In this document: one piece after another, positions 1 to 50,267 of the stretch
How positions within the stretch are numbered: the stretch's first letter is position 1
Layout: each line of letters starts with the position of its first letter
Source: Rhodococcus maanshanensis NBRC 100610
GTDB taxonomy: Bacteria; Actinomycetota; Actinomycetes; Mycobacteriales; Mycobacteriaceae
Direction: 5' to 3'
Length of the DNA stretch: 50,267 bases
Assembly (NCBI RefSeq): GCF_001894865.1
Contig: NZ_BCXA01000053.1
Span: 1 to 50,267, forward strand
Notes under the pieces: model-generated
Database searches by the model: none
The model's input: the letters and a program-made list of their open reading frames with translations, nothing else
Told to the model about the DNA's origin: nothing
Program-made: the position numbers and the translations under genes

Positions 1-371
1 CGCTTCCCGCCGCCGGGAATCCGGTCGGTGAACCGGGCCAGGCGGCCCGCGTCGCGGGCCAGCACCTCGGCGTCGCGCGCGATGATCGCGGCGCTGCCGT
101 CGATTCCCTGCGCGCTCACCGCGATCCGTTCGGCGCTCTCGGCGATCTGCCGGGCGGCGACCAGCAGTTCGGAGAGGTCGTCGAGGGCGGGGCCGAGCCG
201 GTCGATGAGCGCGCCGAGTTGCTGGGCGCGGTCCACGATCGGGGCGAACGCGTCGAAGACGCCGCGGGCTGCGGCGAGGGTCGCCATGAACTGACGTTCC
301 AGTTCGCGGAGTTCACCGAAACCGCGCGTGAGCACACGTTCCGGCAGCAGGAGTGCGCTGGCGATGTTGAT
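1..371 (-). CDS. Coiled-coil protein, 3' end cut by window edge
   Basis: A reading frame on the minus strand stays open to the left window edge. The translation is Ala/Leu/Arg/Glu rich with heptad-like spacing of Leu, Ile and Val through about 120 residues, so it is probably a long helix or coiled coil. I do not recognise a family and see no signal peptide or enzyme motif. It follows the 387-689 gene in the same frame after its TGA, so the two are probably one transcript. The start is odd. A GAGGAG ribosome binding site stands five bases before the codons ATC AAC ATC at 371-363, but no ATG, GTG or TTG lies there; the first standard start is GTG at 335, with a poor binding site. I therefore take ATC at 371 as a tentative start. 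Confidence 0.5.
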   Translation of the reverse strand, partial: MNIASALLLPERVLTRGFGELRELERQFMATLAAARGVFDAFAPIVDRAQQLGALIDRLGPALDDLSELLVAARQIAESAERIAVSAQGIDGSAAIIARDAEVLARDAGRLARFTDRIPGGGK

Positions 372-386
372 GGTGGCTCCTCGCCG

Positions 387-689
387 TCAGCGGATCGCGT
401 CGTAGTCGAAGACCCGGGCGTGCAGGACGACCCTGTTGCGCAGGGCGGAGCGGACCGCGCGGTGCAGTCCGTCCTCGAGATAGATCACGCCGTCCCAGAG
501 CACCGCGTGCGGGAACAGGTCGCCGTAGAAGGTGGAGTCCTCGGACAGCAGGCGATCCAGCTCCAGGACCTTGGTGGTGGTCACGATCTCGTCGAGGCGC
601 ACCTGGCGCGGCGGGATCTTCGACCAGTCGCGGATCGACAGCCCATGGTCCGGGTACGGCTTGCCGTCCCTCACGCCCTTGAAAATCAT
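387..689 (-). CDS. Small conserved protein, Rv2375-like
   Basis: A 100-residue soluble protein starting MIFKGVRDGKPYPDHGLS. It matches my memory of the M. tuberculosis Rv2375 family, which sits beside hrcA there too; members are sometimes labelled VapB-family antitoxin, but I see no partner toxin gene and would not claim a toxin-antitoxin role. Recognisable stretches are LSEDSTFYGDLFPHAV and YLEDGLHRAVRSAL. The ATG at 689 is preferred over an upstream in-frame start at 824, because the extra 45 residues are low-complexity and conservation begins at MIFKG. It is divergent from hrcA and probably cotranscribed with the downstream coiled-coil gene. Confidence 0.7.
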   Translation of the reverse strand: MIFKGVRDGKPYPDHGLSIRDWSKIPPRQVRLDEIVTTTKVLELDRLLSEDSTFYGDLFPHAVLWDGVIYLEDGLHRAVRSALRNRVVLHARVFDYDAIR

Positions 690-889
690 CGGTGTTCCCG
701 TCCCGGTAGTCGGGGGTGCGCGGTCGGCACCTGGCGCCGTTCGCGCACCCCACACAGTAAGGCCTCGCGGGAAGTGCCCGGCAGGGCGATTAGACTGGTA
801 GCCGGTCGCGGGGGTGTGAACCACGCCGACCGTGACGATGGTCTCGCCGGACTTCCGGACGGGGGAGTTGGGTGACGGAGGTGGCCGCA

Positions 890-1924
890 GTGTCGAGTAC
901 CGATGAACGACGCTTCGAGGTGCTGCGCGCGATCGTCGCCGACTACGTCGCCACCCAGGAACCGATCGGCTCGAAGGCCCTCGTCGAACGCCACAACCTG
1001 GGCGTATCCAGCGCCACCGTGCGCAACGACATGGCCGTGCTCGAGGCCGAGGGCTACATCGCCCAGCCGCACACCAGTTCGGGCCGGGTGCCGACGGACA
1101 AGGGCTACCGGCAGTTCGTGGACCGGATCGCCGACGTCAAGCCGCTCTCGCCCGCCGAGCGCCGCGCCATCCTGGAGTTCCTCGAATCCGGCGTGGACCT
1201 GGACGACGTGCTCCGCCGAGGGGTGCGGCTGCTCGCCCAGCTGACCCGGCAGGTCGCGGTCGTGCAGTACCCGACGCTCTCGTCCTCCTCGGTCCGCCAC
1301 CTCGAGGTGGTCGCGCTGACCCCGGCCCGGCTGCTGCTGGTGCTCATCACCGACTCCGGCCGCGTGGACCAGCGCATCGTCGAACTGGGCGACGTGATCG
1401 ACGACGAGAGCCTGTCCCGGCTACGGGACCTGCTCGGTGGCGCGCTGGAGGGCAAGCGCCTGGCCGCCGCGTCGATCGCCGTCTCGGAGCTCGCCGCCGA
1501 CGCCCCCGACCACCTGCGCGACGCCGTGGTCCGCTCGGCGACGGTGCTGATCGAGACCCTCGTCGAGCATCCCGAGGAGCGGCTGGTGCTGGGCGGCACC
1601 GCGAACCTGACCCGCAACGCGGCCGACTTCACCGGATTCCCCGGTTCCCTGCGGTCTGTCCTCGAGGCGCTCGAGGAGCAGGTAATCGTGCTCAAGCTGC
1701 TCGCCGCCACCGGCGACGCGGGCAAGGTGACAGTCCGGATCGGCGAAGAGACCCAAATGGAGCAGATCCGCGGGACCTCGGTGATCACCACCGGATACGG
1801 CGCGGGCGGCAACGTCTTCGGCGGCATGGGGGTGCTCGGACCCACCCGGATGGACTACCCGGGAACAATCGCATCGGTCGCCGCCGTTGCGAGGTATATC
1901 GGCGAGGTGCTCGCCGAGCGCTGA
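890..1924 (+). CDS. hrcA: Heat-inducible transcription repressor HrcA
   Basis: HrcA represses chaperone operons by binding CIRCE operators; its folding depends on GroEL, which links repression to chaperone load. The 344-residue protein has an N-terminal winged helix (about residues 1-75, with [20 protein letters not shown] and [15 protein letters not shown]) and ends in the family signature [18 protein letters not shown]. The GTG at 890 gives the usual start [12 protein letters not shown] and has GGAGG eight bases upstream; an in-frame GTG at 872 is the alternative. It is followed 79 bases later by dnaJ, the classical order. I see no CIRCE inverted repeat (TTAGCACTC-type) in front of it, so autoregulation is not evident here. 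Confidence 0.95.
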
Positions 1925-2003
1925 CGCGCGTGCGCGGCCGGCCCGCGAGCAGGACTTTCACTGACAGCTGGAACTGATCGACAACGAGGACGAGAGACTT
2001 AAC

Positions 2004-3155
2004 GTGGCACGGGATTACTACGGACTTCTGGGCGTCAGCACCAAGGCGACCGATCAGGAGATCAAGCGGGCGTACCGCAAGCTCGCCAGGGAGCTGCATC
2101 CCGACGTCAACCCCGACGAGGCGGCGCAGGCCCGATTCAAGGACATCTCGACCGCGTACGAGGTGCTCTCCGACCCTGAGAAGCGACGCATCGTCGACCT
2201 CGGCGGCGACCCGCTGTCCCAGGGCGGCGGGGGCGGCGCCGGATTCGGTGGTGCCGGCTTCGGCGGCGGACTCGGCGACGTGTTCGAGGCCTTCTTCGGC
2301 GGCGGCGGACAGACCAGCCGCGGACCGCGCGGCCGCGTCCAGCCCGGCGCCGACTCGCTGCTGCGGACCAAGCTGACCCTCGAGGAGTGCGCCACCGGCG
2401 TCACCAAGCACATCACGGTGGACACCGCGATCCTGTGCGACGCGTGCACCGGCTCCGGCACCAACGGCGACTCCAAGCCCGTGACCTGTGAGACCTGCCG
2501 CGGCGCGGGCGAGGTGCAGTCCGTCCAGCGCTCGTTCCTCGGCCAGGTGATGACCTCCCGTCCGTGCCCGACCTGTCGCGGCGCGGGCGAGACGATCCCG
2601 GATCCCTGCCACAAGTGCGGCGGCGACGGCCGGGTGCGCGCCCGCCGCGACATCGCGGTGAAGGTCCCGGTCGGCGTGAGCGGCGGCATGCGGATCCGGC
2701 TGGCCGCCCAGGGCGAGGTCGGCCCCGGCGGCGGCCACGCAGGCGATCTGTACGTCGAGATCATCGAGCAGCAGCACGACGTGTTCGTCCGCGACGGCGA
2801 CGACCTGCACTGCACGGTTCGCGTCCCGATGGTCGACGCGGCGCTCGGCACCACCGTCACCGTCAACACGATCATCGACGGCCCGACGGAGATCACCGTC
2901 CCCCCGGGCACCCAGCCGGGCAAGGTCGAGTCGGTCCGCGGGCACGGCATGCCGAAGCTGCGTTCCGGGGTGCGCGGCGACCTGCACGCGCACCTGGAGG
3001 TCGTGGTCCCCTCGCGCCTCGACAGCAAGCAGGCCGCGGCGCTGAGCGCGTTCAAGGACCTGCGCGACAAGGACCAGGCCGAGGTCGTCACCACCGCCTC
3101 GCAGCACAACGGCGGACTGTTCTCCCGCCTGCGCGACGCGTTCAGCGGTCGCTGA
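2004..3155 (+). CDS. dnaJ: Chaperone protein DnaJ (second copy type, DnaJ2)
   Basis: Cochaperone that stimulates DnaK ATPase and delivers unfolded clients. The 383 residues show a J domain with HPD at 32-34, a Gly/Phe-rich linker (about 74-102), four CxxCxGxG zinc motifs beginning at Cys145 ([32 protein letters not shown]) and a C-terminal client-binding region. All zinc cysteines are present. It lies just after hrcA, as for DnaJ2 in mycobacteria, so it is likely the copy outside the dnaK operon. The start is GTG; the binding site is only a weak GAGAG. Confidence 0.95.
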
Positions 3156-3173
3156 CGGGTCCGGCGAACGATC

Positions 3174-3935
3174 ATGGCCGCGACGGTGTTCTATCTGGAC
3201 CCGCTGCCCGAGGTCGGCGCGGTCGCCGTGCTCGACGGCAAGGAGGGCAGGCACGCCGCAACGGTGCGCCGGATCCGGGTCGGTGAGCGGCTGGTGCTCT
3301 CCGACGGCCGGGGTGCCGTCGCGGACGCGGTGGTCGTGGAGGTCGGCAAGGACCGTCTCGACCTGGAGGTCACCGCCCGCGACACCGTCCCGGCGGCCGT
3401 CCCGGCGGTGACGCTGGTGCAGGCACTGCCGAAGGCGGAGCGCTCCGAGCTGGCGGTCGAGCTGGCCACCGAGGCCGGGATCGACGCGATCGTGCCCTGG
3501 CAGTCCGCGCGGTGCGTGGCCCGCTGGGAGGGGCCGAAGGCCGACAAGGGCGTGGCGAAGTGGCGCGCGGTGGCGGCGGCTGCCGCGAAACAGTCACGGC
3601 GAGCACATATTCCGGAGGTCCTCGACCTGCACCGCACGCCCGCGGTTGTCGAGCGGGTGGCGCGGTCGGTGGCCGATGGTGGTGTGGTCGCGGTGCTGCA
3701 CGAGTCGGCCACGACGGCGCTGGCGGAGCTGCCGCTGTCCCAGGCAGCCGAGGTGCTGCTGGTGGTCGGGCCCGAGGGCGGCCTGGACGACGCGGAGGTC
3801 GACGCGCTGACCGCGGCGGGGGCGGTCGCGGTGCGGCTCGGTCCCACGGTGCTGCGGACCTCCACGGCCGGCGCGGTGGCGCTCGGCGCGATCGGCGTGC
3901 TGACCGGCCGCTGGTCCGCGCGGCCCCCGCAGTAG
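3174..3935 (+). CDS. rsmE: 16S rRNA (uracil1498-N3)-methyltransferase RsmE
   Basis: RsmE methylates N3 of U1498 in the small-subunit decoding region, using S-adenosylmethionine. The 253-residue product has the N-terminal PUA-like part ([18 protein letters not shown]) and the C-terminal SPOUT/trefoil-knot part with [16 protein letters not shown] and [16 protein letters not shown], which form the cofactor pocket. It follows dnaJ by 18 bases and is probably in the hrcA operon, the order known from M. tuberculosis (Rv2374c to Rv2372c). Confidence 0.93.
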
Positions 3936-3940
3936 CCGCC

Positions 3941-4714
3941 GTGCCCCGCCAACGCGTCGACTACGGACCCGAGCCGCAGCAGTTCGGGCACCTGTACCTG
4001 CCCGCCGCCCCGGTCGCCGAGCCGGTGCCGGTGGTGATGCTCGTCCACGGCGGCTATTGGAGCGCCGACTTCCACCTCAACCTGGCGACCTCCCTCGCCA
4101 TCGAATTGGCCCGGCTCGGCGTGGCGTCGTGGAACGTCGAGTACCGCCGGGTCGGCGCGGGCGGCGGCTGGGAGCAGACCAGTGCCGACATGGAGGCCGC
4201 GCTGGCCGCGGTCGGCGGCGTGCTGCCCGCGCTGTCACCGATCCCGCTGGACCTGGCCAACGTCAGGATCGTCGGTCACTCCGCGGGCGCGCAGCTGGCG
4301 TTGTGGGTTGCCGGGCAACGGGATTCCCCGGTTCGCCCCGAGCGGGTCGTCGCGCAGGCGGGCGCGATGGACCTGGCGGCACGCGCGGCCGGTCGCACGG
4401 CCGGGGCCGCCTTGACGGCGTTCTTCGGCGCGCGATTCGAGGACGCGCCGCAGCTCTATCGCGACGCCTCACCGGTCTATCGGGTCCCGATCGGCGTCCC
4501 GGTGGTCTGCATCCACGGCGCGGAGGACATCCAGGTTCCGGCCGCCGCCAGCCGCGCGTACCGGGACGCCGCGGCGGCGGCCGGGGACACGGTGGCGTTC
4601 TGGGAGGTGCCGGGCGAGGGGCACAACGACTTCCTCTCCCGCGGTTCCCGCAGCTGGGATCTGACCGTGCGGGCGCTGCTCGACGACGATCCGTGGTCGA
4701 CGCCGCCGGCGTGA
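3941..4714 (+). CDS. Alpha/beta hydrolase (esterase, kynurenine-formamidase-like fold)
   Basis: A 257-residue alpha/beta hydrolase. The oxyanion-hole motif is HGGYW near residue 31, the nucleophile elbow is GHSAGA near 112, and the C-terminal part supplies an acid (GAEDIQVP) and a His (GEGHNDFL). This pattern fits BD-FAE/kynurenine-formamidase-like esterases; the substrate is unknown. The frame stays open upstream through rsmE, but that part is a shadow. GTG at 3941, five bases after the rsmE stop, gives the natural N-terminus VPRQRVDYGPEPQQ, so the gene is probably cotranscribed with rsmE. It ends one base from the convergent lactonase gene. Confidence 0.85.
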   Translation: MPRQRVDYGPEPQQFGHLYLPAAPVAEPVPVVMLVHGGYWSADFHLNLATSLAIELARLGVASWNVEYRRVGAGGGWEQTSADMEAALAAVGGVLPALSPIPLDLANVRIVGHSAGAQLALWVAGQRDSPVRPERVVAQAGAMDLAARAAGRTAGAALTAFFGARFEDAPQLYRDASPVYRVPIGVPVVCIHGAEDIQVPAAASRAYRDAAAAAGDTVAFWEVPGEGHNDFLSRGSRSWDLTVRALLDDDPWSTPPA

Positions 4715-4715
4715 A

Positions 4716-5588
4716 TCAGGCCCCCGGACCGGGCCACCCGGCCCCCGGCGCCGGCGCGGACGTGCTGATCACGGTGCCCTCCCACGCCGCGTGCTCCATC
4801 AGACGCTCGACTCCCGGCCACCGCGCGGCGACGACGAAGAGGGTGTCGCCGTCGGCCCCGCCGAGCGCGCAGGCGAAGGCGCCGCGGTCGAGCTGCACCC
4901 GATCGGTGACCTGACCGCCCTCCGTGACGCGCACGCAGCACCGGTCGCCGACGTCGGCGTACCAGGCGGCGCCCTCGGCGTCGAGGCAGATGCCGTCGGG
5001 TGAGTGGTCGCCGACGTCGGCCCAGAGGCGCCGGTTCGTCAGCGACCCGTCGTCAGCGATCTCGAAGGCGGTGAGCCGGTGACGGTAGGACTCGGCGACG
5101 ACGAGCGTGGCATTGTCGGCGGTGACGGCCATCCCGTTCGGGAAGGCCAGGTCCTCGGCGACCATGCGTGCTCGTCCGTCCGCGGTGATCAGTGCCACGA
5201 ATCCGGGTGCGGTCCCGGTCGCGGGCGGCCCGTCGGCGAAGTCGAAGTTGATGTTGTTGACGTAGGTGTTTCCCCGGCCGTCGACGACGATGTCGTTGCT
5301 GCCGTAGGGCGACAGCGCCGACAGGTCCGCGTAGCGCGTGAGGGTCCGGTCGGGAGACAGGAGCAGCAGCGCCTGCTCGGGGCCCGAGGCGAGCACCGGT
5401 GTCCCGTCGGGCAGGAAGTCGAAGCACAGCGGCAACGACCGGTGCTCGACCACGGCCTCGATCCGGCCGTCCTGGTCGATCGCGTGGATCACCCCGGCCG
5501 TCCAGTCCGCGAACCACAATCGGCCGTCGTGCCACCGTGGGGATTCGAGCTGGCCGAAACCGCTCGCCAATGTCTGCATCACCCGCAT
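4716..5588 (-). CDS. SMP-30/gluconolactonase-family protein
   Basis: A 290-residue six-bladed beta-propeller of the SMP-30/gluconolactonase/LRE-like type. Seen in the sequence are ESPRWHDGRLWFADW near the N-terminus, SNDIVVDGRGNTYVNN in the middle and SPDGICLDAEGAAWYADV later, which carry the metal-binding Glu, Asn and Asp of the family. Likely a lactonase or related sugar-acid hydrolase; the substrate cannot be read from sequence. The ATG at 5588 has GGGAGG upstream. It lies 85 bases downstream of the MFS pump on the same strand and may share its transcript. Confidence 0.85.
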   Translation of the reverse strand: MRVMQTLASGFGQLESPRWHDGRLWFADWTAGVIHAIDQDGRIEAVVEHRSLPLCFDFLPDGTPVLASGPEQALLLLSPDRTLTRYADLSALSPYGSNDIVVDGRGNTYVNNINFDFADGPPATGTAPGFVALITADGRARMVAEDLAFPNGMAVTADNATLVVAESYRHRLTAFEIADDGSLTNRRLWADVGDHSPDGICLDAEGAAWYADVGDRCCVRVTEGGQVTDRVQLDRGAFACALGGADGDTLFVVAARWPGVERLMEHAAWEGTVISTSAPAPGAGWPGPGA

Positions 5589-5673
5589 GATCCGCCTCCC
5601 GTTGTGTTCCCTGGGGAGGTAGACCCCTCGGCGGGGCGAAACTCATCGGTCCGAGGTCCGCCCGCGCCGCCGG

Positions 5674-7260
5674 CTACGGTCGGTCGGTCGACCTGCCCGG
5701 CAGGATCACCGCCACCAGCACCGCGCCGATGGCGAGCGCGAGCCCACCGGCCAGGCTCGCGCTCACGATCGCGTCCGCGAACGAGGTGGAGGCCGCCTGG
5801 AGGAGCGGCTGCGCGTACGAGGCCGACAGCGGATTGGTCGCCAGCTCCTGCGCGACGAGCGCCGCGCCGCCGACGGACTCCCGCGAGACCTCCATCGCGT
5901 AGTCGGCCTTGGCGGCGAGTTCCCCGCCGAGCTGGGGGAGCGGTGCGCCGTCGATGAAGCCGGCGATCGAGTCCTTGTAGGTCGCGGCCAGGACGGAGCC
6001 GAGGATGGCGATGCCGAGCGAACCGCCCAGCTCGATGGCGGTGTCGTTGAGGCCGCCCGCGGCGCCGAGGTCGCTGTCGGGGAAGCTGCCCATGATCGCG
6101 TCGGTGGCGGGCGGCTCGCTCAGGCCGATGCCGACGCCGAGCAGGATCAGTGGCACCAGGAAGTCGAGGTAGCCCGAGCCGCCGTCGACCCGCGTCAGCA
6201 GCAGCACGCCCGCCGCCGCGAGGACCATGCCGGCCACGATCGCGCCGCGGACCCCGATGCGCGGGGTGATCCGGCCGCTGACGACCGCACCCGCCGACAC
6301 CGCCGCCGCCAGGGGCAGCAACCGGACACCGGTCTCGAGCGGGCCGTACCCGAGCACGAACTGGAACTCCTGCGCGACGAAGTAGATGGCGCCGAACGCG
6401 GACAGGAACAGCAGCAGCACCGCGAGGGTGGAGCCGCCGACGGCGCGCTCGCCGAGCTTGCGCACGTTCAGCAGCGGCTGCGGGTGCCGGAGCTCCCAGG
6501 CGACGAACGCCGCGAGCCCGACCAGTGCCGTCGCGGCACCGACGAGCGGGCCTGCGCCCCAACCGAAGTGGAAGCCGTTGATGATCGCGTAGACGAGCGC
6601 CCCGATCGCGACCACCGACAGCAGACCACCGATCCAGTCGATGCGGCCGAGGCCCTCCGCCCGCGACGGCGGCACGAGGATCACGGCGGCGACGGCCGCG
6701 ACCGCGGCGATGGGGACGTTGATCAGGAAGGTCGCGTTCCAGGAGTGGCTCTCGAGGATCCAGCCCGCCAGCAGCGGCCCGAACGCGATGGCCAGCCCGG
6801 AGGTGGCCGCCCACGCGGCGATCGCGCGGGAGCGCTCGGTCTTGGGGAAGGTCGCGACGAGCAGCGACAGCGTCGCGGGCATGATGATCGCCGCGCCGAT
6901 GCCCATGATCATCCGGGCGGCGATCACCGCGTTCGTCGTGTCCGCGAGGCTGCCGAACACCGCGCCGCCGCCGAACACCAGCAGGCCGGTGAGCAGCGCG
7001 CCGCGGCGGCTGTACTTGTCGCCGATCACGCCTGCCAGCAGCATCAGCGCCGCGTAGGGCACGGTGTAGCCGTCGATCACCCACTGCAGCTGGGCGCTGG
7101 TCAGGGCGAGGTCCCTGGTCATGTCCGGCGCCGCCACGATGAGCGCGGTGTTCGCCATCACCACGATCAGGAGGCTCAGGCACAGCACGCCGAGCGCGGC
7201 CCAGCGCCAGCGGTAGGGCTGCTCCATCCGGGAGACCGGTTTGGTCGCGAGTGTGGTCAT
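5674..7260 (-). CDS. MFS drug efflux transporter, DHA2 (EmrB/QacA) family, 14 TM
   Basis: A proton-driven multidrug exporter of the inner membrane. The 528 residues contain about 14 hydrophobic segments, starting with LGVLCLSLLIVVMANTALIV. Motif A-like GVIGDKYSRRGALL follows TM2, and a motif C-like stretch is near TM5 (AWAATSGLAIAFGPLLAGWILE), typical of drug:proton antiporters. It is divergent from a TetR gene, with two perfect palindromes in the shared promoter, which points to repression by that TetR and induction by a ligand. The substrate is unknown. Confidence 0.9.
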   Translation of the reverse strand: MTTLATKPVSRMEQPYRWRWAALGVLCLSLLIVVMANTALIVAAPDMTRDLALTSAQLQWVIDGYTVPYAALMLLAGVIGDKYSRRGALLTGLLVFGGGAVFGSLADTTNAVIAARMIMGIGAAIIMPATLSLLVATFPKTERSRAIAAWAATSGLAIAFGPLLAGWILESHSWNATFLINVPIAAVAAVAAVILVPPSRAEGLGRIDWIGGLLSVVAIGALVYAIINGFHFGWGAGPLVGAATALVGLAAFVAWELRHPQPLLNVRKLGERAVGGSTLAVLLLFLSAFGAIYFVAQEFQFVLGYGPLETGVRLLPLAAAVSAGAVVSGRITPRIGVRGAIVAGMVLAAAGVLLLTRVDGGSGYLDFLVPLILLGVGIGLSEPPATDAIMGSFPDSDLGAAGGLNDTAIELGGSLGIAILGSVLAATYKDSIAGFIDGAPLPQLGGELAAKADYAMEVSRESVGGAALVAQELATNPLSASYAQPLLQAASTSFADAIVSASLAGGLALAIGAVLVAVILPGRSTDRP

Positions 7261-7307
7261 CGTCGGCGCTCCGTTCGGCGGCGGTCCGGTGAGGTTCCGG
7301 GCCTATC

Positions 7308-7323
7308 TGCACATTGATGTGCA
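7308..7323. promoter_or_regulatory. TetR operator 1 (palindrome) in efflux-pump promoter
   Basis: Perfect inverted repeat TGCACAT-TG-ATGTGCA, 48 bases upstream of the pump start. It shares the core TGCAC/GTGCA with operator 2; the centres are 27 bp apart. The obvious reader is the divergent TetR protein. Confidence 0.7.
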
Positions 7324-7333
7324 AGTTAATAGC

Positions 7334-7351
7334 TTGCACAGTGCTGTGCAA
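7334..7351. promoter_or_regulatory. TetR operator 2 (palindrome) in regulator promoter
   Basis: Perfect 18-bp inverted repeat TTGCACAG-TG-CTGTGCAA with the same two-base TG spacer as operator 1. It lies nearer the tetR gene, so two dimers could control both directions. Confidence 0.7.
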
Positions 7352-7387
7352 CTATGCTTGACGCAGATCACATCGGGCGGCGAGAGG

Positions 7388-8065
7388 GTGGATGCGACGG
7401 TGGCGGAGCCGGTGAGGCGTCGGCGCAGCGAGGCGCGGGCCAATCGGACGCGCATCATCGACGCCGCGATCGGCGCCTTCGCCGCCGATCCGGATGCGAG
7501 CATGGACGACGTCGCCCGCGCGGCAGGGGTGGTCCGCCGCACGGTCTACGCGCATTTCCCCAGCCGGGAGGCGCTCGTCGAGGGCATCGCGGACGAGGCG
7601 TCGGCCGCGCTGGTTGCGTCGTTCGGTGCGGACATCCCGCGGCCGGAACGTCCCGACCTCGCGCTCGCCGTGCTCGCGCTGCTGACCTGGCCGGTCGGCG
7701 ACCGGTTTCGGATGCTGCTGACCTTCGCGCGCAAGGAGCTCGGCGAGCAGCGGATGCTCGACCTGATGGAACCGGCGCGGGCGCCGACCATCGCCCTCGT
7801 CGAGCAGGGCCAGCGCGACGGGCTCTTCTCGTCGTACCTGCCGGCCGGGCTCCTGGTCGCGATGACCGAGGCCGTCACGATGACCCTGCTCGACCAGGCC
7901 AACAAGGGCGGCATCCGCGATTCCGGGGAGTCGTTCGGGGTCACCTCGCTTGTGCTGCTCGGGGTCCCGCCCGAGCGGGCGGCGGCGGTTGTCGAGGAGG
8001 CATGGGCGTGGATCCGCGACAGCGCAGGCCCTTCGGTGTCCACGGCTGGCCCTGACCGGCGGTAA
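7388..8065 (+). CDS. TetR/AcrR-family transcriptional regulator of the efflux pump
   Basis: A TetR-type repressor of about 225 residues. The N-terminal helix-turn-helix is clear (RTRIIDAAIGAFAADPD, then DDVARAAGVVRRTVYAHFPSRE); the ligand-binding C-terminus is hydrophobic and variable as usual. It is divergent from the DHA2 pump and reads two palindromes in between (7308-7323, 7334-7351). The start is uncertain: GTG at 7388 (MDATVAEPV) or GTG at 7400 (MAEPVRRRR); both follow a purine-rich stretch at about 7378-7387. An earlier in-frame start would run back through the palindromes and is unlikely. Confidence 0.88.
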   Translation: MDATVAEPVRRRRSEARANRTRIIDAAIGAFAADPDASMDDVARAAGVVRRTVYAHFPSREALVEGIADEASAALVASFGADIPRPERPDLALAVLALLTWPVGDRFRMLLTFARKELGEQRMLDLMEPARAPTIALVEQGQRDGLFSSYLPAGLLVAMTEAVTMTLLDQANKGGIRDSGESFGVTSLVLLGVPPERAAAVVEEAWAWIRDSAGPSVSTAGPDRR

Positions 8066-8164
8066 TCGTGTGGGCGGCGCGAACGACCCGCGATAGACTT
8101 CGAGGTATCAGGGCGGCCCGAGCCGTCGGGACACGGAACCAGGAAAGTAGGCCATAGCTACCAC

Positions 8165-9286
<1,122 letters not shown>

Positions 9287-9357
9287 CGGTCAGCCCACGT
9301 GAGCCACACCGCCCCCGCCCATCACCGCCGCAGGCGGCCCCGAGGAGAACGACTGTC

Positions 9358-9900
9358 ATGAGTATTGAGGTATCCAACGAGTCCGGGATCGACGTTTCCG
9401 AGGGCGAGCTGATCAGCGTCGCGCGGTTCGTCATCGGCCGGATGGACGTGCACCCGGCGGCCGAGCTGTCGATGGTGCTCGTCGACCTCGACACGATGGC
9501 CGACCTGCACATGCGGTGGATGGACCTGCCCGGCCCGACCGACGTGATGTCCTTCCCGATGGACGAGCTCGAGCCCGGCGGGCGGCCCGACGCCCCCGAA
9601 CCCGGACCGGCGATGCTCGGCGACATCGTGCTGTGCCCCGCGTTCGCCGCCGACCAGGCCGCCAAGGCGGGCCATTCCACCGCGCACGAGCTGGCGCTGC
9701 TCACCGTGCACGGTGTGCTGCACCTGCTCGGCTACGACCACGCCGAGCCGGAGGAGGAGAAGGAGATGTTCGCGCTGCAGAACAGCCTGCTCGCCGACTG
9801 GTACGACGAGCTGCGCATTGCCGAGCGAGAGGCGGAGCTGGCCGCCCGTGACCGCAGGCTGCTGGGCAAGACCGGGTTCTTCGACGGCCCCGAGCAGTGA
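9358..9900 (+). CDS. ybeY: Endoribonuclease YbeY (rRNA maturation)
   Basis: Zinc-dependent single-strand endoribonuclease that helps mature the 16S rRNA 3' end and in ribosome quality control. The 180-residue protein carries the defining metal motif [11 protein letters not shown] (HxxxHxxxxxH) and the upstream conserved [10 protein letters not shown]. It sits between phoH and a CorC-type gene and overlaps the latter by four bases (GTGA), a strong sign of cotranscription and coupled translation. Confidence 0.96.
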
Positions 9901-11219
9901 GTGATGAGCTAGTCCAGATCCTGCTCGCCGCGGTCCTGGTACCGCTCGGCGGGCTGTTCGCCGCCATCGACTCCGCGCTCAACACGATCTCCCGGGCCCG
10001 GGTCGAGGACCTGGCCAAGGACGCGCGGCCGGGTGCGCAGCGCCTCCTGACGGTCGTGGCCGACCGGCCCCGGTACGTCAATCTCATGGTGCTGCTGCGG
10101 ATCCTGGCCGAGATCACCGCCACGGTCCTGCTCGCCGCCGCGCTCCTGGACATGCTCGATCGGAGCTGGGCGCTGCTGGTCACCGCCGTCGTCATGGTGC
10201 TCATCGTCTATGTGGCGATCGGGGTCGGGCCGAGGACGATCGGTCGCCAGCACGCCTACTCGATCACGCTCGCCGCGGCGCTGCCGCTGCAGGTGATCGG
10301 CGTCCTGTTCTCCCCGATCAGCGGACTGCTGATCCTGGTCGGCAACGCGCTCACCCCCGGCCGGGGTTTCCGCAACGGCCCCTTCGCCTCCGAGATCGAG
10401 CTGCGTGAGCTGGTCGACATGGCGCAGGAGCGCGGGGTGGTGGCCGACGAGGAACGCCGGATGATCCAGTCCGTGTTCGAGCTGGGCGACACCCCCGCGA
10501 GGGAGGTGATGGTCCCGCGCACCGAGATGGTGTGGATCGAGGCGACCAAGTCCGCGGGTCAGGCCACCTCGCTGGCCGTCCGCAGCGGGCACTCCCGGAT
10601 CCCGGTGATCGGCGAGAACGTGGACGACATCCTCGGCGTCGTGTACCTCAAGGACCTGGTCCAAAGGACGTATCACTCGACCGACGGCGGACGTGGCGTC
10701 ACCGTCGGCGAGGTGATGCGACCGCCGGTGTTCGTGCCCGACTCCAAGCCGCTCGACAGCCTGCTCGCGGAGATGCAGCGCGACCGCAACCACATGGCGC
10801 TGCTCGTCGACGAGTACGGCGGCATCGCCGGGCTGGTCACCATCGAGGACGTCATCGAGGAGATCGTCGGCGAGATCGCCGACGAGTACGACATCGGCGA
10901 GATCGCGCCGGTGGAGGACCTGGGCGACGGCCGGTACCGGCTCTCGGCCCGCCTGCCGGTCGAGGATCTCGCCGAGCTGTTCGAGATCGAGATCGACAAC
11001 GACGAGGTCGAGACGGTCGGCGGGCTGCTCGGCTACGAGCTGGGCCGGGTCCCGCTGCCGGGCTCGGAGATCACCACCGACGGCCTGATGCTGCGTGCCG
11101 AGGGCGGCAGCGACGTCCGCGGCCGCGTCCGGATCAGTACTGTTCTTGCGTGGAGAGCGCCCGAACCGGACGCCGACCTGGTCGGCGATGACGAGGGAGG
11201 CGAGGGCCGACATGACTGA
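9897..11219 (+). CDS. CorC/HlyC-family protein (DUF21-CBS-CorC)
   Basis: A 440-residue membrane protein with an N-terminal DUF21/CNNM transmembrane domain (about residues 1-190, four hydrophobic segments), a CBS pair ([13 protein letters not shown] to VYLKDLVQ, then [13 protein letters not shown] to [15 protein letters not shown]) and a C-terminal CorC/HlyC FAD-like domain ([16 protein letters not shown]). Such proteins are linked to magnesium or cobalt export or sensing. It matches Rv2366c by position. It overlaps ybeY by four bases and the next gene by eight. Confidence 0.92.
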
Positions 11220-11622
11220 GCATCTCGACGAGGAGGACGCCAAGCTGGTGGTCCTCGCCCGCGGAGCCATGGGGCGAACCGGCGGCGCGCAGGGCGCCGC
11301 GGTGCGGGACCTCGACGGTCGCACCTATGCCGCAGGCCCGGTCTCGCTCGACGCCCTGACCCTGACCGCGTTGCAGGCCGCGATCGCCGCGGCCCTCTCG
11401 AGCGGGGCGGAGGGCTTCGAGGCCGCCGCGGTGGTCGGCGACCTGCCCGGCAGCGCCGCGGACATCGTCACCGCCGTTCGGGACAACGAGCCAGGGGTGC
11501 TCGCACTGACCGAGGTGACCGCATCCGCCAAGCTGATCGCCGCCCGAGCCGACGGCTCGGACCCCTATGTCATGGGCTGGGAGCCCTACCGACCCATTTC
11601 TGGAGATGCCCATGAGCACTGA
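11212..11622 (+). CDS. Cytidine-deaminase-like protein lacking zinc ligands
   Basis: A 136-residue protein between corC and era, the position of M. tuberculosis Rv2365c. The pattern [21 protein letters not shown] followed by AAAVVGD resembles the first half of a cytidine deaminase fold. However, the zinc-binding C/H-A-E is replaced by TAL, and no PCxxC pair follows. It is therefore probably not a working deaminase; a structural or regulatory role is a guess. ATG at 11212 overlaps the corC stop, and era begins inside its last codons. Confidence 0.8.
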
Positions 11623-12532
11623 GACCGAATTCCGTTCCGGCTTCGTCTGTTTCGTCGGACGGCCGAACACCGGCAAGTCGACGCTGACCAACGCGCTGGT
11701 CGGCAGCAAGATCGCGATCACCTCGTCGCGGCCGCAGACCACCCGGCACACCATCCGCGGCATCGTGCACCGCCCGCACGCCCAGCTGATCCTGGTCGAC
11801 ACCCCCGGGCTGCACCGGCCGAGGACGTTGCTCGGTCAGCGGCTGAACGACCTGGTGCGCGACACCTACTCCGAGGTCGACGCGATCGGCCTGTGCATCC
11901 CCGCGGACGAGAAGATCGGCCCCGGCGACCGCTGGATCCTCGAGCAGGTCCGCCAGATGGCGCCGAAGACCAAGCTGATCGGCATCGTCACCAAGATCGA
12001 CAAGGTCAGCCGGGAGAAGGTCGCCGAGCAGCTGGTGGCGCTGTCGAAGCTGCTCGGACCGGAGACCGACGTGATCCCGGTGTCGGCGGCGTCGGGGGAG
12101 CAGGTCGAGATGCTGGTCGACCTGCTGGCAAAGTCGATGGACGAGGGCCCGGCCTTCTATCCGGACGGCGAGATCACCGACGAGCCGGAGGAGACGCTGA
12201 TGGCCGAGCTCATCCGCGAGGCCGCGCTCGAGGGGCTCGGCGACGAGCTGCCGCACTCGCTGGCCGTGGTGATCGAGGAGGTCATCGAGCGCGAGGGTCG
12301 CACCGAGAAGCAGGGCGAGATGCTCGACGTGCACGCGCTGCTCTACGTCGAGCGCCCCAGCCAGAAGGGCATCGTGATCGGCAAGGGCGGCGCCCGGCTG
12401 CGCGAGGTCGGCACCAAGGCGCGCACACAGATCGAGAAGCTGCTCGGCACCAGGATCTTCCTGGAGCTGCACGTGAAGGTCGCCAAGGACTGGCAGCGCG
12501 ACCCGAAGCAGCTCGGCCGCCTGGGGTTCTAG
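11612..12532 (+). CDS. era: GTPase Era (30S assembly)
   Basis: Era binds 16S rRNA near its 3' end and checks 30S maturation, working with YbeY. The 306 residues show G1 GRPNTGKST, G3 DTPG, G4 as TKID (NKxD variant) and a C-terminal KH domain with GIVIGKGGARLREVG, then HVKVAKDWQRDPKQLGRLGF at the end. ATG at 11612 is chosen because GGAG stands six bases upstream and the conserved N-terminus follows. It overlaps the preceding gene by 11 bases, completing the phoH-ybeY-corC-era run. Confidence 0.96.
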   Translation: MSTETEFRSGFVCFVGRPNTGKSTLTNALVGSKIAITSSRPQTTRHTIRGIVHRPHAQLILVDTPGLHRPRTLLGQRLNDLVRDTYSEVDAIGLCIPADEKIGPGDRWILEQVRQMAPKTKLIGIVTKIDKVSREKVAEQLVALSKLLGPETDVIPVSAASGEQVEMLVDLLAKSMDEGPAFYPDGEITDEPEETLMAELIREAALEGLGDELPHSLAVVIEEVIEREGRTEKQGEMLDVHALLYVERPSQKGIVIGKGGARLREVGTKARTQIEKLLGTRIFLELHVKVAKDWQRDPKQLGRLGF

Positions 12533-12551
12533 CCGGTGCCGATCGGGCGCG

Positions 12552-13103
12552 CTAGCGCGGCACGACGAGCCTGAGGATGGCCGCCGACACGTCCTGGACG
12601 GTGCCGGTTGCCAGGCGGCGCAGCTGCAGGCCGGCGATGGTGGCGACCAGGGTCGGCGCGATCGCCGCGGCGTCGGGCACCCCGAGCGCCTCGAGGATGG
12701 TCAGGGTGAGCGTGTCGTAGGCGGCGAAGCACTCGTCGGCGGCCGCGCGGAGCTCGGGGTCGCGGCCTGCCTGGATGTACAGCTCGAACGGCGCCATCCG
12801 TTCGGCGTCGAACGCGAGGTCCCGGACCACCTGCTCGGTCAGCGAGGCGGCGTCCTGCACGCTCAACCCGGCGTGCCGGTACTGCTCGGCCAGCTCGGTC
12901 AGCCGGGCGGTCTCGGCGGTGACGAACCCGAGCAGGGCGTCGCGCAGCAGGTCCGTCTGGCTGGGGAAGTGGTAGGTGATCGAGCCGAGCGAGACCTCGG
13001 CCTGCGCCGCGATCCTGCGGTTGGTGACGGCGGCGATGCCGTCGGTGCCGATGATGTGCAGGACCGCGGCGAGGATCCGCTCACGAACCGGGGCCTCGCT
13101 CAC
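12552..13103 (-). CDS. TetR-family regulator (amidase operon)
   Basis: A 183-residue TetR protein. The HTH is RERILAAVLHIIGTDGI then TNRRIAAQAEVSLGSITYHFPSQTDLL; the rest is the alpha-helical ligand domain (TetR_C-like). It starts three bases after the amidase stop on the same strand, so it is cotranscribed with it and translationally close. The operon promoter carries a 20-bp perfect palindrome (14540-14559) that this protein probably binds, giving autoregulation. The gene converges with era. Confidence 0.88.
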   Translation of the reverse strand: MSEAPVRERILAAVLHIIGTDGIAAVTNRRIAAQAEVSLGSITYHFPSQTDLLRDALLGFVTAETARLTELAEQYRHAGLSVQDAASLTEQVVRDLAFDAERMAPFELYIQAGRDPELRAAADECFAAYDTLTLTILEALGVPDAAAIAPTLVATIAGLQLRRLATGTVQDVSAAILRLVVPR

Positions 13104-13106
13104 CGG

Positions 13107-14522
13107 TCACCACCACTGTTCGGGACGTTCACGATCCCAACGTAGTTCACGTTCGAGCTGGGCCGCGAGCGAGACCAGCAGCGGTTCGGTGTTGTCGTGC
13201 CCCATCAGCTGCGCGCCGACCGGCAGGCCGTCCGAGGTGAAGCCGGCGGGCACGTTCACGCTCGGCCAGCCCAGGATGTTCCACGGCCAGGTGTACGGGC
13301 AGGCCGCGGTGATCACCTTGTCCGTCTCGAAGTGCCCGGTGCCGTCGATCGCGTCCACCGGCGGCGGCGGGGTGGCGGTGGTCGGGGCCAGGATCACGTC
13401 GAAGTCGTTGAAGATGGCGCCGATCCGCCTGCGCATGCGCGGCTCGGCGGCGCGGGACGCGCGCAACGGCAGGCCCCCCAGTAGCCTGCCGGTGCGCGCG
13501 TTGGACAGGGTGCGCGGGTCGAGCAACGTCGGGTCCGGCACCCGCGAACGCCACTGCTCGAGACCCGCCATCGACCGCGGCAGGAAGTTCGTGCCGAGCA
13601 GCAGCCCGTAGGCGGGGTCGGCCACGGTCACCTCGTGGCCCAGGCGGCGCAGCGCGTGCGCGGTGGCGCCGATCGCCGCCTTGACCTCGGGGTGCAGGGT
13701 CCTCGGCGTGGCCGTATAGGGGATCTTCAGCGACAACGCGATGCGCAGCTTGCCGGGCTCGCGGTCCACGGCGTCCCGCACGGTCACCGGCGGGGGCTGG
13801 TGTAGGTCACCCTCGTGGCTGCCGGAGACCAGGTCGAGCAGGAGCGCCGCGTCCGCGACCGTGCGGGCGAGCGGGCCCATGACGGTGATGCCGTAGAACG
13901 CCTCGGGCTCGGGCCAGGTGGAGATCCGGCCGCGTTGCGGCTTGATGCCGACCAGGTTGGTCCAGGACGCCGGGATCCGGACCGAACCCGCGCCGTCCGA
14001 GCCGAGCGCGGCGGGCACCAATCCGGCGGCGACCGCGGCCGCGCTGCCGCCGGAGGACCCGCCGGGGGTCCGCTCGCGCGCCCACGGGTTCCTGGTGTGC
14101 CCGAAGCTGCCTCCCGTGAACGGCCACTGGCCGAGCTCGGGGCTGTTGGTCTTGCCGACGATGACCGCGCCCGCGGCGCGGAGTCGCCGCACGACCTCGG
14201 AATCCGCGGTCTTGGCGGGGAATTCGCCAGCGCAGCCGAAGGCGGTCGGCTCGCCGGTGACGTCGACGTCGTCCTTGACCGCGATCGGGACGCCGAGCAG
14301 CGGCAGGCGCTCGCCCGCGGCAAGCCGACGGTCGGCCTCGGCGGCCTCCGCGAGGGCGGCTGAACGGCGGACCACCCGGAAGGCGTTGAGGCTCGACTGG
14401 CTGGCGTCGATGGCATCCAGGCTGTGACGAACCAGGTCGACGGACGTGGAAGCACCGGTCGCCAGGGAGTGTGCCGTCTCCTCGAGCCCGAGCTCTCGAG
14501 TGTCTTCCATGTGCGTGCTCAC
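13107..14522 (-). CDS. amiA2: Amidase, amidase-signature family (AmiA2-like)
   Basis: Hydrolyses an amide bond; the natural substrate is unknown. The 471-residue protein has the complete Ser-cisSer-Lys triad: Lys83 in VPIAVKDDVDVTG, the Gly/Ser-rich GGSSGGS at 154-160, and the nucleophile Ser180 in GAGSVRIPAS. Its place between era and recO equals that of amiA2 in M. tuberculosis. GTG at 14522 is preferred because GGGGAGG lies six bases upstream; ATG at 14510 or 14537 are alternatives. A much longer upstream frame runs antisense through the next gene and is spurious. It is in an operon with the TetR gene. Confidence 0.9.
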   Translation of the reverse strand: MSTHMEDTRELGLEETAHSLATGASTSVDLVRHSLDAIDASQSSLNAFRVVRRSAALAEAAEADRRLAAGERLPLLGVPIAVKDDVDVTGEPTAFGCAGEFPAKTADSEVVRRLRAAGAVIVGKTNSPELGQWPFTGGSFGHTRNPWARERTPGGSSGGSAAAVAAGLVPAALGSDGAGSVRIPASWTNLVGIKPQRGRISTWPEPEAFYGITVMGPLARTVADAALLLDLVSGSHEGDLHQPPPVTVRDAVDREPGKLRIALSLKIPYTATPRTLHPEVKAAIGATAHALRRLGHEVTVADPAYGLLLGTNFLPRSMAGLEQWRSRVPDPTLLDPRTLSNARTGRLLGGLPLRASRAAEPRMRRRIGAIFNDFDVILAPTTATPPPPVDAIDGTGHFETDKVITAACPYTWPWNILGWPSVNVPAGFTSDGLPVGAQLMGHDNTEPLLVSLAAQLERELRWDRERPEQWW

Positions 14523-14539
14523 GCCGTGCCTCCCCATGT

Positions 14540-14559
14540 CTGTTCGTTCGAACGAACAG
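14540..14559. promoter_or_regulatory. 20-bp perfect palindrome, amidase-tetR operator
   Basis: CTGTTCGTTC followed by its exact complement GAACGAACAG, with no spacer. It lies 17 bases upstream of the amidase GTG, in the gap shared with the divergent hydrolase. Length and placement fit a TetR operator; the likely reader is the TetR at 12552-13103. Confidence 0.75.
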
Positions 14560-14651
14560 TACCTCTGTCGGGTGTCGGCCGCCAGGTTTTCGGGCCCGGA
14601 AGCGTGGCCGGGTGAGTAACTTTGGGCCCAGCGCCGAACATCGGAGGAGTC

Positions 14652-15518
14652 ATGAGCGGTGATCTGAGCGCCTGGGAACGCCGTGGGCGCCACCTCGAGG
14701 TCGACGGGAACCGGATCTTCGTCGTCGAGGTCGGGGCTGGACCGGGGGCACCGCTGGTGATCGTGCACGGGTTTCCCGGGTCGTCGCACGACTTCGCCGG
14801 GGTGGCGGAGCGGCTCGGGTCCGGGCGGCGGGTGGTGCTGCTCGACCTGCTGGGGTACGGGCTGTCGGACAAACCGGCCACGGCCCGCTACTCGCTGTTC
14901 GAGCAGGCGGACCTGGTGGAGGCAGTGCTCGGCCGGTTGAGCATCGCCCGCTGCGTGCTGATCGCCCACGACATGGGGGACACCGTGGTGGCCGAGCTGC
15001 TGTACCGCCACAACCTCGGCGTCCTGGGGTTCGTCCCCGAGCAGGTCATCCTGACCAACGGCTCGATCTTCATCGACCTCGCGCACCTTACGTCCGGCCA
15101 GCGCGCGATGCTGCGACTGCCAGCGCGGGCGTTGCCGTTCTCGCCCCCGCGATGGCTGCTGACCCGCGCGATCGACCGCAGCTTCTCGCCGCGCGCGCCC
15201 GCGCCCGCCGGTGCCATCGACGCCCTGATCGAGGCCATCGAGCGTGGCGGCGGCGCGCGGCTGCTGCCCCGTCAGAACCGCTACATCCTCGAGCGCCGGG
15301 CGCACCAGGATCGCTGGACCGCGGGGCTGGTGGAGTACCGGGGACCGCTGGCGCTGCTGTGGGGCGAGTGCGACCCCATCGCCGTCCCCGAGATGACCGC
15401 GCGGTTGCTCGAGCTACGTCCCGCCACCGCTGTGACCGTGCTGCCCGGCGTCGGGCACTGGCCGCAGCTCGAGGCGCCGGAGCGGCTCGTCGAGCTGATC
15501 GGGCAACATTTGGTATGA
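14652..15518 (+). CDS. Alpha/beta hydrolase with Asp nucleophile (MEST-like)
   Basis: A 288-residue alpha/beta hydrolase. HGFPGSSHDF forms the oxyanion region. The elbow is AHDMGD with Asp107 at the nucleophile position, as in haloalkane dehalogenases and epoxide hydrolases rather than Ser esterases; HDMGDTVVAELL resembles the animal MEST family. GVGHWPQLEAPERL supplies the catalytic His, and WGECDPIAVP the acid region. ATG at 14652 has GGAGGAG just upstream. It is divergent from the amidase operon across the 14540-14559 palindrome and may share its control. Substrate unknown. Confidence 0.85.
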   Translation: MSGDLSAWERRGRHLEVDGNRIFVVEVGAGPGAPLVIVHGFPGSSHDFAGVAERLGSGRRVVLLDLLGYGLSDKPATARYSLFEQADLVEAVLGRLSIARCVLIAHDMGDTVVAELLYRHNLGVLGFVPEQVILTNGSIFIDLAHLTSGQRAMLRLPARALPFSPPRWLLTRAIDRSFSPRAPAPAGAIDALIEAIERGGGARLLPRQNRYILERRAHQDRWTAGLVEYRGPLALLWGECDPIAVPEMTARLLELRPATAVTVLPGVGHWPQLEAPERLVELIGQHLV

Positions 15519-15578
15519 CACGGTGCGCGCCCGGGAGGGCGGCCCGGGATTGTCCGCGCACCGTGGGACACTCTCCTG

Positions 15579-16427
15579 GTGAGGTTGTACCGGGACCACG
15601 CGGTGGTGTTGCGCCAGCACAAGCTTGGCGAGGCCGATCGCATCGTCACCCTGCTGACCCGCCAGCACGGGCTGGTGCGGGCGGTGGCCAAGGGTGTGCG
15701 TCGCACCAAGTCGAAGTTCGGGGCCCGCCTGGAGCCGTTCGCGCACATCGACGTGCAGCTCTACCCGGGCCGCAACCTCGACATCGTCACCCAGGTGCAG
15801 ACCCTGGACGCCTTCGCAGGCGACATCGTCGACGACTACGGCCGGTACACCACCGCCTGCGCGGTGCTCGAGACCGCCGAGCGGCTCGCGGGCGAGGAGC
15901 GTGCCCCCGCGCTGCGGCTGCATCAGCTCACCGTCGGCGCGCTGCGCGCGGTGGGGGAGCAGGCTCGGCCGCCCGAGCTGATCCTCGATGCGTTCCTGTT
16001 GCGGGCCATGGGTTTCGCCGGCTGGGCACCCGCGCTGGAGGAGTGCGCGCGGTGCGCAGCCCCCGGCCCGCATCGCGCCTTCCACGTGGCCGCGGGTGGG
16101 GCGGTGTGCGTGCACTGCCGCCCGCCGGGCTCGGCGACCCCGTCCCCTGGCGTGCTCGACCTGATGGACGCGCTCGCGCGCGGCGAGTGGGCGCACACCG
16201 AGACCGTCACGGCCGCGGTCCGGGCGCAGGCCAGCGGGCTGGTCGCCGCGCACCTGCAGTGGCACCTCGAGCGTCAGCTGCGCACCCTGCCGTTGATCGA
16301 GCGCTCGCGCCCGCACGCCGCTGTCGAGCCGGATGCCGCGGATCCGCGGGCGGTGGCGGGAGCACCCCGTCCGGTCGGGCAGGATGGTGACCGTGATTCG
16401 ACGACGCGAACCGCAAGCTCCGCCTAA
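15579..16427 (+). CDS. recO: DNA repair protein RecO
   Basis: RecO acts in the RecFOR pathway, loading RecA on SSB-coated gaps and annealing strands. The 282 residues begin with the OB-fold ([40 protein letters not shown]) and include four cysteines in the C-terminal half (CARCAAP and CVHCRPPG) that suit a zinc site. The C-terminal ~25 residues overlap the uppS start. The GTG start has no clear binding site but a GACACT hexamer ends six bases before it, hinting at leaderless translation. Confidence 0.93.
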
Positions 16428-17190
16428 CCGCGTGATCCGGCCCCCGGCCCCACATCCGTCCGGCGCCAGGGCGCCGATCCTGCAGCCCGAGCTGATCCCG
16501 CGGCACGTCGCGCTGGTGATGGACGGCAACGGTCGCTGGGCCCAGGAGCGGGGCCTGCCGCGCACGGCAGGCCACGAGCGCGGCGAGGCGGTGCTGATGG
16601 ACACCCTCGAGGGCTGCATCGAGATCGGCGTGAAGTGGCTCTCGGCGTACGCGTTCTCCACCGAGAACTGGAAGCGCAGTCCCGAAGAGGTGAAGTTCCT
16701 GATGGGCTTCAACCGGGACGTGATCCGGCGTCGGCGCGACGAGATGCACGAGATGGGTGTGCGGGTGCGCTGGGCGGGGCGTCGACCCAGGCTGTGGGCC
16801 AGCGTGATCAAGGAGCTCGAGATCGCCGAGGAGCTGACCAAGCACAACACGACGATGACCCTGACGATGTGCGTGAACTACGGCGGTCGCGCCGAGATCG
16901 CCGACGCGGCACGGGAGATCGCGCGCCGGGTGGCGGCCGGCGAGCTGAACCCGGAGAAGGTCACCGAGGCCACCGTCGCGAAGTATCTCGACGAGCCCGA
17001 CATGCCCGACGTGGACCTGTTCCTGCGCCCCTCGGGTGAGCTGCGCACCTCGAACTTCCTGATCTGGCAGTCCGCCTACGCGGAGATGGTGTTCCAGGAG
17101 AAGCTGTTTCCTGACTTCGACCGCCGCGACCTGTGGGCCGCGTGCGTCGAGTACGCCTCGCGCGACCGACGCTTCGGTGGGGTCAAATGA
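16393..17190 (+). CDS. uppS: (2Z,6E)/decaprenyl-type polyprenyl diphosphate synthase UppS
   Basis: Cis-prenyltransferase that makes the long polyprenyl phosphate carrier for peptidoglycan and arabinogalactan. Seen are VMDGNGRWA near residue 42, GHERGEAV, the [13 protein letters not shown] loop, [10 protein letters not shown] and the C-terminal [18 protein letters not shown]. This is the long-chain type found in actinobacteria (Rv2361c by position). GTG at 16393 is chosen since AGGA stands eight bases upstream; ATG at 16384 is the alternative. It overlaps recO by about 35 bases and the next gene by four. Confidence 0.92.
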
Positions 17191-17588
17191 GCGCAGGCAC
17201 CGCGCAGGTATTGCAGGACCGCGCCCGTGACGCGCTCGCGCATTTCGTGGATGTACGCGAATCTGACGACGGGTCACTGGGTTTCGAGTACGCGGGGGCG
17301 CTGTGCTCGCTGCGGGCGGTGAACCTCGCGCCCGGGCTCGACGTGCTGTCGGTGACCGCCGTGCTGGCGTGGGATCGTCCGGTCAAACCGGCGCTGCACA
17401 AGAAGGTCGCCGAGAAGAACTCGATGATGCAGTTCGGCTCGATCACGGTGATCACCCGCGGCAAGTTGGCTGACGTGATCCTGCGCTACACCTTCCCTGC
17501 CGCCGGGCTCGAGGACGAGGCGCTCACCACGATGCTGCTGCTGGTGCTCTCGGGTGCCGACCAGGGGCGGCAGGGGCTGCTGCCCTAG
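17187..17588 (+). CDS. Conserved hypothetical protein after uppS
   Basis: A 133-residue soluble protein whose ATGA start overlaps the uppS stop, so it is translationally coupled to uppS. I see hydrophobic beta-strand-like segments ([38 protein letters not shown]) and no catalytic motif or signal peptide. The shape vaguely recalls YbjN or secretion-chaperone folds, but that is a guess. It converges with the large TPR-like gene. Confidence 0.75.
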
Positions 17589-17604
17589 TCGCCGCGCTCG
17601 GGCA

Positions 17605-20217
17605 TCACCGATGTGCGCGTTTGGATTCGCGGGCTGCCTTCTTCGCTGAGCGGGTGATGCTCTTGAGCTCGTCGCGGGTGAATCCGAGGTGATGGGCGGA
17701 TCGCATCCAGGTGTAGAGGTCCGATGCTGCACGGTGCTGGCCGAGTCGCGTGTAGCAGGCCGCCAGGTCGAAGGCGGACTTGCGGCCTCGTTCGGCGATC
17801 TCGGAGTCCGGGAAGGCGCAGGCGATGTCCAGGATGATTCGGTGGGCGCCGGTCGCCTCGGGTAGGCGGCCGAGACCGGTCAGGAGTTGCGCCTTGTTGC
17901 GCAGTGTCTTGATGCGGCGGAGCCGGCGCTCCGCGGAGTCGACGGACTGGTCGTGGATTCTGAGGACGTGGTCGTAGGCGGCGATCGCGGCGAAGGGGTC
18001 GTCCAGGTTGTCGGTCAGGACGGCGCGGTTGTAGGCGGCCACTTCGCGGGCGTTCACGATGTCGCCGTCGGTCGATCCGTCGGCGAGCCGCTCGAGCGCC
18101 TCGTAGGCCTCGATCGCGGCACGCTCCTCGCCGAGCCGGCCGAGCGCGATGCCGAGCCTCAGGTGACCACGCGCGTGCACCCGGCGTGCCCGGGTGTCGA
18201 GACCGGGGCGGCGCAAGGCGGCGCCGCGTGCGACGGGGACGAGCTCCTCCCACCGCCCGGCGTCGACCAATAAGCCTCCGAGCACGTCCAAGGCCGCGAG
18301 CCCGAGCATGACGATGTTCGGATCGGGGTCTGCGCTGGTGTCGGCCACAATCGCCGTGAGGAGTTCTTCGGCGTCCGCGTGGCGTCCCTCGGCGACCGCC
18401 GTATCGGCCCGGTACACCCGTTCGCGAAATTCACGGTAGCGGGCCTCTCCCGCCGAGGCGGGGGCCGCATCCGTGGGGGAGGAGATCGCGAGGATCCGTT
18501 GATTCTCGGTCGCCAGTTCGACGGTGTCGCGAGTATCCGGGTCGTCGCTGTCGGCATGCCTCGTCAGCAGGCCCTGCAGCACCGTCGCCGCCACCTGGTG
18601 TTCGCCTCGTTCTGCCGCGCGGGTCGACTGAGCGAGGCGTCGCCGGGCGTCCAGGCGCCGGATGCGTTCGTCCGGGTCGTCGGCGAACAGGTCTGCGAAG
18701 CGTTGTAGGGCACCATCGATCTCGGTGGGATCGAGCTGGGGTGACTGCCACGTCGAGAAGAGCGCGTTCGCCGCCCACACGCGCACATCGGCGTCGGCGT
18801 CGGGGGCCGAGCGATCCACAGTGTCGCCGACGACGCGGCGAGATTCGGCCAGCTCGCCTGCTTCGCGCAGTAGGCGTCCTCGCCAGTACATCGCTTGGGC
18901 GATCGCGGCGGGGACGCCGGGCGCACTGGCGGCAGTGGCGTAGCGGTGCGGCACCTGCGCCAGCACATCGAGTGCATCTCCGCGTCGTCCGATGTCGGAA
19001 AGTCGGAGTGCCCGGTCGACCATGGCCAGGGCGAGCGGCACGACGAGGCGCGCGTCGTGTTCGTGCCCGGGGAATCGAGCATCGAGCCGCTCGTAGAGCC
19101 GCACGGCGCCCTCGGGGTCGCCGAGGTGCGCGGTCGCCTCGGCGAGGCGTGCCGCCACCCGCGCGCGTGCTGCCGCGGTGAGCGGGCTCGGGTCGGTGCC
19201 GAACGCGTGGTCGGCGTGCGCGAGGATCTGCCGACCTGCCTCCGACACCGCGCCCGCGTCCCCGGGAACACTCCTGAGCACCCACCACAGGATCGCCTCG
19301 CGTGCGTCCTCGGATGCGCAGGCGGCATAGCGGTCTACCAGTGCGGCGGAGTGCTCCACGACGGCGAGGTCGCGCTCGGTCTCGGGAAGCCGCTCCAATA
19401 TCTGGTCGAGGTGCCGGGCCTGTTCGGTGGCCGGCTCGAAGCCGAGCTCGGCGACGGGCACATCCAGGGCACGGAGGCCGTGGGCAATCGCCACAGCCGC
19501 CGGCGCCCCTCGACCGATCTCATCGTCGACCAGGCAGAGCGATGCGGCGTGCAGGAGCGTCCGCGCCGAGGGGACAGGCTCGGCCTCGGCGATGACACGG
19601 TGCATCAGCGCGATCGCCGACTCCGGGTCATCTCTGGCGTCGTAGCGGATCTGCGCCGCCCGATAGAGCGCGGCAATGCGCAGGTGACGCAACCGCTTGT
19701 CGGATTCCGCGGTGAGCGTGAGCGCCAGCGTCTCGAGCCCGACCGCCACCCGATGGTGATCTTGTCCCAGGTGCCTCCGCAGGATCTCGGCGGTGAACAT
19801 TGCCTCCGCTCGTGCCCGCCGCACACCGAGCGGTTGCTCTTCCCCACTGTGACGCGCCGCGAACGACTCCGCCGCTCGCATCACATCGACGAGCACGACC
19901 GCATCGTCGGGCTCGTGCCGGTGGACCCACTCGATCGCCTCGAGCTCGGCGAGCGCGCGGGCCTCCCGGACGGCGTCGGCGTCGAAGCCATCGGTGAGTT
20001 CGGTCATCCTCGCGATCCGCCGCTCGACGACATGGTGAGGTTCGGACGGAGCCTCCATCCGGACGAGCATCCCGGTCGCCTCGGCCACGGCGATTGCTTC
20101 CACGTCCTGGGCGGCAAACCTCTGCCCATCCAGCGCCAGCGTCAGGATCGCGTGCGCCTGCTCCTGGTCACCTTCCGCGAGCAGCTCGCGCGCAAGGCGC
20201 ACGACGTCACGAATCAA
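17605..20217 (-). CDS. Large orphan helical-repeat (TPR-like) protein
   Basis: About 870 residues with no signal peptide, membrane segment or enzyme motif. It is a succession of amphipathic helix pairs rich in Ala, Leu, Arg, Asp and Glu, with TPR-like elements such as HLRLGIALGRLGEERAAIEAYEALERL, AAIAAYDHVLRIHD and AACYTRLGQHRAASDLYTWM in the last third. It ends in a basic tail (SAKKAARESKRAHR). It is probably a protein-binding solenoid; the partner is unknown. It stands alone between the uppS and metal blocks. The start is uncertain: TTG at 20217 has GGAAAGGA five bases upstream, while GTG at 20244 is an earlier option. Confidence 0.8.
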   Translation of the reverse strand: MIRDVVRLARELLAEGDQEQAHAILTLALDGQRFAAQDVEAIAVAEATGMLVRMEAPSEPHHVVERRIARMTELTDGFDADAVREARALAELEAIEWVHRHEPDDAVVLVDVMRAAESFAARHSGEEQPLGVRRARAEAMFTAEILRRHLGQDHHRVAVGLETLALTLTAESDKRLRHLRIAALYRAAQIRYDARDDPESAIALMHRVIAEAEPVPSARTLLHAASLCLVDDEIGRGAPAAVAIAHGLRALDVPVAELGFEPATEQARHLDQILERLPETERDLAVVEHSAALVDRYAACASEDAREAILWWVLRSVPGDAGAVSEAGRQILAHADHAFGTDPSPLTAAARARVAARLAEATAHLGDPEGAVRLYERLDARFPGHEHDARLVVPLALAMVDRALRLSDIGRRGDALDVLAQVPHRYATAASAPGVPAAIAQAMYWRGRLLREAGELAESRRVVGDTVDRSAPDADADVRVWAANALFSTWQSPQLDPTEIDGALQRFADLFADDPDERIRRLDARRRLAQSTRAAERGEHQVAATVLQGLLTRHADSDDPDTRDTVELATENQRILAISSPTDAAPASAGEARYREFRERVYRADTAVAEGRHADAEELLTAIVADTSADPDPNIVMLGLAALDVLGGLLVDAGRWEELVPVARGAALRRPGLDTRARRVHARGHLRLGIALGRLGEERAAIEAYEALERLADGSTDGDIVNAREVAAYNRAVLTDNLDDPFAAIAAYDHVLRIHDQSVDSAERRLRRIKTLRNKAQLLTGLGRLPEATGAHRIILDIACAFPDSEIAERGRKSAFDLAACYTRLGQHRAASDLYTWMRSAHHLGFTRDELKSITRSAKKAARESKRAHR

Positions 20218-20323
20218 CGTCGATCCTTTCCGGTTGACGAGCACGGCCCGAATGAGAACTGAACTCTAAAATCTATAGGCCTCGATGCGCGCAGCGGATT
20301 CGTCCGGTGAGACCGGGGCGTAT

Positions 20324-20345
20324 TATCTGCGTATGAATGCAGATA
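20324..20345. promoter_or_regulatory. ArsR operator overlapping the arsR start codon
   Basis: Inverted repeat TATCTGC-N8-GCAGATA whose spacer contains the ATG of the ArsR gene. TATTAT at 20321-20326 looks like a -10 box that would start RNA at or next to the ATG. A dimer bound here would block the promoter directly; the arrangement suits metal-sensing ArsR/SmtB proteins. Confidence 0.65.
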
Positions 20346-20752
20346 GTGGCGCTTGTCGGCGGCGGCTGCAGGACGACCAGGTCGGCCTGGTCGTGGAGGT
20401 CTTCCGCATGCTGGCCGACGCCACTCGCGTGCACCTGTTGTGGGCGCTGATCGACCGGGAATGCTCGGTCAACGAGCTGGCGGCGCACGTCGGCAAGCCG
20501 GCTCCGTCGGTGTCGCAGCACCTGGCGAAGCTGAGAATGGCGCGCCTGGTGCGGACACGCCGCGAGGGCACGACGGTGTTCTATCGGCTCGAGAACGACC
20601 ACGTGCGGCAGCTGCTGACCGACGCGGTGTTCAACGCCGAGCACGCCGGTCCCGGCGTGCCAGGCCATCACCGCACCGACAGCGGGTTGCGGGTCCTGCA
20701 CGCCGATGCCGCGGGGGAGGCGGCGGTCGGCGAGATCGGCGGCCAGCCGTGA
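20333..20752 (+). CDS. ArsR/SmtB-family metal-sensing repressor
   Basis: A 139-residue winged-helix repressor: MLADATRVHLLWALIDRECSVNELAAHVGKPAPSVSQHLAKLRMARLV is the ArsR HTH. After it comes ENDHVRQLLTDAVFNAEH and a His-rich stretch (GHHR). Compared with CzrA/SmtB alpha-5 sites (D-x-H-x10-H-x2-H/E), the Asp and the second His are both Asn here, so the metal may be different or bound with the extra C-terminal His. It overlaps the efflux pump start by four bases, so repressor and pump form one operon. ATG at 20333 is chosen over 20285 because conserved residues and the -10 position fit it. Confidence 0.88.
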   Translation: MNADSGACRRRLQDDQVGLVVEVFRMLADATRVHLLWALIDRECSVNELAAHVGKPAPSVSQHLAKLRMARLVRTRREGTTVFYRLENDHVRQLLTDAVFNAEHAGPGVPGHHRTDSGLRVLHADAAGEAAVGEIGGQP

Positions 20753-21750
20753 CGCACGGACACCACGGGCACGGCCACCGGCGAGCGGACGGCGGCGGCG
20801 GCTTCCGGTCCGCGGCGCGGGAGCTGTTCGTCCCGCACCGCCACGACGCGGCCGACCGCGTGGACGATGCCCTCGAATCGAGCGCGATCGGCATCAGGGC
20901 CGTCAAGATCAGCCTGGTGGCATTGGCTGTCACCGCGCTCGTGCAGGCGACGATCGTCGCGGTCTCGGGGTCCGTGGCCCTGCTGGCCGACACCATCCAC
21001 AACTTCGCCGACGCGCTGACCGCCGTCCCCCTGTGGATCGCGTTCGCACTGGGCCGACGCGCCGCGACCCGCCGCTACACGTACGGGTTCGGTCGGGCCG
21101 AGGATCTGGCCGGCCTGTTCGTGCTCGCCATGATCGCGCTGTCCGCGATGATCGCGGGTTACGAGGCCGTGCGCCGGCTGCTCGAACCGGTGCCGATCGA
21201 GCACCTCGGATGGGTGGCGGCGGCCGGGCTGGTCGGGTTCGTCGGCAACGAGCTCGTCGCGCTCTACCGGATCCGGGTCGGTCGGCGGATCGGATCCGCC
21301 GCCCTTGTCGCCGACGGCCTGCACGCGCGCACGGACGGTTTCACCTCGCTCGCGGTGCTGTTCGGTGCGGGAGGCGTCGCCCTCGGGTTCCCGCTGGCCG
21401 ACCCCGTCGTGGGCCTGCTCATCACCGCCGCGATCCTGGTCGTGCTCGGGAGCGCGGCGCGTGAGGTGTTCCGCCGGCTGATGGACGGGGTCGATCCGGA
21501 CCTGGTCGATGCCTGCGAGCGGGTGCTCGCCGCCGAGCCGGGGGTGGCGGGGGTCAGGAGCCTGAAGATGCGGTGGATCGGTCATCGGCTGCACGCCGAC
21601 GCCGAACTCGACATCGACGCCTGCACCAGTCTCGAGGACGCGCATCGGATCGCGCACCGAGCCGAACACGCGCTCACCCATGCGGTCCCCGAGCTCTCGA
21701 CCGCGCTGGTGCACGCCTATCCAGCGCACCCGCTGACCCGGGCGGCATGA
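20749..21750 (+). CDS. Cation diffusion facilitator (zinc-type metal efflux)
   Basis: A 333-residue CDF exporter of the inner membrane that exchanges a divalent metal for protons. The N-terminus is His-rich (THGHHGHGH). Six hydrophobic segments follow. The transport-site motifs are present as ADTIHNFADA (TM2) and DGLHARTDG (TM5), both HxxxD, the pattern usual for zinc. A cytosolic ferredoxin-like C-terminal domain closes it. GTG at 20749 overlaps the ArsR stop. Metal export under ArsR control is the natural reading; zinc is likely but cobalt or nickel are possible. Confidence 0.9.
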   Translation: MTHGHHGHGHRRADGGGGFRSAARELFVPHRHDAADRVDDALESSAIGIRAVKISLVALAVTALVQATIVAVSGSVALLADTIHNFADALTAVPLWIAFALGRRAATRRYTYGFGRAEDLAGLFVLAMIALSAMIAGYEAVRRLLEPVPIEHLGWVAAAGLVGFVGNELVALYRIRVGRRIGSAALVADGLHARTDGFTSLAVLFGAGGVALGFPLADPVVGLLITAAILVVLGSAAREVFRRLMDGVDPDLVDACERVLAAEPGVAGVRSLKMRWIGHRLHADAELDIDACTSLEDAHRIAHRAEHALTHAVPELSTALVHAYPAHPLTRAA

Positions 21751-21784
21751 GCGGCGGGCGCGGAACGGCGGAACTGCCCCGATC

Positions 21785-22204
21785 TCAGGCGGAGCAGTTG
21801 CGGCAGGTACCGAAGATCTCGACGGTGTGGCTGACGTCGGTGAAGCCGTTCTCGTCGGCGATGGACTGCGACCACTGCTCGACCGTCGGGCCCTCGACCT
21901 CGACGGTGAACCCGCACGAGCGGCACACCAGGTGGTGGTGATGCCCGGAGGAGCACCGGCGGTACACCGACTCGCCGGTGTCGGTGCGTAGGACGTCGAC
22001 GGTGCCTGCGTCGGCCAGGGTCTGCAGCGTCCGGTAGACAGTCGTCAGGCCGATGCCCTCGCCGCGCTTGCGCAGCTCGTCGTGCAGGTCCTGCGCCGAG
22101 CGGAACTCGTCGATCTCGTCGAGGAGGGCGGAGATCGCGCTGCGCTGCTTGGTGGCCCGCACGCCGACCACGACCGGGTTGCGCCTGTCGTTCTTCTCGG
22201 TCAC
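21785..22204 (-). CDS. zur: Zinc uptake regulator Zur (FurB)
   Basis: Fur-family repressor that, with zinc bound, shuts down zinc uptake and alternative ribosomal protein genes. The 139-residue protein has the winged helix (RSAQDLHDELRKRGEGIGLTTVYRTLQTLADAG), the His-rich sensing hinge SSGHHHHLVCRSCG and the second CxxC (GTCRNCSA) of the structural zinc site. It overlaps the smtB gene by four bases downstream of it, which is exactly the SmtB-FurB operon of M. tuberculosis (Rv2358-Rv2359). Confidence 0.93.
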   Translation of the reverse strand: MTEKNDRRNPVVVGVRATKQRSAISALLDEIDEFRSAQDLHDELRKRGEGIGLTTVYRTLQTLADAGTVDVLRTDTGESVYRRCSSGHHHHLVCRSCGFTVEVEGPTVEQWSQSIADENGFTDVSHTVEIFGTCRNCSA

Positions 22205-22569
22205 GGTCTCGGTCCTTCCTCGGCGTGGGCGACGGCGTCGATCACGATGTGGGCGAGGTGGTCGTCGACGAGGCGGTAGAACACCTCGCGGCCGTTGCGT
22301 TCGCCGCGCACGACGCCCGCCGACTTGAGCACCCGCAGGTGTTGGCTGATCAACGGTTGGGTGACACCGAGCGCCTCGACGAGTTCGTGCACGCAGCGCT
22401 CCGCGTCGCGCAGCTGCAGCACGATCGCGATCCGCACCGGGGCGGCCAGGGCGCGCAGGATGTCGCCCGCCGCGCTCAGGGTGTCCTTGCTCGGCAGGGC
22501 GGCAGGCGGCCGCGATCCGGACGGAACGTGTTCGGTGGTGTGGAGATCGTCGGCATCGCTGATGCTCAC
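22201..22569 (-). CDS. smtB: ArsR-family zinc sensor SmtB
   Basis: A 122-residue zinc-responsive repressor; in M. tuberculosis SmtB represses smtB-furB and zinc lifts it. The HTH is RALAAPVRIAIVLQLRD then CVHELVEALGVTQPLISQHLRVLKSAGVV. The alpha-5 zinc site is complete (DDHLAHIVIDAVAHAEE, fitting D-x-H-x10-H-x2-E). It is first in the operon with zur. A long inverted repeat at 22638-22665 lies upstream and is its likely operator. The start is GTG with purine-rich sequence upstream. Confidence 0.92.
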   Translation of the reverse strand: MSISDADDLHTTEHVPSGSRPPAALPSKDTLSAAGDILRALAAPVRIAIVLQLRDAERCVHELVEALGVTQPLISQHLRVLKSAGVVRGERNGREVFYRLVDDHLAHIVIDAVAHAEEGPRP

Positions 22570-22637
22570 CCTGCGCCCACCTCCTCGTCGGACCCGCCGT
22601 GTCGGTCCGTGCTCGCCTTATTGCAAATCGATTCCAT

Positions 22638-22665
22638 TTTGATATGCATGGATGCGCATGTCAAA
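22638..22665. promoter_or_regulatory. SmtB-type operator upstream of smtB-zur
   Basis: Inverted repeat with ten-base arms TTTGATATGC and GCATGTCAAA (one mismatch) around an eight-base spacer, in the gap between smtB and glyS. It stands about 70 bases before the smtB start. The shape (two arms about 10-12 bp) fits an ArsR/SmtB dimer pair. Confidence 0.65.
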
Positions 22666-22762
22666 TGGGGAGATTTCGGTCGGCCCGGCGGGGCAGATAG
22701 GCTGGGTGCCAGAAAATCGCACGTGACCGCAGCATCTATTACCCAGATGGAGAGCTCCCCAA

Positions 22763-24154
22763 GTGGCACCCAAGTCCATGATCGAGACCGTCGCCAACCT
22801 CGCCAAGCGCAGGGGGCTCGTCTATCCCTGCGGTGAGATCTACGGCGGGACCAAGTCTGCCTGGGACTACGGGCCGCTCGGCGTCGAGCTCAAGGAGAAC
22901 ATCAAGAAGCAGTGGTGGCGCAACATCGTCACCAGCCGCGACGACGTCGTCGGCCTCGACTCCTCGGTGATCCTCCCGCGCGAGGTGTGGGTGGCATCCG
23001 GGCACGTCGGCGTCTTCAACGACCCGCTCGTCGAGTGCCTGCACTGCCACAAGCGGCACCGCCAGGACCACCTGCAGGAGGCCTACGCGGAGAAGAAGGG
23101 CCTGGACAACCCCGACGACGTGTCCATGGAGCTAATCGTGTGCCCGGACTGCGGCACCGTCGGCCAGTGGACCGAGCCGCGTGACTTCAACATGATGCTC
23201 AAGACGCACCTCGGCCCCATCGAGACCGAGGAGGGGCTGCACTACCTGCGGCCCGAGACCGCGCAGGGCATCTTCGTCAACTTCGCCAACGTGCTCACCA
23301 CCTCGCGCAAGAAGCCGCCGTTCGGCATCGCCCAGATCGGTAAGAGCTTCCGCAACGAGATCACGCCCGGCAACTTCATCTTCCGCACCCGCGAGTTCGA
23401 GCAGATGGAGATGGAGTTCTTCGTCAAGCCGGGCGAGGACGAGCAGTGGCACCAGTACTGGATCGACACCCGGCTCGCCTGGTACACCGATCTCGGCATC
23501 GACCCGGAGAACCTGCGGCTCTACGAGCACCCCGCCGACAAGCTCTCGCACTACTCGACCCGCACCGTCGACATCGAGTATCGCTTCCGGTTCCAGGGCA
23601 GCGAATGGGGCGAGCTCGAGGGCGTCGCCAACCGCACCGACTTCGACCTCAAGACCCACTCGCAGCACTCGGGCACCGACCTGAACTACTTCGACCAGGC
23701 CAGTGGTGAGCGGTACACCCCGTACGTCATCGAGCCGGCAGCAGGCCTGACCCGTTCGCTGATGGCCTTCCTGGTCGACGCCTACTCCGAGGACGAGGCG
23801 CCCAACGCCAAGGGCGGTGTCGACAAGCGCACCGTGCTGCGCCTGGATCGTCGCCTGGCCCCGGTCAAGGCCGCGGTGCTGCCGCTCAGCCGCAACGCCG
23901 ACCTCACCCCGAAGGCCAAGGACCTCGCGGCCCTGCTGCGCAAGAACTGGAACGTCGAGTTCGACGACGCGGGCGCCATCGGTCGCCGCTACCGCCGCCA
24001 GGACGAGATCGGCACCCCGTTCTGCATCACGGTCGACTTCGACACCCTCGAGGATCAGGCCGTGACGATCCGAGAGCGCGACACCATGGAGCAGGAGCGG
24101 GTCTCGCTCGACAAGGTCGAGGGCTACCTCGCTCAGCGCCTGATCGGCGCCTAG
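22763..24154 (+). CDS. glyS: Glycyl-tRNA synthetase (single-chain, class II)
   Basis: Charges tRNA-Gly with glycine. It is the dimeric, single-polypeptide (463 residues) class II enzyme. Visible are the N-terminal [12 protein letters not shown] and [17 protein letters not shown], the insertion with possible zinc ligands ([13 protein letters not shown]), class II motif 2 [33 protein letters not shown], and the anticodon-binding C-terminus. The start is GTG with GGAGAG upstream. It is divergent from smtB and closed by a strong terminator at 24175. Confidence 0.96.
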
Positions 24155-24174
24155 TCCGGTAAGGGTCTGACCCA

Positions 24175-24218
24175 CAAAGGCCGCCCGCAGCGTCTACTTC
24201 GCTGCCGGGCGGCCTTTG
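24175..24218 (+). terminator. Terminator after glyS
   Basis: A 13-base stem CAAAGGCCGCCCG / CGGGCGGCCTTTG, lengthened inside by CAGCG/CGCTG across one bulged base. It lies 20 bases after the glyS stop and is followed by TCATGTCG, with no U-run. Confidence 0.75.
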
Positions 24219-24246
24219 TCATGTCGACGTAGACGGCGACCAATTC

Positions 24247-24261
24247 GCAACCAATGGTTGC
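24247..24261. promoter_or_regulatory. Palindromic site 1 upstream of SRPBCC gene
   Basis: GCAACC-AAT-GGTTGC, an exact inverted repeat. The first eight bases GCAACCAA recur 45 bp downstream inside site 2. The reader is unknown; no regulator gene is next to it. Confidence 0.5.
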
Positions 24262-24286
24262 ATATGAGCAGGGGTGTCGCTAACGT

Positions 24287-24311
24287 CTTGTGCAACCAAA
24301 CATTGCACAAG
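24287..24311. promoter_or_regulatory. Palindromic site 2 upstream of SRPBCC gene
   Basis: Nine-base arms CTTGTGCAA and TTGCACAAG around CCAAACA, ending just before the ribosome binding site (GAAGGAGAAGG) of the SRPBCC gene. It includes a second GCAACCAA. It may be an operator or a hairpin in the leader. Confidence 0.5.
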
Positions 24312-24322
24312 AAGGAGAAGGA

Positions 24323-24778
24323 ATGATGATGGACATCCTGCATCGGGTCGGCGCGAAGACGCCGGCGCCGGAACCGATCTATGACGCGCTGACCTCGATC
24401 GACGGCCTTGCCGCGTGGTGGACCCGCGACACGTCGGGTACGGCCGACGAGGTCGGCGGCGTCATCGAGTTCAGGTTCCCGCCGGTCGGCGGGTTCGACA
24501 TGGAGGTGGTCGAGCTCGTCGCGGGCAAGCGTGTCGTGTGGCGAGTCGTGGGGGAGAGCCCCGAGGAGTGGCTCGGTACGACGATCGAGTTCGACCTGCG
24601 CCAGGACGGTGACTACACGATCGTTCTCTTCAAGCACGCCGGCTGGCGGGAGCCGGTGGAGTTCATGCACCACTGCAGCACCAAGTGGGCGACGTTCCTC
24701 CTCAGCCTGATCCAGTTGGTCGAGACCGGGACGGGGGCGCCGGCGCCCGACGAGGTCCGCGTCGGTGACTGGCGCTGA
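24323..24778 (+). CDS. SRPBCC-fold protein (AHSA1/START-like)
   Basis: A 151-residue protein of the SRPBCC superfamily: an N-terminal strand, two short helices (PIYDALTSIDGLAAWWTRDT), the antiparallel sheet (GGVIEFRFPPVGGFDMEVVEL, KRVVWRVVGES) and a long C-terminal helix (STKWATFLLSLIQLVETG). These proteins bind hydrophobic ligands in a cavity; no catalytic residue can be named. Three ATG codons in a row start the gene; ATG at 24323 follows GAAGGAGAAGG closely and the third, at 24329, has better spacing. Two palindromes precede it. Confidence 0.85.
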   Translation: MMMDILHRVGAKTPAPEPIYDALTSIDGLAAWWTRDTSGTADEVGGVIEFRFPPVGGFDMEVVELVAGKRVVWRVVGESPEEWLGTTIEFDLRQDGDYTIVLFKHAGWREPVEFMHHCSTKWATFLLSLIQLVETGTGAPAPDEVRVGDWR

Positions 24779-24793
24779 GCGACCACGCGCAGA

Positions 24794-24825
24794 AGGGCAG
24801 GCCGACCACGCGGTCGACACGCCCT
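24794..24825 (+). terminator. Likely terminator between SRPBCC gene and first LuxR gene
   Basis: AGGGC / GCCCT outer stem and CGACC / GGTCG inner stem with a loop of four, then CGGTCTGTTTGT, which is the most T-rich run nearby. Confidence 0.5.
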
Positions 24826-24894
24826 GCGGTCTGTTTGTCATGGTGCGACAGGGGTAGTTTCGGGTCACACGACGACGAAACGACAGGACGCTCG

Positions 24895-27249
24895 ATGTCG
24901 ACCTTGGTGAAGGAGAAGCCCGGGAATCTACCGGCGGAGCTGACCAGTTTCTTCGGCAGGCGACACGAGATCGCCGAGGCGAGGCGGCTGCTGGCGACCT
25001 CGCGGTTGGTGACGTTGGCCGGCATCGGTGGGGTCGGCAAGTCCAGGCTGGTGTTGCGGGTCGCCGAGGATTCGCGGCGAGCTTTCGCGGATGGGGTGTG
25101 GTTTGTCGCGCTCGGTGACCTGCAGGATTCCGAGTTGTTGGTGGAGACCGTCGCCGGGGCGCTCGGGCTGCCGGATCAGCCGGGCCTGTCGTTGGTTCGA
25201 CTGCTGACCGATCACCTCTCCACCCGGCACACATTGTTGGTCCTGGACAACTGCGAGCACCTCTTGGGTGCCGTCGCGGATTTGGCGCAGAACCTGTTGC
25301 GAGCGTGCCCGGAGCTGCGGATCCTGGCCACGAGCCGCGAGATCCTCGGGGTGGACGGTGAGCGGGTGCTGAAGGTGCCGCCTATGACGGCGCCCGAACC
25401 GCAGCAGACCCCGAAACTCGAGGCGATGCCCCGGTACGAGTCGGTGGCACTGTTCGTCGCGCGGGCCACCGACGCTCTGCCTGATTTCGTGCTCACCGAG
25501 GCCAATTGCGCTGCGGTGGCGGGGATCTGCCGCCAGCTGGACGGACTTCCCTTGGCCATCGAGCTGGCCGCGGTGCGGATCCGCGCGATGACCGCCGAGC
25601 AGATCCTGCAGCGCCTGACCGACCGCTATCAGCTGTTGACCGTCGGATCCCGGGTCGCACCGTCCCGACAGCAGACGTTGCGGTCCTGCGTGGACTGGAG
25701 CTACGAGCTGTGCGGGCCCGGTGAGCAGCAGCTGTGGGCGTGGCTGTCGGTTTTCGTGGGCGGTTTCGAGCTGGACGCGGCCGAGGGTATCTGTCCCGAG
25801 GAACTGGTCGACGGATTTCTCGACTCGGTGGCCTCCCTCGTCGACAAGTCGATCCTGGTTCGCCAGGAGTGCGGGGCGGTGGTGCGGTTCGGCATGGTCG
25901 AGACGATCGGTGCGTATGGCAGGGAGAAATTGCGCGAATCCGGCGATTACTCCAAAGCGCGGCGGCGGCACCTCGGGTGGTACGAGCGGTTGGTGAAGCG
26001 GGTCGAGATCGAGTGGATCGGCCCCGACCAGGCGGACTGGGTCGATCGATTCGATCGGGAGCAGCCGAACCTGCGGGAGGCGCTGACGTTCAGCATGACC
26101 GAATCGGTCATCGCCACCGACCCGGATGTCACCGCGCGCATGGCGAACGCCTTGTGGTTGTTCTGGTCGTGCCGGGGTCTGTTGACGGAGGCCAGGTATT
26201 GGATGGGCCGCTGCCTCACCGGCTCCGACACCGCGGGGGCCGAGGAACGCGTCAAGACGTTGTACGGCGACTGTTTGTTGGCGGGGATGCAGGTGCAACT
26301 CGAGGAGGCCGCGGCACTGGCGGTGGAATGCTGTTCGCTCGCAGAGCAATTGGGGCACGCGGAGTCGCTCGAGATCGCGAACTACGCGCGTGGATATCTG
26401 GCCTTGTTCACCGGAGACCTCGCCGCGGCGGTCGAACCGTTCCAGGCGGCCCTCGTCAGGGCACGTGCGGAGGGCTCCCACCCGACCGGGACCGGACTCC
26501 AGATCGCACGATCGATAGGCGGATTTCTCGGTCTTGCGATCGCGAGCGGACTTTCGGGGGACGAGGAGACCGCGATCGCCTGTCACGAGCAGGTGCTTGC
26601 GATCACCGCGCCGCGAGGTGAGTCCACCTACCGCGCGTGGGCATCGTGGGCCCTCGCGCTGACGGCATTGCAGGCAGGGGACACCGATCGGGCAACAGCC
26701 CTCCTGAAATCGGCGTTGCCGCTCCTCCGGCGCCTCAAAGACCTGGTCGTGGCGGGCTGGTGCCTGGAGTCGTTGGCCTGGGCCGCGATTCGCGAGGACC
26801 AGGCGACCCGGGCTGCCGTCCTGATGGGCGCCGCCGAGACGCTGGCGCAGACGGTCGGGAGGATCTCGGTGACCCTCCCGAACCTGCTCGGCAACCACGA
26901 CGAGTGCGAGCAACTCACCCGCAACGCACTCGGGGACAGGGCCTACGGTGAAGCATTTCGTACCGGTACCGCCATGAATCTCGACGAATCCGTGGCCTAC
27001 GCACTCGGGGAGAACCTCACCGACCAGCCCGAGCCCGCACCGGTGGCGTCACTGTTGACCCCGCGCGAAACCGAGGTCGCACGGCTGGTCGCGGCAGGCC
27101 ACACGAACAAGGCGATCGCCTCGATGCTGGTGATCTCTCCCCGCACCGCGCAGGGCCACGTCGAACACGTCCTGTCCAAGCTCGGGTTCACCTCGCGAAC
27201 CCAGATTGCCGCCTGGATTGCCGAGAACCAGCAGGATGGACAGCCCTGA
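24895..27249 (+). CDS. STAND/NB-ARC ATPase LuxR-family regulator, copy 1
   Basis: A 784-residue signal-transduction ATPase with a C-terminal LuxR helix-turn-helix. Order: Walker A GIGGVGKS at 43-50, Walker B LLVLDNCEH, sensor TSRE, GLPLAIELAA, then a winged-helix and a helical-repeat region (about 350-700), and at about 720-780 the HTH LTPRETEVARLVAAGHTNKAIASMLV. Such proteins switch between closed and open forms on nucleotide and ligand binding. Start ATG at 24895 with AGGAC upstream. It is clearly paralogous to 29660-31996; the N-terminal 70 residues match nearly position by position. Target genes are unknown; the secreted protein and the small peptide lie next to it. Confidence 0.9.
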   Translation: MSTLVKEKPGNLPAELTSFFGRRHEIAEARRLLATSRLVTLAGIGGVGKSRLVLRVAEDSRRAFADGVWFVALGDLQDSELLVETVAGALGLPDQPGLSLVRLLTDHLSTRHTLLVLDNCEHLLGAVADLAQNLLRACPELRILATSREILGVDGERVLKVPPMTAPEPQQTPKLEAMPRYESVALFVARATDALPDFVLTEANCAAVAGICRQLDGLPLAIELAAVRIRAMTAEQILQRLTDRYQLLTVGSRVAPSRQQTLRSCVDWSYELCGPGEQQLWAWLSVFVGGFELDAAEGICPEELVDGFLDSVASLVDKSILVRQECGAVVRFGMVETIGAYGREKLRESGDYSKARRRHLGWYERLVKRVEIEWIGPDQADWVDRFDREQPNLREALTFSMTESVIATDPDVTARMANALWLFWSCRGLLTEARYWMGRCLTGSDTAGAEERVKTLYGDCLLAGMQVQLEEAAALAVECCSLAEQLGHAESLEIANYARGYLALFTGDLAAAVEPFQAALVRARAEGSHPTGTGLQIARSIGGFLGLAIASGLSGDEETAIACHEQVLAITAPRGESTYRAWASWALALTALQAGDTDRATALLKSALPLLRRLKDLVVAGWCLESLAWAAIREDQATRAAVLMGAAETLAQTVGRISVTLPNLLGNHDECEQLTRNALGDRAYGEAFRTGTAMNLDESVAYALGENLTDQPEPAPVASLLTPRETEVARLVAAGHTNKAIASMLVISPRTAQGHVEHVLSKLGFTSRTQIAAWIAENQQDGQP

Positions 27250-27332
27250 TCCGAGCCGGGAAACCCACTCGCTGACCTGAGTGGAGCGGCATTGCTCGAT
27301 CGATGAGGAGACTCGCTGTGCGCGCCCGCCAC

Positions 27333-27375
27333 GAAGGGGCTGTCCCCGGCCGCGGTGGCCGGGGACAGCCCCTTC
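27333..27375. terminator. Perfect 19-bp stem between convergent genes
   Basis: GAAGGGGCTGTCCCCGGCC pairs without mismatch with its complement at 27357-27375; the loop is GCGGT. No T-run follows on either strand, so it is of the U-less type common in actinobacteria. It can serve both the LuxR gene and the opposing secreted-protein gene. Confidence 0.8.
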
Positions 27376-27390
27376 ATCGTGTGCCGGTCG

Positions 27391-28053
27391 TCAGGAGCCG
27401 AAGCCGGCGAGGAGCTTGCTGAGGCTGCCCGTTCCTCCGGTGCCGCCGGTGCCACCTGTGCCGCCGGTGCCACCTGTGCCGCCGGTGCCACCTGTGCCGC
27501 CCGTGCCGCCTGTGCTGGCCGGGGCGACGGTGATCGACGGGCCCTTGTTGCCGTAGTTGCCGCTGCCGAGTGATCCGGTGTAGTCCATGCCGGTGGTCAG
27601 GGGGGTACCGATGGGGCAGTTCGCGCCGACCTTGTAGGAGACGCTGTACTCCGGTGTGGCGTGGAAGCCCGGGCGATTCTGGACCACCCAGGAGATGATG
27701 CTCCAGGAGGAGTGGGCGTAGTCGGGTTTGACGTCGTCCGTGTCGGTCGGGGCCCCGCCCATCTTGGCGGAGCCGGGGATGTAGGTCAGGCAGGACGGGT
27801 GGCGGTCCGTGACGCTGTAGATGTACTCGTCTACCCAGCTGGTCCGGTCGAACTTCGTTGTCACGGTCACCGTGTCGCCCACCGTTGGGGTGGTGTTGCT
27901 GATGGTCCGGGTGAACTGGGACTTGCCGTCGTCCCAGGAGATCGAGCCGGGGGCCGCGCCTGCGGTGCCTGCGCCGAGGATGGCGAGCGCTCCGATGGAC
28001 AATGCGGCGGCCACGCCTGCGGCGACGCCGCGGGTGGTCTCTCGTTGTGTCAT
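27391..28053 (-). CDS. Secreted protein with Gly-Gly-Thr repeat tail
   Basis: A 220-residue exported protein. ATG at 28053 has GAAGGAA upstream. The signal peptide is residues 1 to about 33 (basic start TQRETTRGV, hydrophobic core AALSIGALAILGAG, cleavage TAGA/AP). The mature part (about 35-180) is rich in Ser, Thr, Tyr and Asp, like a beta-sandwich of a surface protein, with two Cys (HPSCLTYIP, GANCPIG) that could form a disulfide. Then come nine TGG triplets (about 182-209) and a short tail LSKLLAGFGS. I know no family for it. It is on the same strand as, and downstream of, the 25-residue peptide gene. Confidence 0.8.
   Translation of the reverse strand: MTQRETTRGVAAGVAAALSIGALAILGAGTAGAAPGSISWDDGKSQFTRTISNTTPTVGDTVTVTTKFDRTSWVDEYIYSVTDRHPSCLTYIPGSAKMGGAPTDTDDVKPDYAHSSWSIISWVVQNRPGFHATPEYSVSYKVGANCPIGTPLTTGMDYTGSLGSGNYGNKGPSITVAPASTGGTGGTGGTGGTGGTGGTGGTGGTGGTGSLSKLLAGFGS
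27441..27512. repeat. 18-bp tandem repeat encoding Gly-Gly-Thr run
   Basis: The unit TGCCGCCGGTGCCACCTG (plus strand) occurs three times exactly (27441, 27459, 27477) and a fourth time with two mismatches (27495). It codes for two Gly-Gly-Thr triplets per unit in the secreted protein and could change length by slippage or recombination. Confidence 0.9.
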
Positions 28054-28299
28054 GGCTGTTCCTTCGGTGGTTGGGAACGCGACCGTCGACATCGGCATGA
28101 GGGTCGCAGTGTTGGGCGTGGAGCCGTGTGCTCGGCGCGCGGCGGTCGCTGCGCCGAGCACACGGGGTCGAGGGGCGGGTGTCGATCACCCGGGTGCGGG
28201 AACCAGCTGCTGTTGTTGATGGCTCGGGTGATGGTGTCGCCGAGGACGTCGCCGGCGGCGTGGGTCATGAGCAGGGCGACCGCCTGAGCGGAGGGCGAA
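28054..28299. other. Non-coding stretch between secreted protein and peptide gene
   Basis: No gene supported. A minus-strand frame with an ATG at 28270 (MTHAAGDVLGDTITRAINNSS) has no ribosome binding site and runs into low-complexity sequence across the start of the secreted-protein gene. It could be a worn gene fragment. The promoter of the secreted-protein gene must lie here, but I cannot point to a clear -10/-35 pair. Confidence 0.4.
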
Positions 28300-28330
28300 G
28301 GGCCGGTGCTCCTCGGGAGAGCACCGGCCC
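28300..28330 (-). terminator. Terminator after the 25-residue peptide gene
   Basis: Perfect 12-base stem GGGCCGGTGCTC / GAGCACCGGCCC with a seven-base loop, 12 bases after the stop of the peptide gene on the minus strand. No T-run. Confidence 0.75.
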
Positions 28331-28342
28331 CGAACCGAGCCG

Positions 28343-28420
28343 TCAGCTCAGCGACTGCAGCAGGGTGCCGACCGCGCCGACCTTCCCGAGCACACCGAGG
28401 ACCGTGAGGAAAGTTGCCAT
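28343..28420 (-). CDS. 25-residue hydrophobic/amphipathic peptide
   Basis: A tiny open frame, MATFLTVLGVLG followed by KVGAVGTLLQSLS. An ideal ribosome binding site AAGGAGT stands five bases before the ATG at 28420. The gene is bracketed by a 20-base-arm leader hairpin (28445-28493) and a perfect 12-bp terminator stem (28300-28330), so it looks like a complete, independently transcribed gene rather than chance. The peptide has one charged residue (Lys13) apart from its termini; Leu, Val, Ala and Gly dominate, enough to make one amphipathic or membrane helix. It has no export signal of its own. Guesses by analogy only: small channel peptides of corynebacterial type (PorA/PorH), a leaderless bacteriocin, or a type I toxin-like membrane peptide. 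None is proven. Confidence 0.65.
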   Translation of the reverse strand: MATFLTVLGVLGKVGAVGTLLQSLS

Positions 28421-28444
28421 TGATCACTCCTTGAATCGAATTCT

Positions 28445-28493
28445 GAAATTTGTGCGGCCGCAACCAGGGGGCAGTTGCGGCCGCATAAATTTC
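28445..28493 (-). promoter_or_regulatory. Long leader hairpin of the peptide gene
   Basis: Twenty-base arms (28445-28464 and 28474-28493) that pair with a single mismatch around a nine-base loop. Each arm contains the ten-base palindrome TGCGGCCGCA. It ends 12 bases before the ribosome binding site of the peptide gene, so it should fold at the 5' end of that mRNA; it may protect the mRNA or act in attenuation. Confidence 0.7.
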
Positions 28494-28978
28494 TACCACG
28501 ACGTCGAGGCGTCATGTGTGTGAAATAGAAAGGGATTCGGTCTGGAGTTCTGTGTCGCCTCCAGAGGGGGCGCGATTCACCATGTGTTCACGGATTGTTT
28601 GCGTCGAGAGTTGCCATCGGTGCCCGTTGAAGAGTGCTGGATCCGGTAAATATGTGCAGCTCAAGGTCGTGATTGGTGCCGAGGAGTGAGTTGACGGGAT
28701 GGGTTGTCCAGGTATCGATGGCGTTGACTGTGGCCGATTCTAATTGAATTACAATGAGTCATTGTTTATTGGCGCGGTATTCTGGTTAATAATCTTCTGG
28801 GCATGCAAAATTGCCGCCCGTGCCGACCATATTTCGGGGGCGGTGTGTTCGATGGGGAGGTGTTCTTAAAATGGTTGAAGATGCGCACTTCTGTGCGAAT
28901 GGTGTCGGTTTGTGTTCGGTACCTCAGGTGGATTGTCGAATGTTGGACAGGTGTCGGGAAGCGAGTGCGGGCCGTCTG
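28494..28978. other. A/T-richer intergenic region
   Basis: About 485 bases visibly richer in A and T than the rest of the window (for example 28736-28800), with no gene I can support. It should hold the promoter of the peptide gene (minus strand; TAGAAA at about 28490-28495 is a weak -10 candidate). A plus-strand frame starting at 28811 or 28871 runs antisense into the next gene and is rejected. Confidence 0.5.
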
Positions 28979-29332
28979 TCAGTCGATGGGGAACGCTTGG
29001 TTGCAGTCGGCGCCGCAGGCGCAGAACACGGGATACCAGTCCCCGGAGGCCATGTGATCGAACTGCACGCGGACGTGCTGGTCCGAGCGAACCGCGATCT
29101 CGCCCTCGAGCCAGGTGCAGATCCAGGGGCCGTCGTCGAGTGCGACGACCGCGAGCAGGCTCGGCATCGGATCGCCGCAGCTGTCGGGTGACTCGCGATC
29201 GACCACCGTCCACGTGCGAATCTCCCCGAGTCCCGTCGACGGGACTCGCGGCAGGTCCTTGCCTCCGCAGACGTCGCAGGTGGTGCTCTCCAGGCTCAGT
29301 AGTGTCGCGCAGCGCGCGCAGTGCCTGATCAT
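28979..29332 (-). CDS. Zinc-ribbon/OB-fold protein (DUF35-like)
   Basis: A 117-residue protein: an N-terminal zinc ribbon (HCARCATLLSLESTTCDVCGG, CxxC...CxxC) followed by an OB-fold-like part (LGEIRTWTVVDRE, LLAVVALDDGPWICTWLEGE). DUF35 proteins usually partner thiolases or acyl-CoA enzymes, but no such gene is near. The C-terminus adds an unusual Cys-rich end (FCACGADCNQAF). ATG at 29332 is preferred to ATG at 29401, because GGAGG stands five bases before it and the zinc ribbon normally starts the protein. Confidence 0.75.
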   Translation of the reverse strand: MIRHCARCATLLSLESTTCDVCGGKDLPRVPSTGLGEIRTWTVVDRESPDSCGDPMPSLLAVVALDDGPWICTWLEGEIAVRSDQHVRVQFDHMASGDWYPVFCACGADCNQAFPID

Positions 29333-29659
29333 CAGCACCTCCGGCGCGTCGTCGCGGGGCGGTCGGTTTCCGGCCGTGGTGGGTCGTGTGAGCAAGAGCA
29401 TCGGAAAACCTCGACTTCACGCTGGGCAGATCTGACGAATTTCATACTTCGCTGGGGCTGTGTCGAGCACCACGGTGGGATGACGGGGGGACGTACCTGT
29501 TTACGGGCCGCGCTGTGACGGCACCTCCATCCGCGCGGCGGCGCACGGCGCCCTGACGTTACAGTTCACTCTAAAGTGTCAAGTCGGAGCCTCGCCGCAC
29601 GAGGCGGGTTCCGGCCGATATCGGTCGCGGCCCTGTGCCCGGGGAAGACGGGAGTGACG
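29333..29659. other. Intergenic region with divergent promoters
   Basis: Separates the DUF35-like gene from the second LuxR gene. No gene seen. An A/T-rich core near 29559-29585 (TTACAGTTCACTCTAAAGTG) contains a small inverted repeat CACT-CTAA-AGTG and, on the minus strand, TTGACA with TAACGT 15 bases on, a possible promoter toward the DUF35-like gene. Confidence 0.4.
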
Positions 29660-31996
29660 ATGCCGCCCACCGTCCCCGGCAAGGTGGCCGGGAACCTGCC
29701 GCTCGAGTTGAACACCTTCGTCGGCCGCCGCAACGAGACGGCCGAGTCGAGGCGACTGCTGTCCTCCTCGCGGCTGGTGACGCTGACCGGAATCGGCGGT
29801 GTCGGCAAGACGCGGCTTGCGCTGCGGGTGGCCGCCGATTCGAGACGAGACTTCGCGGACGGGGTGTGGCTCGTCGAGCTCGGTGACCTGCGCGATCCGG
29901 CCCTGCTGGCAGGCATGGTGGCCGCCACGCTCGCGCCGCGGAGCATCTCGAGCGAGCCACCGCTCGAGATGTTGGCTGGACACCTGCGAGATCGACGGCT
30001 GCTCCTCGTGATCGACAACTGTGAGCACGTGGTGGATGCGGTTGCTTCGCTGGCCGCGACGCTGTTGCGAAGCTGTCCGGGGCTGCGGATCCTGACGACC
30101 AGTCGCGAGGCCCTTGCTGTCGGCGGAGAAGCGGTGTTGCGAATCCCGTCGCTCGCGGTGCCCGACCCGGACGAGCCGCCGTCGCTGCAGGAGCTCTCCC
30201 GCTCCGAGGCGGTGACTCTGTTCCTCGACCGCGCCGCCGTTGCGGTCCCCGGTTTCGCGCTCACCGAGTACAATCGGGTGGCCGTGGCGCAGATCTGTCA
30301 CCGGCTGGACGGGCTCCCGCTCGCCATCGAACTGGCGGCGGTCCGGCTGCGGACACTGTCGGCCGACCAGATCCTCGACCGGCTGTCCGATCGGTATCAG
30401 CTGCTCACGGGTGGCCGCAGGGGAGCGCCGAGCAGGCAGCAAACGCTCAGGTTGTGCATCGAGTGGAGCCGCGAACTGTGCACCGAAACCGAACGTGAGC
30501 TGTGGGGTCGGTTGACGATCTTCTCGGGCGGGTTCGAACTCGATGCAGCGGAAGGGATCTGCGCAGGCGATCGGCCGACAGGCGAGGTGCTCGACGTGCT
30601 GGCTTCGCTCGTCGACAAGTCGATCCTGATCTGTGAAGGCGCGGGGGCGGTGGTGCGATACCGGATGCTCGAGACCCTCCGCGAATATGGCCGCGAGGAG
30701 TTGCTCGCCCCGGATGACCTCCCGATCCTCCGTCGACGGCACCTGAACTGGTACCGGGATCTGGTCTCGACGACGAGATTCGAGTGGATCGGTCCCCGCC
30801 AGGTCGAGCTCATGGCGCGACTTGGGCGCGAGCAGACGAACCTGCGAGAAGCGATGCACCACTGCATGAGCGAGCCGGACGAGGCCGAGATCGCCCTGCA
30901 GATCTCCGTCGCGCTGTTCCCGTTCTGGCTCTCCCGTGGTCAACTCCGCGAGGGCAGATACTGGCTCGACTGCGCGCTGGACCTGCACGGGGACGAACCG
31001 ACCGCCGACAGGGTCAAGGCGCTGTGTGCGAACAGCCTCCTCGCCGGGTATCAGGGCGACACCGCGTCTGCGACCGCGTTGGCTGCGGCGGCACACGACC
31101 TCGCGGAGCGGCTGGACGACGACGCGTTGCGTGCGGCCGTCATGCATGCGAACGCGTACCTCGCCGCCTTCGCCGGGGACCTGCCCGGGGCCGTGGCCGG
31201 ATGGGCGGATGCCCTCTCGGCCTTCCGGGACCAGGGGAACAATCTCAGGCAGATCTCGACATTGCTCGGGCTCACCCTGGCAGCTGGGCTGCTCGGCGAC
31301 GCCGCCGGGGCGGTCGGGTACCAGGAAGAAGCCCTTTCCATCAGCGAACGAACCGGCGAGTTCGTCTACCGGGCATACGCGGCATGCGCCCTGGGACTCG
31401 CGCTGTGGGAGGCCGATCCACCGCGCGCGGCCGGCCTCCTGGAACAGGGCCTGCGACTGTCCCGATCGGCGGACGACATGCTCGCGGCCGCGATGTGCGT
31501 CGAGACGCTGGCGTGGATCGCGTGTGCGGCGAATCATGCCCGACGTGCCGCGCTGTTGCTCGGCGCGGTGGAGACGATGTGGCGAACGGTCGGTAGCCCC
31601 GGGGTGGTTGCCAGGACGCTGCAGGCGTACCACGCAGAATGCGAGCAGCAGACCCGTCGGGTCCTCGGTGACCGGGTCTTCGAGGGGGCCGTCCGAGAAG
31701 GGGCAGGGTGGGGCCCTGAGGAGGCGATCGCGTTCGCGCTCGACGAGCTCTCCGAGGCCGAGGAGGAGCGGCGGTCCCCTGGGCCGGCATCGGTGCTGAC
31801 GCAGCGTGAGCGGCAGGTCGCCGAGCTCGTGGCTCAGGGCCTGACCAACAAGGCGATCGCTGCGCAGCTCCTGATCTCCCAGCGCACCGTGCAGGGACAC
31901 GTCGAGCAGATCCTCGCGAAGCTCGGATTCGCGTCCCGGATCCAGGTCGCGGCGTGGATCGTCGAGCAGGGACTGGGCAGCCGGTCGGTGAGCTGA
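29660..31996 (+). CDS. STAND/NB-ARC ATPase LuxR-family regulator, copy 2
   Basis: A 778-residue paralogue of the regulator at 24895. Walker A GIGGVGKT near residue 50, Walker B LLLVIDNCEH, TTSREAL, GLPLAIELAA, a winged-helix plus helical-repeat middle, and the LuxR HTH LTQRERQVAELVAQGLTNKAIAAQLL at about 712-765. ATG at 29660 is chosen since GGGAG stands six bases upstream and the alignment with copy 1 begins at KVAGNLPLELNTFVGRR; an earlier frame start at 29576 adds unlike residues. The ligand is unknown; proximity suggests it may control the island genes. Confidence 0.9.
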   Translation: MPPTVPGKVAGNLPLELNTFVGRRNETAESRRLLSSSRLVTLTGIGGVGKTRLALRVAADSRRDFADGVWLVELGDLRDPALLAGMVAATLAPRSISSEPPLEMLAGHLRDRRLLLVIDNCEHVVDAVASLAATLLRSCPGLRILTTSREALAVGGEAVLRIPSLAVPDPDEPPSLQELSRSEAVTLFLDRAAVAVPGFALTEYNRVAVAQICHRLDGLPLAIELAAVRLRTLSADQILDRLSDRYQLLTGGRRGAPSRQQTLRLCIEWSRELCTETERELWGRLTIFSGGFELDAAEGICAGDRPTGEVLDVLASLVDKSILICEGAGAVVRYRMLETLREYGREELLAPDDLPILRRRHLNWYRDLVSTTRFEWIGPRQVELMARLGREQTNLREAMHHCMSEPDEAEIALQISVALFPFWLSRGQLREGRYWLDCALDLHGDEPTADRVKALCANSLLAGYQGDTASATALAAAAHDLAERLDDDALRAAVMHANAYLAAFAGDLPGAVAGWADALSAFRDQGNNLRQISTLLGLTLAAGLLGDAAGAVGYQEEALSISERTGEFVYRAYAACALGLALWEADPPRAAGLLEQGLRLSRSADDMLAAAMCVETLAWIACAANHARRAALLLGAVETMWRTVGSPGVVARTLQAYHAECEQQTRRVLGDRVFEGAVREGAGWGPEEAIAFALDELSEAEEERRSPGPASVLTQRERQVAELVAQGLTNKAIAAQLLISQRTVQGHVEQILAKLGFASRIQVAAWIVEQGLGSRSVS

Positions 31997-32021
31997 CGCC
32001 GAGAACAGCCGACGGCGTCAG
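31993..32021. terminator. Stem at convergent gene ends
   Basis: CTGACGCCG / CGGCGTCAG, nine-base stem with an 11-base loop, covering the stop of the LuxR gene and that of the opposing permease gene. Likely bidirectional. Confidence 0.5.
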
Positions 32022-32758
32022 CGCCTGACCGCGGCCCGGGCCACCAGTTCCATCGTCACGGCCACCGCGCAGGTCTGCGCCAACAGCAGGCCGACGAGCA
32101 CCAGGATCTGCACCGCCCCTGCCTGGATCGCAGATCCGCTGGCGAGCAGCACGCCGACGAAGGCGCCGGGAAGCGTCACCAGACCCACCGTTCGGGTCTG
32201 GTCGAGGCCGGGGAGCAGCGCGTCGGACGCGGCCGTGTGGATCACCTCCATCCGCGCGTCCCGCGGGCTCAGGCCGAGGCTCAGCGCCGCCTCGACCTCC
32301 CCGTGCCGTTGATCGATGGCGTCGAGCGCACGCTTGGCGGCGAGGGAGGTGGCGGTCATCGCGCCGCCGAGCACGATGCCGCCGATCGGGATCAGTGCCA
32401 CCCCCTCGAGCGGGACGACCCCGCTGATCAACATCAGCGGCAGCACGGCCGCGGCGCCCACCGCCAGGGCAAGCGCCAGCCATCGACCCGACCGATCGGC
32501 GCCCGATCGGCGCGCGGCGGTTGCCGAGGCCGCGACATACATCAGGAGCAAGACCGCGGCCGCCGACCACAGGTGGCGCAGCGCGGCCGCAAGCACGACG
32601 GAGACGACCGCGAGCTGCAGTGCGCCCCGGAGCGCTGCCCGAGGCACGGTGAGCGGAGGGTCGAGTGCCGCAACCCGGTACACCGCCGCGGCGATCGCGG
32701 CCATGGCCATGCAGACGACAGCCAGCGCCGGCCCTGGCTGCGCGAGCGCGGAGCTCAC
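32018..32758 (-). CDS. FetB/UPF0014-family ABC permease
   Basis: A 246-residue membrane protein of the FetB (YbbM) family, with about seven hydrophobic segments and the family signature MEVIHTAASDALLPGLDQTRTVGLVTLPGAFVGVLL (split here: TAASDALLPGLDQTRTVG, LVTLPGAFVG). In E. coli FetAB is an ABC exporter that eases iron and peroxide stress. No ATPase gene of the FetA type is adjacent, so the partner must be elsewhere or the protein acts alone. The start is GTG at 32758. Confidence 0.85.
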   Translation of the reverse strand: MSSALAQPGPALAVVCMAMAAIAAAVYRVAALDPPLTVPRAALRGALQLAVVSVVLAAALRHLWSAAAVLLLMYVAASATAARRSGADRSGRWLALALAVGAAAVLPLMLISGVVPLEGVALIPIGGIVLGGAMTATSLAAKRALDAIDQRHGEVEAALSLGLSPRDARMEVIHTAASDALLPGLDQTRTVGLVTLPGAFVGVLLASGSAIQAGAVQILVLVGLLLAQTCAVAVTMELVARAAVRR

Positions 32759-32797
32759 GGTGTGTCCCTGGCGGTCGGCGCCGGCATCGAGGCGGTC

Positions 32798-34828
32798 TTA
32801 GAACCGCCCGCTGCGACTGATCCGTCCGGAACTGCTCGGGCCGCCGAAGGAGCCGGGACCGCGGCCGCCCCCGCCACCTCCGCCGCCACGGTTGCCCCAG
32901 CCGCCGCTCATCCCGCCACGCATCATCGACTCGATGAGGATGCCGCCGAGGATCGCGCCGGTGTTCGAGCCGGAGTTCCTCGGCTGCCTGCTCGCCTCCC
33001 AGGTGTGCACGTCGCCCTGTGCGAGTCGCAGTGCCCTTGCGCCGAGGTCGCCGGCGGCCTTCGCGTGCTGCAGCGCCTTCGCGGGATCGGACTGGCTGAG
33101 CTGGCGGGCGGCGTCGAGGTGGCGCTCCGCCTCCGAGAGTCGGGTGCGTGCCTCCGCGCCGACGGCGCCGCGGCGGGTGTTGATGTAGTCCTTGGCGGCG
33201 GTGATCTGTGACTGGGCGACCGTCAGGTCCTGGGCGAGGCGCTGCGCGGCCCGCTCGGTCTGCTCCTTGGCGTCCATCGCGGTGGCCAGGACGGTGTCGA
33301 GTTCGTTGTCCGCCTTGGCGATCGCGTTGAACGCCCCGAGCGGGTCGCTCTCCTTAAGGGCCTCGGCCTGCGCCAGCGCCGCCTCCGTCGCGGACTTGGC
33401 CGAGGCGAGGGGCTGGCCGCCGTGCTGGGCCAGCGCGGCCGCCGCCGCAATGTCCTTGCGGGCGTCGTCGAGGACCGCGGGCAGGGTGGCGATGGCGGTG
33501 CGGATGTTCTCCGCGGCGTGGTCGACTCCGTCGAGCAGTTCGCGGACCTGTGCGATGGCACCCTCCGCGGCCCGGATCGCGACGACGGCGGGACCCTGCT
33601 TGCCTGCGGGCAGCGCGGCCGCCCCGCGGCCCGCGGTGATGTTCTGATCCGCGAACGACAGCTGTTGCTGCGCCATTGCGACATTCCCCGACACCGATGC
33701 GAGCGCGGGGGCAGGGAACTCGTTCTGCAGCCCGGCGAGGGTGGCCTCCGACTTCGGGACCCGGACGGTCAGCTCGACGACATCCTGGGTGAGGGCGTCG
33801 AGACGGGCAGGCGCGTCGAGGAGCAGATCGCGCATCCCGTCGAACTCCGTCACCCGCGAATTGAGCTCCTTGTCGGCGCGGCTGCACGTCGAGATCAGCT
33901 GGATCAGCATGTCCCGCTTCTGATCCGGGGTTTCGGGGATGTCGTCGTCCAGGCGCTGGCGGAGGGTGAACGCCGACGCGAGGGCGGCCTTCGCGGCCTC
34001 GTAGGCGGCCGTGAACGGCGCGGTCGACTGATCGCCGAACTCGCCGCGGGCCAGGTTCAGCTCCTCCTCGCTGGTACGGATCGCGTTGTCGGTCTCGACC
34101 AGTACCTCCTTGGCCCTGGCATCGAGGGTCTCGATCGGCAGGGCAGCGATCGCGTCGGGGTTGGTCCAGTCGACGTCCTTGGCCGCCTCGATGCCCTCAC
34201 GGATCCGCTCGCTCTTCTTGCGGCGCGAGTACAGCAACACGCCGCCGGCCCCGATGACCACGACGCCACCGCCGATGAGCAGGTACTTGGCGGTCGATCC
34301 TGACCCCGACGAGCTCATCGCGTCGTCGATGCCGCCGGCGGCCGCGATCGCGGCGCCCGCCCAATCATCTTGTCGCAGGGCGGGAACGATGGCGTCCTGC
34401 TCGATGCTGTCGATCTCGGCGGTGCTGACATTGCTCAGGTTCGGCGGCAGGTCGAGGGCGTAGGCGCGGTCTTCGGTGGCCACCGCCAGCAGCGCGCTGT
34501 TGTCCCCGAGCCCGCTCTGCTGCGCCGTCTTGCTCGCCCATTGCCCGGCGTCCATGCCGTCGAAGCTCGCGACGTAGGTCACCCAGAGCTGCACGTGCTG
34601 CTCGTCGAAGAGCGCGTCGAGCGCGGCCCGCACGTCTGCGCGTTCGGCGTCGTCGAGGGCGCCGACCCGGTCGGAGATCTGGCCGGGCATCCGGAACGGC
34701 GCCTCGGCGGACGCGACTCCCGGCAGGCAGATCAGGCCGAGTAACGCCAGCACGGAGGCCGTGGCCGCGGCGATCGAGATGCGGTGGGAAGCGTGTCGAC
34801 CGCGAGCGTGCGGCTGTGCGAGTGCCAT
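32798..34828 (-). CDS. TPM-domain membrane protein, Rv2345-like
   Basis: A 676-residue protein: signal or anchor segment near 20-40 (AAATASVLALLGLICLPGVASA), a TPM (TLP18.3/Psb32/MOLO-1) domain at about 45-170 (ISDRVGALDDAERADVRAAL, QLWVTYVASFDG), a second membrane segment near 184-202 (YLLIGGGVVVIGAGGVLLY), then long coiled-coil helices and a Gly-rich tail (GGWGNRGGGGGGGGRG). The position next to dgt equals Rv2345. The TPM domain lies outside, the coiled coil inside. TAGATT ends six bases before the ATG and no ribosome site is seen, so the transcript may be leaderless. Confidence 0.88.
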   Translation of the reverse strand: MALAQPHARGRHASHRISIAAATASVLALLGLICLPGVASAEAPFRMPGQISDRVGALDDAERADVRAALDALFDEQHVQLWVTYVASFDGMDAGQWASKTAQQSGLGDNSALLAVATEDRAYALDLPPNLSNVSTAEIDSIEQDAIVPALRQDDWAGAAIAAAGGIDDAMSSSGSGSTAKYLLIGGGVVVIGAGGVLLYSRRKKSERIREGIEAAKDVDWTNPDAIAALPIETLDARAKEVLVETDNAIRTSEEELNLARGEFGDQSTAPFTAAYEAAKAALASAFTLRQRLDDDIPETPDQKRDMLIQLISTCSRADKELNSRVTEFDGMRDLLLDAPARLDALTQDVVELTVRVPKSEATLAGLQNEFPAPALASVSGNVAMAQQQLSFADQNITAGRGAAALPAGKQGPAVVAIRAAEGAIAQVRELLDGVDHAAENIRTAIATLPAVLDDARKDIAAAAALAQHGGQPLASAKSATEAALAQAEALKESDPLGAFNAIAKADNELDTVLATAMDAKEQTERAAQRLAQDLTVAQSQITAAKDYINTRRGAVGAEARTRLSEAERHLDAARQLSQSDPAKALQHAKAAGDLGARALRLAQGDVHTWEASRQPRNSGSNTGAILGGILIESMMRGGMSGGWGNRGGGGGGGGRGPGSFGGPSSSGRISRSGRF

Positions 34829-34918
34829 GCGCTGAATCTAGCGTCGATCGCGGGCTCCGCGCTGTGATCCGGGCGCGCCACACCGCGCTATGGGAGCGCC
34901 TGCTGGCAGACTTGCGGG

Positions 34919-35596
34919 GTGAGTTCAACAGCAGCCCGCGTGCACGAGACCGACCGCCTCGGTTTCGGGGGCACCCTTGCCCGGTGGACGCGCCGGGCCA
35001 TCGCCGGTGCGGTGCTGATGGGCCTGCTGCTGGTCGGCGGTACCGCGGCCCGCGTGTGGCAGGTCGCCCGGATCGACGACCCGACCAAGGCCGACGCGAT
35101 CGTCGTGCTCGGCGCGGCCCAGTACTCGGGGACGCCGTCATCGGTGTTCGAGGCGCGCCTGGAGCAGGCCGTGAAGCTGTTCAACAGGGGCGTCGCGCCG
35201 AGCGTGGTCACCGTCGGCGGTAAGCAGGAGGGCGACGTCTACACCGAGGCCGCGTCGGGACGGAACTACCTGATCGGTCGCGGCGTGCCGGGGGACCGGA
35301 TCATCGCCGTCGAGGAGGGTTCGGACACCCTGCGCAGCATCGAGGGCGTCAGCCGGGAGATGGGCGAGCACGGCATGACCTCCGCCGTCCTGGTCAGCGA
35401 TCCGTGGCATTCGCTGCGCACCAGGACGATGGCCCGCGACGCCGGGCTCGAGGCATGGACTGCGCCGACCCGGCAGGGACCCGCAGTCTTCACCCGGGAG
35501 TCGCAGGCTCACGGAATCGCAAGGGAGACAGGGGCGTTGATCTGGTATCAGCTCACCCACTTCTCCGCGGACTTCCCCTACACCGCGGGACAGTGA
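34919..35596 (+). CDS. YdcF-like DUF218 membrane protein
   Basis: A 225-residue protein with one N-terminal membrane segment ([21 protein letters not shown]) and a DUF218/YdcF domain: [61 protein letters not shown], and [19 protein letters not shown]. The family is tied to vancomycin sensitivity (SanA) and envelope functions, but the biochemical activity is unknown. GTG follows CAGACT by six bases, a leaderless pattern. Its TGA overlaps the dgt ATG by one base. Confidence 0.85.
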
Positions 35597-36876
35597 TGGC
35601 GCCGGATCCGGTGGCGGCCTACACCGAGCACGACCTGGAGCGGCGGGTGTCGGAGGCGCCGAAGACCGGCGGGCTGCCCGGCACGTCGGCCAGGCGGACC
35701 GACTTCTCCCGCGACCGGGCCCGGGTGCTGCACTGCGCGGCGCTGCGTCGGCTCGCCGACAAGACCCAGGTGGTCGGTCCGCGCGACGGCGACACCCCGC
35801 GGACCCGGCTCACCCACTCGATCGAGGTCGCGCAGATCGGCCGCAGCATCGCGGACGGCCTCGGCTGCGACCCGGACCTGGTCGACCTCGCCGGGCTCGC
35901 GCACGACATCGGCCACCCGCCGTACGGCCACAACGGCGAGAAGGCGCTCGACGAGGTGGCCGCGGACTGCGGCGGATTCGAGGGCAACGCCCAGAATCTG
36001 CGGATCCTCACCAGCCTGGAGCCGAAGGTGCTCGATGCCGACGGAGGCAGCGTGGGGCTCAACCTCACCCGCGCGGCCCTCGACGCGTCGATCAAGTACC
36101 CGTGGACGCGTCCGGCGCCCGGCGCCAAGTTCGGCGCCTACGAGGACGACGCCCAGATCCTGGCCTGGGTGCGCAAGGGGGCCCCCGGGCGGCGGCGCTG
36201 CCTGGAGTCGCAGGTGATGGACTGGGCGGACGACGTCGCCTACTCGGTGCACGACGTGGAGGACGGCGTGATCGCCGGTCGCATCGACCTGCGCGCGCTC
36301 GCGGACCCCGCCGAGCAACGGGCGCTGGCCGAGATGGGCGCCTCTGAGTTCCGCGGCCTGATCGTCGACGACCTGGTGGAGGCGGCGCGCAGGCTGTCCG
36401 TGCTGCCGGTGGTTGTCGGCGCGGGCGGCGGCTTCGACGGCACGCTGACCAGTTCGGTGGCACTGAAGAACCTCACCAGCGAGTTGGTCGGACGGTTCGC
36501 CACGGCGGCCGTCACCGAGACCCGCCGGGTGGCGGGCGAAGGACCGCTCGCGCGCTACGCCGCCGACCTGGAGATCCCGCCGGTGGTGGCCGCGGAGGTC
36601 GCGCTGCTCAAGACGGTCGCGCTGCGGTACGTGATGTCCGATGCCGGGCACCGCACCAAGCAGGACCGGCAGCGTGACCGCATCCATCGGGTCTCGGAAT
36701 GGCTGCACCGAACGGCGCCGTCCGGGCTGGACCCGCTGCTGCTCTCCGCCTGGGAGCGCGCGGCGGACGACACGGCCCGCACGAGGGTGATCGTCGACCA
36801 GATCGCCTCGTACACCGAGAGCCGGCTCGAACGAGTCGACAAGCAGAGCCTCGGCGCGCAGGCGAGCTGGGGATAA
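35596..36876 (+). CDS. dgt: dGTP triphosphohydrolase-like protein
   Basis: HD-domain enzyme that removes triphosphate from dGTP and related dNTPs, controlling nucleotide pools. The 426-residue protein has the metal-binding His/Asp set: [32 protein letters not shown] at about 102-116 and [34 protein letters not shown] is the usual N-terminal signature. ATG at 35596 shares a base with the stop of the YdcF-like gene. Position before dnaG agrees with M. tuberculosis. Confidence 0.93.
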
Positions 36877-36881
36877 CGAGC

Positions 36882-37460
36882 GTGTCGGCCATTCGGCTAC
36901 TGGTGCTCGGCGCCGTCCGCGAGCGCGGCCGGGCGCACGGCTATCAAGTGCGCAGCGACCTGGAGGAGTGGGGCGCGCACGAGTGGTCCAACGCCAAGCC
37001 CGGCTCGATCTATCACGCACTCAAGCAGATGGCCAAGCAGGGACTCTTGCGCGCGCACGAGGTTGAGCCGAGCGCCGTCGGCGGGCCGCCGCGCGTCGAG
37101 TATGAGCTGACCGATGACGGCGTCGAGGAATTCTCGAACCTGTTGCGCCGGGCACTGGTTCGTCACGACGAGAAGATCGACGAGCTGACAGCGGGTGTCG
37201 GCTTCATCACCTGCCTGCCCCGAGCGGAGGCGATCGCGCTGTTGAAGGAGAGGGTGGCAGCACTCGAGGCGTGGCGGGCGGAGGTCACCAAGCACTGGGC
37301 TCCCGGGGCGCAGGTCGACGAAGAGTGGGGATCGGTCGGGGAGATCATGCGGCTCTGGGTGCACTTCACGGACGGCGGTGCCGAGTGGACGCGAGGCCTC
37401 ATCGAACGGCTCGAGAGCGGGATGTATGTGATGGCAGGCGAGGCGTCGCCCGATTCCTGA
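36882..37460 (+). CDS. PadR-family transcriptional regulator
   Basis: A 192-residue PadR protein: winged helix with RLLVLGAVRERGRAHGYQVRSDLEEWG and GSIYHALKQMAKQGLLRA, EYELTDDGVEEFSNLL, then the C-terminal dimerisation helices. The start is GTG at 36882, six bases after the dgt stop, with no strong binding site; an earlier in-frame start lies inside dgt and is unlikely. A perfect 12-bp-arm operator lies in front of the next gene (37497-37522), so it is probably the regulator of the glyoxalase-fold gene. Confidence 0.88.
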   Translation: MSAIRLLVLGAVRERGRAHGYQVRSDLEEWGAHEWSNAKPGSIYHALKQMAKQGLLRAHEVEPSAVGGPPRVEYELTDDGVEEFSNLLRRALVRHDEKIDELTAGVGFITCLPRAEAIALLKERVAALEAWRAEVTKHWAPGAQVDEEWGSVGEIMRLWVHFTDGGAEWTRGLIERLESGMYVMAGEASPDS

Positions 37461-37496
37461 TCGCTCCGCGGCAGCGAGAGGTCCTGATACATTGAC

Positions 37497-37522
37497 CCAA
37501 GTAGTCAAACTTGACTACTTGG
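37497..37522. promoter_or_regulatory. Perfect operator (12-bp arms) before the glyoxalase-fold gene
   Basis: CCAAGTAGTCAA-AC-TTGACTACTTGG has no mismatch. It lies 20 bases before the ATG at 37542, and 37 bases after the PadR stop. Most likely the PadR binding site. Confidence 0.75.
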
Positions 37523-37541
37523 ATTCCGGGAGGGAAATGCC

Positions 37542-38261
37542 ATGGCAGGCGAAACGACGGTGCCGCTGCTTCCGTGTCGATCGATCGACGAGGTCGCCGA
37601 GTTCTACGGGGCGTTGGGGTTCACCCAGACCTATCGGCAGGTCCGCCCCAACCCGTACGTCGCGCTCCAGCGCGAGGACCTCGGCCTGCATTTTTCGGGG
37701 ATCCCGGGTTTCAACCCGGAGGACTCCTACGGATCCTGTCTCGTCATCGTCCCGGATATCGGCGCAATGTACGGGTCCTTCGTCGAAGGCTTGCGGGCGG
37801 CCTTCGGCAGGGTTCCGGTCTCGGGGATCCCCAGGATCACCAGGCCTCGCAAGCGAAAGAACACCGGGGAGCTGTCCGGCTTCAGCGTCATTGATCCCGG
37901 CGGGAACTGGATCCGGATCTTCGCCGCGCCGACCGGGGAGGTCACCCCCACCCCGCCCGCAACAGGCAAGCTGGCCAGGGCTCTGCAGAGCGCGATCGTC
38001 CTAGGTGATTCCAAGGGCGATGACGGGCAGGCTGCGCGCATCCTCGACGCCACCCTGGCCCGTGAACAGGAAAAGGCGTCCGCGGCAGATCTCGTCGAGG
38101 CTCTGGTGTACCGGGCGGAGCTCGCGATCAGGCTCGGCGACGTGGTGGGGGCAGGTGCGTTGTTGTCCCTTGCTCGTGAGACCGTCCTCGACGAATCCGA
38201 ACTGGCGAGGCTCGCCGATGCGCTGGCAAACGCCCGAGATCTGGAAACGACCCTGACCTGA
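37542..38261 (+). CDS. Glyoxalase/bleomycin-resistance-fold (VOC) protein with helical tail
   Basis: The first 125 residues are a VOC domain: PLLPCRSIDEVAEFYGALGFTQ, YVALQREDLGLHFSG and FSVIDPGGNWIRIFA. This fold binds metals or drugs such as bleomycin. The remaining ~110 residues are helical, TPR-like (QAARILDATLAREQ, DVVGAGALLSLARETVL), and not part of the usual VOC length (about 130). The gene follows a perfect 26-bp operator, next to the PadR gene. Start ATG at 37542 with GGGAGGGA upstream. A ligand-binding or resistance role is an inference. Confidence 0.82.
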   Translation: MAGETTVPLLPCRSIDEVAEFYGALGFTQTYRQVRPNPYVALQREDLGLHFSGIPGFNPEDSYGSCLVIVPDIGAMYGSFVEGLRAAFGRVPVSGIPRITRPRKRKNTGELSGFSVIDPGGNWIRIFAAPTGEVTPTPPATGKLARALQSAIVLGDSKGDDGQAARILDATLAREQEKASAADLVEALVYRAELAIRLGDVVGAGALLSLARETVLDESELARLADALANARDLETTLT

Positions 38262-38295
38262 GGGGCGGCCGAGCCGGAGCGCCTACACTGCTCGG

Positions 38296-40206
38296 GTGGC
38301 CGGCCGAATTCCTGAACGAGACATCGCGGCCATCCGCGACCGGACCCACATCGAGGACATCGTGGGGGAGTACGTCGCGCTCAAGCGCAGCGGCGGCGAC
38401 TCGATGAAGGGCCTGTGCCCGTTCCACGACGAGAAGTCGCCCTCCTTCCACGCCCGCCCCAACCACGGGACCTACCACTGCTTCGGCTGCGGCGAGGGCG
38501 GCGACGTCTACTCGTTCCTGCAGAAGATCGAGCACATCTCCTTCGTCGAGGCCGTCGAGCAGCTGGCCGACCGGCTCAACTACACGATCTCCTACGAGGG
38601 CGGCGGCCCCTCCGTGCAGCGCGACCGCGGCACACGGGCGCGACTGGTGGCGGCCAACGCCGCGGCGCAGGAGTTCTACGCGGCACGATTGCGGGAACCG
38701 GACGCCCAGACCGCCCGCGACTACCTCACCGAACGCAACTTCGACGGCCAGGCCGCGATCACCTTCGGCTGCGGCTACGCCCCCGACGGCTGGGACACCC
38801 TGACCAAGCACCTGATGGTCAAGGGATTCGAGGCGAACGAGATCATCGACGCCGGCCTGGCGACGCCCGGCAAGCGGGGCACCCCGATCGACCGGTTCCG
38901 GCGCCGGCTGGTCTGGCCGATCCGCAACCTCGGCGGCGACGTCATCGGTTTCGGCGCGCGCAAGCTGTTCGACGACGACACCATGCCCGGCAAGTACATC
39001 AACACCCCGGAAACCCTGCTGTACAAGAAGTCTCAGGTGCTCTTCGGTCTCGACCTGGCCAAGCGGGACATCGCGAAGGGTCACCAGGCGGTGGTCGTCG
39101 AGGGCTACACCGACGTGATGGCCATGCACCTGGCCGGGGTGAAGACCGCGGTCGCGGCCTGTGGCACGGCGTTCGGCGACGACCATCTGGCGATGCTGCG
39201 CCGACTCCTGATGGACGACAGCTACTTCCGCGGCGAGGTGATCTACACCTTCGACGGCGACGCCGCGGGCCAGGCGGCGGCGCTCAAGGCGTTCGAGGGC
39301 GATCAGAAGATGGCGGGGCAGACCTACGTCGCGGTGGCGCCGGACGGGATGGACCCATGCGAGCTCCGCCAGTCGGCGGGGGACGCCGCGGTGCGCGACC
39401 TGGTCGCCCGGCGCATTCCGATGTTCAAGTTCGTGGTCCGATCCCTGCTCGCCGAGCACGACCTCGACACCGGCGAGGGCCGGGTCGAGGCGCTGCGCCG
39501 GACGGTGCCGGTGGTCGCCCGGATCAAGGACGAGGCGCTGCGCGAGGACTACGCCCGGCAGCTGGCCGGCTGGGTCGGCTGGGACGACATCCCCACCGTG
39601 ATCAAGCGGGTCCGCGAGGAGGCCCGCAGGAACTCGCCGAGGTCGGGTCGCGGGCAGCAGCGGCAGGAGCGGAGCCGGGTGCCGGAGCAGGCCGCCCATG
39701 AGGCGCCCGCGGGTCCCGCCCGGCCGAACCCGACGGACCCGACGTTGTGGCCGCAGCGCGAGGCGCTCAAGTCGGCCCTGCAGTACCCGGCGATCGCCGG
39801 CTCGGTGTTCGACTCGCTGCCGACCGAATCGTTCACCCATCCCGCGTACGCGCTGGTGCGCGACGCGATCGCGGAGGCAGGCGGGACCGGCGCCGGGCTC
39901 GGCGGGGCCGAGTGGATGGAGGTCGTCGGCAAGCGGGCCGAACCGCTGCAGTCGCTGGTGACCGAGCTGGCCGTTGACCCGATGCGGGCCTCGGACGTGC
40001 CTGCCTACATCCCGCGGGTGCTGGCCCGGCTGCAAGAGGTGTGGGTTGGCAACCAGGTGGCCGACCTCAAGTCGAAGCTGCAGCGGATGTCGCAGGCCGA
40101 TCAGCCCGACGAGTACATGTCCCTGTTCGGCGACCTGGTCGCGCTCGAGCAGTACCGGCGCAGCCTGCTGGAACAGGCCGTCGGGGACAGCTCCGACGAC
40201 CTGTAG
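38296..40206 (+). CDS. dnaG: DNA primase DnaG
   Basis: Makes RNA primers at the replication fork. The 636-residue protein has the N-terminal CHC2 zinc finger (Cys41, His44, Cys62, Cys65: CPFHDEKSPSFH ... CFGCGEGGD), the TOPRIM core (VVVEGYTDVMAMHLAG, YTFDGDAAGQ) and a C-terminal helicase-binding part. The start is GTG; TACACT ends six bases before it and there is no ribosome site, so the transcript is probably leaderless. Confidence 0.96.
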   Translation: MAGRIPERDIAAIRDRTHIEDIVGEYVALKRSGGDSMKGLCPFHDEKSPSFHARPNHGTYHCFGCGEGGDVYSFLQKIEHISFVEAVEQLADRLNYTISYEGGGPSVQRDRGTRARLVAANAAAQEFYAARLREPDAQTARDYLTERNFDGQAAITFGCGYAPDGWDTLTKHLMVKGFEANEIIDAGLATPGKRGTPIDRFRRRLVWPIRNLGGDVIGFGARKLFDDDTMPGKYINTPETLLYKKSQVLFGLDLAKRDIAKGHQAVVVEGYTDVMAMHLAGVKTAVAACGTAFGDDHLAMLRRLLMDDSYFRGEVIYTFDGDAAGQAAALKAFEGDQKMAGQTYVAVAPDGMDPCELRQSAGDAAVRDLVARRIPMFKFVVRSLLAEHDLDTGEGRVEALRRTVPVVARIKDEALREDYARQLAGWVGWDDIPTVIKRVREEARRNSPRSGRGQQRQERSRVPEQAAHEAPAGPARPNPTDPTLWPQREALKSALQYPAIAGSVFDSLPTESFTHPAYALVRDAIAEAGGTGAGLGGAEWMEVVGKRAEPLQSLVTELAVDPMRASDVPAYIPRVLARLQEVWVGNQVADLKSKLQRMSQADQPDEYMSLFGDLVALEQYRRSLLEQAVGDSSDDL

Positions 40207-40218
40207 CGCGGTCCGCCG

Positions 40219-40458
40219 CTACCGGCGGTCGCGCGGGACGTAGATCGTGGTGTCCGAATCGATGGCCTCGAGCGGCTCCAGCCGGGGCTGGGTGTTCAGG
40301 CTGTCGGAGAGCTTCTGCCTGCCCACGTCGATGACCTTCTTGGTGGCGGGGCTGCCTGCCACGGCCTTGGCGGCCTTGCTGATCTGTTCGTAGCGCGACC
40401 TGCCCGCCTTGGTCCCCAGCACGTACCCGACGCCGACAGCGATCAACAAGCGCATCAT
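40219..40458 (-). CDS. Small membrane protein, Rv2342-like
   Basis: A 79-residue protein starting MMRLLIAVGVGYVLGTKAG, one hydrophobic N-terminal helix followed by basic and helical sequence (YEQISKAAKAVAG, KKVIDVGRQKLSDSL). YtxH-like in shape. It converges with dnaG as Rv2342 does in M. tuberculosis. GGAGGAAAG lies before the paired ATG codons. Function unknown. Confidence 0.75.
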   Translation of the reverse strand: MMRLLIAVGVGYVLGTKAGRSRYEQISKAAKAVAGSPATKKVIDVGRQKLSDSLNTQPRLEPLEAIDSDTTIYVPRDRR

Positions 40459-40592
40459 CCCTGCTTTCCTCCTCCGACCAGCCTCTCGACAGTCTGCCTG
40501 ATGGGCCTCCGGGCAGGCGATTTGGTACCTGGGTGGGGGGATGGGTTAAAGTCTGTCCGCAGCCAAACGGAAACGAACGGCTGACGGAATAA

Positions 40593-40665
40593 TCCCCTGT
40601 AGCTCAATTGGCAGAGCTTCCGACTGTTAATCGGACGGTTGCTGGTTCGAGTCCAGCCGGGGGAG
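40593..40665 (+). tRNA. tRNA-Asn (GTT)
   Basis: Cloverleaf: acceptor TCCCCTG with CGGGGGA, D arm AGCTC...GAGC, anticodon GTT at 40626-40628 in the loop CTGTTAA, T arm GCTGGTTCGAGTCCAGC, discriminator G. The 3' CCA is not encoded. A -10-like TAAAGT at 40547-40552 lies about 40 bases upstream. Confidence 0.95.
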
Positions 40666-40672
40666 CATCCGG

Positions 40673-40707
40673 GAGGACCCCGTCACACATCGTGTGACGG
40701 GGTCCTC
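40673..40707 (+). terminator. Terminator after tRNA-Asn
   Basis: Perfect 16-base stem GAGGACCCCGTCACAC / GTGTGACGGGGTCCTC, loop ATC, then TTGCTTT. Confidence 0.9.
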
Positions 40708-40823
40708 TTGCTTTCGGCGGCACAGGCATCTGCTGGCCGCCGCACTCCGGCACCCTCGGCGGACAATGGGGTGAGCGGGGCCGGTAGCATTCGGCGGGCC
40801 GCAGGTGTGTTCGATGCGGCCAT

Positions 40824-40897
40824 GGGGCGGTAGCTCAGTCGGTTAGAGCCGTGGACTCATAATCCATTGGTCGCGGGTTCGAGCCCCGCCCGCCCCA
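40824..40897 (+). tRNA. tRNA-Met (CAT), elongator type
   Basis: Acceptor GGGGCGG with CCGCCCC, D arm AGCTC..GAGC, anticodon CAT at 40858-40860 in the loop CTCATAA, T arm GCGGGTTCGAGCCCCGC, discriminator A, followed by CC. The first base pair is G-C, unlike an initiator tRNA. Ile-CAT (lysidine) cannot be fully ruled out. A promoter-like pair GGACAA (40761) - 18 bases - TAGCAT (40785) precedes it. Confidence 0.9.
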
Positions 40898-40983
40898 CCG
40901 GAGAAGTCACCCTCGCGCGCCCACCGTGCCGGTAGGTTGTCACCGCAACGATCATTCGTGGACCCTGGCGAGGGAGCCCGACC

Positions 40984-42273
40984 ATGAGCGCAGCGCAGCA
41001 GCCGGCGGGGTCGGCCCGTTACTACGCCCACCGCGTGCAGCGGATGGTCGGTCGTGACCCGGACGAGGCGCACCGGTCGGCGACCCCACTCGAACTGCTC
41101 TTCGACCTGACGTTCGTCGTCGCCTTCGGCGTTGCAGGCGAGGAGTTCGCGCACCTCATCGCCGAGGGTCACCTCGGGAGCGGGCTCGCCGGATTCGGGT
41201 TCGCGATGTTCGCGATCATCTGGGCCTGGATCAACTTCTCCTGGTTCGCCTCCGCCTACGACACCGATGACTGGATCTACCGGGTCACCACGATGGTCCA
41301 GATGGTCGGGGTGGTGATCCTCGCGCTCGGTCTGCCGCAGATGTTCGCCTCCATCGATCGCGGGGCCGAACTCGACAACTCCGTGATGGTCTCCGGCTAC
41401 ATCGTGATGCGCGTGGCAATGGTCTTCCAGTGGCTGCGGGCGGCGAAGCACGATCCGACGCACCGACCCGCCGCGCTCACATACGCCGTGACGCTCGTCA
41501 TCGCCCAGGTCGGCTGGGTGGCGGTGCTCATCGCCCCGCTCACCCTCGAGGAGGTGTTCGGGGTCGCCGCGGTGCTCATGCTGCTCGAGCTCAGCGGACC
41601 GGTCATCGCCGAACGGAACAAGGGCGGGACGCCGTGGCACGTGCACCACATCGTCGAGCGCCACGGGCTGCTCGTCATCATCACGCTGGGGGAGGGTGTG
41701 ATCGGCACGGTGGCGTCGCTCTCGGCGGTGGTGGGCAGGCAGGGGTGGACGCTCGATGCGGTTCTGGTCGCGGTCGCCGGGATCGGGCTCACCTTCGGTC
41801 TGTGGTGGGTCTACTACATCCTCCCGTCGGCCGAGGTGCTCGAGGTGTACCGAAACCGTTCCTTCGTATGGGGTTACGGCCACATCCTGATCTTCTCGTC
41901 GCTCGCGGCGGTCGGGGCCGGGCTGCATGTCGCGGCCTACTACATCGAGCACGTCGCGCACGTCGGTCCCGTGGCCACGGTGCTCGCCGTGGCGATACCC
42001 GTTGCGGTCTTCATCGGGGCCGTCTACCTGCTCTACGCCTATCTCGTGCGGGTGCCCGATCCGTTCCACCTGATCCTCCTCGTGGGCACCGTGGCGACCC
42101 TGGTTCTCGCGGTCGTCGTTGCCGCACAGGGCGTCTCGATGGCCTGGTGCCTGATCGTGGTGATGCTGACCCCCGTCGTGACGGTCGTCGGCTACGAGTG
42201 GGTCGGACACGAGCACGAGGCGCGCGCCCTCGACGAGTGTCTCGAGCGCGCGGAACCCGGGCGCGGTAACTAG
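40984..42273 (+). CDS. LtrA-family membrane protein
   Basis: A 429-residue protein with about 12 hydrophobic segments and the low-temperature-requirement A signatures TPLELLFDLTFVVAFGVAGEEF, WINFSWFASAYDTDDWIYR and ERHGLLVIITLGEGVIG. The family was named from Listeria growth in the cold; its molecular role is unknown. GAGGGAG stands before the ATG. It does not overlap its neighbours but DinB follows 10 bases after it. Confidence 0.88.
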   Translation: MSAAQQPAGSARYYAHRVQRMVGRDPDEAHRSATPLELLFDLTFVVAFGVAGEEFAHLIAEGHLGSGLAGFGFAMFAIIWAWINFSWFASAYDTDDWIYRVTTMVQMVGVVILALGLPQMFASIDRGAELDNSVMVSGYIVMRVAMVFQWLRAAKHDPTHRPAALTYAVTLVIAQVGWVAVLIAPLTLEEVFGVAAVLMLLELSGPVIAERNKGGTPWHVHHIVERHGLLVIITLGEGVIGTVASLSAVVGRQGWTLDAVLVAVAGIGLTFGLWWVYYILPSAEVLEVYRNRSFVWGYGHILIFSSLAAVGAGLHVAAYYIEHVAHVGPVATVLAVAIPVAVFIGAVYLLYAYLVRVPDPFHLILLVGTVATLVLAVVVAAQGVSMAWCLIVVMLTPVVTVVGYEWVGHEHEARALDECLERAEPGRGN

Positions 42274-42282
42274 CCTGGACCC

Positions 42283-42801
42283 ATGACGATCACGCCCGAC
42301 ACCAAGAACTGGACCTGGGTCCTCGAGCGTCCCTGCGCCGACTGCGGATTCGATTCCGGTGCGGTCGAGTACGACGAGATCCCCGGCCTGGTCCGCGCGA
42401 ACGCGGCGGCCTGGCCCGCGGTGATGGCGCGGCCGGATGTCGCCGTGCGGCCGGACGAGCAGACCTGGTCGGCATTGGAGTACTCCGCGCACGTGCGGGA
42501 CGTGTTCCGGATCTTTCTTGAACGCCTCGAGCTGATGCTCGCGCAGGATGACCCGCACTTCGCGAACTGGGATCAGGACGAGACCGCCGTCGCCGAGCGC
42601 TACGGCGAACAGGACCCGGCGACGGTCGCGGCCGAACTCGGTGCCGCCGCGGCCGCCGTTGCGGACGCGTTCGAGACGGTCCCGCTCGCGGACCGGGGGC
42701 GGCGGGGACTGCGCAGCGACGGATCGGCCTTCACGGTGGACTCGCTGGCGCGGTACTTCGTGCACGACCCGATCCATCACCTGTACGACGTAGGCGGCTG
42801 A
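42283..42801 (+). CDS. DinB-fold protein (mycothiol/maleylpyruvate-isomerase-like)
   Basis: A 172-residue four-helix-bundle protein of the DinB superfamily. The three metal-binding His positions fit SAHVRDVF, and FVHDPIHHLYDV near the C-terminus. Actinobacterial DinB proteins often act with mycothiol or bacillithiol; the substrate is unknown. TAGCCT ends six bases before the ATG and no ribosome site is seen, so it may be leaderless rather than read from the ltrA transcript. Confidence 0.82.
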   Translation: MTITPDTKNWTWVLERPCADCGFDSGAVEYDEIPGLVRANAAAWPAVMARPDVAVRPDEQTWSALEYSAHVRDVFRIFLERLELMLAQDDPHFANWDQDETAVAERYGEQDPATVAAELGAAAAAVADAFETVPLADRGRRGLRSDGSAFTVDSLARYFVHDPIHHLYDVGG

Positions 42802-42929
42802 CGGACGAACGTCCAGTTCGGGGCCTGGAAACTCACTCACTGGGACTCGGAGGGGCCCGCGTGTCGGCTCCGAAACCACCCCTGTCCTGGCCTTTTCGTG
42901 CTTCGTTAGACCATGGCACGAAATTCCCC

Positions 42930-42943
42930 TAGAACGTGTTCCA
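42930..42943. promoter_or_regulatory. KstR-like box upstream of alcohol dehydrogenase
   Basis: TAGAACGTGTTCCA fits TnnAACnnGTTnnA, the published binding consensus of the cholesterol-catabolism repressor KstR. It stands 88 bases before the ATG at 43031. No kstR gene is in the window. Confidence 0.55.
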
Positions 42944-43030
42944 ATTTGCCGAATTTCGGGATAGTGTGTGCGCTGTGATCGCCGTCACCTCGATCACGTA
43001 TAGCGGATGCGGACGAAAGGCCGGAACGAG

Positions 43031-44158
43031 ATGAAGACAAAAGGCGCACTCCTGTGGGGCCTGAACGAGCCGTGGTCGGTCGAGGAGATCGAGCTCGGTG
43101 ACCCGCGGGATGGTGAGGTCCAGATCCGCATGGAGGCGGCCGGGATGTGCCACTCCGACTATCACCTCGTCACCGGCGCGACCCCGATGCCGTCCTTCCC
43201 GGTCCTCGGTGGGCACGAGGGCGCGGGCGTCGTCACCAAGGTCGGTCCGAACGTGAAGCGGCTCAAGGAAGGCGACCACGTCGTCCTGTCCTTTATCCCC
43301 GCCTGCGGCGCCTGTGACCCGTGTACCCAGGGTCACCAGAACCTCTGCGACCTGGGCGGTGGCCTGCTCACCGGACAGTCCATCTCCGACGGCTCGTACC
43401 GCATCCAGGCACGCGGCCAGAACGTCATCCCGATGGCCCTGCTCGGCACGTTCTCTCCCTACATGACCGTGCACGAGTACTCCGCGGTCAAGATCGATGA
43501 GCACATCCCGTTCGAGGTCGCGGCGCTCGTTGGCTGCGGCACGACGACGGGTTGGGGCTCGGCGACCAACGTCGCGCAGGTTCGCCCCGGTGACACCGTC
43601 GCGATCGTCGGTGTCGGCGGCGTCGGCATGGCCGCCCTGCAGGGTGCGGTGGTCTCGGGCGCGCGCAACATCATCGCCATCGACCCGGTCGCGTTCAAGC
43701 GCGAGCAGGCCCTCAAGTTCGGCGCCACGCACGCCTTCTCGAGCCTCGAGGAGGCCATCGTCCCGGTCATGGAGCTGACCTGGGGCAAGATGTGCGACAA
43801 GGTCATCCTGACGATGGGTGAGATGGACGGCGCACTGGTCGATCCGGCGCTGACCCTGACCGCCAAGGCCGGCACCTGCGTCGTGACCTCGATGGGCAAG
43901 ATGTCCGACATGGACGTGAAGATGAACCTCTTCCTCTTCGCGATGCTGCAGAAGACCCTCAAGGGCAACGTCTTCGGTGGCGCCAACCCGCGTCACGAGA
44001 TTCCGATGCTCCTCGACCTGTACAAGTCGGGTCAGCTGAACCTGCAGGACATGATCTCCAACACCTACAGCCTCGAGCAGGTCAACGAGGGCTACCAGGA
44101 CATGTTGGACGGCAAGAACCTGCGCGGCGTCATCAAGTACACCGACGCGGACCGCTAG
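43031..44158 (+). CDS. NDMA-dependent zinc alcohol dehydrogenase
   Basis: A 375-residue zinc MDR enzyme of the NDMA-dependent class that carries tightly bound NAD and oxidises alcohols in actinobacteria. Catalytic zinc: Cys40 (GMCHSDYH), His62 and Glu63 (GGHEGAG); structural zinc: Cys92, 95, 98 and 106 (CGACDPCTQGHQNLC). The Rossmann motif is GVGGVG. Length and signatures fit that subfamily rather than class III or thiol-dependent enzymes. ATG at 43031 gives the family start MKTKGALLWG; an ATG-like start at 43007 is less likely. A KstR-like box and no adjacent partner gene precede it; a strong terminator follows. Confidence 0.92.
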   Translation: MKTKGALLWGLNEPWSVEEIELGDPRDGEVQIRMEAAGMCHSDYHLVTGATPMPSFPVLGGHEGAGVVTKVGPNVKRLKEGDHVVLSFIPACGACDPCTQGHQNLCDLGGGLLTGQSISDGSYRIQARGQNVIPMALLGTFSPYMTVHEYSAVKIDEHIPFEVAALVGCGTTTGWGSATNVAQVRPGDTVAIVGVGGVGMAALQGAVVSGARNIIAIDPVAFKREQALKFGATHAFSSLEEAIVPVMELTWGKMCDKVILTMGEMDGALVDPALTLTAKAGTCVVTSMGKMSDMDVKMNLFLFAMLQKTLKGNVFGGANPRHEIPMLLDLYKSGQLNLQDMISNTYSLEQVNEGYQDMLDGKNLRGVIKYTDADR

Positions 44159-44169
44159 ACAGCACCTCC

Positions 44170-44207
44170 ACGGCGCCGGGCAGCTCAGTCGAGCTGCCCG
44201 GCGCCGT
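44170..44207. terminator. Bidirectional terminator after alcohol dehydrogenase
   Basis: Perfect 17-base stem ACGGCGCCGGGCAGCTC / GAGCTGCCCGGCGCCGT with loop AGTC, between convergent genes. Confidence 0.9.
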
Positions 44208-44210
44208 TGT

Positions 44211-45071
44211 CTATTCCGTCAGCCACTCGTCGATGAGTTCGGCGACCCGGTCCGGGGCGTCGAGCGGGACGAACGCGCCGCAGTCGTCGAGGATCTCGAG
44301 CCGCGCGCCCGGGATGTCGGCCGCCAGCCTGCGGCCCAGGTCGAGGGCGAAGGCGCGGTCGTCGGAACCCCAGACGAGCAACGCGCCGCCCGTGTAGTGG
44401 CGGAGCTGCCGCGCGGCCGTCAGGGTGTGCGAGGCCTCGATCCCCGCGAAGAACTTGACGGTGTCCCGGCGCAGCGCCCGGTCCCGCAACGGTCGGGTCC
44501 AGCCGGCGACCACCTCGTCGCCCACCCCGCGATGGCTCAGCGGGCGGGGGATCGCGAACCGTCGCGCCGTCCGCAGCCGCATGAGCTGGCCCCCGAGGGC
44601 GAGAACGCCGGGCGCCCTGCCGAGCGCGAAGAAGGCGCGCAGCGAGCGGGGCGGGAACTGTTCGTAGGCATCGCAGGCGGTGAGGACCAGCGTCCGCACC
44701 AGCTCCGGATGCCGGGCGGCCAGGATCTGGCTCAGTCCGCCGCCGGTGTCGTTGCCCACCACCGTGACCGCGCGGAGCCCGAGTTGCCCGACCATCTCGG
44801 CGGCGAGGTCGGCAAGGGCGGGCGGATCCAGGTCGGCGCCAGGGTTCATCGGCCGGGTGTGGGAGCCGAGGGGCAGTGTCGGCAGCAGGCATCGGTAACC
44901 CAGCGCGGCGGCCCGCTCGGCGACGCCGTCCCAGAGGTGACTGTCGACGAGCGCGCCGTGCACGAACAGCAGTGGGGCGCCGGTCGGGGGGCCGAGCTCG
45001 CGCAGATGGACCGGGCCCGCGGTGGTCTCGATCCAGCGTTCTATGTCCAGGTTGGTGCCGCCGTGCGTCAT
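44211..45071 (-). CDS. Alpha/beta hydrolase with Asp at nucleophile, His missing
   Basis: A 286-residue alpha/beta hydrolase. HGALVDSHLWDG is the oxyanion region; the elbow GNDTGG puts Asp108 at the nucleophile position, as in dehalogenases and epoxide hydrolases. VWGSDDRAFA supplies the acid. Where a GHF is normally found near the C-terminus the protein has CGAF (Ala266), so the catalytic His is lost at the usual place. Relatives with this feature exist in actinobacteria to my memory. The divergent TetR gene and two inverted repeats indicate repressor control. Confidence 0.82.
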   Translation of the reverse strand: MTHGGTNLDIERWIETTAGPVHLRELGPPTGAPLLFVHGALVDSHLWDGVAERAAALGYRCLLPTLPLGSHTRPMNPGADLDPPALADLAAEMVGQLGLRAVTVVGNDTGGGLSQILAARHPELVRTLVLTACDAYEQFPPRSLRAFFALGRAPGVLALGGQLMRLRTARRFAIPRPLSHRGVGDEVVAGWTRPLRDRALRRDTVKFFAGIEASHTLTAARQLRHYTGGALLVWGSDDRAFALDLGRRLAADIPGARLEILDDCGAFVPLDAPDRVAELIDEWLTE

Positions 45072-45084
45072 GTCGGACTCCCTG

Positions 45085-45104
45085 TATTGAAAGTGGATTC
45101 AATA
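45085..45104. promoter_or_regulatory. TetR operator before the hydrolase
   Basis: TATTGAA-AGTGGA-TTCAATA, perfect seven-base arms, 13 bases upstream of the hydrolase start. Same core as the second site, 40 bp away centre to centre. Confidence 0.7.
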
Positions 45105-45123
45105 GCATCTTCGACGGTAGCCT

Positions 45124-45145
45124 CTATTGAACGTCATTTCAATAG
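45124..45145. promoter_or_regulatory. TetR operator before tetR
   Basis: CTATTGAA-CGTCAT-TTCAATAG, perfect eight-base arms and the same six-base spacing as the first site. It precedes the regulator gene by 44 bases. Confidence 0.7.
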
Positions 45146-45189
45146 CCTTCGAGCGCCTAGAGTGGGCGCGACCGAGGGGAGGGGTGCCG

Positions 45190-45813
45190 ATGCCCGAGCA
45201 ACGCACCCGGCTGACGACCGAGCAGCGTCGCGCCGAGCTGATCGAGGCGACCCTGCGTGCCCTGGCCACTCGGGAGCCGGAACGGCTTTCCGTGCAAGAG
45301 ATCTCGGCCGAGGCCGGGGTGTCCGTCGGGCTGCTGTACCACTACTTCGGCGGTAAGGACGCGCTGGTCTTCGCGGCGATGGAGTCCGCGGCGGACAAGA
45401 TGATCGCGGACCTGACCGCGGCCGCGGGGGAGGGACCCCTGCTCGGCAGGCTGATGACCGGGCTAGGGGCCTACCTGGACCATGTGCAGTTGCACAGCGT
45501 CGGATGGCAGGCGTTGATGCGGGCAGGCGGTAGTTCGGGCCTCGCCGAACTCGGGCGCAGGGTGGACGCGGCCTCGTTCGAGCTGATCCTCGACGCGCTC
45601 GGCATCGATACGCCGAGCGAGGTCGCGGTGATGGCGATCGAGGGCTGCCTGGCGTTCGAGAAGGCCGCGTGCCTGCGCTGGCTGGCGAGCGCGGACGTCG
45701 AGCGGGCGGTGCTCGAGCAGGTGCTGGCCGGGACGTTCCTGGCCGCGCTCCAATCCGCCTCGGGTGCGGATCCGGCAATCGCCGCGGGGCTGGCCAGGTT
45801 GGCGGAGGGGTGA
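45190..45813 (+). CDS. TetR-family regulator of the hydrolase
   Basis: A 207-residue TetR protein with RRAELIEATLRALATREPE and LSVQEISAEAGVSVGLLYHYFGGKDAL as the HTH, then a helical ligand domain. ATG at 45190 has GGGGAGG about seven bases upstream; the frame opens earlier, at 45127, but that would place the start in the second operator. It is divergent from the hydrolase and probably autoregulated. Confidence 0.88.
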   Translation: MPEQRTRLTTEQRRAELIEATLRALATREPERLSVQEISAEAGVSVGLLYHYFGGKDALVFAAMESAADKMIADLTAAAGEGPLLGRLMTGLGAYLDHVQLHSVGWQALMRAGGSSGLAELGRRVDAASFELILDALGIDTPSEVAVMAIEGCLAFEKAACLRWLASADVERAVLEQVLAGTFLAALQSASGADPAIAAGLARLAEG

Positions 45814-45836
45814 GTGCGGTCTCGTAGGCTGCAAAG

Positions 45837-46652
45837 GTGCACAGCCTCAATGCGATCGAACACTGGCCCGTAGACCACGCCGCGGTGGCGGTGGTCGGTC
45901 CGGACGGCACGATCGGCGCGGCCGGGGATCAGGACCGGGTGTTCGCGCTCGCCTCGGTGACCAAGCCGCTCGTGGCGTACGCCGCGCTGGTGGCCGTCGA
46001 GGAGGGTGCGATCGAGCTCGACCAGCCCGCGGGGCCGCCCGGCGCCACCGTGCGGCACCTGCTCGCACACACCTCGGGGCTGGCCTTCGGCGAGCCGACG
46101 GTGCAGAGCGCGCCCGGGACCAAGCGGATCTACTCCAGCGCCGGATTCGAGGTGCTGGCCGACCTCATCGCGTCGGAGACCGACATCGCGTTCCCTGACT
46201 ACCTGCGCGAGGCGGTGTTCGAGCCGCTCGGCATGGCGGCGTCGACCCTCGACGGTCCGGCGGGGCACGGCGCCAGGTCCAGCGCGGCCGACCTGGCTCG
46301 GTTCGCGGGGGAACTGCTCGGCCCGACCCTGATCTCGGCCGAGACGGCGCGGGAGGCCGTGGGTGTGCAGTTTCCCGGGCTGGACGGTCTGCTGCCCGGC
46401 TATGGCGTCCAGCGGCCCAACGACTGGGGGCTCGGCTTCGAGATCAGGTCCCACAAGGCGCCGCACTGGACGGGTGCGACGAACTCGCCGTCGACCTACG
46501 GTCACTTCGGTCAGTCCGGGACCTTCCTGTGGGTCGACCCGGCCCGCTCGATCGCGTGTGTCGCGCTGGCCGACCGGGCCTTCGGAGATTGGGCCAAGGC
46601 GGCATGGCCTGCGCTGAGCGAGGCCGTGCTGGCCGAGCTCGCGGGCGCGTGA
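45837..46652 (+). CDS. Serine hydrolase, class C beta-lactamase/DD-peptidase family
   Basis: A 271-residue cytosolic-looking protein with the SxxK motif SVTK (Ser40-Lys43), a YSS at the place of the YxN motif, and HFGQSGT as the third motif (KTG equivalent). The family includes beta-lactamases, DD-peptidases and esterases; without a signal peptide, an esterase or transpeptidase-like role on small substrates is more likely than resistance. TAGGCT ends six bases before the GTG and no ribosome site is seen, so it is probably leaderless. Confidence 0.85.
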   Translation: MHSLNAIEHWPVDHAAVAVVGPDGTIGAAGDQDRVFALASVTKPLVAYAALVAVEEGAIELDQPAGPPGATVRHLLAHTSGLAFGEPTVQSAPGTKRIYSSAGFEVLADLIASETDIAFPDYLREAVFEPLGMAASTLDGPAGHGARSSAADLARFAGELLGPTLISAETAREAVGVQFPGLDGLLPGYGVQRPNDWGLGFEIRSHKAPHWTGATNSPSTYGHFGQSGTFLWVDPARSIACVALADRAFGDWAKAAWPALSEAVLAELAGA

Positions 46653-46777
46653 TCACACCAATCTCGTCTATCACTGGCGTAACAGGGGCGCACAGGGCAC
46701 ACTGGTGACGCAAATCGCGCGGCAGGCACAAATGAGGTCGTTGGGGAAGACGTCCCTCGTCTGAGCCGGAGGTGCTT

Positions 46778-47296
46778 GTGCGCGCGTTGAATCAGTTCGC
46801 CGATGCGACGACTGGTGTGCTCTACGTGCATTCGTCGCCCGCCGCGGTGTGTCCCCACGTCGAGTGGGCGCTCACCGCCACCCTCGAGAGCCCGGCCAAC
46901 CTCAAGTGGACCTCGCAGTCCGCAGGGGCAGGGCTGCTGCGCTCGACCAGCAACTGGGTCGGGCCCGTCGGCACCGGCGCCCGGCTGGTCACCGCGTTGC
47001 GATCCTGGCCGATGCTGCGGTTCGAGATCACCGAGGACCCGAGCGACGGGGTCGACGGCGAGCGCTTCAGTCACGTCCCCGGGCTGGGGCTGTGGCGCGG
47101 CGCGATGAGCGCGAACGGCGACGTGATCCTCGGCGAGATGCGGCTGCGCGCGCTGATGCAGGCCCACGGCAGTACGGGTGAGCTGGCCTCCGAGCTCGAC
47201 ACCGCGCTCGGCACGGCATGGGACGAGGCGCTCGAGCCGTACCGCAGTGGCGGCGAGGGCGCCGAGGTCACCTGGCTGCGTAGGAACGTCGGATAG
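46778..47296 (+). CDS. DUF3145 protein
   Basis: A 172-residue protein of the DUF3145 family, conserved in Actinobacteria (Rv2337c by position). It has FADATTGVLYVHSSPAAVCPHVEWAL near the N-terminus (two pieces: ATTGVLYVHSSPAAV, CPHVEWALT), FEITEDPSDGVDGERF and MRLRALMQAHG. Function unknown. GTG at 46778 has GGAGG five bases upstream, better than GTG at 46772. Confidence 0.9.
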   Translation: MRALNQFADATTGVLYVHSSPAAVCPHVEWALTATLESPANLKWTSQSAGAGLLRSTSNWVGPVGTGARLVTALRSWPMLRFEITEDPSDGVDGERFSHVPGLGLWRGAMSANGDVILGEMRLRALMQAHGSTGELASELDTALGTAWDEALEPYRSGGEGAEVTWLRRNVG

Positions 47297-47312
47297 TCGA
47301 CTCCGTCAGGAT

Positions 47313-47759
47313 TCAGCTGTCCGCGGCCAGCAGGTCGGCGAGGTTGTCCAGGCTCGCCTGCCGCGAGCGGTCGGCAGCCTTGGTGACGAAGGGGTCGGCG
47401 AGTTTGCCGAAGACTCCGCCGAGACCGGTCTCGGTGTCGGTCCGATACGTGAACCGGGTGCCGCCGTCGACCTCCTCGAGCCTCATCGTCGTGGTGAAGT
47501 CGATCGTGCTCTCCACGGACTTGGAGGCGGTGGACTTCGGGGGATCGAACTCGGTGAACTCCGCTACCCAGTCGATTCGTTTGCCGAGGACCCTGGTCAC
47601 CCCTCGCCACCGCGTGCCCAACCCGAGCGGCCCGTCGGTGACCTGCTCGATTTCGATCATCGTCGACTCCCAGGACGGCCAGTTCGCCGGGTCTGTGAGA
47701 AAGTCCCACACCTCCGACGGGGGACGGGCAATCAAAACGGACTGCTCGAGGACAGGCAT
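47313..47759 (-). CDS. SRPBCC-fold protein (polyketide-cyclase-like)
   Basis: A 148-residue SRPBCC protein: SVLIARPPSEVWDFLTDPANWPSWE is the classic start, then GTRWRGVTRVLGKRIDWVAEF and RFTYRTDTETGLGG, and a C-terminal helix. It should bind a hydrophobic ligand; no enzyme activity is assigned. ATG at 47759 is preferred to 47768, because AAAGGGA is eight bases away. It is divergent from the IclR gene. Confidence 0.85.
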   Translation of the reverse strand: MPVLEQSVLIARPPSEVWDFLTDPANWPSWESTMIEIEQVTDGPLGLGTRWRGVTRVLGKRIDWVAEFTEFDPPKSTASKSVESTIDFTTTMRLEEVDGGTRFTYRTDTETGLGGVFGKLADPFVTKAADRSRQASLDNLADLLAADS

Positions 47760-47911
47760 GGTGATCATCCCTTTGATGGTGGATCGGATCGGACCGAAGG
47801 TGGCCTACCCCCTCAGGATTCGCCACTCGCCTTCCGGGGAGAAGACTTGCATGTCACCCAGTGATACGTTCAGGACTATTGGTTTGTTTTGCCGAGAGTC
47901 GGGGCGCGGCC

Positions 47912-48733
47912 ATGGATGATCACACCGTTGCGGGGCGAATGCTCGCCATCATCGACGCGACCGCCGAGCTCGACGGGCGCGCCTCCCTCGCGGCGCTGAC
48001 CGAGTCCACCGGAATCCCCAAACCCACCGTCATGCGCGTCGCCAACGATCTGGCAGCGCGGGGTGTCCTCCAACGGGGCCCGGGCGGATACCGCCTCGGC
48101 GCAAAACTGATCGATCTCGGCACCACCGCGGCCATTCATCACGGCATGCGCGACGCGGCGATGCCGCACCTGCAGGAGCTGTTCGCCCGGACGGGTGAGG
48201 TGATCGTCCTCGCGTTGTTGTGCGGGGACGACGTGGCGGAACTCGAACGCGTCCACGGTCACAACAGGGATGCCATCGCCCAGCGCCAACTTGCCGGCGG
48301 TCCCGTGACGGACGCGGTCACGACTGCATTGGGGCGCTGTCTGCTGGCACATCGGCCGGACCTCGCCGATGTCGCTCTCAGCAAGCCGATTCGACGTTTG
48401 ACCGCGTACACCGTCACTGAGCCCGGCAGGCTTCGCGACCAATTGACCTCGGTCCTCGACCACGGATTCTCGGTCGAGTACGAGCAGACCCTTCTCGGGT
48501 GGTCCTGCGTCGGTGCCCCGATCCTCGGCGGGAACGGGAAGGTCGTCGGTGGCGTGGGAATCATCGGTCGGCGCAGTGCCCGATACTCCCCGAACCGGCT
48601 CACGGGTGCGGTCTCCGCGGCCGCGACGGGCATCGCCGCGGACTGGGCGTTGGATCCGGGCCGAACCGGATCGACGGTGGCACCATCATTGCCGACGCAG
48701 ACGGGGCGCGGCCGGCTGACGGGGAAGGCGTGA
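47912..48733 (+). CDS. IclR-family transcriptional regulator
   Basis: A 273-residue IclR protein: HTH (AGRMLAIIDATAELDGRASLAALTESTGIPKPTVMRVANDLAARG) and the effector domain, including DVAELERVHGHNRDAI, the TALGRCLLAH signature and GWSCVGAPILGGNGKVVGGVGI. ATG at 47912 follows a weak ribosome site; an ATG-like start at 47861 would add 17 residues. It is divergent from the SRPBCC gene, which may be its target; IclR proteins normally sense small carbon metabolites. Confidence 0.9.
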   Translation: MDDHTVAGRMLAIIDATAELDGRASLAALTESTGIPKPTVMRVANDLAARGVLQRGPGGYRLGAKLIDLGTTAAIHHGMRDAAMPHLQELFARTGEVIVLALLCGDDVAELERVHGHNRDAIAQRQLAGGPVTDAVTTALGRCLLAHRPDLADVALSKPIRRLTAYTVTEPGRLRDQLTSVLDHGFSVEYEQTLLGWSCVGAPILGGNGKVVGGVGIIGRRSARYSPNRLTGAVSAAATGIAADWALDPGRTGSTVAPSLPTQTGRGRLTGKA

Positions 48734-48785
48734 GGGGGAGGTTCTCGGGGCGATGGTCGAGTGTGGGCCCGAAAACCACCCCCTC
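48732..48785. repeat. Palindromic repeat, copy A
   Basis: A 54-bp unit starting GAGGGGGAGGTTCTCGGGG and ending GAAAACCACCCCCTC, which folds on itself as an imperfect stem (about 18-base arms). Copy B at 49759-49812 matches at 49 of 54 positions. A further partial copy GGTTCGGGGATGGTCGAG is at 48870-48887. Confidence 0.8.
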
Positions 48786-48889
48786 AGCCCGGGAGCCACC
48801 CCCTCGGAAGTCTGTGGAGGGGTGCTTCGGCCATCCACAGGGCGCGTATTCCGTCCCTGAGTGGCGTCTGGTTCGGGGATGGTCGAGGC

Positions 48890-49752
48890 GTGAACCCGAT
48901 GCCGTTCCGCGGAACCCTTGCCCTGCGCCGGGGCACCGTGACGGCACATCAGCTCAGGCGGGACTTCCTGCGGCTGCACCGAGACGTCTACGTGCGCAAG
49001 GACACTCCGCCGACCGCACTGGCTCGTGCACGCGCTGCACAGCTGTGGTCGGGGGACGCCGGCGTGCTCGCCGGGTTCTCCGCCGCCGCCCTGCACGGCA
49101 GCAGGTGGATCGATCCGAGCGAACCCGCCGAGTTGATCCGTGTGGGTCACGTGCGCGCGCCGAAGGGAATCGTCGTCAGGAAGGCACAGCTGCTCGACGG
49201 TGAGATCTGTCGGGCCGACGGCGTGGCCGTCACCACCCCGGACGAACAGCGTTCGACCTCGGACGTGCGCTCGGGTTCGATCGTGCGGTCGAGGTCCTCG
49301 ACGCACTGTGCTGCGCGACCGGTCTCGACCCAGCCGTGGTGTCGGCGATCGCCGAGCGGCACCCCGGCGCGCGTGGCCTGGTCCAGCTGCGACGGGTGCT
49401 CGACCTGGTCGACGGCGGGGCGGAATCCCCGCCCGAGACCCGAACCCGGCTGTTGATCGTGCGCGACGGGCTGCCACGCCCCGAGACACAGATCCTGGTC
49501 CGGGACGGCTCTGGGCGTGTCGTCGCGAGATCGGACCTCGGATGGGAGAGCTGGCGGGTCCTGGTCGAGTACGACGGCGACCACCACTGGCTGGATGAAC
49601 GGCAACGTTCACGCGACATCGACAGGGCCGCCGACCTCGAGGCGCTGGGGTGGGCGGTGATTCGGGTGAGTGCAGAGCTGTTGCGTGATCGGCCGGACGT
49701 GGTGCTGGAGCGGGTGCGCGCGAAGCTGCGCATGGCCGGGGCGCCGGTGTGA
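48890..49752 (+). pseudogene. Frameshifted DUF559 protein (AbiEi-like HTH plus nuclease-like domain)
   Basis: Two halves of one reading frame. From GTG at 48890, MNPMPFRGTLALRRGTVTAHQLRR is like the N-terminal HTH of AbiEi-type proteins and VYVRKDTPP follows; the frame is kept up to GVAVTTP at about 49240. The next residues should be ARTAFDLG; that sequence is found one base out of register (CGA ACA GCG TTC GAC CTC). It then runs on in the second frame through LCCATGLDPAVVSAIAERHP to the stop at 49752, including the DUF559 nuclease-like end WRVLVEYDGDHHWLDERQRSRDIDR. So one base appears to be missing near 49241-49243. Joined, it would be about 288 residues. Either a recent mutation or a sequence error. 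Confidence 0.85.
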
Positions 49753-49758
49753 GCGGGC

Positions 49759-49812
49759 GAGGGGGAGGTACTCGGGGCGATGGTCGAGTGCGAGCCCGAC
49801 AACCGCCCCCTC
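49759..49812. repeat. Palindromic repeat, copy B
   Basis: Fifty-four bases starting GAGGGGGAGGTACTCGGGG and ending GACAACCGCCCCCTC, in direct orientation to copy A and just after the pseudogene stop. The same outer arms can pair as a stem. Confidence 0.8.
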
Positions 49813-50027
49813 GACGGGGAGACGGCCCCGTCGGGAATGGATCCGCCGGCGAGGGCGTTGAACGAGGCGGTCGTAAGTTTTGTGTGTCTGTGTATTACGC
49901 ACGCTCGCAGGAACTCAAGTTGCGTGCGCTCTGTTTGCCTTCAGGAATCTGGAGACGCCGAGTCTCGAACCGGCCCGGGACACCACACCGTGTGGGCCCC
50001 GTCATCCCAGCCCTGTGAGGAGCAGAT
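49813..50027. promoter_or_regulatory. Leader and promoter region of the cold-shock gene
   Basis: No gene seen. TATTAC at 49893-49898 is a possible -10 box, which would give a leader of roughly 120 bases. Seven-base arms CGCACGC (49898-49904) and GCGTGCG (49922-49928) can pair, and a GC-rich fold is possible near 49974-50006. Long leaders are known for cold-shock genes. Confidence 0.45.
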
Positions 50028-50228
50028 ATGAGTCAGGGAACAGTCAAGTGGTTCAACGCGGAGAAGGGCTTCGGCTTCATCTCGCGCACCGACGGACCGG
50101 ATCTCTTCGTGCACTTCTCCGAGATCCAGGGTTCCGGTTTCCGGAGCCTCGAGGAGAACCAGCAGGTCGAGTTCGAGGTGACCGAGGGGCCGAAGGGCCC
50201 GCAGGCCACCGCGGTTCACGTGCTCTGA
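50028..50228 (+). CDS. Cold-shock protein (CspA family)
   Basis: A 66-residue RNA chaperone that melts structured RNA. The RNP1 motif is KGFGFI, RNP2 is LFVHF, and [20 protein letters not shown] and [10 protein letters not shown] are the usual ends. GAGGAG stands seven bases before the ATG. About 120-200 bases of untranslated leader precede it. The last 39 bases of the window after it hold no gene. Confidence 0.95.
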
Positions 50229-50267
50229 GCCACCCGTTCAGCGAGAAGGGCCCCCGACCTTGAACTG

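Follow-up and report, generated by a model that had tools for sequence, protein, structure and literature searches.

Corynebacterium species encode short channel peptides, among them PorH/PorA and PorACj/PorACur, which are leaderless amphipathic helices of 37-57 residues and are made from small genes of their own. According to the excerpts of the literature cited here, PorA, PorH (57 residues) and ProtX lack signal sequences (PMC12632848), and Ser56 of PorH and Ser37 of the 38-residue ProtX are mycoloylated (PMC5310785). PorA/PorH-type genes are described between the GroEL2 and PPK2 genes, and the smallest pore former claimed there has 37 residues (PMC5944148). PorA is modified at Ser15, so a C-terminal serine is not universal among O-mycoloylated peptides. 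ProtX (Cgp_2875/cg2875) is a very short protein of the mycolate bacterium Corynebacterium glutamicum, which is predicted to be helical and has serines at its extreme C terminus (PMC5310785, PMC9671496, excerpts). In C. glutamicum, such peptides are reported to form pores, carry mycolates and appear tied to the cell wall, and ProtX probably serves as a phage receptor (PMC12632848, PMC9671496, excerpts); their route across the inner membrane is, in the same excerpts, not known (PMC12632848). The characterized channels of two Rhodococcus species, as excerpted from PMC9233653, are the MspA-like porins PorARc, PorARr and PorBRr, which act as cell-wall channels and, unlike the peptides described here, have about 200 residues or more and signal peptides.

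Here, we describe a gene for a 25-residue peptide that belongs to an unannotated family of 25-28 residues in Rhodococcus-like bacteria. It lies in the window, the whole stretch of 50,267 nucleotides that was analyzed, which is contig C53 of a 5.67-Mb genome. In the following sections, we compare this locus with its relatives and with the systems above.

A short gene with its own leader and terminator-like structures

The gene is encoded on the minus strand and comprises the following elements.

28489-28498, minus strand: extended -10-like motif TGGTAGAAAT (TGnTA pattern), 78 nt ahead of the ATG
28445-28493, minus strand: 5' leader stem-loop with 20-nt arms (28445-28464 and 28474-28493; 95% complementary, both with TGCGGCCGCA) and a 9-nt loop, z -4.7
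28432-28426, minus strand: ribosome-binding site AAGGAGT, 5 bases from the ATG at 28420
28343-28420, minus strand: peptide gene of 25 codons plus TGA, MATFLTVLGVLGKVGAVGTLLQSLS, with its ATG at 28420
28300-28330, minus strand: terminator-like 12-bp stem-loop (28300-28311 with 28319-28330) without a T run, z -3.0

An earlier note on this DNA had read from the letters a binding site five bases ahead of the ATG, a 25-codon frame, a 20-base-arm hairpin ending 12 bases before the binding site and a perfect 12-bp stem 12 bases past the stop; all four are present and correct to the base. The note had also put the gene inside an A/T-richer patch. A patch of low GC content exists (500-base windows between 28250 and 29249 range from 0.53 to 0.60), but it lies mainly upstream of the gene. 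The RNA of positions 28290-28499 has a fold of -101 kcal/mol (z -3.9), which none of 200 shuffles equalled. Taken alone, a frame of 25 codons behind a ribosome site arises easily; the locus is more than chance because relatives keep the start, length, ending and stop. This comparison backs the proposal of a complete short gene with a leader structure and its own terminator, and the ribosome-site sequence CAAGGAG is unchanged in all six sequences from the window's genus.

Relatives in three genera

Matches were accepted as real when they combined a short frame, a ribosome site and a stem past the stop. The relatives read in this way come from three genera and 20 genomes; their 25 loci encode 22 distinct peptides of 25-28 residues. 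Members occur in three of six genomes of the window's genus, in 12 of 14 of a second genus and in five of a third. They were found only in the mycolate-bearing bacterial family, within which nearly all of the searching was done.

A search of 101 genomes with the window's peptide returned a 44% paralogue in the same genome and, in R. oryzae, relatives at 72% and 48%. These first four copies share 25 codons, the start ATGG, the TCGCTGAGCTGA end, CAAGGAG and the leader hairpin, in which two pairs have changed on both sides. Two further peptides of 25 residues, MGNLSAAIDAVTAIISAIKTLGSLS from the window's genome and MATLSATINTIATVLEIFKTLQSLS from G002, are encoded upstream of relatives of a secreted gene termed gene A; most of the 30 loci of this kind that were read have no such peptide upstream of gene A. 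A six-row profile led to MGSFTTLSAVIDSVKTIMAIIQQLSSLS in the second genus (E 0.037, in a 29-residue open frame), and a peptide gene of this type was present in 10 of the 14 genomes of that genus. With a 17-row profile, matches arose in 21 of 301 genomes, 20 of them real by reading and one (G011) inside long frames. Single-sequence and four-row profile searches missed the second and third genera. An empty result from a narrow profile means little, since the narrow search gave 0 of 28 in the third genus, where the wider profile later found five.

Searches by other routes returned few loci. A covariance model of the hairpin (R1), run on 401 genomes, gave matches at E <= 0.1 in nine of them and real loci in G000 and G003 only; three further matches in these two genomes are the opposite strand of the same hairpins, and those in the seven other genomes are stems without a matching peptide. 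One scan of a named genome collection, with patterns from the four-row alignment, gave 12 matches and two confirmed loci, both in R. oryzae. None of 521 pattern matches in viral contigs was confirmed, phages and plasmids held no peptide match, and gene A was likewise not matched in plasmids. Matches inside long frames were rejected as chance (355 residues in G101, 863 in G396, 186 in G106, 328 in G433 and G366, 661 in G246, 668 in G219, 156 and 141 in G011), and loci L093, L095 and L098 were read alongside them. Weak matches of the early single-sequence and narrow-profile searches, also inside long frames, were dropped in the same way. In the open-licence PMC literature, the letters of the peptides appear in no paper, and among the papers listed none was recognized as describing the family.

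Two genomes of the second genus have a second, diverged copy of the MDIVTTLSAVINVVSTVLKLINMVSTLS type about 4.4 kb from the first (L137 of G232, about 7820 and 12180; L132 of G117). Upstream of gene A, L046 and L047 (G004 and G101) contain probable decayed copies, of which that in G004 retains the MQSLS end without a start, and that in G101 has an altered frame ending in FFR. Both were excluded from all counts.

Selection on the encoded peptide

In the second genus, the peptide frame is coding. Nine of ten orthologues, the tenth being one codon shorter and outside the test, give a pN/pS of 0.465 against a mean of 1.25 for shuffles of the alignment columns, with 6 of 500 shuffles at or below the observed value; 348 of the 500 contain stops. 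Variable columns are distributed 12/2/10 over the three codon positions. The substitution test fails to reach significance when confined to the window's clade, which offers too few sequences (p 0.16 and 0.18 for the two orthologous pairs; 0.010 to 0.55 over all 15 pairs of six sequences). Synonymous changes preserve the SLS end across the family (TCG CTG AGC, TCG CTC AGC and TCC CTC AGC). The earlier note had named stems preserved around randomly changing codons as the pattern that would speak against a gene. The opposite was seen: all 25 loci, from 20 genomes, retain the frame, the length and the ending, and the pN/pS of 0.47 in the best-sampled group argues against random codons.

RNA elements

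The members share a recurring layout, which consists of TGnTA, a stem-loop that is weak in some, a ribosome site, the short frame and a GC-rich terminator stem. Folding was analyzed for 23 members (L129 was left out, and L126 remained unmatched through a one-residue difference). TGnTA stands upstream of the start in all 23, at 56-97 bases, against a chance rate of about 0.2 per region in shuffles of nine representative regions, for a pattern that was picked after the sequences had been viewed. At the locus itself, a consensus scan found no TTGACA/TATAAT promoter. Transcription is predicted to start near the foot of the hairpin, with TGGTAGAAAT as the putative promoter motif.

The leader hairpin has 97% of its cells paired in four sequences, with two two-sided changes, and 25 of 500 shuffles score as high; covariation is thus modest and comes from four sequences only. 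The 5' segment, taken after TGnTA by a cut that may trim a stem, folds with z -3.7 to -4.7 in the window's clade, -3.3 in G222 and -3.5 to -3.7 in the third genus. It is weak in G000:C8 (z -1.7) and no better than shuffles in G002 (z +0.5); the remaining copies of the second genus are unremarkable (z +0.2 to -2.5). A 5' stem is well supported in the window's clade and no more than suggestive for the family as a whole.

The 3' stem is more uniform, with z -2.2 to -10.5 in 22 of the 23 members; the sole exception, G000:C11, has no terminator stem (z -0.1). Across 12 sequences of the second genus, the stem covaries, with 99.3% of cells paired and 14 two-sided changes versus 5.0 in shuffles, a number reached in none of 500. 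A scan for terminators with a T run found none at the window locus, and no T run follows its 3' stem. Third-genus copies such as L135 of G124 (7386-7469, minus strand) have a longer leader, with the motif 97 bases before the start, and there the terminator stem is followed by a T run, contrary to the other genera.

Properties of the peptides

Serine is the C-terminal residue in all 22 distinct peptides. The Eisenberg moment peaks at 105-110 degrees (range 85-115) in all 23 members, with a shuffle p <= 0.015 in 19; the remaining four share a single 27-residue sequence, for which p is 0.085-0.115. The window's peptide has almost no moment at exactly 100 degrees (0.06), and the amphipathicity signal therefore depends on allowing 85-115 degrees. 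By direct reading, polar residues form a stripe at about every third position. The helical periodicity persists in members that are only 20-36% identical to the window's peptide. The 23 members carry a net charge of -1 to +1, and the six from the window's genus have GRAVY values of 0.91-1.41. The peptides are probably leaderless, as a frame of 25 residues is too small for a leader and a mature protein.

Gene neighbourhood

The peptide gene is surrounded by the following features.

24835-27249 and 29576-31996: two LuxR-type regulators flanking the locus (domain test on the second only)
27391-28053, minus strand: secreted DUF11-like protein B with a Gly-Gly-Thr repeat tail, now the next gene downstream
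28199-28252, minus strand: remnant of secreted gene A (last codons, GDVLGDTITRAINNSS), its body deleted
28979-29401, minus strand: OB-fold/zinc-ribbon protein (OB_ChsH2_C), upstream of the peptide gene

Protein B matches TIGR01451 with E 8.9e-5 and 22.4 bits, under the cut-off of 24. The OB-fold/zinc-ribbon gene is syntenic in R. oryzae and has 80% identity in G003. The two large LuxR-type regulators look paralogous, and by eye they are adjacent on one flank in R. oryzae (L027 1-3790).

In the other three first-found loci, the peptide gene is followed by secreted gene A (MSSNTVRR...) and then by a B-like protein. The window has lost most of gene A. Positions 28050-28252, from the end of gene A onward, match L027 5944-6146 at 83% identity, and positions 28300-28345, at the peptide terminator, match L027 5076-5121 at 93%; the blocks are about 822 bases apart in R. 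oryzae and 47 in the window (scar region 28199-28299). The peptide gene beside this deletion is intact. The stop of the gene A remnant is altered, reading TAG in R. oryzae and TGG in the window.

Relatives of gene A occur in 69 of 301 genomes. The family (L043-L072; L027:5274-5993) is secreted, and many members end in SSTGSxSDVLGDTITRVLxNGS, a tail that looks like a surface-anchoring amphipathic helix; the copy that was scanned has no Pfam or NCBIfam family at cut-off. Partner genes of the peptide in the window's genus encode secreted surface-type proteins. The second and third genera contribute 17 peptide-bearing genomes; in all of them, the gene A-like matches, taken as the best candidates listed per genome, lie on a different contig from the peptide gene or at a distance of more than 100 kb. 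Four neighbourhoods from these genera, read by eye, all contain a MarR-type regulator gene. In G202, the peptide gene directly adjoins a gene for a Bcr/CflA-type transporter; such a gene lies beside one of the two G232 copies and about 2 kb off in G124, and was not seen in G222.

Comparison with known families

The earlier note's remark that no known family comes to mind agrees with the library scans: for 17 of the 22 distinct peptides (the five last-found members were outside the scans), Pfam, NCBIfam, PHROGs, PADLOC and the PDB sequences gave no significant match, and the best library E was 0.029, for one member and an unrelated family. Rfam returned nothing over threshold, with two sub-threshold chance matches and no antitoxin.

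The only weak matches that recur are to phenol-soluble modulins. The delta type was matched by four of 17 members in Pfam (PF19693, best E 0.059) and by five of 17 in NCBIfam (NF033392, best E 0.052), and the alpha type by one of 17 (E 0.087); none of the 17 reaches E 0.001. Phenol-soluble modulins of the delta type are short amphipathic helices without a leader. Their sequence similarity to our peptides is weak and not significant, and we know of no terminal-serine rule for them.

Among the comparisons that the earlier note had suggested, channel peptides of mycolate bacteria fit best, though only in the sense of working alike; bacteriocins and type I toxins fit in size and hydrophobicity and gained no further positive support. 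PorA/PorH candidates were collected by a PPK2 search in 25 genomes of presumed Corynebacterium, in which the short frames beside PPK2 were read. Five of 30 PPK2 loci (L163-L167) hold PorA-like peptides and four of these also PorH-like ones, named by position and size after the excerpted description in PMC5944148 and unannotated in the genomes. Comparison by hhalign gave probabilities of 0.65%, 0.24% and 0.40% and hence no homology. As read from the frames, the window's copy and the copies with listed neighbourhoods are surrounded by genes other than those of the GroEL2-PPK2 setting. The moment tests agree with a leaderless amphipathic helix as in PorA/PorH-type porins, and the PorA candidates from five related genomes peak at a similar angle of 100-110 degrees. 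Our peptides have 25-28 residues and are thus shorter than the Corynebacterium channel peptides, and a pore role is proposed for them by analogy.

ProtX is closest in kind to the peptide family. It is modified at the penultimate residue, Ser37 of 38, whereas our peptides have serine as the last residue (ProtX site from excerpts of PMC5310785). With a partial ProtX query (30 of the 38 residues, taken from published primers), a shuffle test of 11 peptides gave uncorrected p values of 0.011, 0.021 and 0.043 for three of them; the window's copy had p 0.45. The similarity to ProtX is marginal for these three peptides and absent for the window's copy.

Discussion

We see about an even chance that the gene encodes a leaderless amphipathic helical peptide of the mycomembrane, which would act like PorA, PorH and ProtX and would probably be lipidated at its terminal serine. 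In this model, a short mRNA would begin at the base of the 5' stem-loop, a structure that may stabilize it; ompA is a comparison for mRNA stabilization by a 5' stem. Judging from its sequence, the strong ribosome site would drive translation, and the mRNA would end at the GC-rich stem, as the conservation of this structure in the sister genus suggests. The 25-residue product would fold into a single helix, hydrophobic on one face and carrying a stripe of small polar residues, a fold to which the computed periodicity points. It would leave the cell without a signal peptide, presumably by the route that PorA, PorH and ProtX take, may gain a mycolate on its invariant C-terminal serine, and could insert in the mycomembrane as an anchor or an oligomeric pore. 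The C-terminal serine is a candidate O-mycoloylation site that resembles Ser56 of PorH and Ser37 of ProtX. More tentatively, and with rather less than an even chance, these could be the smallest known O-mycoloylated mycomembrane peptides, with 25-28 residues and a mycolate on the terminal serine, serving Rhodococcus as pores, or as anchors and phage receptors; they might oligomerize through the small polar stripe and function alongside the larger MspA-like porins.

The mycomembrane reading is supported by a family that is real, coding in its best-sampled genus and of helical periodicity, by a predicted stand-alone transcript with a conserved terminator stem, by the terminal serine, by secreted surface-type partner genes in the window's genus and by the similar moment angle of the PorA candidates. 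We count it weaker because there is no PorA/PorH homology, similarity to ProtX is marginal and 25 residues are well below 37; because the recurring weak library matches are phenol-soluble modulins and not porins; because the characterized channels of two Rhodococcus species are MspA-like in the excerpts of PMC9233653; and because the window's clade, taken alone, shows no significant coding selection and the moment of the window's peptide is 0.06 at 100 degrees.

The main rival, which we consider unlikely, is a secreted surface-active or antimicrobial peptide like the phenol-soluble modulins, an N-formylated amphipathic helix that would alter wetting, spreading or neighbouring cells. Length, absent leader and amphipathic helix agree with it, as do the sole recurring weak library matches, to the delta type with one to the alpha type, and the Bcr/CflA-type transporter near the gene in G202, G232 and G124 is a putative exporter. 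Yet every one of these library matches is far from significance, the net charge stays within -1 to +1, no dedicated peptide exporter or immunity gene was seen by eye beside the listed loci, and the invariant C-terminal serine is left without explanation. Ranking behind it, and improbable, is a hydrophobic peptide of the cytoplasmic membrane, either type I toxin-like or a regulator of a membrane protein. Short, hydrophobic members with the GRAVY values given above, strongly structured mRNA ends and a transporter-like gene nearby in three of four neighbourhoods from the other genera would suit such a peptide; the polar stripe on the helix, the lack of an antitoxin match in Rfam and neighbours that vary by genus, from surface proteins to transporter- or regulator-like genes, do not.

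That the peptide is a leader or attenuator of the downstream surface-protein gene A is very improbable. At five of six loci in the window's genus, the peptide starts 195-275 nt before the gene A start, and in four of those a terminator-like stem lies between the two, but this position is not constant: going by the best candidates listed per genome, the peptide is away from gene A in all 17 peptide-bearing genomes of the second and third genera, and the window keeps it intact with the downstream gene A mostly deleted, which counts against a leader role. G000:C11 lacks the terminator stem (z -0.1), the peptide has no run of a single amino acid, and selection acts on amino acids. This last point also bears on the least credible alternative, a structured RNA or operator in which the open frame arose by chance. 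The conserved stems and the non-significant coding test in the window's clade alone would allow it; against it, frame, length and ending persist where the sequence of the 5' stem is wholly different, pN/pS is 0.47, and the helical periodicity is retained at only 20-36% identity to the window's peptide.

Within excerpts of the open-licence PMC literature, we found no report of protein mycoloylation in Rhodococcus. The small outer-membrane proteins of mycolate bacteria are largely unmapped, probably in part because genes so short miss annotation. A conserved family of 25-residue peptides would offer a minimal substrate for studying the export and lipidation of leaderless peptides.
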